In this document: piece after piece, positions 1 through 64,000 of the stretch
How positions within the stretch are numbered: the first letter of the stretch is position 1
Layout: each line of letters opens with the position of its first letter
Assembly: GCF_031624495.1 (NCBI RefSeq)
Contig: NZ_JAMQOP010000004.1
Span: 186,001-250,000, forward strand
Direction of reading: 5' to 3'
Source of the DNA: Halogeometricum sp. S1BR25-6
GTDB lineage: Archaea; Halobacteriota; Halobacteria; Halobacteriales; Haloferacaceae
DNA: 64,000 nucleotides
Notes under the pieces: generated by a model
What the model was told of the DNA's origin: nothing
Database searches by the model: none
Seen by the model: the letters and a program-made list of their open reading frames with translations, nothing else
Program-made: the position numbers and the translations under genes

Positions 1-900
1 AATCTCGCCGCCGCCCATCTCGCGGTGGCCGCCGGCGCTGCCCACGCCGTCGAACGCCTCTTTGAGGGCGTTGCCGACGTGGACGCGCGAGTCGGTCGAC
101 CGCGCGCTTATCTCGATGGCGTCCTCGACGATGCCGAAGACGACGGCCGTCTCGACGCCCTCCAAGGTGGCGAGATAGTCCGCCGCCTGCGGCAGGGCGT
201 CGCGTTCGTCCGTTCGTCCGACGTGCGAGAGCAGGACTGAGCCGCGAACGACCCGGTTGTCGATGGAGTCGGAGATGGCGTCTATCGTCGCGCCGCTCAC
301 CGACGGCGTCGACAGCGTCCGGAGTAAGTCCCGGTCGGCGTGGCCGTGGAGCGCTCCCGCGGCGTCGTACTCGGCGGCCGTCGCGCCGCGCAGGAAGCCG
401 AGCGTTTCGCGGCGGATAGCGAACAGCAGTCCGGTCGCCAGCGTCTCCTCGACGGTCACGTCCAACTCGCGGACGTACTCGGTCAGTATCGTCGCCGTCG
501 CGCCGATATCCTCGCGGTGGTCGACGAACCGTCCCTCGACGTCCTCGACGCTGTGGTGGTCGATGACGATATCGACGGGCGTGTCCTCGGGGAGTTCGTT
601 GTTCACCCCCGGCAGCGAGTGGTCGACGAACGCGAGCAACGAGTCGGCGTCGCGTTCGCCCAGCGATTCCGGGGTGAACAGTTCGAGTTCCATGTCGAGG
701 AGGTTGATGAACGCGCGGTTCTGCTGGTGTGAGATGCTCCCGCCGTACAGAATCTGACGCTCGTCTATCCCGGCCTCCGCGGCGATACGCCCCAGTGCGA
801 GCGTACTCGCCAGGCAGTCCGGGTCCGGGTTGTTGTGGCAGACGACGGTGAGTTGCTCGGCCCCAGCGAGCAACTCGAAGAGTTCTCGCGCTTTCGTCAT
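1..900 (-). CDS. DHH-family phosphoesterase (NrnA/RecJ-like), 3' part cut by window edge
   Basis: Cytoplasmic DHH/DHHA1 phosphoesterase, the superfamily that degrades nano-RNA, pAp or cyclic dinucleotides using Mn2+; the substrate is not evident here. Translated from the ATG at 900, the frame is open for 300 codons to base 1. The N-terminal metal site is visible as HNNPDPDC near residues 22-29 and the diagnostic DHH triplet near 114-116. The C-terminal DHHA1 substrate loop GGHREMGGG lies at the window edge, so only a short tail is missing. A TATA-like stretch (cttgtatc on the minus strand) sits about 27 bases upstream, fitting a leaderless start. The family is secure; the exact substrate is not. 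Confidence 0.9.
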   Translation of the reverse strand, partial: MTKARELFELLAGAEQLTVVCHNNPDPDCLASTLALGRIAAEAGIDERQILYGGSISHQQNRAFINLLDMELELFTPESLGERDADSLLAFVDHSLPGVNNELPEDTPVDIVIDHHSVEDVEGRFVDHREDIGATATILTEYVRELDVTVEETLATGLLFAIRRETLGFLRGATAAEYDAAGALHGHADRDLLRTLSTPSVSGATIDAISDSIDNRVVRGSVLLSHVGRTDERDALPQAADYLATLEGVETAVVFGIVEDAIEISARSTDSRVHVGNALKEAFDGVGSAGGHREMGGGEI

Positions 901-1211
901 CGCCTGGATGTATGTGGTCGGGATACAAGCGTCTATCTGTCGTTCCGAAGATACGTGGTTTCCCGTCGAACCGCGACTGTCCCGTCCGCTCGGGTCGTCG
1001 ACCGAAAGTGAGTCCGGGGGGACTCAGACCGACGCCGTCTCCGGCCCCGGTGCGGGAACGTGGTGGGATGGGGGAGAAGCGCTCCCGCACCTCCACTTTC
1101 GCGGACCGGCTGATAAATGTATGTTTTCACTACTGTCAATACTTCCGTATTGTTCGGTCGTCGGCGTTCGTGAATCGGACCCCGCGACGCGTCCGCCGTC
1201 TCGGTCGCCTC

Positions 1212-1955
1212 TCAGTCGCCGCCAAACGCCGTGATGGTCTCCTCGGGCAGGTCGCCGCGCGCGAACAGCGTCACCAAATCGTCGGCGCGTATCTCGGTGT
1301 CGCCGCGCGGCGTGAGTATCTTCTCGTCCCGTTCGACCGAGACGACCAACACCTCCGAGTCGACGTAGCCGCGTTCGTTCGCCTCGCTGAGGGTCGTCCC
1401 GTCCACCTTCGCGCCGGAGGCGACGCTCACCTCGACCCCCTCGGCGCCGCCGGACAGCGACATGAAGTCGGCGATGGACTGCCGGCCCCGCCGCCCCTCG
1501 GGTCCGAACGCGTGGTAGGGGCGGTGTTCTTCGTGCTGCAACAGGTGTTCGTCCTCTATCTCCACGCCCATCTCCGCCACGCTCCGGGTGACCCGCGAGA
1601 GTTCTCGGGCGTCCTCACCCACCGCCGTGACGTGGATGTTTCCGGTTCCGCACATGAGTTGCCGGACGTTCACCACGCCGGGCACGTCGGCCACCTGCTT
1701 GGCCAACCGCTCCCGTTCGTGTACCTCGGCGGTCCCCACGACGAGGTTCGTCAGGCGACCCTCCGCGCGTTCGTAGTCGACGTGCGCGTGGTAGCCGCGG
1801 ATGACGCCGTCGGCTTCCAGTTGGTTGATTCGGTTCCGAATCGTCCCGGCGGAGACGTGCGCCTCCTCGGCCACCATGGGGGCGGAGGTGTTTCGCGCGT
1901 CCCGCACGAGGTGGTAGAGAATCCGCTTGTCGACGTCGTCCAATCGGTCGACCAT
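1212..1955 (-). CDS. Lrp/AsnC family transcriptional regulator with C-terminal TrkA-C (RCK_C) domain
   Basis: DNA-binding regulator of 247 residues. The first 50 residues form an AsnC-type winged helix (LDDVDKRILYHLVRDAR). An Lrp ligand-binding/oligomerisation region follows to about residue 150, and the last 70 residues look like an RCK_C/TrkA-C ligand domain (residues like DGTTLSEANERG and DLVTLFARGD). RCK_C usually binds nucleotides or small ligands in K+ channels, so an effector-sensing role is inferred. ATG 1955 is chosen over GTG 1964 because the minus-strand TATA-like box at 1979-1984 lies about 27 bases upstream. Lrp-TrkA-C fusions are common in haloarchaea. The target genes are unknown. 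Confidence 0.9.
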   Translation of the reverse strand: MVDRLDDVDKRILYHLVRDARNTSAPMVAEEAHVSAGTIRNRINQLEADGVIRGYHAHVDYERAEGRLTNLVVGTAEVHERERLAKQVADVPGVVNVRQLMCGTGNIHVTAVGEDARELSRVTRSVAEMGVEIEDEHLLQHEEHRPYHAFGPEGRRGRQSIADFMSLSGGAEGVEVSVASGAKVDGTTLSEANERGYVDSEVLVVSVERDEKILTPRGDTEIRADDLVTLFARGDLPEETITAFGGD

Positions 1956-1978
1956 ACGGCGCACTGGTCGTCCACGAT

Positions 1979-1984
1979 GATAAA
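1979..1984 (-). promoter_or_regulatory. TATA-like box of the Lrp/TrkA-C gene
   Basis: The minus strand reads TTTATC here, centred about 27 bases before ATG 1955. This spacing is typical of leaderless haloarchaeal transcripts and decides the start codon. Confidence 0.55.
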
Positions 1985-2057
1985 CGCCACAGGAATCGGG
2001 TCCGGTCGGCGGGTTCGGTCGGTCGCGGCGGTTGCGGTACGTGCGTTCCGCGAGGCC

Positions 2058-2888
2058 TTAACTACCCGTACTCTGCGCGACGCTCGCCAACTGCGCCCCG
2101 CTGGCGTCTCTCAACCGCTCGTCGCCGAGTTTGAGGCGAAGTCGCGGGCGGCCGACGTCGATGGGAACTTTCTCGGTGGCGATGAGCCCCTGCTTTTCGA
2201 GTTCGCTCTTCTTCCGCGAGAACGTCGCTTTCGAGGCGAGTCCGATATCCTCGGCCCACCGCGAGACGTCGTAGAACAGTTCCTCGTTCCGCGCGGCGAC
2301 GAGGAGGCTGATGGCGACTTCGTCCGGGCCTTGGCTGTCCCCGCGGGCGGTCTGGAGGTTCGAGAGCAGTTCGGTGAAGTCGGTTCTGCACTCTGGACCG
2401 AGGCGCTCCGAGATGGTCGTCTCGACGCGGCTGAGCCCCGGGGTGTGGAGTTTGTACCCGTCGCTCGCCTCGAAGAGCGTCTCGTACTCCTCGCGCACGG
2501 CGCCGACGAACTCCTCGTCGTCGGTCCGGAGGCCCGCAAGCAGCGAATCCGCGCTCACGACCGTCGTCACGGCGGACTCCGACGCCATCAGGTTCGGCTT
2601 GTGGCCGTCCGCGTCGTCGAGGACGCGGAGTTCGAGCGTCTCGGACTCGACGAGATCGGCCGTTCGACTGGCGACGAGGAAGTCGTCCATGACCTCGCGC
2701 AGAGTGGTCTTCTCGCCCAGGACACGGACCGTCGGCGTCCGTCCGTCGAACGTGCTGAGCGACTCCACCGCCCGTTCGAGTGCGTCGGCGGCGGGGTTGA
2801 CGAGGTACAGCGAACTCTCCGTCGTCTCGAACGTCCACTCGAAGACCTCGCTCATCTCGTCTGTCAGCAGTTCTGCTGGGTGGTTCAT
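2058..2888 (-). CDS. tbsP: Transcriptional regulator TbsP (DUF5821 family)
   Basis: A 276-residue haloarchaeal regulator. The N-terminal 165 residues form the DUF5821-type region (VVSADS, ATVVSA-like strands, DDFLVASRTADLV). The C-terminal part is a winged-helix segment with the family hallmark DEVAISLLVAARNEELFYD, followed by IGLASKATFSRKK and EKVPIDVGRPRLRLKLG. In Haloferax volcanii the homologue works with TrmB in control of gluconeogenic gene expression (known of the family). It is inferred, not shown, that this copy does the same; a TrmB-family protein also occurs in this window at 43594-44664. ATG 2888 has an AT-rich TATA-like element (ctaaata, minus strand) about 27 bases upstream. Confidence 0.8.
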   Translation of the reverse strand: MNHPAELLTDEMSEVFEWTFETTESSLYLVNPAADALERAVESLSTFDGRTPTVRVLGEKTTLREVMDDFLVASRTADLVESETLELRVLDDADGHKPNLMASESAVTTVVSADSLLAGLRTDDEEFVGAVREEYETLFEASDGYKLHTPGLSRVETTISERLGPECRTDFTELLSNLQTARGDSQGPDEVAISLLVAARNEELFYDVSRWAEDIGLASKATFSRKKSELEKQGLIATEKVPIDVGRPRLRLKLGDERLRDASGAQLASVAQSTGS

Positions 2889-3041
2889 ACTTTATTTCAT
2901 AGTTGGTCCGTATTTAGCTCTGGCGGCATTACGGCTTGAGAAATCTGTACAACCCTCATAATCGCCTCTCAGGCACCGTATCTATTTGGTAACTACGATC
3001 CCGTCGATTTTCGGACTATTCCGGCGACAGTTCGAGTCCGT

Positions 3042-3300
3042 TTGCGGATTCAGGGGAACGTCTCGGAGAAGTATTTCCGGCAGAACGTCGTCCGACCCCT
3101 CCGGAAGCACGACGTCGCGAGCCAACTCACCGCGGTCCAGAACGACCGCGTCATCTACGGCGGTTTGACGTACCAAGGGCCGATTATCTACCCGTTCCAA
3201 CTAGAGATGGCTGCGCAGGGACTCTTTCCCCGACGCGTTCGGTGACGAATCGCTGTTCGACCGCCGGCGCGTGAACGACATCGTCGCCGGCGACTTCTGA
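3042..3300 (+). pseudogene. Frameshifted C-terminal remnant of an ABC transporter substrate-binding protein
   Basis: The reading frame from about 3042 resembles the tail of iron-siderophore/cobalamin-type (FepB/BtuF) binding proteins: RPLRKHDVASQLTAVQNDRV, then GGLTYQGPIIYPFQLEMAAQ and GLFP. After a CCCC run near 3229-3232 the frame ends at TGA. Dropping one C restores PDAFGDESLFDRRRVNDIVA and a stop at 3298-3300. Only about 85 C-terminal residues remain; no signal peptide, lipobox or transporter partner is present, so the gene is both truncated and frameshifted. Family assignment rests on the QGPI..FQ.EM.A pattern and is moderate. Confidence 0.6.
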
Positions 3301-3381
3301 CCCCGCCACCGCCGTCGGCGCTCTGAGCGCGGCGCTTCCGGGGTGCCAGCGGTTAAGGTCGCGGTGTGCTAATCACCCTCT

Positions 3382-3606
3382 CTGACCTGTCCGTTCTCGG
3401 AGTATCGGCCGCTCCCCGGCGGCGACGGGACGCCCCGCGCGTACTGCCGCGCCGCCGAGGAGTTCGTGCAGGCGATGCGCGCCGACGTCTGCAACGACCG
3501 CTACGGACTCGACCACGCGACGGACTGCGAAATCTATCGCGAGCACGCCGACGAGGCGGCCGGAGATGGAGACGAGAGCGAAGATGGAACCGGAGACGCC
3601 CCGTGA
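3382..3606 (+). CDS. Small Cys-containing protein overlapping the downstream gene; CTG start suspected
   Basis: The open frame after a stop at 3370-3372 encodes a compact conserved-looking sequence: TCPFSEYRPL, AYCRAAEEFVQAMRADVCND, then DHATDCEIYREHADEA. There are four Cys residues and an acidic tail. Its TGA (3604-3606) overlaps the GTG of the next gene (3603-3605), a typical coupled pair. No ATG precedes the conserved part. A CTG at 3382 lies 25-30 bases after a TTAAGG element (3353-3358), so a leaderless CTG start is possible; otherwise the 5' end is lost. The function is not recognised. Possible alternatives are a degraded fragment or a start at an internal GTG. Confidence 0.45.
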   Translation: MTCPFSEYRPLPGGDGTPRAYCRAAEEFVQAMRADVCNDRYGLDHATDCEIYREHADEAAGDGDESEDGTGDAP

Positions 3607-4451
3607 GCTACGAGGACTACCTCGCCGGTGACCCCGTGATACTCACCGCCGCGTTGACCGGCGGGGTCCACGGCAAGGAGGCGAACCCGAACCTTCCCGA
3701 GACGCCCGAGGAGATAGGTCGGGCCGCCGCGGAGGCCGAGGCGGCCGGAGCGTCCGTCGTTCACCTCCACGCCCGCCGGCCGAACGGAGAGCGCTCCTTC
3801 TCGACCGAGCGGTTTCAAGAGATAGACGACGCTGTTCGCCGGCACGCCGACGACGTGATCATCCAACACTCCACGGGCGGGACGGCCGCGCCGGACGAGT
3901 ACCGGGCGCGACCGCTCCGAACCGACCCCGCCCCGGAGATGGCGTCGCTCGACATGGGACCGTTGAATCGGTACGACCGCCTGACCAGCGAGAACACCCG
4001 CGGTTTAGTAAACGACCTTTACGACGAGATGCGGACGCGCGGCATCAAACCCGAACTGGAGGTGTTCAACGACGGCCACCTCAACGAGGTGCACGGCCTC
4101 CTCGACCGCCGCGACCTCTCGGCGCCCGTCTACGCCACGCTCATCTTCGGTCCGGGCACGCTCACTCGACCCACCCCACAGAACTTCTTGAACTCTATCG
4201 ACAACCTTCCGGCCGGAGCGTCGTTCAACACGCTCGGGTTCGGCCGGCACCAACTCCCCTTCGCGGCGATGGGAGTGCTGTTCGGCGGTCACGTCCGCGT
4301 CGGACTGAAGGACAACGTCTACCTCCGGCGCGGCGAGTTGGCCGAGTCGAACGCGCAGTTAGTCGCGCGCGCCGCGGCGATAGCGGAGCGTCTCGGTCGG
4401 CCGGTGGCGACGACCGACCAAGCGCGTGAGATACTCAGACTGGTGGATTGA
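3603..4451 (+). CDS. Beta-keto acid cleavage enzyme (BKACE/DUF849, Kce-like)
   Basis: A 282-residue TIM-barrel enzyme of the BKACE family, which condenses beta-keto acids such as 3-keto-5-aminohexanoate with acetyl-CoA, giving acetoacetate and a new CoA ester. The opening VILTAALTGGVHGKEANPNL and the Zn-binding HLHAR (His54, His56) are diagnostic, followed by HSTGG, NDGHLNEVHGL, the FGPGT loop and GGHVRVGLKDN near the C-terminus. GTG 3603 is chosen because it overlaps the TGA of the upstream small ORF; the longer upstream frame is Arg-rich and not coding-like. The natural substrate is unknown. No lysine-fermentation partner genes are adjacent. Confidence 0.9.
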   Translation: MSYEDYLAGDPVILTAALTGGVHGKEANPNLPETPEEIGRAAAEAEAAGASVVHLHARRPNGERSFSTERFQEIDDAVRRHADDVIIQHSTGGTAAPDEYRARPLRTDPAPEMASLDMGPLNRYDRLTSENTRGLVNDLYDEMRTRGIKPELEVFNDGHLNEVHGLLDRRDLSAPVYATLIFGPGTLTRPTPQNFLNSIDNLPAGASFNTLGFGRHQLPFAAMGVLFGGHVRVGLKDNVYLRRGELAESNAQLVARAAAIAERLGRPVATTDQAREILRLVD

Positions 4452-4602
4452 GAGGGCGTTTCGATCGATTTCAGGGCCCACTCACGGTTGTTCATCCTCT
4501 CGGACGGACAATCCCGTTCATTCTGTAGATGTCCAACTGATATGTTTGATAGAGCGTACTTGCTAGTTTTGCTGGTTTGATGAAGCCGCTTTCCCGGCCT
4601 CG

Positions 4603-4650
4603 TGTTTGGTTTTTGCTGTCTTTTCTGTTTTTGCTATTTCTTTTATGTTT
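4603..4650 (+). terminator. T-rich tract after the BKACE gene
   Basis: A run of several T4-T5 blocks within 48 bases lies between convergent genes ending at 4451 (+) and 4732 (-). Archaeal termination uses such U-rich tracts without a required hairpin. The tract also contrasts with the GC-rich surroundings. Confidence 0.45.
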
Positions 4651-4731
4651 GCTATCCCCGGTGATTCCCATCTCTCATCAACTGCTCCCGACTGGTGACT
4701 GTTCTTCGAGGTGTCGTCAAGAGGCGTTCGC

Positions 4732-5640
4732 TCACCCGACGAACTGGAGGACGAGGAGGATGGTCCCGACGGAGGCGACGGTCGTCGCGAAGACGTTGGC
4801 GGAGGCGAGGTCCGCGTCGCCGCCGAGTTCCGTAGCGTAGATGAACGTGGAGATGGCCGTCGGCATGGCGAGCATGAGGACGCCGGCGCGGGTGGTCGAG
4901 ACGTCGGCCGAGAGCAGCGAGAACGCGACGAGTGCCGTCACGGGCATGAGTAACATCTTCAGGGCGACGACCGACCCCACCGTCGGAACGTCGACCGCGC
5001 CTGCGTCGAACGACAGCGATGCCCCCACGGCCAGCAACGCGGCCGGGAGCGCCAGTTGCGCTACCGCCCCGAGGCCGTTCGAGACGACCCCCGGGATAGA
5101 GACGCCCACCGCGGAACAGAGGAAGCCGAGGACCAAGGCGCCGATGACCGGGTTCGCGAGGAAGCCCCGGAGTTCCTCGACGAGGTCGGCCTCCGCCTCG
5201 TTCACGAAGGCGAGGACCGCGACGGTCGCCGGTATCTGCGTCAGGCCACCGACGCCGAGGATGACGCTCGCCTTCGCGGTGGCGACGTCGCCGAACGCGG
5301 CCGCGGTTATCGGCAGGCCCAGGAAGCCGAAGTTACAGTGGTACGACTGCACGACGGCGACGCTCCGCGTCGCCGGGGAGGACGTCCGCCGGTGGACGAC
5401 CCACCCGAACGCGCCGACGACGAGGAGGGAGAGCCAGAACCCGGCGATCAGGCGCGGGTCGAGTACGTCGCCGAGCGACTGACTCGACGTGGACGTGAAG
5501 ACGAGCGCCGGAAGCGCGAGGTAGAACGCGAACTGCGTGAGCAGGTCCGCACGCGACTCGGTCAGGAGTCCGAGGCGGCGCCCGCTGATACCCGCGAACA
5601 GGAGGACGAGAAGATAGAGCAGGTTCGAGACGACGTCCAT
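4732..5640 (-). CDS. AEC family permease (auxin efflux carrier type)
   Basis: A 302-residue integral membrane protein with about ten hydrophobic segments in two five-helix halves. Features of the AEC family are the opening NLLYLLVLLFAGISGRRLG, the first-half conserved NFGFLGLPI, ANPVIGALVLGF before the second half, and the polar tail LMLAMPTAISTFIYATELGG. AEC carriers move organic acids such as malate or auxin-like anions; the substrate here is unknown. ATG 5640 (MDVVSNLLYL) is chosen because the longer 5' extension is hydrophilic and Pro-rich. It lies on the same strand as the Fe-alcohol dehydrogenase but is separated by 265 bases that include a T-tract, so it is probably a separate unit. 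Confidence 0.88.
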   Translation of the reverse strand: MDVVSNLLYLLVLLFAGISGRRLGLLTESRADLLTQFAFYLALPALVFTSTSSQSLGDVLDPRLIAGFWLSLLVVGAFGWVVHRRTSSPATRSVAVVQSYHCNFGFLGLPITAAAFGDVATAKASVILGVGGLTQIPATVAVLAFVNEAEADLVEELRGFLANPVIGALVLGFLCSAVGVSIPGVVSNGLGAVAQLALPAALLAVGASLSFDAGAVDVPTVGSVVALKMLLMPVTALVAFSLLSADVSTTRAGVLMLAMPTAISTFIYATELGGDADLASANVFATTVASVGTILLVLQFVG

Positions 5641-5796
5641 GTGGTCCACGTCGGCCGGCGGCCCATTTGGTCTTACGCTCCGCGGCAACCCCATCGGGCT
5701 TCGACCGTCGTCTCAGGCGTTCTCGCCGGCAACCAAGACGAACGAACGTGATGGTTCTCGCGCCGTTCTGACCGAAAAGATAGGAGAGATAGAAGA

Positions 5797-5820
5797 GACA
5801 GAAAAAATAGTTTTGCTGTC
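5797..5820 (-). terminator. Imperfect hairpin with U-tract after the alcohol dehydrogenase gene
   Basis: GACAG (5797-5801) can pair with CTGTC (5816-5820), and the minus strand carries a T6 run at 5802-5807. It lies about 90 bases after the stop of the minus-strand gene at 5906, consistent with its terminator. Confidence 0.4.
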
Positions 5821-5905
5821 TTTGAGAGACGAACTGTATACTGACGGCAGCGCGGGGCGAAACGCTCGGCGGTGGAACCCGACAGTCGTCGCTCTCCGCC
5901 CGCGC

Positions 5906-7108
5906 TCAGTAGGCGTCGCGGAGCACTTCTTCGACGGCTTCGACCGTCGGGTCGAGTCCGTCCGGGGCGTTGGCGAGGAACGAGTCGTTCAGGATGTTCT
6001 CCGCGACCGCCTCGAACTCGGAGGGCTCCGGGCCGTCCACGTCGCGCAGACGCGACGGGAGCGACAGCGCGTCCCGAATCCGCTCGACGGCGTCGACCAC
6101 CGCGGCGGCGGGATTCGCCGCTTGTCCTACGCCCAACGAATCCGCGAGCAGTTCGCGGCGGCCGTCGACCTCCTCGAACAGATACCGGAGGACGTGCGGG
6201 GCGACGACGGCGTGCGCGGCGCCCTGTTGCACGTCGTACGTGCGCGTGAGGCCGTGTCCGAACGCGTGGATGAGAGAGAGCGTCACGCCGTCGGGCCGGG
6301 AGACGCCGTACTGGACGAGCATCGTCCCCTCGACGACCGGGTCCAGCGTCTCCGCGTCCGGGTCCGAGTCGCCCTCGCCCAGTCGGCGCAGACCGGGTCC
6401 GAGCAGTCCGAGTCCGCGCGACGCCGTCGCGTCGGTCACGGGCGTCGCGTTCGACGCGTACAGCGTCTCGATACCCTTGTCGAAGCCGTTCATCGCCGAC
6501 GCCGCGAGCACCCCTTTCGGCGTCGTCGCGAACAGTTCGGGGTCGTAAACGACGGCTCTGGGGGTCAGCTTCGGGTCCGCGACGCCGCCGCTCGCGGGTT
6601 CGTCGACCGGACCCGACTCGGGCGAGGCCGTCACGCCCGCGACGTTCGACATCTCCGCGCCGGCCAGCGTCGTCGGCACCGCGACGACGGGCATCAAGTC
6701 GCCGGACGGAACGGTGACGGTCCCTCGCTCGACGAGTTCCGCGCCCACCTCTTCGGGCGGTCGCTCGTCCGCCGCGAGGAGGCCAACCATCTTCGCCACG
6801 TCGAGACTGCTGCCGCCGCCGAGGCCGACGACGACGTCGGCGTCGCACTCGCGCGCGGCCGCGAGTCCGTCGTAGGCGGTGCCGAGTCGCTTCTCCGGGG
6901 TCGTCTCCGCGAACACGTCCGCCAGTCGGTCACCCAATCCTTCTCTCACGGGGTCCATCACGGCGGGCGTCTCCCCGACCGTCGACCCGCAGACGACGAG
7001 CGCACGTTCGAGACCGTGTTCTCCCAACTCCGCCGCGAGGTCGGCGGCCGCGCCGCGGCGCGAGCGAATCACGGGCGCGTCGAACTCGAACCGGTACCCG
7101 TCGCTCAT
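5906..7108 (-). CDS. Iron-containing alcohol dehydrogenase family protein
   Basis: A 400-residue group III (Fe-dependent) NAD(P)-linked dehydrogenase. The dinucleotide motif GLGGGSSLDVAKMVG lies near residue 95-110, VPTTLAGAEMS is the family TT.GTGSE-like segment, and NGFDKGIE plus IHAFGHGL supply Asp/His ligands of the metal site. The usual MDALTHA stretch reads MNGFDKG, so the substrate preference may differ from simple butanol or lactaldehyde dehydrogenases. ATG 7108 (MSDGYRFEF) gives the normal family length; the 144-residue upstream extension is Arg/Ser-rich and noncoding-like. The gentisate dioxygenase gene lies nearby but not adjacent, so an aromatic role is speculative. Confidence 0.9.
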   Translation of the reverse strand: MSDGYRFEFDAPVIRSRRGAAADLAAELGEHGLERALVVCGSTVGETPAVMDPVREGLGDRLADVFAETTPEKRLGTAYDGLAAARECDADVVVGLGGGSSLDVAKMVGLLAADERPPEEVGAELVERGTVTVPSGDLMPVVAVPTTLAGAEMSNVAGVTASPESGPVDEPASGGVADPKLTPRAVVYDPELFATTPKGVLAASAMNGFDKGIETLYASNATPVTDATASRGLGLLGPGLRRLGEGDSDPDAETLDPVVEGTMLVQYGVSRPDGVTLSLIHAFGHGLTRTYDVQQGAAHAVVAPHVLRYLFEEVDGRRELLADSLGVGQAANPAAAVVDAVERIRDALSLPSRLRDVDGPEPSEFEAVAENILNDSFLANAPDGLDPTVEAVEEVLRDAY

Positions 7109-7376
7109 CTGTTCTGCCCTCCTGTTCCGCCTCGATTCCGGCGGGCCGGCGCGGCCGTTCCGAACTCGGGCCGACTCCGCGGCCGGTCGCGCGTTCGCGG
7201 CGTTGTGGTCGTCACGACGCCCGATTCGGACCGCAGACGGGTATGGTTTTCCGGACGCTGACGACCCCCGGTGACACGACGCGACCGCACCCCCGACATG
7301 GGCCCGCGCGACGCACCACGGCCGACGGGCGCAGTCGTCCGTTTCTGTCCGCGTTCGAGACGACCGACGCGAACGG

Positions 7377-7382
7377 TTTACG
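7377..7382 (+). promoter_or_regulatory. TATA-like box of the 106-residue protein gene
   Basis: TTTACG lies 25-30 bases before ATG 7407. The 298 bases between 7109 and 7406 hold nothing else recognisable. Confidence 0.45.
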
Positions 7383-7406
7383 TGTCGGCGAGACGGACCG
7401 GGAGGT

Positions 7407-7727
7407 ATGGGATTCGACCTGACGGTCGACGTGTCGGACGACTCGGCCGAGGGGCCGCCGAGCGCGGCCGAGGTGCTCGGAGGGCGGGATTCGATTCCGC
7501 CGACGGCGCTGTTCGACCGGACGTTCCTGCGCGAACACACCTCGTTTCGAACGTTCGGGGAGATGGTTCGCGCGAGTCCGTCGTCGGCGTCGTCGCCGGC
7601 CGAACTCGGCGCCGTTCCCGGCGGGGAGTGGGACGCGTTCGCCGCGGAGACGACGGCGTTCGAGGACTGGGAGGCGATGGTCGCCGCGGCCCGCGAGCGC
7701 TGGTTCGCGCGTCAGTTCGGTCTGTGA
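7407..7727 (+). CDS. Haloarchaeal hypothetical protein, 106 aa
   Basis: An acidic soluble protein without a family I can name. It begins MGFDLTVDVSDD, contains a central LFDRTFLREHTSFRTFGEMV and ends in an amphipathic Trp-rich helix (FEDWEAMVAAARERWFARQF). No membrane segment, signal peptide or metal motif is present. A TATA-like box lies upstream at 7377-7382, and the regular high-GC3 codon pattern supports real coding. It is convergent with the gentisate dioxygenase gene, whose stop is 25 bases away. Confidence 0.75.
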   Translation: MGFDLTVDVSDDSAEGPPSAAEVLGGRDSIPPTALFDRTFLREHTSFRTFGEMVRASPSSASSPAELGAVPGGEWDAFAAETTAFEDWEAMVAAARERWFARQFGL

Positions 7728-7752
7728 CCGGTCGTGCGGTTCGGTCCGTAAA

Positions 7753-8835
7753 TCAGGACGACGGCTCCGCCTCGGCGTAGAAGTTGAACGCCTCCAGCAC
7801 CGGGCGGTCGGTCATCCCGAGAAGGACGGCCTCGTCGTCGGGTTCGTGGTGGTGCGTCGCGTCCGGCGGCACCACGAAGATGTCCCACTGGCCCCACTCC
7901 AGGGCCTCGCTGTCGACGTGCGTCGCCCCCTCGCCCTCGATGACGAAGTACACCTCCGTCGCGTTGTGGAAGTGGGGGTCGGTCGTCTCCTGCAGCAACT
8001 GCGCGCGGAACGACATCGTCGGAAACAGCGGCTCCTTGCCCGTCGCGGGGTTGACGTACGCGAGGCTGTAGCCGTCGTTCGGGTCCGGGTCGTCGTTGTC
8101 CGCTCGCTGGCGGAGCGTCTCCTCCATCTCCTCCCATCCGAAGCGGTACGGGGGCGTCGCCTCGCGGATGCCCTCGAACGGCCCCGGAATCTCCCCGTCC
8201 GATTTCTCGTCGGCGGGGCGGCCGCGACCGTACTGGGAGTCCCAGTAGCCCTGCGTCTTCGTCACCGGTTGGCGTTCGAGTTCGTGGTTCTCGAACACCT
8301 GCTGTTTGTTCATCGAGTCGAGGAACAGGGGGAGGTCGAGGACGTCCAACCACGCCGCCGTCTCGTCGGAGTCGTTGACGTGGTCGTGCCACTCCCACTG
8401 CGGCGTCGTGATGAGGTCGTTGTTCTCCATCGGGAACTCCTCGCCGGAGACAACCGTCTTCATGTCCTCGTTGCCGTCGATGGTGAAGCGGAGGGCGTTC
8501 GCCGAGTGGCGGTGGGCGGGGGCCGTCTCGCCGGGCGACACCGTCTGGACGCCGACGTAGATGGTGTTGGAGATGGCGTTACCGAGACTCCGGTTGATGG
8601 GGACGGCGACGCGCCGCTGGAACCCCGGCGGCAACTCGGCGATGGGGACGTCCGCCTCGATACCGTCGATGGCCTCCTGAATCTCCTCCCAGTGCCAGAT
8701 GCCCGGTTCGGGGTCGTCGATGACGTTCCCGAAGTCGTCTTCGACCTCCCAGAGCGGTCGGAGGCCGTGCTGTTCGAGGATGCTTCGGGTGTCGGAACTC
8801 AGTTCGAGGAGTTCCTCCGGCTCCTTCTGTGCCAT
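7753..8835 (-). CDS. Gentisate 1,2-dioxygenase-like bicupin
   Basis: A 360-residue double-cupin protein. Family knowledge: gentisate 1,2-dioxygenase uses Fe(II) to open gentisate to maleylpyruvate in bacterial and haloarchaeal breakdown of salicylate, 3- and 4-hydroxybenzoate. The N-terminal cupin shows PAHRHSANALRFTIDG (His ligands) and WEWHDHVNDSD. The C-terminal cupin shows DPHFHNATEVYFVIEGEG and DATHHHEPDD. Length and order match the family. A minus-strand TATA-like element near 8859-8865 precedes ATG 8835. The small zinc-ribbon gene upstream is on the same strand. No maleylpyruvate isomerase or hydrolase is seen in this window, so the pathway must be completed elsewhere. Confidence 0.88.
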   Translation of the reverse strand: MAQKEPEELLELSSDTRSILEQHGLRPLWEVEDDFGNVIDDPEPGIWHWEEIQEAIDGIEADVPIAELPPGFQRRVAVPINRSLGNAISNTIYVGVQTVSPGETAPAHRHSANALRFTIDGNEDMKTVVSGEEFPMENNDLITTPQWEWHDHVNDSDETAAWLDVLDLPLFLDSMNKQQVFENHELERQPVTKTQGYWDSQYGRGRPADEKSDGEIPGPFEGIREATPPYRFGWEEMEETLRQRADNDDPDPNDGYSLAYVNPATGKEPLFPTMSFRAQLLQETTDPHFHNATEVYFVIEGEGATHVDSEALEWGQWDIFVVPPDATHHHEPDDEAVLLGMTDRPVLEAFNFYAEAEPSS

Positions 8836-8894
8836 GGTTTATCGTTATATCAGGTTAGACATAAGCGTGATGGATGTGCACGTCCGCCGGTCCG

Positions 8895-9083
8895 TCACGC
8901 CTCGGTGGGCGGCCGGGCCTGCGCGTCGAATATCTCTCCGGCGGGGAAGACTGACCGACAGTCCTCACAGACCATCTGTCGCTGGATGGCGTACTCCCAC
9001 AGTTTCCCGTCGCAGTTCGGGCAGTCGAAGTGCGCCCGCGCGAACGGACTCTCCTCGGCGTACGGGTTCTCGAACTCGGCCAT
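8895..9083 (-). CDS. Small zinc-ribbon protein, 62 aa
   Basis: A short protein with a CPNCDGKLW and CEDCRSVFP pair, a four-Cys zinc ribbon resembling rubredoxin-like folds. It lies 60 bases upstream of the gentisate dioxygenase gene on the same strand, so the two may be co-transcribed. The role is unknown; in this position it could assist the dioxygenase or act independently. Confidence 0.75.
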   Translation of the reverse strand: MAEFENPYAEESPFARAHFDCPNCDGKLWEYAIQRQMVCEDCRSVFPAGEIFDAQARPPTEA

Positions 9084-9139
9084 GTTCGTAGATTCGACGG
9101 CACCTCCAAAAGCGTGTTGTCCGCCGCGCGAGTCGGCTT

Positions 9140-9763
9140 TCAGGGCTTTCCCGCGAAGTCAACGAAGGAGGTGAGTTTCCCGCTCGCGTCCTCGGTTACG
9201 TTCGACCCGTGGAAGAGGAGTCCGACGTCGAACTCGTACGCCGCGAGGCGTTCGAGGTTCTCCTCGGCCGACGCCAGGTCCTCGGTGAACACCGCCGGCG
9301 GCAGCACGAAGTGTCCCGCCGGGATGCCGCGGACGTCGGAGCCGAACACCGCGTCGCCGAGGACGGCCAGCGACCGCGACTCGTCGACCAGCGCGTGGTG
9401 GTCGGAGGTGTGGCCGGGGACGTGGACCGCCGTGAACGGTCCGATTTCGGTCCCGTCGCCGTACCGCTCGTCCGGTCGGAACTCCTCGCAGCGCGTCTGC
9501 TGCGGTACCCACGTCTCCGCGCCGTACCGCTCGGCCAGCGACGCGAACCCGCCCATGTGGTCGCCGTCCCCGTGCGTGAGGACGAGTCGTTCCGGTTCCG
9601 CGCCCACCTCCTCGACCCGTTCGGCGACGGTGTCGGTGGTGTCCTCGAACCCCGCGTCCACGAGCGTCGGCGTCTCCCGGTCGAAGAGGAACACGCGGTA
9701 GCGGCCGCCGTTTCGCTCCGCGACGGTCAGGTCGTACACGTCGTCCGCGACTTCCGTGATCAT
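9140..9763 (-). CDS. MBL-fold metallo-hydrolase
   Basis: A 207-residue metallo-beta-lactamase-fold hydrolase. The metal-binding HGDGDHMGG (His64, Asp66, Asp68, His69; the usual first motif is HxHxDH), HVPGHTSDH, the bridging Asp in LGDAVFG and a late LLFHGSN are all present in order. The family covers glyoxalase II, lactonases and thioesterases, so the substrate is undetermined. Start ATG 9763. It is transcribed divergently from the SLC13 permease with 83 bases between the two starts. Confidence 0.88.
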   Translation of the reverse strand: MITEVADDVYDLTVAERNGGRYRVFLFDRETPTLVDAGFEDTTDTVAERVEEVGAEPERLVLTHGDGDHMGGFASLAERYGAETWVPQQTRCEEFRPDERYGDGTEIGPFTAVHVPGHTSDHHALVDESRSLAVLGDAVFGSDVRGIPAGHFVLPPAVFTEDLASAEENLERLAAYEFDVGLLFHGSNVTEDASGKLTSFVDFAGKP

Positions 9764-9815
9764 GTCAGTCGAACGTCCCGCGAGTGGGAAAGGAGTTGTG
9801 ACGGATGACCAATCG

Positions 9816-9821
9816 TTATAT
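9816..9821 (+). promoter_or_regulatory. TATA box of the SLC13 permease gene
   Basis: TTATAT is centred about 29 bases upstream of ATG 9847, which marks that ATG as a leaderless start and argues against the in-frame start at 9805. Confidence 0.6.
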
Positions 9822-9846
9822 CGCTCGCTCGAAAACCGACGGGCGA

Positions 9847-11319
9847 ATGGCAGACGCCTCCGCCCTCGCCGCCCGCGTCCGCGGGGTCGACGCCTCGTGG
9901 CTCTCCGTCCCCGTCGGCGTCGGCCTCGCGGCTCTCGTCGTCGCGTACGCGCCGCTCTCTCCGGACGCGGCCGCGATGCTCGCCATCACCGCGTTCTGCG
10001 TCTCCCTGTGGGTCGGGACGCCCGTCCCGCCGTGGCTCACCGGACTGGTGGGCATCGGCCTCGTCGGCGTGCGGTTCTCGACGGAACTCGCCCTCGTCGG
10101 GTTCGGGTCGGCGGCGACGTGGCTCGTCGTCCTCGGCATCCTCATCGGCGAGGCGACCCGTCACAGCGGGCTCTCGACGCTCGTCGAGCGGCGCGTGTTC
10201 GACCGAATGCCCGGACACGCCCGCTCGGACCCGACGACCGCGTACCGCTACCTGCTCGGGGCGTTCTCGCTCGTCGCCCTGGCGTTCGTCGTGTTGGTCC
10301 CCTCGGCGCTCGTCAGGGTCCTCATCCTCGGCCCGATTCTGGTGTCCGCCGGCGAGTGTTTCTCCGAGCGCCGGCCGCGAGTCGGCCTGTTCTTGGGACC
10401 CCTGTTCGTGACGTTCTACGGCGCCGCCGGCGTCCTCACCGGGTCGCTCGGCAACATCATCGTCGCAGGCATCGTCGAGTCGACGACCGGCGTCTCGCTC
10501 GGGTGGGTCGAGTGGCTGACGTGGCTCGCGCCCGTGATGTCGCTCGCCCGGTCGGCCGTCGTCGTCGCCGTCGCGTACGTCCTCTATCGCCCGCGGAACT
10601 CCGGGACGGTGTCCGTCGACGCGGGCGCCGCGGACGAGCGTCCGGACGCGAACCCGGACGACGGAGATGCAAGCACGGACGCGACCGACGGCGGGGAGGA
10701 ACCCATCGACGCGAGCGACGCGCGACGGATGCTCGCCTTCCTCTCCGTCGGCGTCGCCGTCTGGGCGACCGACGCGATACACGGTCTCCACCCGGTGTAC
10801 GGCGCTCTCGTCGTCGTCGTCCTCGCCTTCCTCCCCCGCATCGGCGTCGTCGACGTCGACGCCGTCGCGGACGCCGACTTCTCCGTCGTGTTCTTCCTCG
10901 GAGCCGTCTTCGCCATCGCCGAGGGACTCCAACGGACCGACTTCACCGCCGTCGCCGCCGACCGAATCCTCTCTTTGGTCCCCGGCGGCGCGTCGCTCCC
11001 CGTCGTCCTCGCGGCCGTCGCCGTCGCGACGCTGGCGCTCATGTTCGTGATGGAGGGGATGGCGGTGGCGAGCGTGCTCACGCCGGTGTTCATCTCGTTC
11101 GCGCAGGGGGCGGGCGTCCCGATTCTCCCCGTCGCCATGACCGAGAGCGTCGTCCTCCTGTCGTACTTCTTCCCCTACCAGTCGGCCGTCCTCGTCGCCA
11201 TGCTCGGACTCGGAGCGACGGACACCCGCGAACTGGTCCGGATGGCCACCGTCTGTTCGCTCCTCACCCTGCTCGTTCTGCTCCCGGTGCAGATACTCCT
11301 CTTCGCGCTCTTCGTCTGA
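9847..11319 (+). CDS. SLC13/DASS family anion permease
   Basis: A 490-residue membrane protein with roughly 11-12 hydrophobic segments. Two related halves are separated by a charged acidic loop around residues 255-295. The first half carries GSLGNIIVAGIVES at the position where the family has its first substrate/Na+ loop (SNTAT-like). The second half has FFLGAVFAIAEGLQRTDF and ESVVLLSYFFPYQSAVLVA. SLC13 carriers import dicarboxylates, citrate or sulfate; this one has atypical loops, so the substrate is open. Start 9847 is set by the TATA box at 9816-9821. Confidence 0.85.
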   Translation: MADASALAARVRGVDASWLSVPVGVGLAALVVAYAPLSPDAAAMLAITAFCVSLWVGTPVPPWLTGLVGIGLVGVRFSTELALVGFGSAATWLVVLGILIGEATRHSGLSTLVERRVFDRMPGHARSDPTTAYRYLLGAFSLVALAFVVLVPSALVRVLILGPILVSAGECFSERRPRVGLFLGPLFVTFYGAAGVLTGSLGNIIVAGIVESTTGVSLGWVEWLTWLAPVMSLARSAVVVAVAYVLYRPRNSGTVSVDAGAADERPDANPDDGDASTDATDGGEEPIDASDARRMLAFLSVGVAVWATDAIHGLHPVYGALVVVVLAFLPRIGVVDVDAVADADFSVVFFLGAVFAIAEGLQRTDFTAVAADRILSLVPGGASLPVVLAAVAVATLALMFVMEGMAVASVLTPVFISFAQGAGVPILPVAMTESVVLLSYFFPYQSAVLVAMLGLGATDTRELVRMATVCSLLTLLVLLPVQILLFALFV

Positions 11320-11359
11320 CCGGAGGCGGGCGGGGCCGGAATCCTCGCCTCGGCTTCCG

Positions 11360-12928
11360 CTACTCGCTCGTCTGGTCGGTTATCGCGCCGCGCTTTATCT
11401 TCCCGGTGCTCGTCCGCGGGAGCTCCTCCGTCCGAATCGTGTACTCGCGCGGGCGCTTGTAGTTCGCGAGGTCGGTCCGCTCGCGGCAGAACTCGTCGAG
11501 TTCCTCCCCGGTGACGCTTCCGCCCTCAGTGACGACGACGGCGTTGACGACGCGACCCCAGTGGTCGTCGTCGACGCCGAAGACGTACGCCTCCGAGACG
11601 GCGGCGTGCGATTCGAGCGCCTGTTCGACCTCGACCGGGTAGACGTTCTCGCCGCCGCTGACGAACATGTTGTCCACTCGGTCGACGATGTAGAGGTAGC
11701 CCTCCTCGTCGATGCGCGCCACGTCGCGCGTCCGGAGCCACTTCCCGTCCTCCCCGCTCGCGGGGTCCTCGAAGTAGGACTTCGCCTCCGCCTCGGGGTT
11801 GTCGATGTAGCCGTCCGAACAGCCCGGACTGCGGGCGATTATCTCCCCCTCCTCGCCGGCGTCGACCGTCGCCTCGGGGTCGGGATGCTCCGTCACCGGC
11901 ACCGGTTCGACGACGCGAATCTCGTAGGTGTGCGCCTCCTTCCCGACGGTCCCCGGCCGCTCGTGTTGGTCCTCGGGGAGCGAGAACGTGAGGTTCGGCC
12001 CCGCCTCGGTCATCCCGTAGGTGTTGTACACCCGGTCGGTGACGTGCTCGCTCATCCGCTCGACGAGGCGTTCGCTGACGACGGAGCCGCCGGTCCGGAC
12101 GTACTCCAGCGAACTCGTGTCGCACTCCAGCGACTGCTGGGCGTCGACGACGGCGTTCAACTGCGTCGGCACGGCCAGCAGACCCGTCGCCTCCAGTTTC
12201 TCGACCTGTTCGAGCAGGCCTGCCGGGTCGAAGTCGGAGTGGAGGACGACGGTGGCGCCGGCGAGGAAGTGCGGATAGATCCACGCGTCCGAGGAGACCA
12301 TGTGGTACCACGGCGTCGCGACGATGCCGGCGTCGGTCCGGTCGATACCGTGCTCCATGACGCCCTGAATCGCGCCGTACCACAACTGTTCGCCGTCGAA
12401 CGGCACCGCCTTGGGCCGACTGGTCGTCCCGCTGGTGAAGAAGATGGAGCACTCCCCGTCGGCCGGCGGCGCCCCGTCGAGCGTCGGGGGCGCCTCCGCC
12501 AGTACCTCCTCGTAGGACTCGACGCCCGCCGCGTCGACGTCGGCGTCGCCGACGTGGATGGCCGCCTCGAAGTCGCGCCGGGCTAGCACTTCCTCGGCCG
12601 TCTCGCGGTTGTCGTCGTCGAAGACGAACCCCGTCGCGTCCACCGACTCGCACATGCGGACGAACTCCTCGGCCTCGCCCCGGAACGGGAGTTGAGCCGT
12701 CGCGGCGCCGCGCTTGTGGCCCGTCACCATCGTTTCGATGGCGGCCGGGGAGTTACCGCCGAGCACCGCGCAGCGGCCGTCCCCCAGTCGCGCCGTGAGC
12801 GCGTTCGCGAGGCGGGTGCTCCGGTCGTCCAGTTCCGCGTACGTGAACGTCCGTCCGTCCTCGGCGACGAGCGCCGTCTCGCCCCCGTGACACCGGACGG
12901 TTCGCCGGAAAGCGTCGAAGAATCTCAT
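11360..12928 (-). CDS. AMP-dependent acyl-CoA synthetase / CoA ligase (class I adenylate-forming)
   Basis: A 522-residue ANL-superfamily enzyme that activates a carboxylic acid as the acyl-AMP and transfers it to CoA. Visible motifs in order are the phosphate loop IFFTSGTTSRPKAVP, the aromatic/substrate helix YHMVSSDAWIYPHF, YNTYGMTEAGPN, RTRDVARIDEEGYLYIVDR, the hinge DRVDNMFVSGGENVYP and the C-terminal catalytic Lys in TSTGKIKRG. The substrate cannot be read from sequence. Its closeness to a gentisate dioxygenase makes an aromatic acid (benzoate or hydroxybenzoate type) worth testing. ATG 12928 (MRFFDAFRRT) gives the standard family start; the in-frame start at 12946 only adds six residues. 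Confidence 0.9.
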   Translation of the reverse strand: MRFFDAFRRTVRCHGGETALVAEDGRTFTYAELDDRSTRLANALTARLGDGRCAVLGGNSPAAIETMVTGHKRGAATAQLPFRGEAEEFVRMCESVDATGFVFDDDNRETAEEVLARRDFEAAIHVGDADVDAAGVESYEEVLAEAPPTLDGAPPADGECSIFFTSGTTSRPKAVPFDGEQLWYGAIQGVMEHGIDRTDAGIVATPWYHMVSSDAWIYPHFLAGATVVLHSDFDPAGLLEQVEKLEATGLLAVPTQLNAVVDAQQSLECDTSSLEYVRTGGSVVSERLVERMSEHVTDRVYNTYGMTEAGPNLTFSLPEDQHERPGTVGKEAHTYEIRVVEPVPVTEHPDPEATVDAGEEGEIIARSPGCSDGYIDNPEAEAKSYFEDPASGEDGKWLRTRDVARIDEEGYLYIVDRVDNMFVSGGENVYPVEVEQALESHAAVSEAYVFGVDDDHWGRVVNAVVVTEGGSVTGEELDEFCRERTDLANYKRPREYTIRTEELPRTSTGKIKRGAITDQTSE

Positions 12929-13060
12929 GCTGACAGTCAGTACCAACCCCTATTCGATAGTTATTAATCCTTATGGTAGGCGACGCGGCCGACCGGGTGC
13001 GAACCGCGCGCTCGACGCGCGAACGGGTGGAACTTTACCGCTCGGCGGCGGCGACCCGGT

Positions 13061-13924
13061 ATGGACGCGGCGCAGACCACCGGACCGCGCGCGCTGGCGA
13101 CGCAGGTGAAGCCGCCGTTCATGGCGCCCGCCGTCGGGACGGCCCTGTTCGGCGCGCTTCTCGCACCGTCCGTCTCGCCGGTCGCCCTCTGCCTTCACGT
13201 CGTCTGCGTCGCCTCGGCGCTGTACGTCGCCCACCTCCGCGACGAGTTCGTCGACGCCCACGTCCGCGGCGAGGACGACCCGCGCGTCGCCGCGTCGCTC
13301 CTCCGTCCGGCCATCACGGTGACCGCCTTCGTCTCACTCGTGGCGTGCGCCGCGCTCTCGGTCGTCGCCGGTCCCCTCGCGGCCGCATTCGCTCTCCTCC
13401 CACTGCTCCTCGGGTACGTCCACGCCTCCCACCTCGACGCGCGCACGGTCGCGGGCAGCCTCGACTATCCGGTCGCCGTCGGACTCGTCCTCGCGGGCGG
13501 CTACGTCGCTCAGACCGGGCGGGTCCCCCCGTGGCTGGCGTGGCCGTCCCTCTCGTTCGTCGCTCTCCTGACGGGGGCGAACGTCTCCTTGGACCGACTG
13601 GACCGCTCGTTCGACCGACGTATCGGCAAGCGGACGGTGCCCGTCGTCCTCGGGGATGCCCGCGCCGCCCGCGTCGCCGCCGGATTCGTCGCCCTCTCGG
13701 GGGTTGTCGTCCTCGCCGCCGTCGCCTCGGGGGCGCTCCCCCTCCCTGCCGCCGTCGCCGCGGCGTTCCCGTTCGCCGCCGCGGTTCTCTGCGTTCGGGC
13801 GCCGCCGGAACGAGCGGTCCGCGTCCAGATGGTCGCCGCCTACCCGTTCGCCGCGACGCTCTACGCCGCGACGTGCTTCGGCGTCACCTGCGTCCTCGCG
13901 CGCGCCGCCGGCGTCGCCCCGTGA
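13061..13924 (+). CDS. UbiA family prenyltransferase
   Basis: A 287-residue membrane protein of about eight helices. UbiA enzymes transfer prenyl groups to aromatic, lipid or carotenoid acceptors using Mg2+ held by two Asp-rich loops. Here loop 1 reads HLRDEFVDAHVRGEDD and loop 2 reads DRLDRSFDRRIGKRTVPVVL. It is clearly paralogous to the N-terminal half of the fusion at 21201-22376, sharing the AHxxDxxVDxHVRGEDD block. A CTTTACC element at 13033-13039 lies about 26 bases before ATG 13061. The substrate is unknown; candidates are lycopene elongation or quinone/lipid prenylation. Confidence 0.88.
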   Translation: MDAAQTTGPRALATQVKPPFMAPAVGTALFGALLAPSVSPVALCLHVVCVASALYVAHLRDEFVDAHVRGEDDPRVAASLLRPAITVTAFVSLVACAALSVVAGPLAAAFALLPLLLGYVHASHLDARTVAGSLDYPVAVGLVLAGGYVAQTGRVPPWLAWPSLSFVALLTGANVSLDRLDRSFDRRIGKRTVPVVLGDARAARVAAGFVALSGVVVLAAVASGALPLPAAVAAAFPFAAAVLCVRAPPERAVRVQMVAAYPFAATLYAATCFGVTCVLARAAGVAP

Positions 13925-13933
13925 GAGGCGCGT

Positions 13934-14701
13934 TCAGCGGTAGGTGAGACTGAGTTGCACGTCGTTGGCGGCGGCGGAGAGTCGGTCCGCTAGTTCCCCT
14001 TCGCACCGCTCGCGCGGGAGTCGGTGGGCCGGTCCGGCGACGGCGAGCGACCCAACCACGGACCCCTCCGAGACGAGGGGGACGGCGACGGCGTGGATGC
14101 CGCTCAGGTCCTCGCCGAAGTTGAGCGCGTAACCGCGTTCGCGGGCCTCCGCCAACTCCTCGTCCAAGCGCTCCCGGTCGGTCACCGTCGCCTCCGTCTG
14201 CGCCGGCAGGCCGCGTCGCGCCAGAATCTCGTCGACCTCCTGCTCGGGAAGGTGCGCGAGAATCGCCTTTCCGCCGGAGTTCGAGTGCATGTACTTCCAC
14301 GACCCGATGAGCGAATTGACGTTGATGTCCACTCCCTCCGAGCGCCCGTCGAGGTAGATGACGCGCCCGTTCTCGTGCGCCATCAGCCACGCCGTCTCGC
14401 CCGTGTCGTCCGCGACGTCTTGGAGAACCGGCAGCGCGGCGTCGTACACTGCGCGCCGGGCCCGGACGTGGTGCCCGTAGTTGAAGAACTCCAGTCCGAG
14501 GTGGTACTCCCCGTCTCGCTTCACCACGAACCCCCGGTCGCGCATCGTCGAGAGGTGTCCGTGGACGGTGCTCTTCGCGCGACCCGTCGCCGCCGCCAAC
14601 TCCGTCACGCCCGCGCCGTCCGCCTCGCGGATGTGTTCTACGAGGTCGAACAGCGTCTCGTCCGACTTGATGCCGCCTCCTTCGGGAGTATCCGAAGCCA
14701 T
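13934..14701 (-). CDS. IclR family transcriptional regulator
   Basis: A 255-residue regulator. An N-terminal winged helix (LFDLVEHIREADGAGVTELA, then RAKSTVHGHLSTM) precedes the IclR effector domain (WLMAHENGRVIYLDG, NSGGKAILAHLPE, GYALNFGEDLSGIHAVAVPL, GSLAVAGPAHR). ATG 14701 (MASDTPEGGG) gives family length. IclR proteins in haloarchaea often control neighbouring sugar or aromatic catabolic genes. On the same strand upstream lie the Gfo/Idh/MocA, isomerase and epimerase genes, which makes those plausible targets. The gene is convergent with the UbiA gene, with 9 bases between stops. Confidence 0.9.
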   Translation of the reverse strand: MASDTPEGGGIKSDETLFDLVEHIREADGAGVTELAAATGRAKSTVHGHLSTMRDRGFVVKRDGEYHLGLEFFNYGHHVRARRAVYDAALPVLQDVADDTGETAWLMAHENGRVIYLDGRSEGVDINVNSLIGSWKYMHSNSGGKAILAHLPEQEVDEILARRGLPAQTEATVTDRERLDEELAEARERGYALNFGEDLSGIHAVAVPLVSEGSVVGSLAVAGPAHRLPRERCEGELADRLSAAANDVQLSLTYR

Positions 14702-15095
14702 ACCTCTCACAGCGTTCGGGAGGCTCCTAACGTTTGCGCCGGGTCGTCGCCCGCGGGTCGACACTCCCGAACGACCGGCGGCCGTCGAGAAATCGTCGCA
14801 ACCCGTTGCCGGTGCCGAGAGTAAACGGATGCTTCGGGCCATCTCGCTCGTTCCTTCTCATCGAACATCGTTAGGAGAGGCGAGCGAAGCATTACGCCCG
14901 TAGTTCCGTCAGTCAATGGCGACGGGAGACGTACCGTCGCACTCGCGGTTCGAACGAGGCGTTTCTTCCGAACCGAACGCACGAATCGAAGGCCCGAGCG
15001 GTCGATATCGTTCGATGTCGCCGAACAAGATTCCGGCAGTTTCGATTCCCGCGTTCACGGGGACGTGCGCGAAGGTCGACCGACCCCTCTCTTCT
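14702..15095. other. Intergenic region upstream of the IclR gene
   Basis: No gene is supported in these 394 bases. It should contain the IclR promoter. A long-range inverted repeat is present: ATGCTTCG at 14829-14836 and CGAAGCAT at 14885-14892, with additional CTCGCTCG/CGAGCG complementarity inside. It could be an operator or part of the 3' region of the Gfo gene. Confidence 0.4.
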
Positions 15096-16193
15096 CTACT
15101 CGTCGGGGGATTCGGGGGTGAGTTCGCCCGACTCGACGAGGGCTTCGAGCGGGTTGTCGCTCAGGTCGAGCGGGAGGTCGACGCGGCTACGGGTGCGCAC
15201 CGACTCGTAGCCGGCGAACAGTATCTCCGCGGTGTTGAGGCCCCGTCTGCCGCTCAACTCCGGTTCGCGCCCTTCGTCGAGGGCGTCTGCGACCTCCGCG
15301 ACCGCGCGGTCGTGGAACTGCGACCCGAATCGACCCTTCTCCTGTCCGCTGTGGTGGAGCGTCTCGGAGCCGACGTCTATTTTCGTTCGCTCGCCGCCGC
15401 GTTCCAGTTCGAGCATCGGTCCGTCCTCGACGTCGATACGAATCGCTCCCTCGTCGCCCCGGATGAGGAACGCAGCCCCGACAAAATCCGCCCCCGGTCC
15501 GGTCGAGACGACGCCGTAGACACCGTTCTCGTAGCGCCACTGCGCCCACATCTGGTTCTCCTGGTGGGAGCCGAACCGCACGTCCTCCTCGCGGTAGTCG
15601 AGGCCCGCGAGGACCCAGTCGGCGGTGTACTCGTCGTTGAACATGCACGCGAGGTCGACGGAGTGAGCACCGGTGTCGTAGAAGTCCCCCCATCCGATTT
15701 CGATGCGTTCGAGCGACCCGATTTCACCCTCGTCGATGAGTCGCTTAGCCTCCGTGAACGGTTTCCCGAAGCGACGCTGCCGGTTGAACGTCAACTGCAC
15801 GTCGCGCCGCCAACACTCCTGCACCATCGTCCGGGCGTCCTCCCACGTGTCGGCCATCGGCTTCTCGCAGTGGATGGCCTCCACGACGCCGCTCCGAGCA
15901 CACGTGACGACCACGGGCCGGTGGATGGCCGGCGGGACGCAGACGCTCACGATGTCGGGTTCGGCCGTGGCGAGCATCTCCTCGTAGTCGGTGTAGACGC
16001 TCTCCTCGTCGAGGTCGAAGTGGTTTCCGAACGCTCGGCCGTTCTCTTCGACGATGTCGGCGGCGGCGACCAACTCGAACCGGTCGTCGGTCGCGTACGC
16101 TTCGGCGTGTCGATAGCCCATAGCGAACCCCTCGACCGTAGGGTTGCTCGGGTCGGGACCGGTTCCGATGACCGCAACAGTGTAGGTGCTCAT
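15096..16193 (-). CDS. Gfo/Idh/MocA family oxidoreductase
   Basis: A 365-residue NAD(P)-dependent sugar or inositol dehydrogenase-like protein. The Rossmann motif is VAVIGTGPDPSNPTVEG (longer loop than the usual GxGxxG), followed by AAADIVEE at strand 2, the family signature HCEKPMADTWEDA with catalytic Lys, and the C-terminal substrate domain (GVWGDFYDTGAHSVDLAC-like segment with conserved Asp/His). It is the last gene of a same-strand run with the isomerase (start 17020) and the AGE epimerase (start 18369). Acting as the oxidoreductase step of a sugar or polyol pathway is inferred from that company. Confidence 0.9.
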   Translation of the reverse strand: MSTYTVAVIGTGPDPSNPTVEGFAMGYRHAEAYATDDRFELVAAADIVEENGRAFGNHFDLDEESVYTDYEEMLATAEPDIVSVCVPPAIHRPVVVTCARSGVVEAIHCEKPMADTWEDARTMVQECWRRDVQLTFNRQRRFGKPFTEAKRLIDEGEIGSLERIEIGWGDFYDTGAHSVDLACMFNDEYTADWVLAGLDYREEDVRFGSHQENQMWAQWRYENGVYGVVSTGPGADFVGAAFLIRGDEGAIRIDVEDGPMLELERGGERTKIDVGSETLHHSGQEKGRFGSQFHDRAVAEVADALDEGREPELSGRRGLNTAEILFAGYESVRTRSRVDLPLDLSDNPLEALVESGELTPESPDE

Positions 16194-16285
16194 CTATCTA
16201 CTACGGTCTGCGGGAACCACCGGCATAGTGGTTTCGCCTCGCGGACCCGCCGACGGCCGGACAGCGTGCGTCCCCGCGGTAACCC

Positions 16286-17020
16286 TCACCAGTACGTCCG
16301 GACGACGTCGTCGGCGTGCGTCAGCGTGTCGTAGCTGTCCGGACCCTCCTCGGCCTCGTAGACGAACCACTCTATCCCGTGCTCGCGGACGTCGTTGACG
16401 GCGGCTTCGATGTCCAAATCGCCCTCCCCGACCACGGCGGGTTCGCCGGCCTCGCCGTCGTAATCCTTCAGGTGGGCGAGGCGCACCCGGTCGGCGTGTT
16501 CGTGGAGGTACGCGAGGGGGTCGTAGCCGGCGGCGCCGGCCCATCCGAGGTCCAGTTCCAGTCCCACGTCGTCGTTCGTCGCTTCGAGGAGATGCGACAG
16601 CGCGGGTTCCCCGTCCAGTTCGACGAACTCCTGGTCGTGGTTGTGGTAGTGCAGGGAGAGGTCGTGCGCCGCGAGGTCGGACGCGACGGCGTTCAGACGG
16701 TCGGCCGCCGCCTCCACCGACTCGACGGACTCGAACTCCTCGGGGTCCAGCCACGGCACGACGACGTCCTCGCAGCCGAGTTCGTGGTAGGTCTCCGCCG
16801 TCTCCTCTAAGTTCTCCTCCCACGTTTCGAGGCCGACGTGCGCAGCGGCGAGTTCGAGGTCGGCCGACGCCAGCGCTTCGCCGACGGCTTCGGGGCCTGC
16901 GTCGCCCAGACCGGCGAGTTCGACGCCCTCGAACGCCGTCTCGCCGACGCGTTCGATGACCGTCGGCAGGGAGTCTTCCACCGCGTGGAGGCTGTACAGT
17001 TGAAATCCGATGGATGTCAT
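16286..17020 (-). CDS. Sugar phosphate isomerase/epimerase (xylose isomerase-like TIM barrel)
   Basis: A 244-residue TIM-barrel protein of the AP-endonuclease-2/IolE-like superfamily, which isomerises or dehydrates sugars and inosose with a divalent metal. It opens MTSIGFQLYSLH and has GFEGVELAG-like strand ends (AFEGVELAGLG), DLSLHYHNHDQEFVELDG with metal-site His, VGLELDLGWAGAAG and RLAHLKDYDG. ATG 17020 fits the usual family start. The downstream Gfo/Idh/MocA gene begins 92 bases on, in the typical haloarchaeal pairing for catabolism of uncommon sugars. Confidence 0.88.
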   Translation of the reverse strand: MTSIGFQLYSLHAVEDSLPTVIERVGETAFEGVELAGLGDAGPEAVGEALASADLELAAAHVGLETWEENLEETAETYHELGCEDVVVPWLDPEEFESVESVEAAADRLNAVASDLAAHDLSLHYHNHDQEFVELDGEPALSHLLEATNDDVGLELDLGWAGAAGYDPLAYLHEHADRVRLAHLKDYDGEAGEPAVVGEGDLDIEAAVNDVREHGIEWFVYEAEEGPDSYDTLTHADDVVRTYW

Positions 17021-17163
17021 GGGTCGGGGTTCTCCGCTCTGCGGCATAAGTGCCCGTGAACGACCAAGGGTTGCCCCTTCTCCGGTAAACGACGGTGATG
17101 GACTACCGGAGACGCACGTCGCCTCGGACTCGCACAGGCCGACCGCGCGGTGCGCGGCTACGT

Positions 17164-18369
17164 CTACTCTACCGCGCCCATCGACGCCAGCACCTCGTAG
17201 CAGGCGTTGACGTGGTGGTAGCCGCTCTTGACCTTCGGCGTCTCGTCGATGCTCGGGTGTATCTCGCCGTCCGGCGTGAGGCGTTCGTAGCGGATGCCCA
17301 GCGAGTGGTTCGTCGCGTACTCGTGCAGGTACTCCGCGATGCGCTCGTACCACTCCCAGTAGCGCTCTTCGCCCGTCGCGTCGGCGAGTCGGGCCGCGGC
17401 GCCGAGACCCTCTTCGAGCGCCCACGTGTACTTCGCCTCGACGATGGGCGACCCGTCGCGGTCGATGGTGTAGTAGAATCCGCCACGGTTGTCGTCCCAC
17501 CCGTCGGTCACGGAGGCGTCGAAGAACCGCTCCGCCCGGTCGAGATACCACTCGCCGTCGTGGTGAGCGTCGAGGCGGACGAGTAGCTTCGCCCACTCCA
17601 GCATGTGACCCGGCTGGTAGCCCCACGGGCGGAACAGGTCCGCCTTCTTCTCGCGGTTGTACTCCCAGTCTATCTCCCACTCCGACGTGAAGTGCTCGCA
17701 GAGGAGGCCGTCGGCCTCGTCCGGTTTGTCGCGGGCGATCGTCGTCGCGACGGTGACCGCTCGGTCGAGATACCGCTCCTCGCCGGTCGCCTCGTAGGCG
17801 GCGAGCAGCGCCTCCGTCGCGTGCATGTTCGCGTTCTGTCCACGGTAGCCGGGTTCGGCGGGGTCCCACTCCTCGGTTCGGTTGCTGGCGAAGGCGCCGT
17901 GCTCGGCCTCCCAGAAGTGCTCGTCGAGGATGTCGTACGTCTCCTCGATGCGACCCTCGACGTCGCCGATGCCGGCGCGCGTCGCGGTCGCGTAGGCGAG
18001 GAGGACGAAGGCGTGCCCGTACGTCGCCCGCGTGCCGTCCGTCGTCTCGCGCCCCTCAAACAGCCAACCGTACCCGCCGCGCTCCTCGTCGTAGGCGACG
18101 TTCCGGAGGTACGAGAGTCCGTGCTCGGCCGCCGGTTCGCACCACACCGGCCCGTCGAGGAGTTTTCCGACGCTGAACGCGAACACGAACCGCGCCGTCG
18201 GGACGAGGTGTTTCGTGCGCGAGTCGTAGATGGCGCCGTCGCGGTCGCTCACCTGCGCGACGTAGCCGCCGAAGTGCGTGTCCATCGAGCGTTCTCGGTG
18301 GAACCGGAGCGCGTCGACGGCGTCGCGTCGGAGCCACTCGGGCGACCGAGACGGAATCGGGTGCGTCAT
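17164..18369 (-). CDS. AGE family epimerase/isomerase (N-acylglucosamine 2-epimerase fold)
   Basis: A 401-residue (alpha/alpha)6-barrel protein. AGE members interconvert N-acetylglucosamine/N-acetylmannosamine, aldose/ketose pairs or cellobiose epimers with catalytic His residues. Supporting segments are HFGGYVAQVSDRDG, YGHAFVLLAYATA, NANMHATEALLAAYEATGE (with the His-containing motif), EHFTSEWEIDWEYNR, WGYQPGHMLEWAKLLVRLD and GYHHVNACYEVLAS. ATG 18369 (MTHPIPSRSPEW) is chosen, since the preceding 16 residues add nothing family-like. It probably leads a unit with the two genes downstream on the minus strand. Confidence 0.88.
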   Translation of the reverse strand: MTHPIPSRSPEWLRRDAVDALRFHRERSMDTHFGGYVAQVSDRDGAIYDSRTKHLVPTARFVFAFSVGKLLDGPVWCEPAAEHGLSYLRNVAYDEERGGYGWLFEGRETTDGTRATYGHAFVLLAYATATRAGIGDVEGRIEETYDILDEHFWEAEHGAFASNRTEEWDPAEPGYRGQNANMHATEALLAAYEATGEERYLDRAVTVATTIARDKPDEADGLLCEHFTSEWEIDWEYNREKKADLFRPWGYQPGHMLEWAKLLVRLDAHHDGEWYLDRAERFFDASVTDGWDDNRGGFYYTIDRDGSPIVEAKYTWALEEGLGAAARLADATGEERYWEWYERIAEYLHEYATNHSLGIRYERLTPDGEIHPSIDETPKVKSGYHHVNACYEVLASMGAVE

Positions 18370-18435
18370 ACCCTGCTTCTCTCCTGCGCGGTGGAAAAAG
18401 CCACCGGGTCGCCGCACCGACGCACTCGGAGACGA

Positions 18436-18521
18436 CTATCGTAGCGTCTGAAAGTCATCACACACTCGACCGCACGACGGCGTGCGGTCGGATGTGTAAA
18501 CAGTTGCAGACGCTACGATAG
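18436..18521. repeat. 86-bp hairpin repeat, copy A
   Basis: An almost fully self-complementary unit. CTATCGTAGCGTCTG (18436-18450) pairs perfectly with 18507-18521, and CGACCGCACG (18467-18476) pairs with CGTGCGGTCG (18481-18490) around a 4-base loop. A second copy with the same length and orientation lies at 58930-59015; I count 70 of 86 matching bases. The rest of the 353-base gap 18370-18722 shows no gene. Confidence 0.85.
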
Positions 18522-18722
18522 CTCGCGCAGATTACAGCGATAGACCTGTAACACCTCCTCGGGTGACCGTGCGGTAGAGTTCGGCGCGGACCGCGCGCCC
18601 TCGCGCGGCGCGATTCGCACACCTATCGTCGACCAGTTTCGCTCTGAGCGCGCCGTCGCTTCTCGAACGGCGATTTCGAACGCGTACCTCGAATGTTGAC
18701 TCCGGATAGCCGCTATCCGTCG

Positions 18723-20192
18723 CTATATTTGTTCCATCGAATCAGGGTCGGAGGCTCGGCGGAACACCGGCGCTCCGGCGTTTCCGGTGTCGTGGTACCC
18801 GCGCACGCGCAACGCGAACACGAGGTCCGTAATAGAGCACCACTCGTGGCTCAACAGCGGGGTTCCGTCCTTCGTCACCGTCGCGCCCGCCTCGTTCAGT
18901 TCGTCGAGCGCGATGCTGTCGGGGTCGGTTCGGTCGATGGCCCGCCCGACGGCGGACCGCCGCGAACCGTCCTTCCGATACGCCTCGGCGTACCGGTCGA
19001 TTTTCTCGTCGACGCGCCGGGTCATGTCGTCGAGCGTCTTCCGGCCGGCGCGCTCCGGGCTTCGAACCTCGCGGACGTGGTCGATCAGTCGGCGGTTCGC
19101 GGCGACCGCGTCGTCCCAGTGCTCGACGACCCACCGCGCGCGACTCCCGAGTTCCTCCACGGGGACGACGAGCGGAGAGTCCTCGGGGACGCAGTCTTCG
19201 ACCCAGGGTTCGTCGCGGACGACGAGCACCTGTCCGCTCGCCGCCTGCTCGAACCACGTCCGCGCGAGGGTGTCGTACTCGGTCGCGCAGATTGCGATGT
19301 CCCCCTTTCGGAGCATCCGCTCGTACTCCTCCCACGACGCCCTCGGGTACGCCTCGACCCACGGGTACCGGGTGTACGACTCGGGGATATCGTCCATACT
19401 GGTGAAGACGGTCTCGATGCCGTACTCTCGGTGGAGGTCCGCGGCGATATCGAAGAGCAGTTCGGGGTGTTTTTTCTGCCACCCCGACCCCGCGATGTGG
19501 AGGTAGCGCGGTTCCGTCGCGTACCGCTCTTCGAACCGGCTGAAGTCGATCGGACTCTCGGTCATCACCGCGTCGTCGAGCGCGTCCTCGATGACCGTCT
19601 CCAAGAGGAACTCCCGGCCGAACATGGGGAGTTCGGTCGCGTCGAGACCGGCTTTGAACCAGCAGCCGTCGGCGAGGACCGCGTGGGCGACTTCGAGCTT
19701 TCGGTGGTAGTCGTCGCGGTAGCCGTCGGTCGCGTACTTGAACGGGAGCATCAGGTCGTGCACGTTCACGATGAGGTCGAACGGCTTCGGTTCGTCCGCC
19801 TGGTGCCCGGACTGCAGGAGGAGCCACTTCAGGAGGTCCTCGCGGCCCTGGCGCAGTTGGTCGACGACGATGTCGACGTACCCCAACTCCTCGTAGATTC
19901 GCTCGCGTATCACCCGCAGTTGGTTCTCCGTGTACCCGCTCTCGGTGAAGACGTACTCGCTGTCGGTCCCCTCCATGAAGTGGTCGGCCTCGAGGAGCGT
20001 AACCCGGTCGCGGTCGGCGAGGACGTCCTCGCGTTCGTAGTCCGCGGTTCCCCGGTGGGGGAGCAGCCAGTAGACGTGGACAGTCGGGTCCTGCCGCAAC
20101 CACTCGCGGACCCACGTCACGGCGTCGTTCAGCGTCGCGTTCGCGCTGGCGTCGCGCGGTCAGTACAGTTCGGGGATGATGAGGACTCGCAT
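18723..20192 (-). pseudogene. GT-B type glycosyltransferase with in-frame TGA near the N-terminus
   Basis: From ATG 20192 the frame begins MRVLIIPELY, a typical GT-B first strand, then meets TGA at 20162-20160. It continues in the same frame as PRDASANATLNDAVTWVREW and runs uninterrupted to 18723. The body shows a GT-B C-domain: YLHIAGSGWQKKHPELLFDI, then DIAICATEYDTLARTWFEQA and VVRDEPWVEDCVPEDSPLV. A single-base change (for example CGA or TGG to TGA) would explain it. The cell may still make a 465-residue product from GTG 20120 lacking the first strand. Acceptor and donor sugars are unknown. Confidence 0.7.
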
Positions 20193-20335
20193 CGATGGGG
20201 CACCTTCGAGTGTAACCACGACGGAGGCTCGCATGACTGCATCGGTCGCACCTCGTCGCCTCGCTCTTCCGGGGCGACCGCGTTATCGGCACACGCCAGC
20301 AGAGAGTATATGCTCCGTTCGACCCCTTCTGTCGC

Positions 20336-20646
20336 ATGGCTCCCGACGAAAGCCGCGAACAAGGCGTCGAGTTCGGTTCCCTCGGCGACGAACTGGCCGA
20401 CGACGAGTATCCGACGAGTAAAGCGGACCTGCTGGAGCGGTACGGCGACCGGGAACTCGAACTCGAAGACGGCTCTCAGACGCTGCGGGAGGTGCTCGGC
20501 CCGTTGGGAGAGACGAGTTCGAATCGGCCGAGGACGTGAAACAGAGCGTCATGAGCATGGTGAGCGACGAGGTCATCGGCCGAAAGAAGTACTCGGACCG
20601 AGGCCGACAGGGGGAGGACGACGAGGGGGGCGCGGCGTCGGCGTAA
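20336..20646 (+). pseudogene. Frameshifted DUF5789/DUF2795-like small protein gene
   Basis: The frame from ATG 20336 reads MAPDESREQGVEFGSLGDEL, then YPTSKADLLERYGDRELEL and LREVLGPLGE, after which it runs to an early TGA. Around 20512-20515 a shift restores DEFESAEDVKQSVMSMVSDE and GRKKYSDRGRQGEDDEGG up to TAA at 20644-20646. Together the two parts resemble a haloarchaeal small-protein family with the LxDEYG..ELE...E..LGPLG core. One missing base near GGAGA-GACG accounts for the break. Confidence 0.65.
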
Positions 20647-20695
20647 GCACGCGCCGAACTTCGGTCGACCGAGCGGAACCGACGACCGAGAGCCG

Positions 20696-20959
20696 TCAGG
20701 ACGAGATCTCGTCCAGTATCTTCTCGGCCTGTTCGACGGCCTTCTCCTCGCCGACGCTCTTTTTCACGAGGGCGCTCTGGACCTCCCAATCGTCGCCTCG
20801 GTTCCCCATCCGCACCTCCGCTCCCTCGGAGACGGACTCGGCGGCGTTCTGCGCCCAGTTGGGCGTGCGGACGTCGTCGAATTCGTCCGGGTCGCGGAAT
20901 CGGACGTGGTAGTAGTCGTCTCCCGATTCGACCGTTTCGACGTTCGGTTCGTCCGTCAC
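20696..20959 (-). CDS. Haloarchaeal conserved hypothetical protein, 87 aa
   Basis: A small acidic protein with a recognisable haloarchaeal pattern: VETVESGDDYYHVRFRDPDE, TPNWAQNAAESVSEGAEVRM and DDWEVQSALVKK. GTG 20959 starts the conserved part; the longer upstream frame is Arg-rich and noncoding-like. No function is known. It is convergent with the broken small gene at 20336-20646. Confidence 0.7.
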   Translation of the reverse strand: MTDEPNVETVESGDDYYHVRFRDPDEFDDVRTPNWAQNAAESVSEGAEVRMGNRGDDWEVQSALVKKSVGEEKAVEQAEKILDEISS

Positions 20960-21200
20960 GGACGTCGGTTCGAGCGCGAGACCCGTCAACGGTACGGCCG
21001 TGACGCCTCGGCGGTGCGTGTAGCGAGGGTCGGTCTGTGTCGCTCTCCGACGATAGTATATTACAACCGTGCGCGGGTAACGACCCCCCCGAACGGCGGT
21101 TTCACCGACGGCGACCGCACGCTCGAATCCGCCCGACGCCGCCGGCGTTCGCATCGACACTGGCCCGTAGGTTCTTGTGGTCGGCACCGATACCACGCGT

Positions 21201-22376
21201 ATGGGTATCTCTCGCCACGGACACGGAGCGCTCGCCGCCGGACGGGCCCTCGGGTCGCAGGTCCACCCGGTGTTCATGCTCCCGCCGGTCGCCGCCGCCG
21301 CGTTCGGCGCGATACTCGCCGCGGAGGCACATCCGGTCGTCCTCCTCGCTCACCTCTTCGCCATCTTCTCCAGCGTCTACACGGCGCACGTGAAGGACGG
21401 ATACGTCGACTTCCACGTCCGCGGCGAGGACGACGACCACCCGCTGACGGCGGGCGGGTGTCGCCTGGCCCTCGTCGCCGCCGGCGTCGTATTCGCGGCC
21501 TGCCTCGCCGTGTTGTGGCTGTTCGCCGGCCCACTCGCCGCCCTCGCTACCCTCCCCGCGTGGGTCATCGGCGTCCTCCACGCGCCGCAGTTGGACACGA
21601 ACCCCGTGACGACGACGGCGGGGTACCCGCTCGGCATCGCCGTCGCCCTGTTCGGCGGCTACTACGTCCAGACGCTCGCCGTCGCGGCGGCACCGCTCGC
21701 CTTCGCCGGCGTGTTCTTCGTCCTCCTCTGCGGCGTGAAAGTCATCGACGACTCGACGGACTACGACTACGACCGCTCCATCGACAAACGGACCGTCGCC
21801 GTCGTCCTCGGCCGCCGTCGGGCGCGGCGATTCGCGCACGCCCTCGTCGGTGTCGCTCTCGTGGCGACGCTTTGGTTCGCCGTCGACGGCCTGTTCCCGC
21901 CCTCGGCCGTCGTCGCCGCGGCGCTGTTCGGCGTCGTCGCCGCCGTCAGCCTCGATGCCGACCCGGAACTCGCGACGATGCTGCTCGTGCGCGGCGCGTA
22001 CGTCTTCCTCGCCGTCCTCGTCGTCGGCGTCTGGTTCGCCCCCCTGACGAACGCTCCGCTCCCGGATATCGGCGTGCTCGGGCCGTACACCTACCTCGCG
22101 ACCGAGGTGGTCTTCGGTACCGTCGCCCTCGCGCTTCTCGTTCGCGCGGGTCGAGAGGCGCTGTGGTCGGCGGCCCGGACGATTGCCGTCCTCTACCCCG
22201 TCGCCTACCTCTGGGACTGGTACACGCTCGAAGTCGGCGTCTTCGACATCGTGCTCAGAACGGGCGTCGACCTGTTCGGCATCCCCCTCGAAGAGCACCT
22301 GTTCATGCTCGTCGTCCCCGCGTTCGTCCTCGGCCTCCACGAGACGCTCCGTCGTGCCGACCGGCGGGACGAGTGA
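21201..22376 (+). CDS. UbiA prenyltransferase fused to a lycopene cyclase (CrtYc/d-type) domain
   Basis: A 391-residue membrane protein in two parts. Residues 1-285 are UbiA-like, with AHVKDGYVDFHVRGEDD (loop 1, about 63-78) and DDSTDYDYDRSIDKRTVAV (loop 2, about 183-201). Residues 295-385 form a three-helix segment containing YLWDWYTLEVGVFD and the P-x-E-E-x-x-x-F signature IPLEEHLFMLVVP (361-373) of heterodimeric lycopene cyclases. UbiA carotenoid enzymes elongate lycopene to C50 products, and CrtYe/Yf-type cyclases close C50 rings, so one chain could do both steps. Only one cyclase half is present, whereas the family normally needs two. ATG 21201 starts the conserved part. Confidence 0.82.
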   Translation: MGISRHGHGALAAGRALGSQVHPVFMLPPVAAAAFGAILAAEAHPVVLLAHLFAIFSSVYTAHVKDGYVDFHVRGEDDDHPLTAGGCRLALVAAGVVFAACLAVLWLFAGPLAALATLPAWVIGVLHAPQLDTNPVTTTAGYPLGIAVALFGGYYVQTLAVAAAPLAFAGVFFVLLCGVKVIDDSTDYDYDRSIDKRTVAVVLGRRRARRFAHALVGVALVATLWFAVDGLFPPSAVVAAALFGVVAAVSLDADPELATMLLVRGAYVFLAVLVVGVWFAPLTNAPLPDIGVLGPYTYLATEVVFGTVALALLVRAGREALWSAARTIAVLYPVAYLWDWYTLEVGVFDIVLRTGVDLFGIPLEEHLFMLVVPAFVLGLHETLRRADRRDE

Positions 22377-22463
22377 CGAGAGCGCCCGTCGTCCGGACGC
22401 CGGCGACCCTGCGCGACGACCGGCCGACCGGCTTATCGTCCCGGAAACTCTACGTCGGAATCC

Positions 22464-22865
22464 ATGGCGAACGACACCGACAACACCGGATGGAAGCGGA
22501 CGACGGACCACGACGAGATTCGGTCGCTGGCGGATGAGGTCGGCGCCGTCCCGACGCGGGCGTCGGGTCCGTCCGACGAACTGGTGTTCTCGACGGATTC
22601 GGACGCCGAACCGGTCGAGTGGGAGCGCTTCTTCGAGCGGTTCGACGCCGAGGACCGACTCCTCCAGTACCGCCGGAGCGGTCCCGACGACGAACCGGTC
22701 CTTCGGGTCATCGACCGCGAGAACGTCGCCGACGCCGACGAGGCCGCGGAGCGAGAGCGCCCGCCGGACGACGAACAGAACACGGTGGCGACCGGGGACA
22801 CCGGCGACGGCGAACCGGTCGCGCACGACGGTCCCGAGGGAGACCCCAAGGACATCCGCGAGTAG
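22464..22865 (+). CDS. Haloarchaeal hypothetical acidic protein, 133 aa
   Basis: A soluble acidic protein: an N-terminal half with structured-looking segments (WKRTTDHDEIRSLADEVGAV, VEWERFFERFDAEDRLL, PDDEPVLRVIDRENV) and a disordered acidic tail. A CTTATC element at 22432-22437 sits about 29 bases before ATG 22464. No domain is recognised. It may be co-directional with, but independent of, the UbiA fusion gene, whose stop is 87 bases upstream. Confidence 0.75.
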   Translation: MANDTDNTGWKRTTDHDEIRSLADEVGAVPTRASGPSDELVFSTDSDAEPVEWERFFERFDAEDRLLQYRRSGPDDEPVLRVIDRENVADADEAAERERPPDDEQNTVATGDTGDGEPVAHDGPEGDPKDIRE

Positions 22866-22992
22866 CGCCGACGCCGCGCCCGACGACCGCCCCGTCGGCG
22901 ACGCGGTCGACTCGGGGAGTTCGGCCGGTCGACGTGTGCCGGAAACCACTCCGAATAAACCTGAGCTTAGTTTCAGGCGTTCGCGCTGCGAG

Positions 22993-23388
22993 TCACTCTA
23001 TCGGCTCCTTCCAGTGGACGACGACGTTTCCGACCGCGAACGAGTCGTCCTCCGACGCGTCCCGTCGGATTCGTACTGTGTTCACCCCCTCTCGGAGTTC
23101 GCTTCCGGAGACGGTGTCCATCCAAAACTGCCAGCCCTCCGCCGGCGGCACGTCGAACCCGGCGAGCGAGTCGCCGTTGAGCAGTATCTCGTGACCGTAC
23201 GTTCCCACGTCGTACGCCTGTAGTTCGACGTAGGGGTCTGCCGTCCGTTCGGTCGGAACGGTGAACTCGTACTCCGAGGTGCGGTCGCCCGCGAACGTCG
23301 CCCACGGGACGTCGAGTGCACCCTCGTTCGGACCCAACTGTTCGAGAACCGGGAGCAGCGCGTAGTTGGCGCGGTGTCGGTCGGCCAT
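22993..23388 (-). CDS. Haloarchaeal beta-sandwich-like hypothetical protein, 131 aa
   Basis: A protein of the haloarchaeal type beginning HRANYALLPVLEQLGPNEG and continuing with DVPWATFAGDRTSEYEF, AYDVGTYGHEILLNGDSLAG, FDVPPAEGWQFWMDTV and VRIRRDASEDDSFAVGNVVV. The content suggests an all-beta fold like carbohydrate-binding or galactose-binding modules, which is inference only. ATG 23388 (MADRHRANY) is chosen; the upstream extension is not family-like. It is divergent from the ATP-grasp gene at 23592. Confidence 0.75.
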   Translation of the reverse strand: MADRHRANYALLPVLEQLGPNEGALDVPWATFAGDRTSEYEFTVPTERTADPYVELQAYDVGTYGHEILLNGDSLAGFDVPPAEGWQFWMDTVSGSELREGVNTVRIRRDASEDDSFAVGNVVVHWKEPIE

Positions 23389-23563
23389 GTCTTCACCTCG
23401 GAACGAGGGCCCAAAGCGTTTCCGAGGCGAGCGAGGTGCGGTCGTCTGGTCCTGATAAACGGAGAGAAAGTTTAATCGAATCACTTGGACGAACTCCGGT
23501 CGGGAGGGCTCTTCCGCAGCGTACGGGTCGGGACGCGCGGGCGGCGTACGGACCACGTCCAAC

Positions 23564-23570
23564 CATATAG
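23564..23570 (+). promoter_or_regulatory. TATA box of the ATP-grasp gene
   Basis: CATATAG lies about 26 bases upstream of ATG 23592, which identifies that ATG rather than the in-frame GTG 23580 as the start. Confidence 0.55.
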
Positions 23571-23591
23571 CTGGCCGTCGTGGAGAGTCGT

Positions 23592-24902
23592 ATGGACAGC
23601 AAACGTTTCCTCTTCGTCTCCGCGGACGCCGCGCTGATCACCGACCTCGCGTGGCAGGTCCACCGCGAGGGGCACGACGTGAAGTACTACATCGAGGCCG
23701 AGAGCGACAGGGAAATCGGCGACGGGTTCGTCCCGAAGACGGACGACTGGCGCGCCGAAGTCGACTGGGCCGACGTCGTCGTCTTCGACGACGTGTGGGT
23801 CGGTTCGACCGTCGGTACCGGTGCGCTCGCCCGGGAACTCCGGGAGGAGGGGAAAGCCGTCGTCGGCGGCACGCCGAACACGGACCGCCTGGAGGAGGAC
23901 CGGGGCTACGCGATGGACGTGCTCGAATCCCACGGCGTCGACACCGTCGAACACCGGGTCTTCCACGACTTCGAGGAGGCGATAGCGTACGTCCGAGACC
24001 ACCGCGCGCCCTACGTCATCAAACCCTTGGGCGAAGTCCAGAACGTGAAACGTCTGCTGTACGTCGGCAGCGAGGACGACGGCAGCGACGTGGTCGACGT
24101 GCTCGAAGCCTACGAGAAGGCGTGGGGACACCGCATGACCGGGTTTCAGCTCCAGCGGAAGGTCGAGGGGGTGGAAATCGCGGTCTGCGGGTTCTTCGAC
24201 GGAGAACGGTTCGTCGACCGCGTGAACTTCAACTTCGAGCACAAGCGACTGTTCCCCGGGAACATCGGCCCGTCGACGGGCGAGATGGGCACCTCGATGT
24301 TCTGGGCCGGGCGGAACCGCCTCTTCGAGGAGACGCTCGGCAAACTCGAAGGATGGCTCGCCGAGGAGGGCTACGTCGGCAGCATCGACATCAACTGCAT
24401 CGTCAACGACCGCGGCATCTACCCGCTGGAGTTCACCCCGCGGTTCGGCTACCCCACCATCGCCCTCCAAGAGGAGTCCTTCGAGTCGTCGACCGGCCAG
24501 TTCTTCTACGACCTCGCGCACGGCAACGACCCCGAGTTGGAGGTCCACCGCGGCTATCAAATCGCCGTTCGAATCGTTCTCCCGCCCTTCCCCTTCACCG
24601 ACGAGAAGACGTACGACGAGAACTCGCGGAACGCCGCCGTCGTGTTCGAGACGGAGAGTCGCGAGGGAATCCACCTCGAAGACGCAAAGCGGGTGGACGG
24701 GCAGTGGCGCGTCGCCGGCGAGAACGGCATGCCCCTCGTCGTGACCGGCAAGGGCGAGACGATGCAGGAGGCCCGCGAACAGGCGTACGACCGCATCGAC
24801 GACATCGTCATCCCGAACGTCTACTACCGCGACGACATCGGCGAACGGTGGATCGACGGCGACGGTGACCGGCTCTTGGCGTGGGGGTATCTCGGTCCCT
24901 GA
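23592..24902 (+). CDS. PurD-like (GARS-type) ATP-grasp ligase paralogue
   Basis: A 436-residue ATP-grasp protein related to phosphoribosylamine-glycine ligase. The N-terminal domain starts KRFLFVSADAALITDLAWQV instead of the GxGGREHA loop that binds phosphoribosylamine in true PurD. The ATP-grasp core shows APYVIKPLGEVQNVKRLLYV, GHRMTGFQLQRKVEGVEIAV, YVGSIDINCIVNDRGIYPLE and FTPRFGYP. The C-terminal GARS-like subdomain has QIAVRIVLPPFPF. Loss of the phosphoribosylamine loop suggests a different amino acid or amine substrate, so annotation as PurD would be misleading. Start set by the TATA box at 23564-23570. Confidence 0.78.
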   Translation: MDSKRFLFVSADAALITDLAWQVHREGHDVKYYIEAESDREIGDGFVPKTDDWRAEVDWADVVVFDDVWVGSTVGTGALARELREEGKAVVGGTPNTDRLEEDRGYAMDVLESHGVDTVEHRVFHDFEEAIAYVRDHRAPYVIKPLGEVQNVKRLLYVGSEDDGSDVVDVLEAYEKAWGHRMTGFQLQRKVEGVEIAVCGFFDGERFVDRVNFNFEHKRLFPGNIGPSTGEMGTSMFWAGRNRLFEETLGKLEGWLAEEGYVGSIDINCIVNDRGIYPLEFTPRFGYPTIALQEESFESSTGQFFYDLAHGNDPELEVHRGYQIAVRIVLPPFPFTDEKTYDENSRNAAVVFETESREGIHLEDAKRVDGQWRVAGENGMPLVVTGKGETMQEAREQAYDRIDDIVIPNVYYRDDIGERWIDGDGDRLLAWGYLGP

Positions 24903-24945
24903 GAACGGTACCAGTTTAGTCGCTCCGCGCGGTACTGTTCGAGTG

Positions 24946-25698
24946 ATGTCAACAATACCCTCGTTCCGGTTCGGCGCGTCGGACGACGCGAACGTCGGCT
25001 CCCGGTTGGTCGTCGGAACGGCGTTCCCGGGCATGGTGGGGCTGAGTACGGTCGATTACCTCGTCGGGCACTCGGCGTCGACGCAGAGCGGGCAGGTCAC
25101 CGCGCGCGGCCTCACCGACATCACGCCGTTCACCGACGGAACCCCTCGGTACCCGATGCGCCTCTACGACGTCCCCGAGTTCGATACGACCGTGCTCGTG
25201 AGCGAACTGTTCCTCCCTGTCGGCGTGGGCGAACCGTTCTGCGACGCGCTCGTCTCGTTCGCGAGCGAGTACGGAATCGAGGAGATAACCGTCGTTCACG
25301 GCGTTCCGTTCGCGCACGGGCCGGACGAGCACGCGGTGTTCTACGTCGCCACAGAGGAGTACCAAGCCGCCCACTTCGAGGACGCGGACGTCAAACCCCT
25401 GGGCGGCGGATTCTTCGACGGATTCCTCGGGGAACTGATGCTCCACGGCCTCGACGCCAACGCGCCGCCCGTCGGTGCCCTCGTGACGCCAGCGCATCCG
25501 CCGGGGCCCGACTTGGACGCCGCGTTGCTCCTTCTCGACGCCCTGGAGGACTTGTACGGCGTCAGAATCGACGAGGCGGAACTCAGGCAACAGGCGGAGG
25601 AACTGCGGCACCAGTACCGCGAACTGGAAGAGCGAATGCGGACGCTCGAAGAGGGCGGGTCCGGGCGGGACTACCCCGAAGACCGGATGTTCATGTAG
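24946..25698 (+). CDS. PAC2 family protein (proteasome assembly chaperone-like)
   Basis: A 250-residue protein of the PAC2/proteasome assembly chaperone superfamily. Segments are VGTAFPGMVGLSTVDYLVGH, YDVPEFDTTVLVSELFLPVG, EEITVVHGVPFAHGPDEHAVFYVATE, GGGFFDGFLGELMLHGLDAN, ALVTPAHPPGPDLDAALLLL and a C-terminal coiled coil (ELRQQAEELRHQYRELEERM). Archaeal members bind the 20S proteasome, some through C-terminal hydrophobic tails; this one ends RMFM. Whether it chaperones or regulates the proteasome is not established here. ATG 24946 begins the conserved part. Confidence 0.85.
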   Translation: MSTIPSFRFGASDDANVGSRLVVGTAFPGMVGLSTVDYLVGHSASTQSGQVTARGLTDITPFTDGTPRYPMRLYDVPEFDTTVLVSELFLPVGVGEPFCDALVSFASEYGIEEITVVHGVPFAHGPDEHAVFYVATEEYQAAHFEDADVKPLGGGFFDGFLGELMLHGLDANAPPVGALVTPAHPPGPDLDAALLLLDALEDLYGVRIDEAELRQQAEELRHQYRELEERMRTLEEGGSGRDYPEDRMFM

Positions 25699-25853
25699 CG
25701 CCGCCGCGGTCAGACGTTCGTCCGCCTCACACTTCGGCCGACCGAACCGCGCGGCTCCGATCGTTTCGAACTGTACGTTCTCCGAAAAAACGGCGTCGTT
25801 TTCGATATCCGTTACAGGGCTACCGGCGTAAGGGGGCGTGCGCTCGGTGGTTT

Positions 25854-28106
25854 TCACTCTTCTTGTGCATCTACCACCGCGACGGCCGCGAGGTTGACGA
25901 TGTCTTTGACCTCGTCGCCGCGTTGGATGACGTGCACCGGTTCGTCCATGCCGACGAGCATCGGACCGACGGCCTCGGCGTCGCCCAACCGCTGGAGCAG
26001 TTTGTACGCGACGTTGCCGGCTTCGAGGTTGGGGAACACGAGGACGTTCGCGGGACGGTCGAGTTCGGAGAACTCGTACGTTCCGGTGAGGATGTCCTCG
26101 ACGACGGCCGTGTCGGCCTGCATCTCTCCGTCGACCGGGAAGTCGACGTTCGCCGAGCGGAGCATCCGGGCCGCGTCGCGCGGTTTGCGCGTTCCCTCGT
26201 TGTCGACGCTCCCGAAGTCGGAGTACGAGAGGAACGCGACGCGCGGGTCGACGTTGAACCGCCGTGCGAGGTCGGCGGTGTGTTGGGCGACTTCGGCGAG
26301 GACGTCGGCGCTCGGGTCCCGGTTCACCGTCGCGTCGGCGCAGAACACCACGCGGTCGGGGAACGCGAGCATGTAGACGCCGGCGGCGTAGTTCGCGTCC
26401 GGTTTGGTCCCGATGACCTGCAGGGGCGGGCGGAGCGCCGGCGGGTAGTGGTGGGTCAGGCCCGTCAGCATCGCGTCGGCGTCGCCGGCGTCGACCATCA
26501 CGCTGGCGAGGTAGTCGGGGTCGGTACTCACGAGTTCGGCCGCCTCCCGCCGCGTCAGGCCTTTCCGCCGGCGCTTCCGATAGAGTCGGTCGGCGTACTC
26601 GTCCATCGCGTCGGCGCTCGGGTCGACGACGTCCGGAGCGAAGTCGAGGCCGCGTTCGGCGACGACCGACTCGATGCGGTCTCTGTCGCCGATGAGGAGG
26701 GGTTCGGCGATGCCTTCCGTCCGCATCCGGGCGGCGGCGCGGATCATCTTCTCGTGGTCTCCCTCCGCGAGGACGACGCGCTTGGGGTCGCTCTGCGCTT
26801 TGTTGAGGACGACCCGGAGCATCTCCAGGGACTTCCCGACGCGCGCCTCCAGACGCTCGCGGTAGGTGTCCAAATCTATCTCCTGTCTGGCCACGCCGCT
26901 CTCCATCGCCGCCCGCGCGACGGCGGCGGAGACGTCGAACAGCACCCGCGTGTCCAGAGGCTTGGGAATGACGTACTCGGGGCCGAACTGCAGGGGTTGG
27001 TCGCCGTAGGCCTTCACGACGGCGTCGGGAACGTCCTTGCGGGCGAGTTCGGCGAGTGCCTCCGCGGCGGCCACCTTCATCTCCTCGTTTATCTCGGTGG
27101 CGCGGGCGTCGAGGGCGCCGCGGAAGATGAACGGGAAGCCGAGCACGTTGTTCACCTGGTTGGGGTAGTCCGACCGACCCGTCGCCATGACGACCGTGTC
27201 GTCGCGGGCCTCCTTGGCCGCCTCGTAGCCGATTTCGGGGTCGGGGTTGGCCATCGCGAAGAGAATCGGGTCCTCGGCCATCGACGCCACCATCTCCCGG
27301 GAAACGATGCCGCCCGCCGAGAGGCCGACGAAGACGTCCGCGCCCTCCATCGCTTCCGCGAGCGTGTCGGCCTCAACGTCGCGGGCGAACTCGCTGTTCT
27401 GCGCGTTCAACTCGCCCGCCTCCCGTCGTTCGTCGGTGAGGACGCCGTCGATGTCGCACATCACGATGTTGTTGGGGCGGACGCCGAGAGAGAGGTAGAA
27501 GCGCGCCGTCGCCGTCGCCGCGGCGCCCGCCCCGGCGAACGTCACCCGCACCTCGTCCATCTCCTTGTCGACCACGTCGAGTGCGTTCAGCAGGGCGGCG
27601 CCGGAGATGATGGCGGTCCCGTGCTGGTCGTCGTGAAATACGGGGATATCCATCTCGTCGCGCAGGCGCGACTCTATCTCGAAACACTCCGGCGCCTTGA
27701 TGTCCTCTAAGTTGATGCCGCCGAAGGTAGGCTCCATCGCGCTGACGATGTTCACGAACTCGTCGACGTCCTCGGGTTCGATTTCGACGTCGAACACGTC
27801 GATGTCCGCGAACCGCTTGAACAGCACGCCCTTGCCCTCCATGACGGGCTTGGACGCCTGCACGCCGATGTCACCCAGACCCAGGACCGCGGAGCCGTCA
27901 GAGACGACGCCCACCAGATTGCCCTTCGCCGTGTACTCGTAAGCGTACTCGGGGTCCTCGGCGATGTCGCGGCACGGGGCCGCCACGCCAGGCGAGTACG
28001 CCAAGGAGAGGTCGCGTTGGGTGCTCGTCGACTTCGTGGTCGAAATTTCGATCTTACCTGGTGGTTCTTCGCGGTGGTACTCCCGCGCGTCGTCGTCAAG
28101 TGACAT
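25854..28106 (-). CDS. maeB: NADP-dependent malic enzyme with phosphotransacetylase-like domain
   Basis: A 750-residue enzyme. The malic enzyme half (about 1-400) decarboxylates malate to pyruvate with reduction of [15 protein letters not shown] near the N-terminus, [20 protein letters not shown], the Rossmann motif [16 protein letters not shown] and MANPDPEIG. The C-terminal half (about 430-745) is PTA-like ([36 protein letters not shown]) and usually regulatory, acetyl-CoA responsive. This is the standard long MaeB architecture. It supplies pyruvate and NADPH for the central-carbon genes nearby. The gene is monocistronic and convergent with the PAC2 gene. Confidence 0.95.
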
Positions 28107-28211
28107 GGACAGATACCGTCACCCGCACCGCATAAAGATAGCTGACCGGCGGGTGAAGGATGCGTCCGCTCCGGTCCGTCCGCGGCGGGAGAGTCGGGCG
28201 GTCTCCCCGAA

Positions 28212-29000
28212 CTACAGGTAGGAGCCGTCGTACTCCTCGTCGGGGTTGCGCGTGTTCCCGCAGTCGTTGCACCGTATCGTCTCCATGCTGTCCATGGAGA
28301 CGTCCAGCGACTCGCAGTTCAGACAGTAGTAGCCGTACCGCTCCGAGCGGTCGGACTCGGTGTAGGACGCGACGAAGTAGCCCTCGGAGGCGGGCACTAG
28401 GTCGTCGTCGTCGCCGCCGAGGTGGAGTTCCTCGCCGTCCTCGTCGCTGACGGTGTCGGGGTAGTCGGGGACGGACTCGTTCCCGGCGGACGCCTCGTCC
28501 GCGTCGCTCTCCTCGGTCTCGGCGCCCTCCTCGAAGACGTACTCCACGAGGTCTTCACGGCCGATTTCGCGCTGTCGCTCGTCGACTTTCCCGTAGCCGA
28601 ACCGCTCGAAGAACGCGCCGGCGTTCGTGTTGGCCGAGAGCGCGATGGCTCGCTTCGCCTCGACGCCGCGTTCCTCGAACTCCTCGCTGATACGCTCGAA
28701 CAGCGCCGTGCCGACGCCCTCGCCGCGTCGCTCGGGGTCGACGTGGATCCACTGCACGGCGGTCTCGTCGTCGCCGAACGTCGCGCTCGCGGCCCCGAGG
28801 ATCGTTCCGTCGGCTTCGGCGACGACGACGAAGGCGTCCTCGCGCGGGTGCAACAGCGTCTCGTCGAGGTACGCCGACTCCAGTATCGCGTCTATCTCTC
28901 GGGGGCTGAGCGCGTAGGAGGTGGTCATCGAACTCTCGACGAGTTCGCGGACGCGGTCCTCGTCGCCGGACTCGTACTCGCGAAGGGTGTGTTCCGTCAT
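28212..29000 (-). CDS. GNAT N-acetyltransferase with C-terminal zinc ribbon
   Basis: A 262-residue protein. Residues 1-160 form a GNAT acetyltransferase: the acetyl-CoA P-loop in HVDPERRGEGVGTALFERIS (R/Q-x-x-G-x-G/A pattern), then ALSANTNAGAFFERFGYGKV. An acidic linker follows, and the last 40 residues hold a zinc ribbon, YYCLNCESLDVSMDSM with RCNDCGN. The partner gene upstream ends 4 bases before this start and also carries a ribbon, so the two are co-transcribed. Start ATG 29000 (MTEHTLREY). The substrate is unknown; a protein or RNA target is possible given the ribbon. Confidence 0.88.
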   Translation of the reverse strand: MTEHTLREYESGDEDRVRELVESSMTTSYALSPREIDAILESAYLDETLLHPREDAFVVVAEADGTILGAASATFGDDETAVQWIHVDPERRGEGVGTALFERISEEFEERGVEAKRAIALSANTNAGAFFERFGYGKVDERQREIGREDLVEYVFEEGAETEESDADEASAGNESVPDYPDTVSDEDGEELHLGGDDDDLVPASEGYFVASYTESDRSERYGYYCLNCESLDVSMDSMETIRCNDCGNTRNPDEEYDGSYL

Positions 29001-29004
29001 CGGA

Positions 29005-29394
29005 TTAGTCCTCGCGCTGCTTGCGAACTGCCTCGGAGCCACAGTCCGGACACTCCGTCGGCAGGCCGTCTTCGAGTTCGCCCACCTCGCCGCAGTCGTC
29101 GCAGCGCCACATGATGTAGCCCTCGCCGAACTCCTGTCCGGGGTTCGCCTCCTGTTCGGAGCCGTGGAGGTCCTCTTCGTTCGTCTTCGCGGACTGCTCG
29201 CCCTCGACGGCCGGGTGGTCGATGTCCGCGTAGCCGTCCTCGTCGACCGATTCGACGTCGTCGACGATGGACACCTCGAACCCCTCGCTCGTCATGTCGG
29301 ACACGATGCCGAGTTCGTTCCCCTCGTGGTCGTAGACGACCTTTCCGGGGTTGATTCCGGCCGCGTCCTCCGGCGCATTCGTGCTCTCTGTCAT
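29005..29394 (-). CDS. Rubredoxin-like zinc-ribbon protein with PRC-barrel-like start, 129 aa
   Basis: A 129-residue protein of a haloarchaeal family. The N-terminal half looks like a PRC-barrel strand pattern (NPGKVVYDHEGNELGIVSD, GFEVSIVDDVE). The C-terminal half has the ribbon IMWRCDDCGEVGELEDG then CPDCGSEAVR. PRC-barrel plus ribbon suggests a small RNA- or protein-binding adaptor, which is inference. ATG 29394 is chosen. Its stop is 5 bases from the acetyltransferase start, so the two form an operon. Confidence 0.8.
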   Translation of the reverse strand: MTESTNAPEDAAGINPGKVVYDHEGNELGIVSDMTSEGFEVSIVDDVESVDEDGYADIDHPAVEGEQSAKTNEEDLHGSEQEANPGQEFGEGYIMWRCDDCGEVGELEDGLPTECPDCGSEAVRKQRED

Positions 29395-29830
29395 ACACGA
29401 CGATTCGGAGAGGGAACGGTTCATTCTGGCGGCCGACATCATCGGAATGTGTCAGATACGGGGACGTGAGCGGTCTTCGGGCGGCGAGGACGGACTACCA
29501 AGCGGGGCGGTAGTAGGTCGACCGTCCCGCGAACGGCGGGAGCAGCGGTCGAGTCTCCGATTCGTGCGGCGAGGGTCCGCCGGCCGTCGACCGGTTCCGA
29601 GCGGCGTCGTCGACGGGAGATAAACATACTCCATCTGGGTATTCTTCTCTTCGGCCCATTTCTTTATCATCTCTGTGAATGATTCACCCACCACAGGCGA
29701 GGGAGCGCCGCCGACTTCGGACCGACCCGCGGCGACGTCGGCCGGCGCGCCCGGACCCCGGAGGGGCCGAGAGCGACACCCTCGCCCCGCAGATGCACCG
29801 CTCGACGACCGACCGCAGTCGATTCACACT
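29395..29830. other. Intergenic region before lpdA with a low-GC peptide fragment
   Basis: No complete gene is supported in 436 bases. On the minus strand 29615-29695 reads like a Lys-rich peptide (GESFTEMIKKWAEEKN, then QMEYVYLP) with AT-rich codons unlike its neighbours, then turns Arg-rich and noncoding. It may be a remnant of acquired DNA. The remainder is GC-rich without recognisable elements. Confidence 0.4.
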
Positions 29831-31252
29831 ATGTCCGACCAACAGATACCGAACGAAACGGAACTGCTCGTCGTCGGCGCCGGTCCGGGCGGGTACGTCG
29901 CCGCCATCCGCGCCGGGCAACTCGGACTCGACGTGATCCTCGTCGAGAAAGAGGCCGTCGGCGGAACCTGTCTCAACTACGGCTGTATCCCCTCGAAGGC
30001 GCTCATCTCCGCCGCGGACACCGCGCACGACGCCGCCGGGGCCGAGAACCGCGGCGTCCGCGCCGACCCGGAGGTGCACCTCGAAGACACCGTCGAGTGG
30101 AAGGACGGCGTCGTCGACAGACTCACCGGCGGCGTCGAGCAACTCTGCGAGGCGGCGGGCGCCACCGTCGTCGAGGGCGTCGCCGAGTTCGTCGACGGGA
30201 CGACGGCGACCGTCCGCACCGACGACGGGGAGGCCGAACTGTCCTTCGAGTACGCCGTTGTGGCGACGGGGAGTCGCCCCGTCGAACTGCCCGGATTCGC
30301 GTTCGACGACGACCCGATACTCGACTCCCGGGGAGCGCTCGCCCTCGAAGAGGCGCCCGACTCGCTCCTCGTCGTCGGCGGCGGCTACATCGGGATGGAA
30401 CTGGCCGGCGTCTACGCGAAAGTCGGCACCGACGTCACCGTCGTGGAGATGCTGGACGAGGTGCTCCCCGGTTACGGCGAGGAGGCGAGCGAACTCGTCC
30501 GCGAACGGGCGGCGGAGTCCGGCGTCGACTTCCAGTTCGGCGAACAGGCCGACGAGTGGACCGAGGCGGACGACGGCGACGGCGTCCGGGTGACGACGGT
30601 CACAGAGGACGGCGAGGAGAGCGAGTACGACGCCGACCGCGTCCTCGTCGTCGTCGGGCGCGAACCCGTCGCCGACACCGCGAACCTCGACGCCATCGGC
30701 GTCGAGACGAACGAGGACGGGTTCGTGGAGACGGACGGACGGGGTCGAACCGCCGTCGACAACGTGTTCGCCGTCGGCGACGTGGCCGGCGAACCGATGG
30801 TCGCCCACAAGGGGATGCGCGAGGGCGAAACCGTCGCGGAGGTCATCGCCGGCGAACCCGCCGCTCTCGACTACCAGGCCGTCCCGACCGTCGTGTTCAC
30901 CGACCCCGAGATAGCGACCGTGGGCATGACCGAGTCCGACGCCGAGGAGGCGGGCTACGACACCGTCGTCGGCGAGATGCCCCTCCGCGCGAACGGCCGC
31001 GCCCTCACCTTAGACGAGGAGGAGGGGTTCGTCCGCGTCGTCGCTGACGACGACGAGGGCTACCTCCTCGGCGCGCAGATAGTCGCCCCGGAGGCCTCGG
31101 AACTGATAGCCGAGTTCGGCCTCGCTCTCGAACTCGGGGCGACCCTCGACGACGTCTCCGCGACCATCCACACCCACCCGACGCTCTCGGAGGCGGCGAA
31201 GGAGGCGGCCGCGAACGCGTCGGGCCGCGCGATTCACACCCAGAACGACTGA
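29831..31252 (+). CDS. lpdA: Dihydrolipoyl dehydrogenase (E3)
   Basis: A 473-residue FAD disulfide oxidoreductase that reoxidises dihydrolipoyl groups of E2 with NAD+. The FAD motif VVGAGPGGYVAAIRAGQLG, the redox pair GGTCLNYGCIPSKAL, the NAD motif VVGGGYIGMELAGVYAKVG, VFAVGDVAGEPMVAHKGM and the C-terminal catalytic HTHPTLSEA are all present. ATG 29831 (MSDQQIPNETELLVVGAG) is the normal start; the longer 5' frame is noncoding-like. It heads a plus-strand cluster with the E1 and E2 genes, the reverse of the more usual E1-E2-E3 order. Confidence 0.95.
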   Translation: MSDQQIPNETELLVVGAGPGGYVAAIRAGQLGLDVILVEKEAVGGTCLNYGCIPSKALISAADTAHDAAGAENRGVRADPEVHLEDTVEWKDGVVDRLTGGVEQLCEAAGATVVEGVAEFVDGTTATVRTDDGEAELSFEYAVVATGSRPVELPGFAFDDDPILDSRGALALEEAPDSLLVVGGGYIGMELAGVYAKVGTDVTVVEMLDEVLPGYGEEASELVRERAAESGVDFQFGEQADEWTEADDGDGVRVTTVTEDGEESEYDADRVLVVVGREPVADTANLDAIGVETNEDGFVETDGRGRTAVDNVFAVGDVAGEPMVAHKGMREGETVAEVIAGEPAALDYQAVPTVVFTDPEIATVGMTESDAEEAGYDTVVGEMPLRANGRALTLDEEEGFVRVVADDDEGYLLGAQIVAPEASELIAEFGLALELGATLDDVSATIHTHPTLSEAAKEAAANASGRAIHTQND

Positions 31253-31345
31253 CCCACACCACCATGTACGCAACCACGAAGACGGCGCGAACGCGGCGAA
31301 CCGCCAGCGAACCATCCGCCGGACGACGGCCGCTCACACGGGACC

Positions 31346-33571
31346 ATGTCTGAGGAGAGCGAGGAGTCGGAGAACGAAACCGAGACCGAGACCGAGATGT
31401 GGTCCGAACCGGGCCAACCGGGCGACTTCCGCCAACTGCTGGACGAAGACGGCGACCTCCTCGACGACGCGGCGGTGCCGGACCTCGCGGACGACGAACT
31501 CGTCGGCCTCTACCGAACGATGGTGGCCACGCGGACGCTCGAAGAGAAGATGCTCAACATGCAACGGAGCGGGGAGGCCAGCCTCGTCGCGCGGTCGCTC
31601 GGCGAGGAGGCGACGGCGCTCGGCGCCGCCGCGGCCCTCGGCGAGGACGACTGGGTGTTCTACACCTACCGCCAGAACGCCGCGCTCCTGCACTGGGACG
31701 TGCCGATGGCCGAAATCATCCTCGGCGTCACGGGACAGGCCCCCGAGACGGTCGCGGAGGGACTCGGCGACTGGGAGTCGCCGGTGAACTTCTCGCCCGA
31801 CTACACGCCCGTCGGCGTCAACGTGACGAACGCCGCCGGGTCGGCGATGACCGACAGATTCCGCGACAGGGATAACGTCTCCATGGCGTTCATCGGCGAC
31901 GGGTCGACCAGCGAGGGGTCGTTCCACGACGGGATGAACTTCGCGGGCGTGTTCGACGCCCCCGTCGTCGTCGTCGTCCAGAACAACCAGTGGGCCATCT
32001 CCGAACCGTCGAAGCGACAGACCGGCGCGGAGACGTTCGCCCAGAAGGCGGAGGCGTACGGCGTCCCGCACGAACGCGTCGACGGCAACGACGTGCTCGC
32101 CGTCTACGAGGCGGCCGAGGAGGCCGTCGAACGCGCCCGCGAGGGCGGCGGAGCGACGCTCATCGAGTGCGTCACCTACCGGATGGGTAACCACAACACC
32201 TCCGATAACGCGAGCCTCTATCGCGAGGAGGAGGAACTGAAAGAGGAGTGGGCCGACCGCGACCCGATAGACCGCTTCTCCGCGTACCTCGACGGCGAGA
32301 GCCTCCTCGACGAGGGCGAACGCGAGGAGATTCAGGAGGCGGTCGACGGGGAGGTGGACGACGCCGTGGCGACGGCCCGAGACGTGCCGGACTCGGACCC
32401 GATGCGGATGTTCGACCACCACCTCCACGGCACCTCCTGGCGCGAGGCGCATCAGCGCACCGAGTTCCGACGCGAACGCGACGGCGAGAACCCCTTCACG
32501 GACTTCACGGGCGAAGCGTTCGACACCGAGCAGTGGGCCGACGAGGGGCCGTCCCTCGACGTCGACGCTTCCCCCCTCGACCCCGACGACGCCGACAGCG
32601 AGTCGATGGACATCGTGAGCGCGGTGAACCGAACGCTCCACCAGGAGATGGACCGCGACGACGACACGCGCGCCCTCGGCTACGACATCGGACCGCTGGG
32701 CGGCGTCTTCCGCGCCACGGACGGACTGCTCGACGAGTTCGGCGACTCGCGGGTGATAGACACCCCCCTCTCGGAGAACGGCATCATCGGCACCGCCGCG
32801 GGCATGGCGATGCGCGACGACCGGCCGATTCCCGAGATAGAGTTTATGGGCTTTTTCTACCCCGCCTTCGGCCAGTTCATGTACGCCGTCGCCAAGATGT
32901 ACAAGCGCACCGGCGGCGACGTGGAGATGCCGATGACGATTCGGATGCCGTACGGCGGCGGCATCAAGGCCCTCGAATACCACCAGGAGTCCACGGAAAC
33001 GTTCGAGATTCACGCGCCGGGCGTCCGCGTCGTCTGCCCGTCGACGCCGTACCAGACGAAGGGCCTTCTGGCGTCGAGCATCCGCTGTGACGACCCGGTC
33101 GTGTTCATGGAACCCAAGCAGATATACCGCGGTATCGAGGGCGAGGTGCCGACGGAGGAGTACACGCTCCCGTTGGACGAGGCCAGAGTCGTCAGCGAGG
33201 GCGAGGACGTGACCGTCCTGACGTGGGGCGCGATGCTCCCCGAGGCGAGACGGGCCGCCGAGAGCGTCGACGCCGACGCGGAGGTTATCGACCTCGTCAC
33301 GCTCTCGCCCCTGGACGTGGAGACCATTCTCGACTCGGTGAAGAAGACGGGTCGGTGCGTCGTCGTCCAGGAGAGCAGGCGGACGCTCGGCCTCGGGTCG
33401 GAGCTGTCGGCCCTGCTGAACGAGTACGCCTTGGACCGCCTGAAGGCGCCGGTCAAACGCGCCTCCGGGTACGACGTGCACTTCCCCGCGAACGACATCG
33501 AGGACGACTACCTGACGGACGCCGAACGCGCCGAACACGCCATCGAGGCGGTGATGAGCTATGAGTTCTGA
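31346..33571 (+). CDS. 2-oxoacid dehydrogenase E1, alpha and beta parts fused in one chain
   Basis: A 741-residue ThDP enzyme. Residues about 40-400 are E1-alpha: RSLGEEATALGAAAAL, YTYRQNAALLHWDVP and the ThDP motif from GDGSTSEGSFHDG (184) to QNNQWAIS (212-219). Residues 421-741 are E1-beta: GGVFRATDGLLDEFG, IDTPLSENGIIGTAAGMAM (catalytic Glu477 by alignment to PDH beta Glu59), CPSTPYQTKGLL and VQESRRTLGLGSEL. The two subunits are normally separate proteins. The beta part has LGYDIG where most homologues have LGEDV, so a Glu of the proton wire is Tyr (residue 446). It oxidatively decarboxylates a branched-chain or other 2-oxoacid; the actual substrate is not evident. Confidence 0.9.
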   Translation: MSEESEESENETETETEMWSEPGQPGDFRQLLDEDGDLLDDAAVPDLADDELVGLYRTMVATRTLEEKMLNMQRSGEASLVARSLGEEATALGAAAALGEDDWVFYTYRQNAALLHWDVPMAEIILGVTGQAPETVAEGLGDWESPVNFSPDYTPVGVNVTNAAGSAMTDRFRDRDNVSMAFIGDGSTSEGSFHDGMNFAGVFDAPVVVVVQNNQWAISEPSKRQTGAETFAQKAEAYGVPHERVDGNDVLAVYEAAEEAVERAREGGGATLIECVTYRMGNHNTSDNASLYREEEELKEEWADRDPIDRFSAYLDGESLLDEGEREEIQEAVDGEVDDAVATARDVPDSDPMRMFDHHLHGTSWREAHQRTEFRRERDGENPFTDFTGEAFDTEQWADEGPSLDVDASPLDPDDADSESMDIVSAVNRTLHQEMDRDDDTRALGYDIGPLGGVFRATDGLLDEFGDSRVIDTPLSENGIIGTAAGMAMRDDRPIPEIEFMGFFYPAFGQFMYAVAKMYKRTGGDVEMPMTIRMPYGGGIKALEYHQESTETFEIHAPGVRVVCPSTPYQTKGLLASSIRCDDPVVFMEPKQIYRGIEGEVPTEEYTLPLDEARVVSEGEDVTVLTWGAMLPEARRAAESVDADAEVIDLVTLSPLDVETILDSVKKTGRCVVVQESRRTLGLGSELSALLNEYALDRLKAPVKRASGYDVHFPANDIEDDYLTDAERAEHAIEAVMSYEF

Positions 33572-33665
33572 GACCCACGCGAGACCGACCGCGACCCGAG
33601 ACGAATCGCCCGCCCGAACGGACTCGAACGAGGACGACGCGGACGCCCCGCGGGGTGCGCGATGA
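33561..33665 (+). CDS. Tiny ORF bridging E1 and E2 (34 aa)
   Basis: ATG 33561 lies inside the last codons of the E1 gene, and the TGA at 33663-33665 overlaps the ATG of E2 (33662-33664). The peptide is hydrophilic and acidic toward its end ([16 protein letters not shown], then [10 protein letters not shown]). The arrangement would couple E2 translation to E1. It may not be a functional peptide. Confidence 0.3.
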
Positions 33666-35245
33666 CCCGCTACGAGTTCGAACTCCCCGACCCCGGCGAG
33701 GGGTTGACGGAGGCCGAAATCGTCGAGTGGCACGTCGGGTCCGGCGACGACGTCGCCGAGGACGACGTGCTCTGCGAGGTGGAGACGGACAAGGCCGTCA
33801 CCGACGTCCCTTCGCCGTGTCCAGGGACGATAGAGGAACTGAAGGCCGACGCGGGCGATACCGTGCAGGTCGGGTCCGTCCTCGTCGTCATGGAGACGGA
33901 CTCGCCGCCGAGCGGTGCGGCCGAAGAGGAGGCGGCCGAGGAAGCGGAGGAAGAGGCCGAAGAGGCCGAAGAGACCGACGAAACCGAAGGAGGCGAAGCG
34001 GAGAACGAGGACGACGCGGCCGACGAGGAAGAATCCGAATCCGACGAAGAAGCCGACGGAGCGGACGAGGAAACCGAGACCGAAGACGACTCCGAGGAGT
34101 CTGAAGAGGAGACGGACGAATCAGAGGACGCCGACGAGAGCGACGACGGACCGCGGAGCGTCGACGAGGGCCGCGAACAGGCCGTCCAGCAGTCCGAGGC
34201 CGAGGCCCAGAGCGACCAAGAGGCCGACGCCGAGTCGGAGGGCGAGGAGTCGCAGTCGCCGTCGACCGAAGCGGGTCGCGTGTTCGCCGCGCCGCGGACG
34301 CGGGCGTACGCCCGCGAGGAGGGCGTCGACGTCTCCGACATAGACGGGTCGGGACCGAACGGGCGCGTCCTCCGCGAAGACATCGAGGCGCGCCTCTCCG
34401 GGTCCGGCGAGAGCGCCGACGGGGAGGCCGCGGAAGCGTCCGAGGCGTCCGCCGGCGAATCGGCGACGTCCGGCGGTGCGGCGGCGAACGCCATCTCCCA
34501 CCCGACCACCGAGATAGAACCCGTGCCGGTCGACGAGGACGAAGAGCGCTCCGAGCGGCGCGACCTCTCGGGCCTGCGCGGGCAGATAGCCGAGAACATG
34601 ACTCGCTCGGCGTCCATCGTCCCGCAGTTGACCTCGGGCTTTCAGGCCGACGCCACGGAACTGATCGAACTGAAGGAGCGACTGGACGAGGCGCACGACG
34701 TGCACGTGACGTACACGCCCATCCTCCTGAAGGCCGTCGCCCCCGCGCTGAAGCAGTTCCCGATGGTGAACGCCAGCGTCGACGACACGACGGGAGAAAT
34801 CGTCGAGAAGCACTACTACAACGTCGGCTTCGCCGTCGACACCGAGGACGGTCTGATGGTTCCCGTCATCGAGGACATCGACCGGAAGTCCATCGTCGAG
34901 GTGGCCCGCGAGATGAACGACCTCGCCGAACGGGCCCGCGACCGGTCCATCGGCGGCGAGGAGATGCAAGGCGGCACGTTCACCGTCACCAACCTCGCCA
35001 CGCGCGGCGAGCACCGAACGTTCGGCACGCCCGTCATCAATCACCCCGAGGCGGCCATCATGGGTATCGGCCGGATTCGAAAGGAACCCGTCGCGACGGC
35101 CGACGACGAGGTGGAAGTGCGCCCGCAGGTGGACTTCTACCTCACCTACGACCACCGCCTCGTGGACGGCGTGAAGGCCAACGAGTTCATGGAGTACGTC
35201 ATCGAGGGCGTCGAGAACACCGACGTGCTCCTCGGCCGCCTGTAG
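33662..35245 (+). CDS. 2-oxoacid dehydrogenase E2 (dihydrolipoamide acyltransferase)
   Basis: A 527-residue E2 core protein. An N-terminal lipoyl domain carries the lipoylation site VETDKAVTD (Lys44). A very long acidic linker (roughly residues 83-195) is almost all Glu, Asp, Ala and Ser. An E3/E1-binding domain follows ([20 protein letters not shown], then NGRVLREDI), and the catalytic domain ends with [13 protein letters not shown] (His498, Asp502). It acts with the preceding E1 and lpdA products. ATG 33662 overlaps the TGA of the tiny ORF, which makes translational coupling likely. Confidence 0.95.
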
Positions 35246-35390
35246 GCGGTCGAACCGCGTCCGTCTCCGTCCCCGCTTTCGCCCGACTCTCCGCCGATAC
35301 CTCTCGTGCGAATCGACACTCATCAGCTCCGACAACTCCCGGACGGCGGCCCAATGATTGACGTGCGTGGCGGACCGACGTTGACAGCGC

Positions 35391-36284
35391 ATGAGTTCCA
35401 CCGCGCACGACAGCGACGCCATCGTCTCGCCGGAATGGGTCGAAGACCACCTCGAGGAGTTCGGGAGCGACGACCCCGACTACCGTCTCGTGGAGGCCGA
35501 CATCGACTACGACGAGTCCTACGCGGAGTCGCACATCCCCAACGCCGTCGGCTTCCGCTGGGGGTCGCACCTTCAGGACTCCGTCCAGCGCGACATCCTC
35601 CACAAGGAGGAGTTCGCGGAGATAATGGGCGAGGCCGGAATTACGGAGGACTCCACCGTCGTGCTGTACGGCGACGAGTCGAACCAGTGGGCCGCCTACA
35701 CCTACTGGCAGTTCAAGTACTACGGCCACGACGACGTGAAACTGCTCGACGGGGGTCGACCCTACTGGATGGAGAACGACTTCCCGACCAGCGAGGAGGA
35801 ACCCGACTTCTCCGAGCGAGAGTACGACGCCAGCGGCCCGTTCGACGGCCTCCGAATCTACCGGGAAGGCGTCGACGACGCCCTCGAACTCGACGTCCCC
35901 CTCGTCGACGTGCGGAGCGGCGAGGAGTACCGCGGCGAGAAGATAGCGCCCGAGGGGAGCCCCGAGACGGCCCAGCGCGCGGGCCACATCCCCGGCGCGG
36001 AGAACATCACGTGGAGCGAGAACCTCGCTGACGACGGCCGGTTCAAAGACCCCGAGGAACTCCGCGAGATGTACGCCGAACACGGCATCGAGGGCGACAG
36101 TCAGGTCGTGACCTACTGCCGCATCGGCGAGCGCTCCTCTATCACTTGGTTCTCCCTGCACGAACTGCTGGGCTGGGAGGACGTGCGCAACTACGACGGG
36201 TCGTGGACCGAGTGGGGCAACCTCATCCGCTCGCCCATCGAAGTCGAAACCGACGACCCGGCGTCGCGCGCGAGCAAGGGATAA
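35391..36284 (+). CDS. Thiosulfate/3-mercaptopyruvate sulfurtransferase (rhodanese)
   Basis: A 297-residue tandem-rhodanese protein. The first domain is structural (VEADIDYDESYAESHIPNAV, VVLYGDESNQWAAYTYWQF). The second carries the active loop TYCRIGERSS with Cys243, typical of thiosulfate-type sulfurtransferases (the CRxGxR family) rather than the CGSGVTA loop of mercaptopyruvate enzymes. It moves sulfane sulfur to cyanide or thiol acceptors in the cytoplasm. Start ATG 35391 (MSSTAHDSDA). It lies 145 bases after E2 and is probably its own unit. Confidence 0.92.
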   Translation: MSSTAHDSDAIVSPEWVEDHLEEFGSDDPDYRLVEADIDYDESYAESHIPNAVGFRWGSHLQDSVQRDILHKEEFAEIMGEAGITEDSTVVLYGDESNQWAAYTYWQFKYYGHDDVKLLDGGRPYWMENDFPTSEEEPDFSEREYDASGPFDGLRIYREGVDDALELDVPLVDVRSGEEYRGEKIAPEGSPETAQRAGHIPGAENITWSENLADDGRFKDPEELREMYAEHGIEGDSQVVTYCRIGERSSITWFSLHELLGWEDVRNYDGSWTEWGNLIRSPIEVETDDPASRASKG

Positions 36285-36340
36285 CTCCCGAGCGCCGTTC
36301 GGGCGACAGTACTATCTACGTCGGAGCGGTTCTCTCTGAC

Positions 36341-36619
36341 ATGAGTCCGTCGCTCACGTCCATCGCCGGATTCGACTACGAGACGCTCCTCGACATCACG
36401 GTCAATCTCGTGCCGATGGGCATCCTCCTCTTCTTCGTCGGTGTGAACCTCGTGTTCAACCCGTACCCCTACGACCCGTTCGCGATGAACCTCACGCACA
36501 TGCTCACGCTCATTCCGTTGGTCCTGCTCGGACTGTTGACGTTCGTCTCCGCGAGAGCCATCTCGTCCAGCGGAGACGAGTCGGGCGACGAAGTGGTGCC
36601 CGAGTCCGACAGACTGTAG
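36341..36619 (+). CDS. Small two-helix membrane protein (DUF6684-like), 92 aa
   Basis: A short membrane protein with two hydrophobic helices: LVPMGILLFFVGVNLVF and MLTLIPLVLLGLLTFVSA. The opening DYETLLDITVNLVPMGI is the hallmark of a haloarchaeal family found near haem-copper oxidase genes, where it resembles small oxidase subunits. No oxidase genes are adjacent here. ATG 36341 starts the conserved part; the 57-base gap after the rhodanese gene leaves room for a promoter. Confidence 0.75.
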   Translation: MSPSLTSIAGFDYETLLDITVNLVPMGILLFFVGVNLVFNPYPYDPFAMNLTHMLTLIPLVLLGLLTFVSARAISSSGDESGDEVVPESDRL

Positions 36620-36667
36620 CCGACGGGTCGAGCCGTCTCGTCTCTCCGCCCACCTTTTCCGCCCCGC

Positions 36668-37036
36668 TCACTCGCCCCTGCGTTTGAACCCGACGGTAGT
36701 CACGCCGGCGCAGCGTTCGCACCGCGCGTTCACCACGCCGTCCGGGTGTCGGTCGGTCACCACCGAGCGCTCGGGAACGACGAGCGTGACCGGGGCGCCG
36801 CACGTCGCACAGAGCGCGTACGCGGACCGCCCTCGAAAGACGCGAATGCCGTCGTCAGCAGGACCGGGGGACGCTGGCCGGACGACCGAACCACAGGAGG
36901 GGCACTCGACGAGGGTGACGCCGTCTGCGTCGGAGGCGTCCGACTCGAACGCCACGACCGCCTCCGAGGCGGACAGCGACGCTCGGCAGTTCGGACAGAT
37001 GCCGTCGGACGGCGCGTCGGGTCGCACGGTCAGCAC
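36668..37036 (-). CDS. Three-ribbon zinc finger protein, 122 aa
   Basis: A small soluble protein with three Cys pairs: ICPNCRASL, VECPSCGSVVRP and LCATCGAPV, plus a late RCERCAGV. Four CxxC knuckles would build two zinc ribbons. The start is GTG 37036, or GTG 37027. There is no enzyme signature; a nucleic-acid or protein-binding role is inferred. Confidence 0.7.
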   Translation of the reverse strand: MLTVRPDAPSDGICPNCRASLSASEAVVAFESDASDADGVTLVECPSCGSVVRPASPGPADDGIRVFRGRSAYALCATCGAPVTLVVPERSVVTDRHPDGVVNARCERCAGVTTVGFKRRGE

Positions 37037-37172
37037 CGACCCGTCGTTCTCGGCGCGGTCGCCCGTCCGACGCGGTCCGTGGTACGACTGTTCATACTCG
37101 GTCGGTCGGGGGCGGTCCTCAAAGTCGTTCAGGCCGGATACGCAATCTCTTGAAGAGGGAGACGAGTCGAAC

Positions 37173-37661
37173 TCAGGCGGACTCGTCGTCTCGTTCGCGC
37201 GACCCGAACCAGACGCCGACGGTGAGACCGTATATCAGATGTCCCGCGTGGAACACGGCCGACTCGTCCGTATCTAGCTCCATCGCGACGAGGTACTTCA
37301 GGACGACGTGCTCGCCGAAGAGAGAGAGCGCGACGCCGTACAGCGATCCGAGAATCAACCCGACGGTCTCGGGTTCGTCGGTCCGGACGCCGCGGCGGGT
37401 CCAACCGAATCCGAAGGCGACGCCGCCGCCGACGCCGTACGCGAGGTGGAGCAGAACGGACGAGATGGGGTAGTCCTCGGAGTCGCCGCCGAGCCATCGG
37501 CTCAGGAAGTTCGACGTCGGAGGGAGCGACCGGGCGGTCGGTTCGCGGAACGCCGTCATCACGACGGTCGCCACGAACCCCGCGACGACGCCGGTTTTCA
37601 GCGTCGACGCGCCGTCCGAGTCGCCGCCGTCGTCTCGCCGCGCCGACCGTAGAAGTGCCAT
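37173..37661 (-). CDS. Multi-pass membrane protein (YagU/DUF1440- or DUF6789-like), 162 aa
   Basis: A 162-residue integral membrane protein. It has four hydrophobic stretches: TGVVAGFVATVVMTAF, VLLHLAYGVGGGVAFGFGWT, VGLILGSLYGVALSLFGEHV and FHAGHLIYGLTVGVWFG. Gly-rich helices with conserved His residues (HLAYG, GEHV, HAGHLIYG) match a small haloarchaeal/bacterial family of unknown function. ATG 37661 is chosen; the upstream extension is noncoding-like. Confidence 0.78.
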   Translation of the reverse strand: MALLRSARRDDGGDSDGASTLKTGVVAGFVATVVMTAFREPTARSLPPTSNFLSRWLGGDSEDYPISSVLLHLAYGVGGGVAFGFGWTRRGVRTDEPETVGLILGSLYGVALSLFGEHVVLKYLVAMELDTDESAVFHAGHLIYGLTVGVWFGSRERDDESA

Positions 37662-37937
37662 GGGTACGTCGTCGGAAGTGGCCCGGTTTCGATAAGCGTG
37701 ACGGCCCCTCGAAGCGTCGGGAGCAGGTTCGAGAGGCCGATTATCGACGGACACACCAGGCGTTTCTGAAGCGCCTGCCGGGGTCGGATAAACGCCTTCA
37801 CATAGAAAGCAGGCCGGCTATACGCGGTCGGGGAGCGAGCCCGAACGGCTTACGACGCCCGGCGCCACTCCGGCGTCGGGACAGCGTCGGAGCCGAACGG
37901 GTCGCGCGCGGCGCCGACCGTCCGGACAGACTCGACG

Positions 37938-38813
37938 CTACTCACCGGTCGAGTCCTCCTCGTTCCAGAACCGTTTGTCCCGGTCGTACCGCCACCGGCC
38001 ACCCTCTCTCCGGACGCCCGGAACCGACTCCAGGGCCTCGGTCAGTCGGTCGGCGTCGACGCTCGAACCGGTCTCCGACGCCGCGCGTTCGACGAGGTCG
38101 GCGGCGGTCGCGCCGGCGTCGTCCGACGCGGCTAACGCCTCGAACGCCGCCGCGAACGCCGCCGCCTCGGCGTCGTCCATCGCCTCGCGTTCGAGGGCGT
38201 GCTTCGCACTCCCGTAACGGTCGTCGGCGCCGTCGAGGACGCGGCGCCCGTCGTCACCCTCGCGGTTCGCGCCCGTCGCCTCCTCGGCGTCGTCAGACGG
38301 CGTCTCGCTCCCGTCGTATCGCCACTCGCCGCCCTCGTCCGACGGCGGGACGACGCCGGGGAGAGCGCCGAACGGGTCGCGGACGAGTTCGTCCCACCAC
38401 CGCTCGCCGTCGTCGTACCCGAGGTCGGTCTCGCTGTACGCGGCGTCGATTATCTCTTCGGACGTCGCCGACCCCCAGTTACGGAGGAAGACGACCGCGC
38501 GCGCCAGGGCGTCCGCGACGCCGGGGTGGAGGTCGGCCGTCTCGATGGCGCGTTCGGCCTCCGCGGGGACATCCGGACGCGACGCCGAATCGTCCGTCTC
38601 CGTCCGGAGCAACCGGCGACCGCTCGGGGTGAGTTCGTACTCGCCGCCGTCCGCTTGGGCGACGAGTCCGCCCTCGGCGAGGCGCGAAAGACGCTCTTCG
38701 ACCGCCTCGGTCGAGGCGTCCTCGCGCGCCGCCGTCTGTACGTCGCTCGCGGTCGCCGGGCCGTCGTCCCCGAGTGCCAGGAGAATCGCGAGGTCGCGAG
38801 TATCGAGGTCCAT
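37938..38813 (-). CDS. Winged-helix protein with acidic repeats, 291 aa
   Basis: The N-terminal 70 residues form a winged-helix domain (DTRDLAILLALGDDGPATAS, VEERLSRLAEGGLVAQADGG, YELTPSGRRLL). Two later segments each end in a WRYD motif (GGEWRYDGSET, GGRWRYDRDKRFW), which looks like a duplicated C-terminal module with an acidic spacer. The function is unknown; transcription regulation is possible. ATG 38813 or GTG 38819 may start it; a CTAAAC element lies about 30 bases upstream. Confidence 0.75.
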   Translation of the reverse strand: MDLDTRDLAILLALGDDGPATASDVQTAAREDASTEAVEERLSRLAEGGLVAQADGGEYELTPSGRRLLRTETDDSASRPDVPAEAERAIETADLHPGVADALARAVVFLRNWGSATSEEIIDAAYSETDLGYDDGERWWDELVRDPFGALPGVVPPSDEGGEWRYDGSETPSDDAEEATGANREGDDGRRVLDGADDRYGSAKHALEREAMDDAEAAAFAAAFEALAASDDAGATAADLVERAASETGSSVDADRLTEALESVPGVRREGGRWRYDRDKRFWNEEDSTGE

Positions 38814-38914
38814 CGTCACGGGCGAACTACCGTCCGGCGGTCCCTAAACGTTCTCGCGGGAGCGGTCGGCGGGTCGAAGAAAAAGCTCGGTGCGTCCGGG
38901 GTGCGGCCGAGTCG

Positions 38915-39475
38915 CTACGCCGCGTCCGCGAACTCCTCGACGATGGTTTCGCAGAACGCCGAGATGTCGTCGGGCTTGCGACTCGTGACGACGCGTTGGT
39001 CGGTGACGACTTCCTCGTCGACCCACTCGCCGCCGGCGTTGCGGATGTCCGTCTGCAGGCTGGGGAAGGAGGTGAGCGTCAGACCGTCGACGACGCCCGC
39101 CTCGACAAGCGTCCACGGGCCGTGACAGATGACGCCGACCGGCTTGTCGTCCGCGACGTGTTCTTCGATGAACGTCGTCGCCTCGTCCTCCAGACGGATT
39201 CGGTCCGCGCCGACGGTGCCGCCCGGGATGACCAGCGCGTCGAAGTCGTCGGCCGAGACGTCCTCGAACGCCTCCTCGATTTCGACGGTTTGGCCCTCTT
39301 CGAGGTCGTTGTTGACCAGGTCCGCGTCGCCGGTTTCGGGTCCGACGACCGTGACGTCGGCGCCGGCGTCGGTGACGGCCTCTCTGGGCTCCGTGAACTC
39401 CACTTCCTCCGAACCCGCGGAGGCGACGAAGATAGCGACCGATACGTCCTCGAGCTGCTGACCGGAGTCGCTCAT
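38915..39475 (-). CDS. DJ-1/PfpI family protein (type 1 glutamine amidotransferase fold)
   Basis: A 186-residue flavodoxin-like protein. The nucleophile elbow GVICHGPWTLVEAG holds Cys117, with upstream DALVIPGGTVGADRIR and the catalytic Glu near the start (SEEVEFTEP). Family members include PfpI peptidase, Hsp31 and deglycases acting on glyoxal adducts, so the substrate is uncertain. Start ATG 39475. Confidence 0.9.
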   Translation of the reverse strand: MSDSGQQLEDVSVAIFVASAGSEEVEFTEPREAVTDAGADVTVVGPETGDADLVNNDLEEGQTVEIEEAFEDVSADDFDALVIPGGTVGADRIRLEDEATTFIEEHVADDKPVGVICHGPWTLVEAGVVDGLTLTSFPSLQTDIRNAGGEWVDEEVVTDQRVVTSRKPDDISAFCETIVEEFADAA

Positions 39476-39583
39476 ACGGATTAATTCGAGGGTCGTAGAG
39501 CTGATAAGAATTTGGGCAGAACCGTCGTACGAGGTCGAGAGCGCAGTACTGCGACGGGAAATTCGATCGGCGGCCGCGGCAGC

Positions 39584-40384
39584 CTACCAGGACATCCAGG
39601 AGGGGTCTTCGCACCGGTGTCGGCGGGCGATAGCGTCGATGCGCTTCTCGTCCTCGTCGTCCAGTTCGAGGGTCCGAGCGGAGAGGTTGTCCCGGAGGTG
39701 GTCGACGGAACTCGTCCGCGGAATCGGCGTCGCGCCCTTCTCCAGCACCCACGCGAGGCTCACGGCCGGCGGCGAGACGCCGTGTTTGTCGGCTATCTCG
39801 ACGATGGCGTCCTCCTCGAACACCTCTCCCTGCGCCAGCGGCGAGTACGCGACGAGGTCGGTGTCGCTCCCGTAGAGGAACTCGCGCATCTCCTCTTGGG
39901 GAAGCAGCGGATGCATCTCCACCTGATTGGCCTCGATGGGGACGTCCACGAGGTCGCGCGCCAGCGACACGTCGTCGATGGTGTAGTTGCTCACGCCGAG
40001 GTTCGAGACTCGGCCCGACTCCACGAACTCTTCGAGGACGGGCAGCACCGTCTCGACGTCGTCCTGTCCCTTCGGCCAGTGGTGGTACAGCAGGTCGATG
40101 CGGTCGAGTCCGAGTCGCTCGAAGCTCTCTTCGGCCGCCGTTCGCACGTACTCCTCGGTCTTTTCCGGTTCCTCGAAGTGTGCCACCTTGGTCGCCACGA
40201 ACAGGTCCTCGCGGTCGACGTCCGAGGCGGCGATGGCCTCGCCGACCGTCTCCTCGTTCTCGTAGAGGCGGGCGGTGTCGAGGTGTCGGTAACCGGCGTC
40301 GATGGCGGCCTCGATGGTGTCGGCCCCCTCGTCGCCTTTCAGGCTGTACGTCCCGAGTCCGAGTCGCGTGTCGTCGTCGAACAC
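39584..40384 (-). CDS. Aldo/keto reductase, 266 aa
   Basis: A TIM-barrel NADPH oxidoreductase of the small AKR type: LGLGTYSLKGDEGADTIEAA, HLDTARLYENEETVGEAI (catalytic Asp and Tyr), VATKV (Lys), LLYHHWPKG (His), NLGVSNYT and the NADPH-binding tail (IPRTSSVDHLRDNL). GTG 40384 is preferred to the upstream ATG at 40486. It has a GGAGG just upstream and a minus-strand TATA-like box at 40407-40412, and it begins exactly at the first strand. Confidence 0.88.
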   Translation of the reverse strand: MFDDDTRLGLGTYSLKGDEGADTIEAAIDAGYRHLDTARLYENEETVGEAIAASDVDREDLFVATKVAHFEEPEKTEEYVRTAAEESFERLGLDRIDLLYHHWPKGQDDVETVLPVLEEFVESGRVSNLGVSNYTIDDVSLARDLVDVPIEANQVEMHPLLPQEEMREFLYGSDTDLVAYSPLAQGEVFEEDAIVEIADKHGVSPPAVSLAWVLEKGATPIPRTSSVDHLRDNLSARTLELDDEDEKRIDAIARRHRCEDPSWMSW

Positions 40385-40406
40385 GCTTCCTCCTACCGGC
40401 GCGCTA

Positions 40407-40412
40407 GATAAA
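40407..40412 (-). promoter_or_regulatory. TATA-like box of the aldo/keto reductase gene
   Basis: The minus strand reads TTTATC 25 bases before GTG 40384. The 293 bases from 40413 to 40705 contain no gene but are AT-richer than their surroundings. Confidence 0.5.
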
Positions 40413-40705
40413 GGGGTGACGCCCGCAACGTTCAGTGGAACCGACGCGCGCCCATCATTCGGACCGTCCGCCGGGCAGTTCGACATCTCTCTTCCCTACT
40501 CTGTTTATATCAAGTGCACCTTTAGTTCTTTTTCCGAGGAATATAACGTCAAAGACTCATATTCGATACGTCGTTCCAAACGCGTCCGTGCGCCATATAT
40601 CGAACGTAGAGCGTCGAACGGACTCGCGCACCGGAGCGGACGCTTCGCGCACAACCGTCGCGAAGAGGACTGGGTTAGGCGAGGGGACGTATCGCCGCTC
40701 GGTTT

Positions 40706-43417
40706 CTACTCCCTTTCGACGACAGATACGGACGCGCTGTGTCGGATATCTCGGGAGGAGCTACCGGCCAGTATCTCGAACTCGCCGGGGTTCACGGTCC
40801 AGTCCTCCGTCTCGGGGTCCCAGTACTCGAACGCGCCGCGTCCGAGTTCGATTTCGACTGTTCTGGACTCGCCGGCCGGAATCTCGACTTTCGCGACGCC
40901 TTTGAGCTCTTTCGGCGGGCGTTCGACCGCCGGGTCGACCTCGGAGACGTACAGTTGCACGGCCTCCCGCCCCGTCGTCTCACTCTCGTTCGTCACGTCT
41001 AGGCTGACGGTCAACCCCTCGTCGGGTGTGGTCTCGCTACGCGAGAGCGTTATCTCGCCGTAGTCGAACGCCGCGTAACTCAACCCGTGACCGAACGGGA
41101 ACAGCGGTTCGATGTCCGCCTCGTCGAAGTGCCGGTAGCCGACGAACACGCCCTCGTCGTAGAAGACGTTCCCCCGCACGCCGGGATACGCGCGTCCGTC
41201 GTCGGGGAGCGTCGTCACCTCGCCGGGCAGGTAGTCGTCCATCGACTCGGCGAACGTGACCGGCGTCTTCCCGGACGGGGAGATATCGCCGAACAGTAGA
41301 CTTCCGAGGGCCGCTCCGCCCTCCTGTCCGGGGAACCACACCTGCATCACGGCCGGTACGTCGTCGAGCCACGGCATCGCCACCGGCGTCTCCGTGTTCA
41401 GGAGAACGGCGGCGTTCCCGTTCGCGGCCGCGACCTGTTCGATGAGCGCGTTCTGGTTGCCCGGGAGTTCGAACTCGTGTCGGTCGTCGCCGTAGAACGT
41501 ATCGGTCCGAGCGAGGACCAGCGCCACGTCCGCCTCCGCCGCCGCGGAGACCGCTTCGTCCAGCGACGACGGCGGGTTCACCTCCAACGACACGGGGACG
41601 GCGCCTGCCGCCTCGACGCTGACCGTATACGTCTCTCCCTCCTCGAACTCCAGCGTCGCTTCCTCGCCCTTGGGCCCGGCGAAGCCGCCGCCCTCGTTGT
41701 CGACGACCGTCTCGCCGTCGACGGAGAGCGTGCTCGCGCCCTGACTCGTCAGGAGGAACGCGAACGTCCCCGTCTCGGGCGCCGTGTACGTCGCGCGCCA
41801 ACGGACCGAGACCGCGTCGGCGTCGGCGAACCGTTCGAGGTCCGCCTCCGTGAGGTCGACGCTCTTCTCGCGTCGGACGAGTTCGGGGGACCCCTCCCAC
41901 GCCCCGTTCGCGTAGTACTCCGCGACGAAGCCGTTCCCGTTCTCCGTCCCGTTGTCGCTCTCGCTCGCGTCGCCGGATTCGGTTTCGGTTCCGATTTCGG
42001 TCTCATCGGTGCTCGCCGTTTGCACTTCTGTCTCCGTCGCTGCCACCTCCCCGCCGTCGCCGCCCGCGGGTGTGAAGTCGGTCGGTCCCGCCGGTTCGTA
42101 GCGGTCGGTGGCCACCGCGGTCACCGAGACGCCGTCGCCGCCCGCCGCCTCAATGCCGTCGGCGGGGCTAACGTACCGAATCCCCGTGACCGCGTCGCTG
42201 CCGCCCACGTCGTTCTTGAACTCGGTCGGGCTGGGTCCGACCAGCGCGACGTCCGTCACGTCCTCGTCGAGGGGGAGGAGGTCGTCCTCGTTCTTCAGGA
42301 GGACCGACCCCTCCTCGGCCATCCGTCGGGCGAGCGCGAAGTGTTCGTCCGTTCCGCGAACGGGGTCGCTACCCTTCCTGTCGCCGTCGAGAGCGCCGAT
42401 TTCGTACTGCGACCGGAGGCCCCGCCGGACCTGCTCGTCCACGTTCCCGACCCAGAGATCGTCGTTCTCGACGGCCTCCGCGAGGGCCTCGCCGAAGTAC
42501 TGCGCCGACGGCATCTCGATATCGAGACCGCTGACCGCGGCGTCGACGGTGCTGTGCGTGCCCCCCCAGTCGGAGACGACGAAGCCGTCGAAGCCCCACT
42601 CCTCTTTCAGCACCTCTTCGAGGAGGTAGTCGTGTTCGGAGCAGAACGTGCCGTTGATGCGGGTATACGCGGGCATCACCGCGCCGGCGCCGCCCTCGAC
42701 GATGGCCTCCCGAAACGGTCGGCAGTAGATTTCGCGAAGCGGCCGCTCGTCGACGATGACGTTGTGCTCGGAGTACGAGAAGTAGTCGAGCACGTTCCCC
42801 GTGGTGCTCGCCTGGTTGTACGCGACGAAGTGTTTCAGGGTCGCGACGACGCCTTCCGACTGGACGGCAGACGCGTACTCTCTGGCCATCTCACCGGCGA
42901 GGAAGGGGTCCTCGCCGTAGGTTTCGCCGCCGCGGGCGTGGGTCGGCACCCGGAAGAGGTCGAGCGAGGGGGCGAGTAGCACCGCCACGTCCTCGGTTTT
43001 GGCCTCGCGGGCGATGGCTCGCCCCTCACGGGAAATCAGTTCCGGGTCGAACGTCGCCGCGGCGGCGACGGGGTGCGGGAAGTCCGTCGTCGGCGTACCG
43101 AGCGACGCACCCGGCGGTCCGTCGGCCATGACCATCCCCGGCACGTCGAGTCGCTCGACGCCGGTTAGATACCCCGCGACGCCCTCCGGGCCGCCGTCGG
43201 CGCCGTGCGTTCGACTCACCTTCTCTTCGAGCGTCATCTCCGCGACCAGTTCTTCGAGTTCCGCCTCGGTTTCCTCGTCCCCGGCGACCGACCCGGCGCT
43301 CCCGAGGAACGCGCCCGAGAGAGCGAGTCCGCCAGTCGCTCGGAGGAACGTCCGCCGAGACGCTCCGAGTCCGCCTCGGTCGTCCGGTTCGCCGCCGTCG
43401 TCTGGGTTGTCTGTCAT
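40706..43417 (-). CDS. Tat-exported glycoside hydrolase family 3 beta-glucosidase-like protein
   Basis: A 903-residue GH3 enzyme. A Tat signal (SRRTFLRATGG at 20-30, then a short hydrophobic stretch) directs folded export, as for most haloarchaeal secreted enzymes. The GH3 N-terminal barrel has the substrate-binding KHF (195-197) and the nucleophile Asp283 in FVVSDWGGTHS. A PA14-like insert (FVAEYYANGAWEGSPEL, APETGTFAFLLTSQGAST) interrupts the GH3 C-domain, followed by LFPFGHGLSY and an FnIII-like tail. It should cleave beta-glucosides or beta-xylosides outside the cell. The start ATG 43417 has a minus-strand TTTATG box at 43442-43447. Confidence 0.92.
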   Translation of the reverse strand: MTDNPDDGGEPDDRGGLGASRRTFLRATGGLALSGAFLGSAGSVAGDEETEAELEELVAEMTLEEKVSRTHGADGGPEGVAGYLTGVERLDVPGMVMADGPPGASLGTPTTDFPHPVAAAATFDPELISREGRAIAREAKTEDVAVLLAPSLDLFRVPTHARGGETYGEDPFLAGEMAREYASAVQSEGVVATLKHFVAYNQASTTGNVLDYFSYSEHNVIVDERPLREIYCRPFREAIVEGGAGAVMPAYTRINGTFCSEHDYLLEEVLKEEWGFDGFVVSDWGGTHSTVDAAVSGLDIEMPSAQYFGEALAEAVENDDLWVGNVDEQVRRGLRSQYEIGALDGDRKGSDPVRGTDEHFALARRMAEEGSVLLKNEDDLLPLDEDVTDVALVGPSPTEFKNDVGGSDAVTGIRYVSPADGIEAAGGDGVSVTAVATDRYEPAGPTDFTPAGGDGGEVAATETEVQTASTDETEIGTETESGDASESDNGTENGNGFVAEYYANGAWEGSPELVRREKSVDLTEADLERFADADAVSVRWRATYTAPETGTFAFLLTSQGASTLSVDGETVVDNEGGGFAGPKGEEATLEFEEGETYTVSVEAAGAVPVSLEVNPPSSLDEAVSAAAEADVALVLARTDTFYGDDRHEFELPGNQNALIEQVAAANGNAAVLLNTETPVAMPWLDDVPAVMQVWFPGQEGGAALGSLLFGDISPSGKTPVTFAESMDDYLPGEVTTLPDDGRAYPGVRGNVFYDEGVFVGYRHFDEADIEPLFPFGHGLSYAAFDYGEITLSRSETTPDEGLTVSLDVTNESETTGREAVQLYVSEVDPAVERPPKELKGVAKVEIPAGESRTVEIELGRGAFEYWDPETEDWTVNPGEFEILAGSSSRDIRHSASVSVVERE

Positions 43418-43441
43418 CACGTCGCCCTCTCCCCATCGGCG

Positions 43442-43447
43442 CATAAA
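43442..43447 (-). promoter_or_regulatory. TATA-like box of the GH3 gene in a divergent AT-rich spacer
   Basis: TTTATG on the minus strand lies about 27 bases before ATG 43417. The 176-base spacer to the divergent TrmB gene contains an AT-rich block (about 43447-43495) suitable as a shared operator. Confidence 0.5.
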
Positions 43448-43593
43448 TGTTAACAATCGTTCACAAGGTTAGTAAAAAATATTTTTCGAGCGCTCAGAAT
43501 CTTTCGTCGTCACGGCGCGGTTCCCGCCGCCGGAAGCCCGACCCCGAGCGCGAGCGATAGCGTCATGGTTCGCCCGCGCCGTGCATCGAAGCG

Positions 43594-44664
43594 ATGACAC
43601 GGGACGCAGACCTCGTCGGGCGACTCCAACAGTTCGGCCTCTCGGAGACGGAGGCGAGCGTCTACCTCGCCGTCGTCCGCCGCGGCGAGGCGACCCCCAG
43701 CGTCGTCGCCTCGGATACGGGCGTGTCGGCGAGTTACGTCTACCAACTCGCGGACCGACTGGCGGACGCGGGGTTCGTGAGCGTCGACGACCACCGCTCG
43801 CCGACGCGGGTTCGAGCGCATCCGCCCGCGGAGTCGCTGCGGGACCGGCTAGAGACGATGCAGCAGACGATGTCGGAGGTAACAGAGCGGTACGAACGGC
43901 CCCCAGAGGACCACGACGCGCTCGAAATCGTCCAGTCCCGTCAGACCCTTCGGAAGCGGATTCGTGCCCACGCCGAACGCGCGGAATCGGAACTGTTCTT
44001 GGCCGTTCCGGTCGAACTCCTCTCGGACCTCGCCGGTCCGCTGTCCGATGCGGTCGAGAGGGGCGTGTTCGTGCTGCTCGCTGCGGCCGGCGACCTCGAG
44101 GCGGTCGACGAGGACGTCTCGTCGCTGGCGACGGCCGTCCGGTCGTGGGTCCGCGGCACGACGGTGTACGTCTGTGCCGATCAGACCCGCGGCGTCATCT
44201 CGCCGTCCTCGCTGCTCGGCTGGGAACACGGCGACGCCGAGGCCATCGGCTTCGTCAACCGGTCGGTCGCCGTCGCCGTCGAGGCCGCCTTCCTCGGCAC
44301 GGTCTGGCCCGCGTCGGAGGAAGCGGCGCTCCGGGAGCCATCATCCCTGCCAACGACGTACCGCGGGTTCAGGCGGGCCGTCTACGACGCCACGCTCCGT
44401 CTCCGAAACGGCGACGACGTCGCCGTCGAGGCGCGAGTCAGGCCCGCCGGGGGAGGTGGCCGGGGCCGACGGTCGGTCGCGGACGTTCGCGGCCGCCTCG
44501 TCGAGACGCGGCAGAGTCTCGTCGACCCCCGAAACGTCGAGTTCGGGATGGAGAACACACTCGTCGTGGAGACTGACGACGGCCGCGTGACCGTCGGGGG
44601 GACCGGCGGCTTCTTGGAAGACTACGAAGCCGTCTCAGTGACGCTCGCTCGCGGGGAGCGCTGA
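43594..44664 (+). CDS. TrmB family sugar-responsive transcriptional regulator
   Basis: A 356-residue regulator. The TrmB winged helix is at 8-75 (LQQFGLSETEASVYLAVVRR, VSASYVYQLADRLADAGFVS). A coiled coil (LRDRLETMQQTMSEVTERYE) follows, then a phospholipase-D-like sugar-binding domain (ELFLAVPVELLSDLAGPLSD) and the TrmB C-terminal effector part. It is divergent from the GH3 gene with a 176-base spacer, so it probably controls the glucosidase and perhaps the sugar oxidoreductases downstream. Confidence 0.9.
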   Translation: MTRDADLVGRLQQFGLSETEASVYLAVVRRGEATPSVVASDTGVSASYVYQLADRLADAGFVSVDDHRSPTRVRAHPPAESLRDRLETMQQTMSEVTERYERPPEDHDALEIVQSRQTLRKRIRAHAERAESELFLAVPVELLSDLAGPLSDAVERGVFVLLAAAGDLEAVDEDVSSLATAVRSWVRGTTVYVCADQTRGVISPSSLLGWEHGDAEAIGFVNRSVAVAVEAAFLGTVWPASEEAALREPSSLPTTYRGFRRAVYDATLRLRNGDDVAVEARVRPAGGGGRGRRSVADVRGRLVETRQSLVDPRNVEFGMENTLVVETDDGRVTVGGTGGFLEDYEAVSVTLARGER

Positions 44665-44688
44665 AGGCGCGTCCCGGACGTCGGCCGC

Positions 44689-45705
44689 TTACAGGCCGGC
44701 GTACGGCCCGCCCTTCGCTTCGGTCAGCCGGTCGACCTGCTCGTCCGAGAGCGTCACCGCCGCCGCCGCGAGGTTCTCTTCGAGCTGTTCGACGGTGCGG
44801 GCGCCGACGATGGGCGCGGTGACGCCGTCACGGTGCAGCAGCCACGCGAGAGCGGTTTGTGCGGGTGTCGCTCCCACCTCGTCGGCCACGGCTTCGAGTT
44901 CGTCGTGGACCTGGAAGTTCTCCTCGGTGAGGTAGGCGTCCTCGAATCGGCTCGACTCCGCGGCGCGCGATTCGCCGGTGAGGCCGTCTTCCCGCGAGTA
45001 CTTGCCGGTGAGAAAGCCCTGACCGAGCGGACTCCACGGACAGACCGCCATCCCGTACGACCGCGTCATCTCCAGGTAGTCGCCTTCGGTCTCGCGGTCG
45101 ACGAGGTTGTATCGGGGTTGCGAGACGGTGAACGGCTCCCACCCGTTCTCGCGGGCGATCTCGTTGGCCTTCGCCACCTTCCAGGCGTTCGGCCGGTGCG
45201 TCGACGCGCCGAGGTAGTGGACCTTCCCGTCGTCGACGAGTCCGTTCAGCGTCTTCATCATCTCGCGCGTGGGGGTCTGGTCGTCCCAGCGGTGAATGTA
45301 GAGCACGTCGACGTACCCGGTGTCGAGGCGGTCGAGCAGCGCATCGATGCGGTGACGGAGGTTCTTGCGGTTCGTGCCGCGACTGTTCGGGTCTCCGTCC
45401 CGAATCTGCCAGTAAATCTTCGAGGCGATGGTGTACCGCTCTCGGTCGCGGTCGCCGTCGTTCAGCCACTCGCCGATCCATCGCTCGCTCGCGCCGCCGC
45501 CATACACGTCGGCGGTATCGATGTAGCGACCGCCGGCCGCCTCGTAGGCGTCTAACAGTTCGTGGGCACGCTCTTCGCCGATTTCGACGTTCCCCTGCTC
45601 GGTCTCTTTACCGAACCGCCACGTGCCGAACTGGAGTTCGCTGGTGTGGATGCCCGTCTCACCGAGTCGAACGTAGTCCAGGTCGACGTCTGTCGCGTTG
45701 CTCAC
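44689..45705 (-). CDS. Aldo/keto reductase, AKR11/12-like, 338 aa
   Basis: An NADPH oxidoreductase of the larger YajO/Gpr type: VDLDYVRLGETGIHTSELQFG, GGRYIDTADVYGGGASERWI (catalytic Asp, Tyr), YTIASKIYWQIRDGDPN (Lys), VDVLYIHRWDDQTP (His), NLVDRETEGDYLEM and the tail motif GARTVEQLEENLAA. GTG 45705 is chosen over TTG 45720 because a minus-strand TATA-like box (45730-45735) lies about 27 bases upstream. Its place in the sugar island suggests an aldose or keto-sugar substrate. Confidence 0.88.
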   Translation of the reverse strand: MSNATDVDLDYVRLGETGIHTSELQFGTWRFGKETEQGNVEIGEERAHELLDAYEAAGGRYIDTADVYGGGASERWIGEWLNDGDRDRERYTIASKIYWQIRDGDPNSRGTNRKNLRHRIDALLDRLDTGYVDVLYIHRWDDQTPTREMMKTLNGLVDDGKVHYLGASTHRPNAWKVAKANEIARENGWEPFTVSQPRYNLVDRETEGDYLEMTRSYGMAVCPWSPLGQGFLTGKYSREDGLTGESRAAESSRFEDAYLTEENFQVHDELEAVADEVGATPAQTALAWLLHRDGVTAPIVGARTVEQLEENLAAAAVTLSDEQVDRLTEAKGGPYAGL

Positions 45706-45830
45706 ACCGGTAGCAATCAACCGCGGGTCGATAAACCCGCGTGATGTCGGCCTCGGAACCGACGTCGACGGCGGGTGCCGGAAGACGGCTCACGTCGCTC
45801 GGTACCGAGGCGCCCCGCCCCCGTTCGCGC

Positions 45831-46901
45831 TCACCGGTCGAGTTCGACGCGTCGTTCCTGCTCGGCGGAGTCGTAGAGGGCGCGGACGACGCGCATGTCG
45901 ACCATCCCGTGTTCGCCGTCGGGTTCGACGTCGAGACCGTGCTGGAGGCGGTTGGCGAAGTAGTCGAACTCCTCGCGCATCTGGTCGACCGGTTCCGGTC
46001 GGTACTCGCTCTCGATGTCCGGTCCGGACACCCTGAGCACCTTCCGAGTGTTCGGGAAGAACAGCCCCTCGATGCTCAGTTCGCCTTCGGTGCCGACGAA
46101 CCGGAGGCTCGAGGTCACCGCCGCGCTGTGTGTGACCGTACACGAGGCGAGTTTGCCGTCGGGGAACTCTAACTGGAACGCCGCGTGCTCGTCAGTCCCC
46201 TCGTAGGCCGACTGTTCGGACTCCGTCCGAGCGTACACCGCCTGGGGGTCCTCCTCCAGGACGAACCGAATCGTGTTCAGCGGATAAATCCCGATATCGT
46301 TGATCGTCGTCCCGCCGGAGAGGTCGGGGTCGAACCGCCAACTCGTTTCGTCGACGGAGTCGAGAATCGTGTCCGACATGTGCCCGAGTATCGAAACGAC
46401 GTCCCCGATTGCGCCGTCTCGGATCAGTTCTCGGGCGCGGCGGGCCGCCGGTTCCGTCTGGACTCGGTAGGCGACCATCAGCGGGACGTCCGCCTCCTGA
46501 CAGGTATCGACGGTCGCCCGAGCGTCTTCGACGGTCGCTTCCAGCGGCTTCTCGCAGAGAACCGCTTTGTCGTGCGTCGCCGCGGCTTCGACGTTGTCGC
46601 GGTGGAGTCCGTTCGGCGTGCAGACGTACACCGCGTCGTAGGCGTCGGTCGCCGCGCCGTCGGCGTACTCCTCGTAGGTGAGCGTCTCCTCGATTCCTTC
46701 GAGGTCGGCCGCGAGGTCCGCTGCCTTTTCGGTACTGGAACTGACCAGGACCGTCATCGTGCAGTAGTCCGCGTCTTCGACGGCGGGAATCGCCTGCTCG
46801 CGCGTCCACCACCCGAGTCCGACCATGGCGAACCGAATCGGGTCGGCGTCCGTGGGCCGTTCCCAGTCGCGAGCACTGAAGCTGTCGGGATCGAATTCCA
46901 T
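45831..46901 (-). CDS. D-xylose 1-dehydrogenase (NADP)-like Gfo/Idh/MocA oxidoreductase
   Basis: A 356-residue Gfo/Idh/MocA dehydrogenase. Opening features match haloarchaeal D-xylose dehydrogenase: PIRFAMVGLGWWTREQAIPA, then VLVSSSTEKAADLA, YVCTPNGLHRDNVEAAATHD, the signature VLCEKPLEATVEDA and DIGIYPLNTIRFVL in the substrate domain. In Haloferax the homologue starts oxidative xylose breakdown. Assignment to xylose rests on similarity of the whole N-terminal half and is moderately sure. ATG 46901 has a minus-strand TTTATC box at 46926-46931. The beta-glucosidase/xylosidase-like GH3 enzyme nearby fits the same substrates. Confidence 0.82.
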   Translation of the reverse strand: MEFDPDSFSARDWERPTDADPIRFAMVGLGWWTREQAIPAVEDADYCTMTVLVSSSTEKAADLAADLEGIEETLTYEEYADGAATDAYDAVYVCTPNGLHRDNVEAAATHDKAVLCEKPLEATVEDARATVDTCQEADVPLMVAYRVQTEPAARRARELIRDGAIGDVVSILGHMSDTILDSVDETSWRFDPDLSGGTTINDIGIYPLNTIRFVLEEDPQAVYARTESEQSAYEGTDEHAAFQLEFPDGKLASCTVTHSAAVTSSLRFVGTEGELSIEGLFFPNTRKVLRVSGPDIESEYRPEPVDQMREEFDYFANRLQHGLDVEPDGEHGMVDMRVVRALYDSAEQERRVELDR

Positions 46902-46925
46902 GCGCAAGCCTTCAGCGCCGTCACG

Positions 46926-46931
46926 GATAAA
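46926..46931 (-). promoter_or_regulatory. TATA-like box of the xylose dehydrogenase-like gene
   Basis: TTTATC on the minus strand about 27 bases before ATG 46901, deciding the start against an upstream GTG at 46961. Confidence 0.5.
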
Positions 46932-47016
46932 CGGCAAGGCGACTCGGCTGCCGACCGCCACCGCCGGAACCTATCCGGGGGAAGACCGATGAGGGTCGAC
47001 CGCCTCACTGCTCCTC

Positions 47017-47490
47017 GTGTACTTCGTAACGCACCTGGCCGTCGGGGCGCTCCTGGGTCGGTGGTCGCGACTGCCCGTACCCTGGGTCGTCGCGGGGACG
47101 GCGCTCCCGGACGTCGTCGACAAACCGCTGGCGATGCTCGGGGTCGTCGACCTGTACCACACCGTGGGCCACACGGCGCTGCTCGCTCCCCTGGCCGTCG
47201 TCGCCGCGCTCCTGAGTTCGGCGGGTCGAGCGCTCGCGGTCGGATGGGCGTCGCACCTGTTCCTCGACGCGTTTCACATCGTCCTCAACGGCCGGTACGG
47301 TGACGCTCTGTTCTTGGGGTGGCCGGTCGTGGTCCCCCCGGACCCGCTTGCGCTCCCGCCCGGCGCGTTCTTCTTCTACTATCTCTGGTCGCCGTCGTTC
47401 TTCCTCGAGTGTGCCTTCTGGACCGGTCTCGGCGTCGTTCTCTTACGAAACGCCCGAGCCGACCGCCCGTCCGGCGAGACGCGGGACTGA
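47017..47490 (+). CDS. Membrane-bound metal-dependent hydrolase-like protein (YdjM/DUF457-like), 157 aa
   Basis: A membrane protein with HLAVGALLGRWSRLPVPWVV, PDVVDKPLAMLGVVDLYHTVGHT, WASHLFLDAFHIVLNG and C-terminal hydrophobic helices. His and Asp in the PDxxD...H..GH and SHLFLDAFH patterns match the YdjM/LexA-regulated membrane hydrolase family, whose substrate is unknown. The start is GTG 47017. It is divergent from the xylose dehydrogenase-like gene. Confidence 0.78.
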   Translation: MYFVTHLAVGALLGRWSRLPVPWVVAGTALPDVVDKPLAMLGVVDLYHTVGHTALLAPLAVVAALLSSAGRALAVGWASHLFLDAFHIVLNGRYGDALFLGWPVVVPPDPLALPPGAFFFYYLWSPSFFLECAFWTGLGVVLLRNARADRPSGETRD

Positions 47491-47514
47491 CCGGGACTGG
47501 CGGAGGCGCACTCG

Positions 47515-47883
47515 CTAAAACTCCCGCCGGTAGAGGAGGACCAGCACCGCCACGAGACCGATCTGTACGGCTTTGTCCACGTACCCGAGCGTCGAGAAGT
47601 CGGGCGCGTTGACGACGTACCAAGCGACGACCTGTCCGAGCGTGAACGGGATACCGAGCAGGTACACCAGCCGACGCCGGAAGTTCAGGACGACGGCCGC
47701 GCACCCGGCGAGAAAGCCGACGCCGGCGAACAGGAACGACCACCCGAGCGGACTCGAGACGAACAGCACTCCCAGATAGAGGTGCAACACGCCCGAAACG
47801 GCCGCCAGAGCAATTCCGAGCAGGTGAAGCCTCGACAGCGACGCCGTTTCGACGCCCGTTCGGGATGCGGTATCGGTCGACAT
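47515..47883 (-). CDS. Four-helix membrane protein (haloarchaeal DUF7475-like), 122 aa
   Basis: A small membrane protein with four predicted helices: LLGIALAAVSGVLHLYLGVLF, WSFLFAGVGFLAGCAAVVL, YLLGIPFTLGQVVAWYVV and VQIGLVAVLVLLYRREF. The conserved GVLHLYLGVLF and the C-terminal LVLLYRR pattern occur in many haloarchaea. The function is unknown. It is convergent with the preceding membrane hydrolase gene. Confidence 0.78.
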   Translation of the reverse strand: MSTDTASRTGVETASLSRLHLLGIALAAVSGVLHLYLGVLFVSSPLGWSFLFAGVGFLAGCAAVVLNFRRRLVYLLGIPFTLGQVVAWYVVNAPDFSTLGYVDKAVQIGLVAVLVLLYRREF

Positions 47884-47987
47884 GTAAGTTCATTGGATAC
47901 AGGTGTCTTCAATCTACGGCTCGACCGGCGACTGCCGCGAGATGACCGCTCCCGTACACTTTTGTCGATATAAACGAACATCCGCCA

Positions 47988-49994
47988 ATGAACTGTGCGC
48001 TCGTCGGTGCCGGTGCGGTCGCGAGGCGCTACGCGGCCGGATTCGAGGAGTCGTCGCTCGAACTGACGGCGGTGTGTGACCTCGATCTCGAGCGAGCGCG
48101 CGGGGTCGCGGAGCCTCACGGCGCGACGGCGTACGCCGACGTCGACGCGATGCTCGCCGACGACGCGGCACCGCTCGTGATCAACCTGACCAGCCACGGG
48201 GCGCACGCGCCGGTGACCGAACGAGCGCTCGCCGACGAACGGCACGTCTACAGCGAGAAACCGCTGGCGCTGGACGCCGACCGGGCGGCCGACCTCGTCA
48301 GAACCGCCGAGCGTGATGGTCTCGCGCTCGGATGCGCGCCCATTAACAACCGGTGCGACCCGCAGCGTCACGTTCGCTGGTTGCTCGGCGACGGCCGACT
48401 CGGACGAGTCGGACTGGGATACGCGCACGCACACGTCGGCCGCGTCACCGAGTGGCACGACAACCCGGAGTCGTTTCTGTCCGTCGGACCGCTGTACGAC
48501 GGCGCCGTCTACCCGCTGAACTGTCTCGTCTCCTGGTTCGGGCCGGTCGAGCAGGTCCGGGTCGCCGACGGTCTCGACGTCTGGCCCGACAGGGAGGCGG
48601 CGACGCCGGGGCGGGACTCGCACGTCGAAGCCACCCTCGCGTTCGAGAGCGGCCCGACGATTCGGCTGACTGCGAGCCTGTACGCCCCCCACCGGAGCCG
48701 CGAATTCAACACCCTCGAACTCCACGGCGACGACGGGTCGCTGTACCTCGCCGACAGCGGTGCGCTCGCCGCCGACCCCGAGACCGTCAGGGTCGGCGGG
48801 AACGGGAGACCGTACGTCGACGCGCCCCACCCCGCGAGGCGGCGCGAACGACCGTACCTCGACGGGCCGGCGCGTCTCGCGGCCGCCGTCGCGTCGGGCG
48901 CCCGCCCGGTCGCGAGCGCGCGGCGGGCGACCCACGTGGTCGCCGTCTGCAACGCCGTCGAGTCAGCCGTCGAAGCGGGCGGCCCCGTCGCGGTCGACGC
49001 CCACGGGGTCGGCGTTCCCGACTTGTCTCCGCCTCCGGTGCGGCCCCCCCGCGACGGGCGGGAGGTCCGGGACGAACGCGATGTCGGGGACGCGACCGCA
49101 CCCCGCTCTCGCGACGCGGCCGTCAGACTCCCGCCCGTGGGCTTCGGGTGTTCGCGGTACCGCGACGGCGACTACGTCGACCGGGTCGACTCGATAGCGA
49201 CGGCGCTGGACGCCGGCTATCGTCTGCTCGATTCGGCCGAACTGTACGGGAACGAGGCGCGAATCGGCGACCTGCTGGACGCGCCCGGGAGTCCCGGCCG
49301 CGAGGGACTGTTCCTCGTCGGGAAGGTCTGGAACACGAACCACGAACACGTCGTCGAGGCCTGTCGAGGGACGCTCGACGCGCTCGGCGCGGCGAGTCTC
49401 GACTGCTACATGCTCCACTGGCCGACCGCCTGGGCCTACCAGGGACCGCTGCGGGACCTGGCCGACTGTTCACCCGCCGAACAAGACGCTCTCGCGTTCC
49501 CGACCGACGAGGACGGCGACCCGGAGACCGCGGACACGTCGCTGACGGAGACGTGGGAGCGGCTGGAGCACGTTCACGAACGCGGTCTCGCCCGGACGAT
49601 AGGCGTCTGTAACGTCACCGTCGACGAACTCGACCAAATTGCGGCGGTTGCCGACGTTCTGCCGGCCGTCGTCCAAGTGGAGTCCCATCCGTACGTGCCC
49701 CGTCGGGAACTCGTCGAGTGGTGTCACGAGCGGGGTATCCGCGTGATGGCCCACTCGCCGCTCTCCGCGCCCGGACTCCTCGAAGAGTCGGCCCTGCACG
49801 AAGTGGCCGACAACTGCGGCGTCTCGCCGGCGCAGGCCGCACTCGCCTGGCAGGTCGACCGCGGCGTCGTCCCGATTCCGTCGAGTACGGATACCGACCA
49901 CGTCGTCGAGAACCTCGCCGCCGCCCGGGTCGAGTTCACCGCGTCGGACCGCGAGCGCGTCGCGTCGCTGGTCGACCCCGAATTCGAGCGATGA
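47988..49994 (+). CDS. Gfo/Idh/MocA oxidoreductase fused to an aldo/keto reductase
   Basis: A 668-residue two-enzyme chain. Residues 1-340 form a Gfo/Idh/MocA dehydrogenase: CALVGAGAVARRYAAGFE, AVCDLDLERARG, the signature HVYSEKPLALDADRA (Lys91) and LYDGAVYPLNCLVSWFG. A disordered Pro/Arg/Asp linker (345-380) leads to an aldo/keto reductase (381-668): LLDSAELYGNEARIGDL (Asp, Tyr), LVGKVWNTNHEH (Lys), YMLHWPTAW (His), TIGVCNVTVDEL and IPSSTDTDHVVENL. One open frame spans both without break. The two NAD(P)-dependent halves could act in turn on one sugar, an oxidation-reduction pair; the substrate is unknown. Confidence 0.9.
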   Translation: MNCALVGAGAVARRYAAGFEESSLELTAVCDLDLERARGVAEPHGATAYADVDAMLADDAAPLVINLTSHGAHAPVTERALADERHVYSEKPLALDADRAADLVRTAERDGLALGCAPINNRCDPQRHVRWLLGDGRLGRVGLGYAHAHVGRVTEWHDNPESFLSVGPLYDGAVYPLNCLVSWFGPVEQVRVADGLDVWPDREAATPGRDSHVEATLAFESGPTIRLTASLYAPHRSREFNTLELHGDDGSLYLADSGALAADPETVRVGGNGRPYVDAPHPARRRERPYLDGPARLAAAVASGARPVASARRATHVVAVCNAVESAVEAGGPVAVDAHGVGVPDLSPPPVRPPRDGREVRDERDVGDATAPRSRDAAVRLPPVGFGCSRYRDGDYVDRVDSIATALDAGYRLLDSAELYGNEARIGDLLDAPGSPGREGLFLVGKVWNTNHEHVVEACRGTLDALGAASLDCYMLHWPTAWAYQGPLRDLADCSPAEQDALAFPTDEDGDPETADTSLTETWERLEHVHERGLARTIGVCNVTVDELDQIAAVADVLPAVVQVESHPYVPRRELVEWCHERGIRVMAHSPLSAPGLLEESALHEVADNCGVSPAQAALAWQVDRGVVPIPSSTDTDHVVENLAAARVEFTASDRERVASLVDPEFER

Positions 49995-50078
49995 GCGGGC
50001 CCGAACCGTCCCGACTGCACCGGTAGCGGCGCGCCGGAAGCGCGCGACTCAAATTTCCGTTCCGACTTCAGTCCGTCC

Positions 50079-51128
50079 TCATTTCCACTCGAGTCCTCGT
50101 GGAGCAGTCGGCGGCGAGAGCGGACTCGACGGAAGCTCATCGCTCGGATTCGGGTCGTTGTACGCTTTCGGAGCGACGTCGTTCGGTGAGTCCGGGTAGA
50201 ACAGTGATGCAACCGCGTGGATGTGTTCGCGGCCGACATCGAGCTCGAACTGACCGCCGCCGAACATCCGAATTCCGTGGTCCTCACAGTACTCGATCGT
50301 ATCCAACAGTGACTGCACCGACCCGAACCGCGACGGCTTGATGTTGAGCCACTCGGGGTCCCACGGTAGGTCCTCGATGGTCTCGACGCTTCGGATGGGA
50401 TAGTCCCAAGTCACGCGCTCCTCCTGGCCCTCGAACAACGGCCGAGTCTCGTCGTTCAACTCCGGGTCCTCGACGAGCGCGTTCGGAAAGCCCTCGACGA
50501 CCCGTTCGTAGAGAGCGGGGTCGGCCGGCTGATCGACCGTCGTCCCGTGGTACTGCCCTTTCAGATCGAGCGTCACCACTGCATCGGTCTCTGCCAATCG
50601 GTCGACGACCTCGTCGGTCCAGTCGGACGTGGGATCGAGCTTGAACTCCAAATCGGGATTTCGGTCGAGCCAGTCGATAACGCGGTCGCCGGTTGGCGGG
50701 TCTTCCAATCGCGTACTCACGACGAACCGAACGGAGTCGTACTCGCGTTCCAGTTGGTCGGCGAAGTTGGTCTCGGCCTGCTTCAACGCGAGATCTAATG
50801 CAGCGCTCTCGAACGCCCACTGCCGATAGTTCCGGAATATCGGTTGATTCGGCTCGTCTCCGAGGAAAAAGTCGATCTCGGAAAGCTGTTTCGAGAGCTC
50901 ATCGAGCGTGTACTCCCCGGTGAGAGGGAACTCTTCGGAGGACTCGTGAAGTGCGTCGTGCGTATCGGTATCGTACGTAACGTCTTCACCCTGTCCGGTT
51001 TCACCGTCACCGTGCAACGAGACGACCGTCGTTGCTCGGCTGAAGCCGCTGGACGTCTCCCGTTCGTGCCGTTCGAGGTCGTACCCCTCTACCCGGAGGT
51101 CGAGATCAGCGACGCGGTCGTATAGCAT
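50079..51128 (-). CDS. Enolase superfamily (mandelate racemase/muconate lactonizing-like) enzyme
   Basis: A 349-residue enolase-superfamily protein. The N-terminal capping domain runs to about residue 130. Strand-end catalytic residues are visible: LEFKLDPTSD, the metal ligand in VVTLDLKGQYHG, ALVEDPELND (Glu) and RVTWDYPIRS (Asp). A second-half Lys in LNIKPSRFGSVQSL is followed by GGGQFELDVGREHIHAV. The Lys placement recalls the dipeptide epimerase/o-succinylbenzoate synthase subgroup, but a sugar-acid dehydratase is also possible given the sugar genes. At 349 residues it is shorter than known haloarchaeal xylonate dehydratases. Confidence 0.8.
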   Translation of the reverse strand: MLYDRVADLDLRVEGYDLERHERETSSGFSRATTVVSLHGDGETGQGEDVTYDTDTHDALHESSEEFPLTGEYTLDELSKQLSEIDFFLGDEPNQPIFRNYRQWAFESAALDLALKQAETNFADQLEREYDSVRFVVSTRLEDPPTGDRVIDWLDRNPDLEFKLDPTSDWTDEVVDRLAETDAVVTLDLKGQYHGTTVDQPADPALYERVVEGFPNALVEDPELNDETRPLFEGQEERVTWDYPIRSVETIEDLPWDPEWLNIKPSRFGSVQSLLDTIEYCEDHGIRMFGGGQFELDVGREHIHAVASLFYPDSPNDVAPKAYNDPNPSDELPSSPLSPPTAPRGLEWK

Positions 51129-51434
51129 AGCCAGGTCACGCTACGATCGCGGGCCAGTAAAAGATCCGACAGACGGTCACAGCATGAACTGGCAACGCTG
51201 CGAGTAAATCGTGCTTTGGGCTCTGCTTCAGGGCTGCCGGAGAGTTCACAGACGCCATTCGCGTCGTTATAGATCACATCCCTGTCTCCTTCGCACAGTC
51301 GCCGCACGACTGAGAACGGACTCTCGGTCGGGTTGCGCGACGGGGCGATATCGGTGACGGCGGAGGCCGATTCGCAGTCCGAACCGTTCGTGCGCTGCTG
51401 ACATCCTCACCGCGCGACCGTGCGAGAGGGTCTC
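51129..51434. other. Intergenic region between the enolase-like and MFS genes
   Basis: No gene is supported in 306 bases. It should contain the promoter of the enolase-like gene and the 3' end of the MFS transcript. A minus-strand frame reading KARFTRSVASSCCDRLSDLL is too short and atypical to call. Confidence 0.4.
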
Positions 51435-52637
51435 TTACGCCGGTTCGGGCGTACGTAACGCCAAGAGAACACCGAGGAGGGCGACGCCGCCGGCGACGAA
51501 GAACGCCGGGTCGTAGCCGACGCGGTCGATGATGGTGCCCGCAGCGATGGGTGCGGCGAACGCGCCGAGCAGACCGATACTCGTCAGCAGTGAGATGGCC
51601 GTCGTCCGCACCGCCGGCGGGACGAGTTCGGTGATGTACGAAAAGAGTAACCCGGTGACGAGTTGGATCGCGAAGCCGACGACGAGGACCGCCCCGACGA
51701 TGAGTTCGAGGCGCGAGACGAACACGAACGCGACGACGGCCGGTGCGGCGACGGCGAACGCCGATATCACGACGGGACGACGCTTGCCGCCGAACACGCG
51801 GTCGGAGACCACACCGCTGCTCGACCGTCCGACCGCACCGATGGCCGGGAACAGCGCGGTCAGCAGCCCACCCGCCGCCAGCGAGATGCCGAACCCGTCG
51901 ACGAGATAGCTCGGGAGCCACGTGTTGACGAAGAGGTACAGCGAGTAGGCGAGAAAACAGAGGACGCAGACGGTCCAGACCGCCCGGCTGGTGAACAACT
52001 CGCTCAGTGCCGCTCGGTCCGGCGTGGCCGTCTCGACGCCGGGGACGTGGCGACGGGTTGCGAGCAAGAACAGCGCGACGCCGACGACGCCGATGGCGGC
52101 GTACAACGGGAGGATTGCGGGCCACCCGGCGACAGTTGCGACGAGCGGACTGCCGAACTGACCGAGTGCGAATCCGACCGGTGCGCTCGCGGTGAACACG
52201 CCGACGGCGGTTGCCCGATACCGAGACGCGACGGCGCTACCGACGATGTTCGCGCCCGCGTTCCAGAAGATGACGTATGCGATGCCGCCGAGGACGCGCG
52301 AGACGAGCAGCCAGCGGTACGCACCGGCGGTGGCCGTATACCAGCCCCACGCACCCGCGACGACGAGCGCGACGGTCCCGAAGAGAATCACTCGACGGAC
52401 CGAAAAGCGGTCGAGAACGATACCGGTAGGGACGCTGGTGACGACCGCAGTCGCGTACATGATGCTGACGAGCCACCCCGCCGTGCTCGCCGTGAGTCCG
52501 AGCGAGTCCTGAATCAGCGGCAGGACGCTCGCCGGAGCGATTTCGTAGGCTGCGGCCGCCGTCGAGAGCACGAACAATCCGACGAAGAGACCGAGCGTCT
52601 CGCGTCGAGAAGTGCCTGCGTTGGGATGGTCGCTCAC
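51435..52637 (-). CDS. MFS family transporter
   Basis: A 400-residue carrier with 12 predicted helices. The loop 2-3 motif A-like segment reads GIVLDRFSVRRVILFG, and the second half repeats it as SGVVSDRVFGGKRRPVVIS. The type of cargo is not readable; the position next to sugar oxidoreductases and an enolase-like enzyme suggests a sugar acid or similar anion. GTG 52637 (VSDHPNAGTSRRETL) is chosen, since the 43-residue upstream extension is not family-like. Confidence 0.88.
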   Translation of the reverse strand: MSDHPNAGTSRRETLGLFVGLFVLSTAAAAYEIAPASVLPLIQDSLGLTASTAGWLVSIMYATAVVTSVPTGIVLDRFSVRRVILFGTVALVVAGAWGWYTATAGAYRWLLVSRVLGGIAYVIFWNAGANIVGSAVASRYRATAVGVFTASAPVGFALGQFGSPLVATVAGWPAILPLYAAIGVVGVALFLLATRRHVPGVETATPDRAALSELFTSRAVWTVCVLCFLAYSLYLFVNTWLPSYLVDGFGISLAAGGLLTALFPAIGAVGRSSSGVVSDRVFGGKRRPVVISAFAVAAPAVVAFVFVSRLELIVGAVLVVGFAIQLVTGLLFSYITELVPPAVRTTAISLLTSIGLLGAFAAPIAAGTIIDRVGYDPAFFVAGGVALLGVLLALRTPEPA

Positions 52638-54035
52638 GGTCGCTGTCCTCGATTGTGGAAGCACTGTCAAACCGGTTGCTATCTCGGTCCGCGAACGGCG
52701 GCTCGAAGTCCCGCCGGTGACTGTCGGTTGGTGGCCGTCGTTCTGCTCCGAAGCGAGCCAGCTCACGAAATTGAGTGATGAACAGTTGGCGAGTCAGCCG
52801 GCCAGTTCGTTATCTACGGGTATCGTACGTGTCAGACTTCGACTGCGCCGTCTCGCGTGACGCAGAGGAAGATTCGACGGCAGGTGGTTCGTCGGTCCGG
52901 TCGGTCAGGTCCCGAACGGTTCCGTTGTTGATTGCCGTCCGCTACTTTACTCGTATTATTCCCGATACCGAGTCGCCGACGCACGAGATTGCGGATTCAG
53001 AACGCAGACTCTGCAGGAGACTCGTCGGCCCGGCCGATGCCGTCAAATTTAGTATTATATTCTATAAATACAAATTCATACTGCGTTACTCCACTCATAC
53101 TCTCTCGGTGATACAGGACAAATCGCTAGTTTCTATCTTATCTATAAATTGAATCCGTCTTCGGTCATACCGATGCCGATACTTCCCCTGTCAACCTCTG
53201 CAACTGCGCGGTTTCGAGCGAAGGTCTCTGCGCATAGGAGTGCGAACTGAACGCGCGGGCTCGGCCGTGGGGTGAGTGAAATACGACGCGCTACGGTCCG
53301 TCTACGAGTCTTCAGCGTCAGCCCACCGAACAACGACCTACATTACACTACTATTTGTGTAATGTTCTACGGCGGTGGAAACGACGTTCGACCGACGCAG
53401 TCGCCCTCCGGGTAGCGAACGAGCGCCGTCCGACCGATCTCTCCCTCTTCATGGCTTACAGAGTTCAGCAGGCGACCGACCGGGGTTTCCACAGTTCTCC
53501 GGAACGCAGCTTCCGACTTCGAAGTTCTTCGAATAGAGAATATATTGTTTCTCGCCGAAGCAAGTCACTCCGTTCGGCGGACGACTCTAAGGAGGTCGGC
53601 CAAGGATACGCTCCTTCGTCGGTACGAGCCACCGTAGTCGACGACGCGCCGGGAATGAACTCATCGACGGTAGAAGAGGATGCTCGACTGGTCAACAACT
53701 TGAGGAAACGTGGTAGCTCCGTTCAGAATTATCATATCATCCGAACGGAAAAATCGCCATAAACTCCGACGGGAGTCTCGGGTCGAGCGAAACGAGACGG
53801 AGGTTATCGACATCAATCGGTCGCGAATCTCACTGCACGTGTTCGAGTAGGTCCAACAACTGCTACTCCGTCCTGTTGAGTAAGACGGAACGAAGAGTAA
53901 GGCGGAGTCAGCGGTCTCCACACTGGGTAGTCGAGGTACGTTCAGGGTTCGGGACGAAGGAAGGATTCACCCACCGGAGAACGAACCGATTCGACGTGCC
54001 GCGACGGGGCGTCGCCGACCCTCGAACGGACGTGC
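52638..54035. other. Gene-poor, partly AT-rich 1.4 kb region
   Basis: No confident gene. GC content drops in 53040-53150 and around 53700-53760 compared with the flanks. Short frames on both strands (for example on the minus strand 53465-53921: DVDNLRLVSLDPRLPSEF-like text broken by stops) look like decayed coding DNA. A perfect palindrome is listed separately. No transposase or integrase motif was recognised, but the appearance fits an insertion that has eroded. Confidence 0.5.
53341..53364. repeat. Perfect inverted repeat CATTACAC-N8-GTGTAATG
   Basis: CATTACAC (53341-53348) and GTGTAATG (53357-53364) are exact reverse complements with an 8-base AT-rich spacer. The geometry fits a dimeric winged-helix operator; no intact gene starts nearby. 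Confidence 0.6.
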
Positions 54036-54929
54036 TCAGGGGAGGTCAACGTCGACGCCCGACTGCAGGCTCGCCGCCTTGACGGTGTTGTACATGAGCA
54101 TCGCGATGGTCATGGGACCGACGCCGCCGGGAACGGGGGTGATGGCGTCCGCCTTCTCGCTCGCGCTCTCGAACTCCACGTCGCCGACGAGTTCGTACCC
54201 CTTCTCGGTGTCCGCGTCGACTCTGTTGACGCCGACGTCGATGACCGTACAGCCCTCCGAGAGCATGTCGCCGGTGATCATCTCGGGGACGCCCGCCGCG
54301 GCGATTACGACGTCGGCCGCCCGGGTCTTCTCGGCGAGGTCGTCGGTGCGAGAGTGACAGACCGTCGTAGTGGCGTTGCCCCCCGGTGCCTTCTGAACGA
54401 GGAGGTTCGCCATCGGCTTCCCCACGATGTTGGATCGGCCGACGACGACCGCGTCCTTCCCCTCGGTTTCGACGTCGGCGGCTTCGAGGAGTTTCTGGAT
54501 GCCGTGGGGCGTACAGGGTTTGTACCGAGCGTCTCCCGTGACGACGCGGCCGACGTTCTCCGGATGAAACCCGTCGACGTCCTTCATCGGGTCGATGCGC
54601 TCCAGTACGACCTGGGAGTCGACGTGGTCCGGCACCGGCATCTGAACGAGGATGCCGTGCACGCTCGGGTCGTCGTTGAAGTCGTCGATCTGTTGGAGGA
54701 GCGTCTCGGCCGAGGCGTCGGGGTCGAGTACCCGGTGGATGCCTTCGATTCCGGTCTCCTCGCAGGCCCGCTGTTTCATCGACACGTAGGTCTCGCTGGC
54801 GCCGTCGTCGCTCATCAGCACCGTCGCGAGTCCCGGGGTCACTCCTTCGTCGGCGAGTCGCGCCGCACAGTCCGATACGTCTGCCCGTATCCGATCCGCA
54901 ATCTCGTTCCCGTCGATAATCGTGGTCAT
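54036..54929 (-). CDS. folD: Bifunctional methylenetetrahydrofolate dehydrogenase / methenyltetrahydrofolate cyclohydrolase
   Basis: A 297-residue FolD. It oxidises methylene-THF and hydrolyses methenyl-THF, feeding formyl groups to biosynthesis. Visible are YVSMKQRACEETGIEG (with the catalytic Lys), VHGILVQMPVPDHVD, PMKDVDGFHPENVG, CTPHGIQKLLEA, VVVGRSNIVGKPMANLL (NADP loop), TVCHSRT and the closing TPVPGGVGPMTIAMLMYNTV. It is full length from ATG 54929. It stands divergent from the PabB-type gene in a folate-related neighbourhood. Confidence 0.96.
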   Translation of the reverse strand: MTTIIDGNEIADRIRADVSDCAARLADEGVTPGLATVLMSDDGASETYVSMKQRACEETGIEGIHRVLDPDASAETLLQQIDDFNDDPSVHGILVQMPVPDHVDSQVVLERIDPMKDVDGFHPENVGRVVTGDARYKPCTPHGIQKLLEAADVETEGKDAVVVGRSNIVGKPMANLLVQKAPGGNATTTVCHSRTDDLAEKTRAADVVIAAAGVPEMITGDMLSEGCTVIDVGVNRVDADTEKGYELVGDVEFESASEKADAITPVPGGVGPMTIAMLMYNTVKAASLQSGVDVDLP

Positions 54930-55268
54930 GGTGAGTGGTGGCGCCGTCGACGACGTTCGGGTCGGCCCCGGTCGGGTGCGCCGCGCCGCTTGCGTCGCAC
55001 GTTCCTACGGTGAGGGCGCACCGACGTGCCGGTGAACGTCGCGCTGAACGGGCTCTCCGTTCCGGTCTTTGCATCCTCCGTAATAAGCCATCGTGAGGCA
55101 TGTTCCACCCGTTGAAGACCGCCACCGGATCCGTCCGAAAATTGCGAGTCTGCCGGTCCTCGAAGCCCCAGTCAGAGGCGCCAGCGCGGAAGATTTTTTG
55201 CGAGTGACCGTGTCAGTTCGAGCGGTAGGGACCCTAACGACGGGTACCCGTAGAACCGTCCGACTCAC
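54930..55268. other. Divergent promoter region between folD and the PabB-type gene
   Basis: There is no gene in 339 bases. It should hold both promoters. A T6 block (about 55191-55200) and a GGGTACCC palindrome (55236-55247 area) lie on the PabB side. Confidence 0.4.
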
Positions 55269-56783
55269 ATGAGCCAGCCATCAGTTGTCACGGAGCGCGC
55301 ATCGTTCGTCCGGACCGCAGCCTCGGCCCCGGTCGGAGCCCGAGTCCCGGTCGAAGTGAAGGTCACCGTCTCGGACCCCTTCGAGGCCTACCGTCGGGCC
55401 CGCGACGGCGACGCGGACGGGGTGTTCCTCGAAACGACCGGCGGGCAGTCCGGGTGGGGGTACTTCGCGGTCGACCCGGTCGACCGCCTGCAGGTGGCCG
55501 CCGACGCAACCTCGCCGGACGGGGAGAGTCCGACCGTCGACGCCATCGACTCGCTACTTGACCGCGAGGACCTCGTCCGCGGGGACTGTGAGATTCCGTA
55601 TCCCTGCGGCGCGTTCGGCTGGCTCTCCTACGACGTCGCGCGGGAGTTGGAGGACTTACCGTCGACGACGACCCCGGACGGGCTCCCGCGGCTTCAACTC
55701 GGCGTGTTCGACCGCGTCGCCGCCTGGGAGGCGCCGACCGAGGGCGACGTTCGACTGCGGGTGACCGCCTGTCCCGTGGTCGACGAACACGAGTCGCCCG
55801 CGGCGGCCTACGAGGCCGGCGTGGAAATGGCGACCGACCTGGCCGAATCCGCGCTCCGCGGGGACCCGACCGTCGGCTCCCCGCCGGTCGCGAGCCGACG
55901 GGCGAGGTTCGAGAGCGAGTGCGGCGAGGCGGCGTTCGCCGACCGGGTGCGCCGAGTGAAAGAGTACGTTCGCGACGGCGACACCTTCCAGACGAACGTC
56001 TCTCACCGGCTGGTCGCCCCCGCCGCCGTCCACCCGGTCGAGACGTACGACGCCGTGCGGCGCGTGAACCCGGCGCCGTACTCCGGTTTGCTCGAGTTTC
56101 CGGGGGTCGACCTCGTCAGCGCCAGCCCCGAACTACTGTTGGACGTCGAGGACGACCGTCTGTCGACGGAGCCCATCGCGGGCACGCGACCGCGCGGCGA
56201 CACCCCCGAGGCCGACGCCGAACTGGAGCGCGACCTCACGAGCGACGAGAAGGAACGCGCCGAGCACGCGATGCTGGTCGACCTCGAGCGCAACGACCTC
56301 GGGAAGGTCAGCGAGTACGGCAGCGTCGACGTCGCCGAGTACCGCCGGGTCGACCGCTACTCGGAGGTGATGCACCTCGTCTCGCTCGTGGAGGGACGCC
56401 GCCGCGAGGGCGTGAGTATCGCCGACGCCGTCGCGGCCGTGTTCCCGGGCGGAACGATAACCGGCGCGCCCAAGCCCCGGACGATGGAGATAATCGACGA
56501 GGTGGAGGCGACCCGTCGAGGCCCCTACACGGGGAGCATCGGCGTGTTCGGCTTCGACGACCGGGCGACGCTGAACATCACGATCCGGACGCTCGTCCGC
56601 CGCGGCGGCGAGTACCGCCTGCGCGTCGGCGCCGGCGTCGTCCACGACTCCGACCCGGTCGCGGAGTACGAAGAGACGCTGGACAAGGCCCAAGCGCTCG
56701 TCAACGCCGTCGACGAGGCACTCGGCGAGCGAGGGTCGTTCGCCGTCGAGTCCGCCGCGGACACGCTAGAGGAGGTCCGGTGA
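55269..56783 (+). CDS. pabB: Chorismate-utilising synthase component I, PabB-type (TrpE/PabB family)
   Basis: A 504-residue component I of aminodeoxychorismate or anthranilate synthase. The N-terminal region is [38 protein letters not shown] and [17 protein letters not shown]. The catalytic half has [64 protein letters not shown] and [15 protein letters not shown]. The folate genes on both sides favour p-aminobenzoate synthesis, but the motif PIAGT is the TrpE form; many PabB proteins have PIKGT. The ATG of the next gene follows after one base, so the pair is translationally coupled. Confidence 0.85.
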
Positions 56784-56784
56784 G

Positions 56785-57357
56785 ATGATACTCATCGTCG
56801 ACAACTACGACTCGTTCGCGTACAACCTCGTCCAGTACGTCGGCGAGTTCGACGACGTCGTCGTCAGACGTAACGACGCGGTCGACGTCGCCGGAATCTC
56901 CGACCTCGACCCCGACGGAATCGTCGTCTCGCCCGGCCCGGGGACCCCCGCCGACGCCGGCGTCTCTATCCCCGTGTTCCGCGACCTCGACTACCCCACG
57001 CTGGGGGTCTGTCTCGGCCACCAGGCGCTGTGTGCCGCCAACGGGGCGTCGGTCGTCCACGCTCCCGAGGTCGTCCACGGCAAGCCCTCCGAGATCCGCC
57101 ACGACGGGTCGGCGCTGTACGACGGCGTCGACGACCCGTTCGAGGTGGGGCGCTACCACTCGCTGGCGGTCGAGGACGGCGACTTGCCCGCCGACCTCGT
57201 CAAGACGGCGTACACGAACGACGAACGGGGCGTCGTGATGGGCGTGCGCCACGCCGACCGGCCGCATCTCGGCGTCCAGTTCCACCCTGAGAGCATCCTC
57301 ACCGACGCGGGCAAGCGCATCGTCGAGAACTTCTGCTCGTCGATTGCGAGCGGGTGA
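56785..57357 (+). CDS. pabA: Glutamine amidotransferase component II, PabA/TrpG-type
   Basis: A 190-residue class I amidotransferase that supplies ammonia to component I. It starts MILIVDNYDSFAYNLVQYVG, has the oxyanion PGPGTPADAG, the nucleophile in GVCLGHQAL and the catalytic HPES in LGVQFHPESILT. It begins one base after the component I stop (56783/56785). Family motifs do not separate PabA from TrpG; the assignment follows the folate setting. Confidence 0.88.
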   Translation: MILIVDNYDSFAYNLVQYVGEFDDVVVRRNDAVDVAGISDLDPDGIVVSPGPGTPADAGVSIPVFRDLDYPTLGVCLGHQALCAANGASVVHAPEVVHGKPSEIRHDGSALYDGVDDPFEVGRYHSLAVEDGDLPADLVKTAYTNDERGVVMGVRHADRPHLGVQFHPESILTDAGKRIVENFCSSIASG

Positions 57358-57697
57358 GGCGGGTCGTTTCGACTCACCGCGGGCACCCTCACCGTCCGCG
57401 TTCGCTCTCCTTCGGCGGCCGGTCGTCGATGTGTTCGTCGCTTGCACCTCCGATAGGTCGGTACCACGGTAGGCCGAACAGAAGACGACAACCCAAGAGA
57501 CAATCGCGTGGAACGACGGACCGCCGGTCCGGAGCAGAAGAGAGCGCGAGAGCACGGGCGCGACCCGCTCTTTCCTCGAGCACGCCTCTGCGGACGCGGC
57601 CGCCTGCCATCCACGACCGATACGGCGGTTGTCACGATGTGGCGACCGCCGGTCGAGCGACCGGGATTTAAGTCGCACCCGGCCGGTACGAACTCAC
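57358..57697. other. Gap after pabA without an aminotransferase gene
   Basis: No gene is found in these 340 bases. In haloarchaea a class IV aminotransferase (PabC-like) commonly follows pabBA, but none is visible here. The 3' part contains the ridA promoter. Confidence 0.55.
57667..57672 (+). promoter_or_regulatory. TATA-like box of ridA
   Basis: TTTAAG lies 28 bases upstream of GTG 57698 and identifies that GTG as a leaderless start. Confidence 0.55.
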
Positions 57698-58078
57698 GTG
57701 AAGCGAACCATCAGCACCGACAACGCAGCGGCGGCGGTCGGGGCGTACAGCCAGGCGACGACGAACGGCGACCTGCTCATCACGGCCGGTCAGCTTCCGC
57801 TGACGGCGGACGGAGAACTGCTTGACGACGAATCCGTGGGTCGGCAGACCGAGCAGTGTCTCGACAACGTCGCGGCCATCCTCGAGTCCGAGGGACTTTC
57901 GCTGAACGACGTCCTCAAGACGACGGTGTTCCTCGACGATATCGACGACTTCGACGCGTTCAACGAGGCGTACAGCGAGTACTTCGACGAGGACCCGCCG
58001 GCGCGCAGCGCCGTCGAGGCCGGTGCCGTACCGAAAGGTGCGGCGGTCGAAATCGAGGCCATCGCGACGACCGAGTAG
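57698..58078 (+). CDS. ridA: RidA family enamine/imine deaminase
   Basis: A 126-residue YjgF/YER057c/RidA protein: VGAYSQATTNGDLLITAGQL, GRQTEQCLDNVAAILESEGL, VLKTTVFLDDIDDF, AYSEYFDEDPPARSAVEAG (catalytic Arg) and AVEIEAIATTE. RidA hydrolyses 2-aminoacrylate released by PLP enzymes, protecting them. A PLP enzyme that makes 2-aminoacrylate (threonine/serine ammonia-lyase) is encoded at 61325-62572, which gives a sensible functional link. GTG 57698 is set by the TATA-like box at 57667-57672; the longer frame upstream is noncoding-like. Confidence 0.92.
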   Translation: MKRTISTDNAAAAVGAYSQATTNGDLLITAGQLPLTADGELLDDESVGRQTEQCLDNVAAILESEGLSLNDVLKTTVFLDDIDDFDAFNEAYSEYFDEDPPARSAVEAGAVPKGAAVEIEAIATTE

Positions 58079-58134
58079 CACGGCTGTCCTCGAGGACGGC
58101 ACTTTTTTCCACGCAGACCACCTAAGACGGAGTA

Positions 58135-58860
58135 ATGGATTCGCATGACAAGCAGCGTGACCGCGGCTACGACGCCGGAGATGGGACGCCGTCGACTGTT
58201 CCGACCGGCGTAACCGAGTCGGATGGGGCGGCTCCGACGACCGAGGCCGCCGGGACGGCCGAGGTGACCGGGTCAACCGAAGCGGAGGGGTTCGACCACG
58301 AGAAAGCGCGCGAGGGCGCGCGACTGCTGCTTGAGGCGGTCGGCCGCGACCCCGACGCGCGCGGCGTCTCCGACACGTGGACGCGCCGCGTGCCGGCGAT
58401 GTTCGAGACGCTCACCGAGGGCCGACGCGAGGCGGCGAAGCCGACCATGCGCACCTTCGAGGCGGAGACCGACGGCCTCGTCATCAAGACGGGAATCCCG
58501 CTGTACAGCATGTGCGAGCACCACCTGCTCCCCTTCTACGGAGCCGCACACGTCGCGTACAAACCCGGGGAGTCGATGGTCGGACTCTCGAAACTCGTCC
58601 GCTACGTTCGGTGGCGGTCGCGGCGTCTCACCACGCAGGAAGCGCTGACGAGCGGTGTCGCGACCGGTCTGGCCGAGGAACTCGAGGCCGAGGGCGTCGT
58701 GGTCGAGGTCACTGCGACGCACATGTGCGAGGCGATGCGGGGCGTCGAGACGGCGACGGCGACGACGACGCACGAATCGGTCGGTGAACTGTCGTCGGCG
58801 GACCGCGAGCGATTCCGCGAGTCGGTCCGAGACAGCGACTGGGCGCCCGGCGCGTTCTGA
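58135..58860 (+). CDS. folE: GTP cyclohydrolase I
   Basis: A 241-residue type I GTP cyclohydrolase, first enzyme of pterin/folate synthesis. After a 50-residue Gly/Thr/Ala-rich N-terminal extension the core shows KAREGARLLLEAVGRDPDAR, SDTWTRRVPAMFETL, the zinc motif SMCEHHLLPFYGAAHVAY, GLSKLVRYVRWRSRRL, LTTQEALTS and THMCEAMRGV (second Cys). ATG 58135 gives the longest version; a start nearer the core cannot be excluded. It follows ridA by 56 bases. Confidence 0.93.
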   Translation: MDSHDKQRDRGYDAGDGTPSTVPTGVTESDGAAPTTEAAGTAEVTGSTEAEGFDHEKAREGARLLLEAVGRDPDARGVSDTWTRRVPAMFETLTEGRREAAKPTMRTFEAETDGLVIKTGIPLYSMCEHHLLPFYGAAHVAYKPGESMVGLSKLVRYVRWRSRRLTTQEALTSGVATGLAEELEAEGVVVEVTATHMCEAMRGVETATATTTHESVGELSSADRERFRESVRDSDWAPGAF

Positions 58861-58929
58861 ACGACGTGCGATTCCTATTCTAGACCGGGTTGACGACGGA
58901 AGAACGGAACGTGACGGCGTCAGTCCGAA

Positions 58930-59015
58930 CTATAGTAGCGTTCGCAAGTCTTCACTCACTCGACCGCACAACACCGTACGGTCGGATGAGTAATCAGTTG
59001 CGAACACTACTATAG
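58930..59015. repeat. 86-bp hairpin repeat, copy B
   Basis: Same length and orientation as copy A at 18436-18521. CTATAGTAGCGTTCGCAA (58930-58947) pairs with 58998-59015 with one mismatch. It lies between the convergent folE and BCCT genes. Base changes relative to copy A occur in matching pairs (see findings). Confidence 0.85.
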
Positions 59016-59045
59016 CGCCGGAGACGCTGACGGGGAAGAATGGGT

Positions 59046-60839
59046 TCAGTCGCTTCCTTCCGCGTCGGAACCCCTGACCTCGGTAACGAGTTCGCTGTCG
59101 TTGGTGACGACGTCGACGTCCCCTTCGGCGGTCAGGTGGTCGATCCGGTCGGCGAACTGCTCGGAGCGGAGGATCTCGTACTCGTTGTCCAACCCGAGGT
59201 ACACCGTGTAACACATCAGGACGAGGATGACCGCGAACGGAAGCCCCGTCGTGATGACGGCGGTCTGCAGTGCGTCCAGTCCACCTCCGATGAGCAGGCT
59301 GGCCGCGACGGCACCCTCGGTGACAGCCCAGAAGATGCGCTGAACTTTCGGCACGTCGTGCTTCCCGCCGGAGGTCAGGTGGTCGATGACCAGCGACCCC
59401 GAGTCCGAGGAGGTGACGAAGAACGTGATGACGAGCAGCGTCGCCAGCAGTCCGGAGATGGCGCCCAGCGGGAACTGGTTCAACATGGCGAACATCGCGG
59501 TGGCCTGTCCCTGCTCGGCAACGGAAGTCGCGACGCCTCCGCCTCCGGCGAGTTCGAGCCACAGCGCGGAGCCGCCGAAGGTGGCTAGCCAGACGAACGA
59601 GAACAGCGCGGGGAGGAACAGCACGCCCAGGACGAACTCCCTGACGGTGCGGCCCTTCGAGATGCGCGCGATGAACATCCCGACGAACGGCGACCACGCG
59701 ATCCACCAGCCCCAGTAGAAAACGGTCCAACTCCCCATCCATCCCTGAACGGAGTACCCGCCGAGTTCCGCACCCCCGCCGACGATGCCGGTGAAGAAGC
59801 TCAACTGGAACAGATTGTCGAGGAAGGTACCGATCCCTCCCGAGAGCACTCCGAGGATGTACAGCGTCGGTCCGACGACGAAGAGGAACGCGAGCATGGT
59901 GAACATCAAGTAGAGGTTCACCGTGCTCAACCGTCTGACCCCGCCTTCCAACCCGGCCGCGACCGAAAGCGTTGCGATCGCCGTGATGAAGGCGATGAGG
60001 ACCACCTGCGGGATCGCTCCCGTCGGAACGCTCACGAGACCGAGGATGTCCCCTCCGACGTACGAGAGCCCCGTGTTGACCTGCGTGACCCCCAGTCCGA
60101 GCGAGGTCGAGAGGCCGAACAGCGTCGCGAACACGGTCACCAGATCGATGATGTGACCCGGCCATCCGTAGATGCGCTCTCCGAGCAGCGGCCAGAAGAT
60201 CGAGCGGAACGTCAGCGGCAGGCCGCGGTTGAACGAGAAGAAAGCGAGTCCGAGTCCGACCAGGCCGTAGATGGCCCAGGGGTGGAACCCCCAGTGGAAG
60301 AACGTCTGAGCCATCGCGGCGATGGCGGCGGCGGACGTCCCGCCCTCCGCGGTGAACGCGGGCGGGACGGCCATGAACTCGGAGGCGCCGCTGCCGAAGT
60401 GCCACATCGGTTCGGCGACGCTGTAGAACATCAACCCGATTCCCATCCCGGCGCTGAACAGCATCGCCATCCACGAGAAGTCGCTGAACTCCTTTTCAGC
60501 CTTGACCCCGCCGATGCGGATGGTTCCATACTTACTGAAGGCGAAGTAGAGGATGGTGATGATGAACAGGTTCACCGCGATGATATAGAACCAGCCGAAG
60601 TTCGTGTTGATGAACGTGAACACCGCGCCGTAGATCTCGGCCGCCTGGTCTCCGAGGACGATGGTCGCCGCGACGAACGCGACGATGATCGCCAGCGAAA
60701 CCGGGAAGACGACCGGATGAACGTCGAATCCGAACTTTTCGATGTTGGTGTCGCCGGGGGCTCGGTCGGAGTCCGGGTGGAACAGTTCTACTTGCAACCC
60801 CTCGGACATCTCCCCCGTCGTCTGCTCATCGTCTGGCAT
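59046..60839 (-). CDS. BCCT family (betaine/carnitine/choline) transporter
   Basis: A 597-residue secondary carrier with 12 predicted helices. The family signature is clear: FSAGMGIGLMFYSVAEPMWH, FHWGFHPWAIYGLVGLGLAF (aromatic betaine cage), GWWIAWSPFVGMFIARISKGRTVREFV and FVTSSDSGSLVIDHL. BCCT carriers import glycine betaine, choline or carnitine with Na+ or H+ for osmoprotection or as food. Start ATG 60839 (MPDDEQTTGEM). A dimethylglycine dehydrogenase-like gene nearby suggests import for catabolism as well. Confidence 0.95.
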   Translation of the reverse strand: MPDDEQTTGEMSEGLQVELFHPDSDRAPGDTNIEKFGFDVHPVVFPVSLAIIVAFVAATIVLGDQAAEIYGAVFTFINTNFGWFYIIAVNLFIITILYFAFSKYGTIRIGGVKAEKEFSDFSWMAMLFSAGMGIGLMFYSVAEPMWHFGSGASEFMAVPPAFTAEGGTSAAAIAAMAQTFFHWGFHPWAIYGLVGLGLAFFSFNRGLPLTFRSIFWPLLGERIYGWPGHIIDLVTVFATLFGLSTSLGLGVTQVNTGLSYVGGDILGLVSVPTGAIPQVVLIAFITAIATLSVAAGLEGGVRRLSTVNLYLMFTMLAFLFVVGPTLYILGVLSGGIGTFLDNLFQLSFFTGIVGGGAELGGYSVQGWMGSWTVFYWGWWIAWSPFVGMFIARISKGRTVREFVLGVLFLPALFSFVWLATFGGSALWLELAGGGGVATSVAEQGQATAMFAMLNQFPLGAISGLLATLLVITFFVTSSDSGSLVIDHLTSGGKHDVPKVQRIFWAVTEGAVAASLLIGGGLDALQTAVITTGLPFAVILVLMCYTVYLGLDNEYEILRSEQFADRIDHLTAEGDVDVVTNDSELVTEVRGSDAEGSD

Positions 60840-61324
60840 GTGATTCCTCCCGGTGGCTCGCCGGTCGAGCACGGTGCAGTCGGTCGCTTTGTTTCATGTT
60901 GGTCATCCTCGGAGTTGCCGCTGTCGAGTCGCCCAGCGTCTCGTCTGGCCGTGCTGTCGCATGATACACAACCTCACGCTTGGAGAACGAACGGAGAGGC
61001 ATAAACCTTCACGTACTGTTCGTGATAGTGTCTGGTTGTGGATGAAAAACGGAGCGGGACGACCTCTCCTCGTCCCGGTTCGGTCGTCGCACGACATCGG
61101 CGATGGAACGACGGGCGCGGTCGGACGCTACGGACCGCCGGGTCTGCCGCGCCCCGAGAGAAGCGAGCCGACGCTTCGGAGTACGTCGACTCGATTACGG
61201 CCGCGTTCGTCCCGTCCGCCTCGGTGTGGTCGACCGTCTCGTCGCCATCTGTTCGCATCGTACGTCCGTCCCGCATCCGACGTCGCGTTCGGCCGCGGTG
61301 ACGTAACGCTCGTCGAGGAGTTCC
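60840..61324. other. Intergenic region upstream of the BCCT gene
   Basis: No gene is supported in 485 bases. A minus-strand TTTATG box at 61000-61005 could drive the BCCT gene with a leader of about 135 bases, long for a haloarchaeon and a candidate for osmoregulated control. The rest is GC-rich and without recognisable elements. Confidence 0.45.
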
Positions 61325-62572
61325 TTACCGGGCTTTCGTCACGTCGTCGACGGGGTAGCCGGCCTCTTCGAGCGAATCGATGATGGACGCCGCGTGCTGC
61401 TCGCCGTTGGTTTCGACGTCGAACACGAGGTATGCCTCGCCGACTTCGAGGTCCTGGATGGACCGGTCGTGGCGGACGTTGCGGATGTTCGCCCCGTGAG
61501 CGGCGATACAGCCGGATATCTCCTGCATCTTCCCGGGTTGGTCGTCGATATGCACCCTGAGCTGGAGGAGCTGTCGCCGCTCCGTGAGCGCATGGACCAA
61601 CACCGTCTGTAACTGCGTCATGTCGAGATTCCCGCCGCAGAGCAGCGGCATCACCGTCTCGCCGCTCACGTCCAGTTCGTCGCTCAGGAGCGCCGCGACC
61701 GACGCGGCGCCCGCCCCCTCGACGACCTGCTTGGCCCGTTCGAGGAGCACGAGGATGGCGCGGGCGATTTCGGTGTCCGAGACGGTGACCACCTCGTCCA
61801 CGTTGCGCTGGATGATATCGAGCGTCGTTCGCGAGATACCGCCGGTCGCGATGCCGTCCGCGATGGTGTCGACTTCGTCGAGCGTCACCGGGATTCCCTT
61901 GTCCAGGCTCTTGTGGACCGTCTCCGCCCCGGTCGCCTGCACGCCGACGACGCGCGTCTCCGGGGAGAGGTGTTTGATCGCCGTCGAGATGCCCGAGATG
62001 AGTCCGCCGCCGCCGATGGGGACGACCACCGTGTCGATGTCGGGGCAGTCGTGGTACATCTCGGCGCCCAGCGTTCCCTGCCCGGCGATGATGTCCGTAT
62101 CGTCGTAGGCGTGGACGAACTCCGCGTCCGTCCCTTCGACGGCCGACTGCGCCCGCGACATGGTCTCTTGGAAGTCCTTGCCGACCAGTTCGACTGTGGC
62201 GCCGTAGTCGCGCGTCGCATCGACCTTCGTCTGCGGGGCGTTCTCCGGCATGTATATCGTCGAGTCGGCCCCGCACTTCGTCGCCGCCAGCGCGACGCCC
62301 TGCGCGTGGTTGCCGGCGCTCGCCGCGACGAAGCTATCGACGCCGCGCTCGACGTCCTGGCTGATCTTGTTGTACGCCCCTCTGGTCTTGAACGAACCCG
62401 TCCACTGGAGGTGCTCCATCTTCAGGTAGACCTCCGCGTCGACGAATCCGCCGAGCGACGTGCTCCGCTCGACCGGCGTGTGCTTTACCACCGTCTCGTC
62501 GTCGAGTCGTTCGCGCGCCTGTTCGATGTCTGCGTACCGGACAGAAAGCCCGTCCGTGTCGTCGTCGGTCAT
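61325..62572 (-). CDS. ilvA: Threonine ammonia-lyase (catabolic type with ACT domain)
   Basis: A 415-residue PLP enzyme that converts threonine to 2-oxobutyrate (and often serine to pyruvate) through 2-aminoenoate intermediates. Features are HTPVERSTSLGGF, LQWTGSFKTRGAYNKI (PLP Lys), SAGNHAQGVALAA, VVVPIGGGGLISGISTAI (phosphate loop) and GISRTTLDII. A C-terminal ACT domain follows (QLRVHIDDQPGKMQEISGC). A single ACT suggests control by one amino acid. ATG 62572. It lies between the betaine carrier and the dimethylglycine dehydrogenase-like gene on the same strand. Confidence 0.93.
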   Translation of the reverse strand: MTDDDTDGLSVRYADIEQARERLDDETVVKHTPVERSTSLGGFVDAEVYLKMEHLQWTGSFKTRGAYNKISQDVERGVDSFVAASAGNHAQGVALAATKCGADSTIYMPENAPQTKVDATRDYGATVELVGKDFQETMSRAQSAVEGTDAEFVHAYDDTDIIAGQGTLGAEMYHDCPDIDTVVVPIGGGGLISGISTAIKHLSPETRVVGVQATGAETVHKSLDKGIPVTLDEVDTIADGIATGGISRTTLDIIQRNVDEVVTVSDTEIARAILVLLERAKQVVEGAGAASVAALLSDELDVSGETVMPLLCGGNLDMTQLQTVLVHALTERRQLLQLRVHIDDQPGKMQEISGCIAAHGANIRNVRHDRSIQDLEVGEAYLVFDVETNGEQHAASIIDSLEEAGYPVDDVTKAR

Positions 62573-62666
62573 GAGTAGTAGGTGAGGTGGGGATGAATCG
62601 TTCGTGAGTGTGGGTCAGTCGTGAGTGGCGGTATCGTCCCGAATCGGTGGGATACGACCGGTTGCG

Positions 62667-64000
62667 CTACCGGATGATCTTCTCCCGGCCGGGGTCGAAC
62701 AGCGGTTCCTCGCGCACGGTCGCGTCGTACAGTTCTCCCTCGCACCGGATCTGCACGTCCGTTCCGGCCTCGGCGTACTGACTCGGGACGTACGTGTACG
62801 CGATAGACTCTCCGATCGTGTAGCCGTAGTCGCCGGCCTGAACGTAGCCGATGGCCTCGCCGTCCTTCAGCACCGGCCGCCCGCTCAGGGCGATGTCGGT
62901 CGAATCGTCGAGCGTGAGGGGGGTGATTCGGGAGTCGATTCCCTCCTCCTTCGCGGCTTCGAGCGCGTCCTTGCCGACGAAGTCAGTGTCCATATCGACG
63001 GCGAACGGGAGGCCGGCCTCGAACGGGTTGGAGTCGGTGTCGATGTCGGTCCCCCAGAGGCGGAATCCCTTCTCGAGGCGCATCGATTCGAGGGCGCCGC
63101 CGCCCATCGGCCGCACGTCGAGGTCCTGACCGGCCTCCCACAGCGTCTCCCAGAGGCGCCGGCCGTACTCGCTGGGCGTCCACAGTTCCCAGCCGAGTTC
63201 GCCGACGTACGAGACGCGCAGGGCGATGACCGGCACGTCGCCGACGTACATCTGCTTCGCACTGAAGTACGGGAAGCCCTCGTTCGTGACGTCGGCGTCG
63301 GTACAGCGCTGGAGCAGGAGGCGGGACTTCGGACCCCAGAGACCGATGGTGGACTTCGCGCCCTCCTCGACGTGGACGGAGACGGTGTCAGGGGCGTGCT
63401 CTTCGAGCCACGACCCGTGGATGCGCGGGGAGTTGCCGCCGCCGGTCGTCACCATGTACTCGTCGTCGCCGAGTCGGACGACGGTGACGTCCGCGAGGAT
63501 GCCGCCGCCCTCGTTCAAGAGGAGCGAGTAGCGCACCTTCCCCTCCTCGATGTCCATGTCGTTGCTACACACCCGTTGGAGGAACTCGCCGCTCCCCTCG
63601 CCCGACACCATAATCGAGCTGAACGTCGTCATGTCGAACATCGACACGTGCTCGCGCGTGTGGAGGTGTTCGGCTCCCTGGATGGGCGAACGGTTCACCC
63701 CCTGCCAGCCGTCCTGCTCCGGAATCTGGTCTTCGTACCGGTCGACGAGGTCGGCGTTGGACTCGTAGTACTGGGCGCTCTCCCAGCCGCCGCTCTGAAC
63801 GAACTCGGCACCGAGGTCGCGCTGTTGTTCGTAGAACGGACTGGTCCGCAGTCCGCGGTGGTCGTCGGGCTGCCAGCGCGGTTCGACGATGCTGTACACC
63901 TGCTCGTAGCGCTTGGCGCCGCGGTCGACGAAGAAGTCCTTCTCGCCGGCGTGCGGCTCGAAGCGCCGGACGTGGATGCCGCCGGAGTCGACCGGTCCGG
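62667..64000 (-). CDS. Dimethylglycine/sarcosine dehydrogenase-like protein with GcvT domain, N-terminal part outside the window
   Basis: The frame is open to base 64000, so the gene continues beyond. The visible 444 residues contain the end of the FAD-dependent oxidase part (HVRRFEPHAGEKDFFVDRGA, then KRYEQVYSIVEPRW) and a full GcvT/aminomethyltransferase domain: EHVSMFDMTTFSSIMVSGEG, RVSYVGELGWELWTPSEYG, GALESMRLEKGFRLWGTDID and FVGKDALEAAKEEG. Proteins of this design (DMGDH, SARDH) remove methyl groups from dimethylglycine or sarcosine and pass them to tetrahydrofolate. The internal GTG at about 63899 is not the true start. This fits the betaine carrier in the same block and the folate genes upstream. 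Confidence 0.85.
   Translation of the reverse strand, partial: GPVDSGGIHVRRFEPHAGEKDFFVDRGAKRYEQVYSIVEPRWQPDDHRGLRTSPFYEQQRDLGAEFVQSGGWESAQYYESNADLVDRYEDQIPEQDGWQGVNRSPIQGAEHLHTREHVSMFDMTTFSSIMVSGEGSGEFLQRVCSNDMDIEEGKVRYSLLLNEGGGILADVTVVRLGDDEYMVTTGGGNSPRIHGSWLEEHAPDTVSVHVEEGAKSTIGLWGPKSRLLLQRCTDADVTNEGFPYFSAKQMYVGDVPVIALRVSYVGELGWELWTPSEYGRRLWETLWEAGQDLDVRPMGGGALESMRLEKGFRLWGTDIDTDSNPFEAGLPFAVDMDTDFVGKDALEAAKEEGIDSRITPLTLDDSTDIALSGRPVLKDGEAIGYVQAGDYGYTIGESIAYTYVPSQYAEAGTDVQIRCEGELYDATVREEPLFDPGREKIIR

Follow-up and report, generated by a model that had tools for sequence, protein, structure and literature searches.

An 80-bp palindromic MITE family with TA target duplication in haloarchaea, probably moved in trans by an IS630-type transposase

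Two distant hairpins, copy A (18436-18521) and copy B (58930-59015) of the window (the whole stretch of 64,000 nucleotides analysed here), are very probably copies of a non-autonomous IS630-type MITE that was moved in trans by an IS630 transposase since lost from this 4.5-Mb haloarchaeal genome (G000). The hairpin is a widespread, ordinary kind of genomic parasite and not a new RNA.

Results

Each of the two copies is a near-palindrome of 86 bp, and they have the same base at 70 of 86 positions, a figure of the preliminary description that our recount reproduced exactly. Their similarity (E 1.7e-17 for a search in one genome) is far above chance, and both fold much more strongly than dinucleotide shuffles (z from -8.8 to -10.9). 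The four double changes that had been reported to keep a pair (5-82, 13-74, 14-73 and 27-60 in the aligned count) were also found as stated. Five one-sided differences come in addition, with the pair lost in copy B at 10-77, 38-49, 41-46 and 43-44 and in copy A at 16-71; at 22-65 both sides changed between the copies and are unpaired in either. Conservation is sharply limited to TA-80 bp-TA, at 18437-18520 in copy A and 58931-59014 in copy B, and the outermost C/G of the 86-bp copies is part of the target site. The palindromic MITE of copy A occupies 18439-18518 between TAs at 18437-18438 and 18519-18520 and belongs to the CTG subfamily. That of copy B occupies 58933-59012 between TAs at 58931-58932 and 59013-59014 and belongs to the TTC subfamily, which is common to L018, L019 and L022. 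Neither element is assigned a strand.

Copy B is flanked by two genes with convergent 3′ ends, one for GTP cyclohydrolase I and one for a BCCT transporter. Upstream of a gene of the GlcNAc 2-epimerase family, copy A ends about 70 bp before the likely ATG (18368, minus strand; window 18369-18437), and it might influence the promoter of this gene. An Rfam scan of the window matched no model, and phage records gave no match.

The search for further copies that had been proposed brought the number in G000, with A and B included, to about 23, dispersed over contigs C1-C5 and C7, short (80 bp) and without coding capacity. The absence of other copies, named beforehand as a refuting outcome, was thus not what the search showed. 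Their consensus is CTATAGTAGCGTYTGCAAGTC...CAGTTGCARACGCTACTATAG, and similarity ends abruptly at the element termini. A covariance-model search of other haloarchaea, likewise proposed, covered 146 genomes sampled from the order; 40 of them carry the family, and many of these gave at least 30 candidates. The copies were nearly always about 86 bp long, and palindromy was maintained across the order together with this length. Further copies reside on plasmids of Haloferax mediterranei, Natrinema, Natronorubrum, Halobellus and Halomicrobium. No prior description of the 86-bp family was found in the literature searched, which did not cover ISfinder and most subscription papers.

Two G000 copies (L012 and L019) are also present in the congener G192 and are therefore older insertions. 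L013 (contig C7) and L016 (contig C5) sit at the same site in duplicated sequence, where G192 has a truncated copy. In G103, two loci (L306 and L307) carry hairpin pairs in head-to-tail tandem with an N at each junction, possibly an assembly artefact. In G033 (L158-L193), the copies vary at the two bases that adjoin the TA on its inner side (TA, TC, CA, TG; other strand), and the next dozen are nearly fixed. The same genome holds a minimal 38-bp element (L096 3074-3111; G033:C1:837573-837610) composed of only the two ~17-bp ends.

A 113-bp family of genus g2 has ~17-bp ends as in the hairpin around a different, non-palindromic interior; the ends are common and the interior is not, and therefore the ends are what counts. 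In G029 this family occurs at L051 12264-12376 and in further places, looks mobile, and agrees in size with the SMR-A repeats of Haloquadratum. Loci matching only half of the hairpin were considered as candidate autonomous elements and rejected, being 113-bp elements or decayed copies.

To locate empty sites, the joined flanks of 20 G000 copies were compared with five genomes of the genus, and full-length junction matches (89-97% identity) were aligned to the filled sites. The L004 site is empty in G193 (97%) and G192 (89%), those of L019 and L014 are empty in G193, and that of L009 is empty in G192. At all four sites the empty form has exactly one TA and the filled form TA-80 bp-TA, with the sequence otherwise unchanged. 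The hairpin is therefore mobile and duplicates a 2-bp TA target on insertion: the unit is the 80-bp element plus the duplicated TA, a net gain of 82 bp, as seen in L004, where it interrupts a GNAT acetyltransferase gene. The target TA often lies within CTAG. Copy B is missing from the homologous region of G193 (L149), in which the site itself has diverged.

An IS630/Tc1-mariner transposase is indicated by the duplicated TA and its frequent position in CTAG, the target preferred by IS630. ISY100, a member of the IS630 family, inserts into TA and duplicates it, and 30 bp from either end are enough for its mini-transposons to transpose normally (PMC2170065). To test the IS630 prediction that follows from the TA rule, we chose haloarchaeal IS630 transposases by the Pfam DDE_3 model and a scan of 84,980 genomes, and not by their ends. 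One subgroup of 1,059 bp (both TAs included) has ends of the form (C)TATAGTAR(N)CRTTAGAA.....CTCA, with left ends like TATAGTARYCGTTAGAACTTTYYRCTCA and right ends like TATAGTAGNCRTTAGAARTAATTGCTCAC. Hairpin arms and these IS630 ends have in the same fixed register TATAGTA, AA at positions 16-17 and a CTCA/CACA box at 25-28. Against the IS630 right-end profile, arm A outscored each of the 20,000 shuffles for all copies that were tested. Best identities to IS630 ends are about 18-24 of 30 per arm, with positions 14-15 consistently different, and reach 23-24 of 30 in the arms of a Natrinema plasmid copy (L049).

In copy A, arm A (18437..18466, plus strand, 30 nt with the TA) resembles the IS630 right end with a best identity of 21/30 in the fixed register, and 0 of 20,000 shuffles were as good. 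Its arm B (18491..18520, minus strand, 30 nt with the TA) is the second terminal inverted repeat; here, 1 of 20,000 shuffles was as good against IS right ends and 5 of 20,000 against left ends. Both 30-nt arms of copy B (TA included; arm A at 58931..58960, plus strand, and arm B at 58985..59014, minus strand) have a best identity of 22/30, in each case to an IS630 right end. At positions 13-17 the hairpin ends read TG(C/A)AA, whereas nearly all sampled IS630 ends read TAGAA, and most ends of other IS630 subgroups match the hairpin arms less well. In 58 of 70 copies, the resemblance of the left and right arms to left and right IS ends goes in the expected direction; because the copies are related, this correspondence is only suggestive.

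IS630 elements were also found within hairpins. In G126, one IS630 lies inside a hairpin (L108 1363-2503) with the same TA duplication, and the uninterrupted sibling hairpin L308 has the corresponding empty site, AAC-TA-GTTGCAG, with a single TA. A second nested IS630 was found in G157 (L333, 1096 onward). At the 1,059-bp IS630 loci (L104, L108, L112 and others), the transposase is encoded in two frames split at an A run, e.g. CTCAAAAAAAGC in L104, which suggests programmed frameshifting.

The hairpin-rich genomes G000, G025 and G033 had no detectable DDE_3/IS630 transposase, and among the congeners only G192 has IS630 copies. Searching the 146 genomes for hairpin-type ends with an IS-like continuation gave only variant hairpins or solitary chance-like matches; an autonomous element whose ends agree exactly with those of the hairpin, TG(C/A)AA included, was not found in this set. 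When the ends listed for G033 were paired up, nearly all lay about 84-86 bp apart and no 1-kb pair was present. Hairpin and IS630 occur together in 16 of the 146 genomes versus about 12 expected (p = 0.10); this co-occurrence is not significant and was rejected as proof. A similar case is Haloquadratum, with mobile MITEs but no functional transposase in the genome (PMC3119063).

In 32 copies from several genera, 12 pairs showed two-sided changes (49 cells), exceeding all 500 shuffles, and the covariation is therefore real. However, the preliminary description had taken such changes to suggest selection on the folded form, which their distribution does not bear out. The changes at 13-74 and 14-73 are subfamily-wide (L018, L021, L022 and partly L019), and that at 5-82 occurs in L011 too. 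Private changes are mostly one-sided (one-sided to two-sided: 39 to 4 in the main subfamily of G000 and 67 to 4 in G033), and the majority of the one-sided changes within subfamilies break the pair. Therefore, selection on an RNA fold is unsupported, and the covariation is mostly an inherited subfamily difference rather than RNA function. The simplest account would be that the two ends of a source element evolve in concert, since a single protein has to recognise them both, and that copies decay once inserted. The remaining compensated doubles, at 5-82 (copy A and L011), 10-77 (L016) and 34-53 (L013), are slightly above expectation and could be made by templated correction between the arms.

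Discussion

The element may be regarded as an 80-bp near-perfect palindrome with little beyond two ~30-bp transposon ends placed back to back. An IS630/Tc1-mariner DDE transposase, supplied in trans by an autonomous IS630 now absent from G000, would bind both ends, excise the element and insert it at TA, often in CTAG, with duplication of the TA. The repeat family, its precise empty sites, the IS630-like ends and the TA duplication, both of the hairpin and of the haloarchaeal IS630 itself, are direct observations; mobilisation by an IS630 transposase and the loss of the latter from G000 are what we infer.

Of the three readings offered originally, the palindrome moved in trans stood, with its ~23 copies, empty sites, TA duplication and IS630-type ends, while the RNA element and the protein-bound cruciform did not. 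That the hairpin is a functional structured RNA or cruciform with its fold under selection would agree with the strong folding, with the two-sided changes that outnumber those of every shuffle, and with the persistence of palindromy and length across the order. We nevertheless regard it as highly improbable: the element is mobile, its copies being scattered and matched by empty sites; within subfamilies, two-sided changes are much rarer than one-sided ones, most of which break pairs; the inner helix is one base out of register between subfamilies; Rfam gave no match; and the 113-bp sister family lacks such an interior. A use of the palindrome for the element itself has a somewhat better, though still small, chance of being correct, namely that the folded form (cruciform, extruded strand or RNA) helps transposition or protects the host while the lineage rides on changing transposases. 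One ~86-bp hairpin lineage runs across several haloarchaeal families with its symmetry kept (paired changes at 5, 10-14, 25-27 and 35) and its asymmetric internal loop kept.

The lack of an IS630 transposase in G000, G025 and G033 and of an exact-end IS630 would also be expected if the MITE were mobilised by a transposase from a different family whose TA target and end sequences are alike by coincidence. This seems improbable to us, since the end profile, the spacing of the CTCA box and the TA duplication all agree with one IS630 subgroup, and other IS630 subgroups and ends match less well. Still less credible, to the point of being negligible, is a REP/REPIN-like palindrome moved as single-stranded DNA by a Y1 (RAYT/IS200-type) transposase, although the GTAG near the hairpin ends resembles GTAG-tagged REPs as outlined in PMC3733652. 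A REP/REPIN palindrome measures 20-40 bp, carries its GTAG outside the stem and makes no target duplication; the hairpin is an 80-bp unit that duplicates TA and has its GTAG base-paired within an outer stem of 18 bp. To our knowledge, TA duplication is not known from single-strand Y1 transposition.

With the haloarchaeal IS630 (1,059 bp including TAs, split transposase frame), the presumed IS630-type MITE has in common the TA target and its duplication, the TATAGTAR...CTCA ends and a C/G often outside the TA, but it differs in having no gene, a palindromic interior and TG(C/A)AA instead of TAGAA at positions 13-17. Eukaryotic Stowaway/Tc1-mariner MITEs are likewise short inverted-repeat elements with TA duplication, of the superfamily to which the hairpin presumably belongs; they live in other hosts and are likened here by features, not by sequence. 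Compared by description, SMR-A (~110 bp) and SMR-B HqIRS41 (80 bp) of Haloquadratum walsbyi are like the hairpin in length class, prominent inverted ends, strain-specific insertions and the lack of their own transposase, but they are described as lacking both a target duplication and ends like those of known transposons, and their mobilisation was termed enigmatic (PMC3119063).

The hairpins thus represent a boundary-resolved, order-wide palindromic MITE family of haloarchaea, with a likely transposase family and a target rule. They also call for caution: when two copies of a palindromic transposon differ by paired changes, this does not count as evidence for an RNA. Finally, the family suggests an origin for the ‘enigmatic’ small mobile repeats of Haloquadratum, in which a TA duplication may have been missed.

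Follow-up and report, generated by a model that had tools for sequence, protein, structure and literature searches.

A UbiA prenyltransferase fused to a single lycopene-cyclase half

The window, by which we mean the whole stretch of 64,000 nucleotides that was analysed, contains an open reading frame (21201..22376, +; 391 amino acids and a stop codon) that encodes a UbiA prenyltransferase domain followed by a single lycopene cyclase half of the CarR/CrtYcd type. The question raised by this locus is what such a chain makes, and with what partner its lone cyclase half works. The reading frame is open from a GTG at 21177; the ATG at 21201 is the start favoured by homologues, which have the N-terminus 'MxIARHG' in common.

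The fusion is genuine. It had been recognised in a preliminary description of this DNA, and both parts are confirmed by family models: PF01040 (UbiA) matches residues 32-252 with 46.7 bits (Pfam; cut-off 34.2), and TIGR03462, on whose match to the C-terminal part the preliminary description had staked its claim, matches residues 296-377 with 44.7 bits (NCBIfam; cut-off 39.4). PF18916 is borderline, at 25.3 bits for the 391-residue protein (cut-off 27) and 29.6 bits in the genome search. The chain holds only one cyclase half, as had been stated. Structure prediction of the full chain, proposed at the same time, returned a confident fold (AlphaFold2 with 45 homologues as input; pLDDT 91.0, pTM 0.83), the first 280 residues of which adopt a UbiA fold (6m31, Z 24.1 over 263 residues, rmsd 3.5; UBIAD1 8djk, Z 23.4). 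The cyclase half of the model was covered by none of the PDB fold matches listed, VIA-align covered only residues 7-274 well, and a PDB sequence search with the family profile gave no match. In comparison with the Halogeometricum pallidum gene (92% identical), dN/dS comes to ~0.12 over the UbiA part and ~0.18 over the cyclase part, and both are therefore under purifying selection. The features discussed below are:

21201..22052, +: UbiA-fold prenyltransferase domain (residues 1-284), equivalent to an unfused orthologue of ~285 amino acids in other haloarchaea
21396..21431, +: first Asp-rich motif, DGYVDFHVRGED (residues 66-77 of the UbiA part)
21747..21788, +: second Asp-rich motif, DDSTDYDYDRSIDK (residues 183-196 of the UbiA part)
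22053..22373, +: single lycopene-cyclase half (residues 285-391), equivalent to a stand-alone protein of ~110 amino acids elsewhere in haloarchaea; 56-72% identity to the stand-alone halves
22212..22229, +: residues 338-343 of the cyclase half, with the motif WDWYTL
22284..22304, +: residues 362-368 of the cyclase half, with the PLEEHLF signature and its putative proton-donor acids
13061..13924, +: UbiA paralogue that lacks a cyclase half and shares 42% identity with the UbiA part of the fusion; outside the module's clade and not part of the module

Conserved residues of the two parts

In the UbiA part, the first Asp-rich motif reads DGYxD with E-D further on, the initial Asn of the usual NDxxDxxxD being replaced by Asp. 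D66, G67, D70, E76 and D77 of this motif show no variation in 45 fused homologues, and the altered form is kept in 104 of 105 fused and unfused UbiA homologues. The metal ligands of AfUbiA are N68, D72, D198 and D202 (PMC4106721); aligned by eye, N68 is position-matched to D66 of the fusion, so that a metal-binding Asn is here an Asp. The second motif, DDxxDxxYDxxIxK, is kept in all 105 homologues, and K180, D183, D184, D187, D191 and K196 are invariant in the 45 fused ones.

Both motifs that had been named for the C-terminal part, YLWDWYTLEVGVFD (residues 336-349 of the fusion, as quoted) and PLEEHLF, are present there and conserved in the 45 fused homologues, with W338, D339, W340, Y341 and L343 invariant in the one and P362, E364, E365, H366 and F368 in the other. 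Orthologues lacking the P-E-E-F residues had been named as evidence that would tell against a fusion; P-x-E-E-H-x-F is kept in 45/45 fused and 26/26 stand-alone halves, which is to say in all 71.

The UbiA part is distinct from the lycopene elongase of the same genome

The preliminary description had assigned the UbiA domain to the carotenoid-elongase kind, an identity that neither a family scan nor a search of the organism's own genome supports. In the NCBIfam scan, NF009516, NF010119 and NF009608 were not among the matches of the fusion even at E 10. The genome's LyeJ is a separate gene (locus C2) that scores 440.6 bits against NF009516. Its neighbours are a CrtI-like desaturase on one side and CruF on the other, with a CrtB-like gene further out, which is the arrangement expected of a LyeJ cluster (PMC9258230). 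The genome has eight UbiA matches in all. A whole-genome search with the fusion as query retrieved one UbiA paralogue only, and not LyeJ, and a profile of the UbiA part found nothing convincing among the remaining UbiA genes of the genome. The paralogue at 13061-13924 (+) is flanked by an AMP-binding ligase (11360-12928, -) and an IclR regulator (13934-14842, -), and its relatives occur alone in some genomes without the module.

A search of the same genome for a second cyclase half, also proposed earlier, found only a two-domain CrtY besides the half of the fusion, and no separate second half; these are the only cyclase-type domains in the genome. CrtY lies at locus C1, adjoining a Brp/Blh-like ORF (named by eye). 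The bacterioruberin and retinal routes are thus encoded apart from the fusion, at C2 (CrtI-like, LyeJ, CruF, CrtB) and C1 (CrtY, Brp/Blh-like), and the module is separate from the established genes of both. Labels assigned automatically, for example 'prenyltransferase' or 'lycopene cyclase domain', may place the module's genes wrongly in carotenoid pathways.

We also considered the genomic neighbourhood. The neighbours of the fusion scanned with Pfam in the window include GlcNAc 2-epimerase family, DUF7383, ATP-grasp and PAC2 proteins, and no carotenoid genes are among them. Gene clustering around ~80 homologous loci gave neither a pathway nor a shared carotenoid neighbour, and the stand-alone halves have no biosynthetic neighbour at the 24 loci examined, where the conserved neighbour is a CBS-domain-like gene (by eye). 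Fused and unfused UbiA genes share flanks in several species, namely an aminotransferase-like and a GTPase-like gene (named by eye). Close to the fusion, a short gene (20338-20646, +) is split over two frames, with one base missing near 20516 in comparison with H. pallidum (L042, 88% DNA identity); this is a frameshift or an assembly error.

The UbiA part and the half occur together across haloarchaea

We searched 391 haloarchaeal genomes with the fusion and obtained a match in 315. The whole fusion is present in 91 genomes (90 in one piece and one, G061, in two; counted by hand), and an unfused UbiA orthologue, with the match confined to residues 1-284, in ~218; the remaining matching genomes, which have neither, contain a paralogue or a half only. 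In all 23 unfused carriers re-examined by direct protein match (G183 set aside) a separate half is present. In 22 of these it comprises ~95-115 residues with 56-72% identity, and in G161 the match is longer, with 58% identity.

Throughout the survey, the presence of UbiA and an odd number of TIGR03462 domains agree in 387/391 genomes: 306 have UbiA and an odd count, 81 have no UbiA and an even count, and four are exceptions. An odd count corresponds to the half on its own or together with any number of two-domain CrtY, so that the half is read from parity here and by direct check only in the examined subset. Two of the exceptions are incomplete assemblies (G377, 92% complete; G386, 85% complete), G183 lacks a half and its UbiA is divergent, and G230 has a half without UbiA. 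The stand-alone half of G230 (98% complete) is found at L205 4038-4625, with no UbiA partner found in that genome. Fisher's test on the co-occurrence of UbiA and half gives 3.6e-79, a value that ignores phylogeny. Seven genera (g2, g3, g7, g26, g28, g37 and g46) contain both presence states, and in these both parts change together, which indicates repeated joint gain or loss. These patterns strongly support the view that UbiA and half form an obligate pair in haloarchaea, where ~79% of the sampled species carry the two-part module. Outside the class, the family is absent from the 392 genomes sampled from the phylum, save for weak UbiA matches in four.

The preliminary description had held that a partner subunit or a homodimer is required. 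In 125/309 carriers the module's half is the sole cyclase-type domain, and since these genomes have exactly one such domain, the second half used by the CrtYcd, CrtYe/f and LbtA/B enzymes is absent from them. This argues against a partner in the form of a second half, and the same 125 carriers, which lack CrtY, rule out CrtY as a partner half that is generally needed; a homodimer, or the UbiA part itself as partner, is possible. CruF is present in 386/391 genomes, a distribution too uniform to discriminate between a carotenoid and a non-carotenoid substrate. It is kept in haloarchaea without the pair, including our control Haloferax volcanii, which has CruF and no TIGR03462 match, and the module is therefore dispensable for bacterioruberin.

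Comparison with known systems and proposed function

We found no published description of the haloarchaeal module in the open literature, subscription papers being mostly outside this coverage. Its closest precedent is LbtBC of Dietzia sp. CQ4, a proven fusion of a lycopene elongase with one C50-cyclase half that works together with LbtA (PMC6393565, PMC6669644). Like the haloarchaeal fusion, it combines a prenyltransferase of the UbiA family with one cyclase half in a single polypeptide. In LbtBC, however, the cyclase half is N-terminal (1-134) and the elongase follows (135-432) (PMC6669644), whereas the haloarchaeal fusion has the reverse order, UbiA first. The CrtEb, CrtYe and CrtYf system of Corynebacterium also combines an elongase-type UbiA with cyclase halves of the same superfamily, but it consists of three separate proteins, two of them different halves; the haloarchaeal module has a single half, and its UbiA belongs to another subfamily. 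LyeJ, the haloarchaeal lycopene elongase/hydratase (NF009516), has the UbiA superfamily in common with the fusion but is encoded by a gene of its own, and the fusion has no match to its family. Haloarchaeal CrtY (CrtYcd), in which two halves are fused, has the TIGR03462 domain with its PxEE motif, and of these two it is the C-terminal one that the module's half resembles more closely (hhalign E 2e-9 vs 1e-5). Unlike CrtY with its two halves, the module's half forms a clade of its own and is kept in genomes without CrtY; a whole CrtYcd-type cyclase needs two halves, whether joined in a single chain or supplied as separate subunits, and the module has one.

We read the gene, with belief and doubt in about equal measure, as a fused version of a haloarchaeal membrane enzyme with two obligate parts, a prenyltransferase of the UbiA fold and one half from the lycopene-cyclase superfamily. 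The module probably prenylates and cyclises a membrane isoprenoid, both substrate and product being inferred. The UbiA part, with its two Asp-rich motifs for Mg-diphosphate, would attach a prenyl chain to an acceptor, either a lipid or an isoprenoid; the half would pack on UbiA, or homodimerise through the chain; and the acidic PxEEHxF would protonate the chain end, or take over the cation, to close a ring. Because the enzymes for bacterioruberin and beta-carotene are encoded separately, the product is probably neither of these and instead a minor cyclised prenyl lipid, quinone or carotenoid. It is possible, if somewhat doubtful, that a lycopene-cyclase half works here without a second half, with UbiA or its own homodimer as partner, as a one-chain prenylating cyclase that is widespread in haloarchaea and makes a cyclised isoprenoid undescribed there. 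A catalytic half would break the two-halves rule of CrtYcd-type cyclases and predict an undetected cyclised isoprenoid in common haloarchaea. Some observations count against a two-part enzyme: the first Asp-rich motif departs from NDxxDxxxD, the gene neighbours indicate no pathway, and a half with intact acids could be structural only.

In the last case the half would have no catalytic role, serving instead as a membrane subunit that stabilises the UbiA prenyltransferase or gates it, and no ring would be formed. The known cyclases of the superfamily use two halves and the module only one, the near-perfect pairing with UbiA is as expected for a subunit, and both parts lie in one confidently predicted fold (pTM 0.83); a scaffold would not, however, need PxEEHxF, which is invariant in every fused or stand-alone half tested, and we regard this explanation as unlikely. 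A haloarchaeal counterpart of LbtBC, in which UbiA elongates lycopene by C5 units and the half closes rings at its ends to give cyclic C45/C50 carotenoids, would have the proven Dietzia fusion as its model, and lycopene should be available given that CruF, a bacterioruberin-pathway gene, is nearly universal in the survey. It seems to us distinctly unlikely: the UbiA part has no match to the elongase family that holds the genome's own LyeJ, the pair does not adjoin carotenoid genes while LbtBC lies within a carotenoid cluster, LbtBC needs the second half LbtA and many haloarchaeal carriers lack a second half in any form, the domain order is reversed, and the portions of the review literature examined mention no cyclic C50 carotenoid of haloarchaea. 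Production of a variant respiratory quinone, by a MenA-like side activity that yields a modified or cyclised isoprenoid tail, is consistent with weak MenA-like NCBIfam matches, with UBIAD1 among the best structural matches and with a second Asp-rich motif that aligns with MenA (by eye). Yet all MenA models fall far below cut-off (best 42.8 bits vs 264), and the genome seems to encode a separate MenA, adjoining an o-succinylbenzoate synthase-like ORF (L005; by eye), which makes this explanation very improbable.

Evolution of fused and split forms

Whether fused or not, the UbiA parts group in one clade (100% SH-aLRT), with the paralogues outside it. The halves from fused and stand-alone genes likewise form one clade (96% SH-aLRT), distinct from both halves of CrtY. 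On the UbiA tree the fused/unfused label needs five changes, the starred branches being compatible with a single change. The Halorubrum fusions are nested among Halovenus and Natronomonas sequences, a placement that suggests transfer.

In G161 the separate half retains a decayed UbiA C-terminus (15.9 bits vs a best of 11.4 among 2000 shuffles), and an intact UbiA-only gene lies ~1 kb from it on the opposite strand (L201 3149-5587). At least there, the separate genes probably arose by fission from a fusion, to judge from these remnants. The layout looks as if the fusion had been duplicated and the copies had then degenerated in a complementary way. The occurrence of the module as a fusion in some species and as split genes in others offers ready-made knock-out and complementation tests. 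In Salinigranum salinum (L103 5935-7232), the fusion gene extends over two reading frames with the UbiA part and the half apart, which is a frameshift or a recent split.
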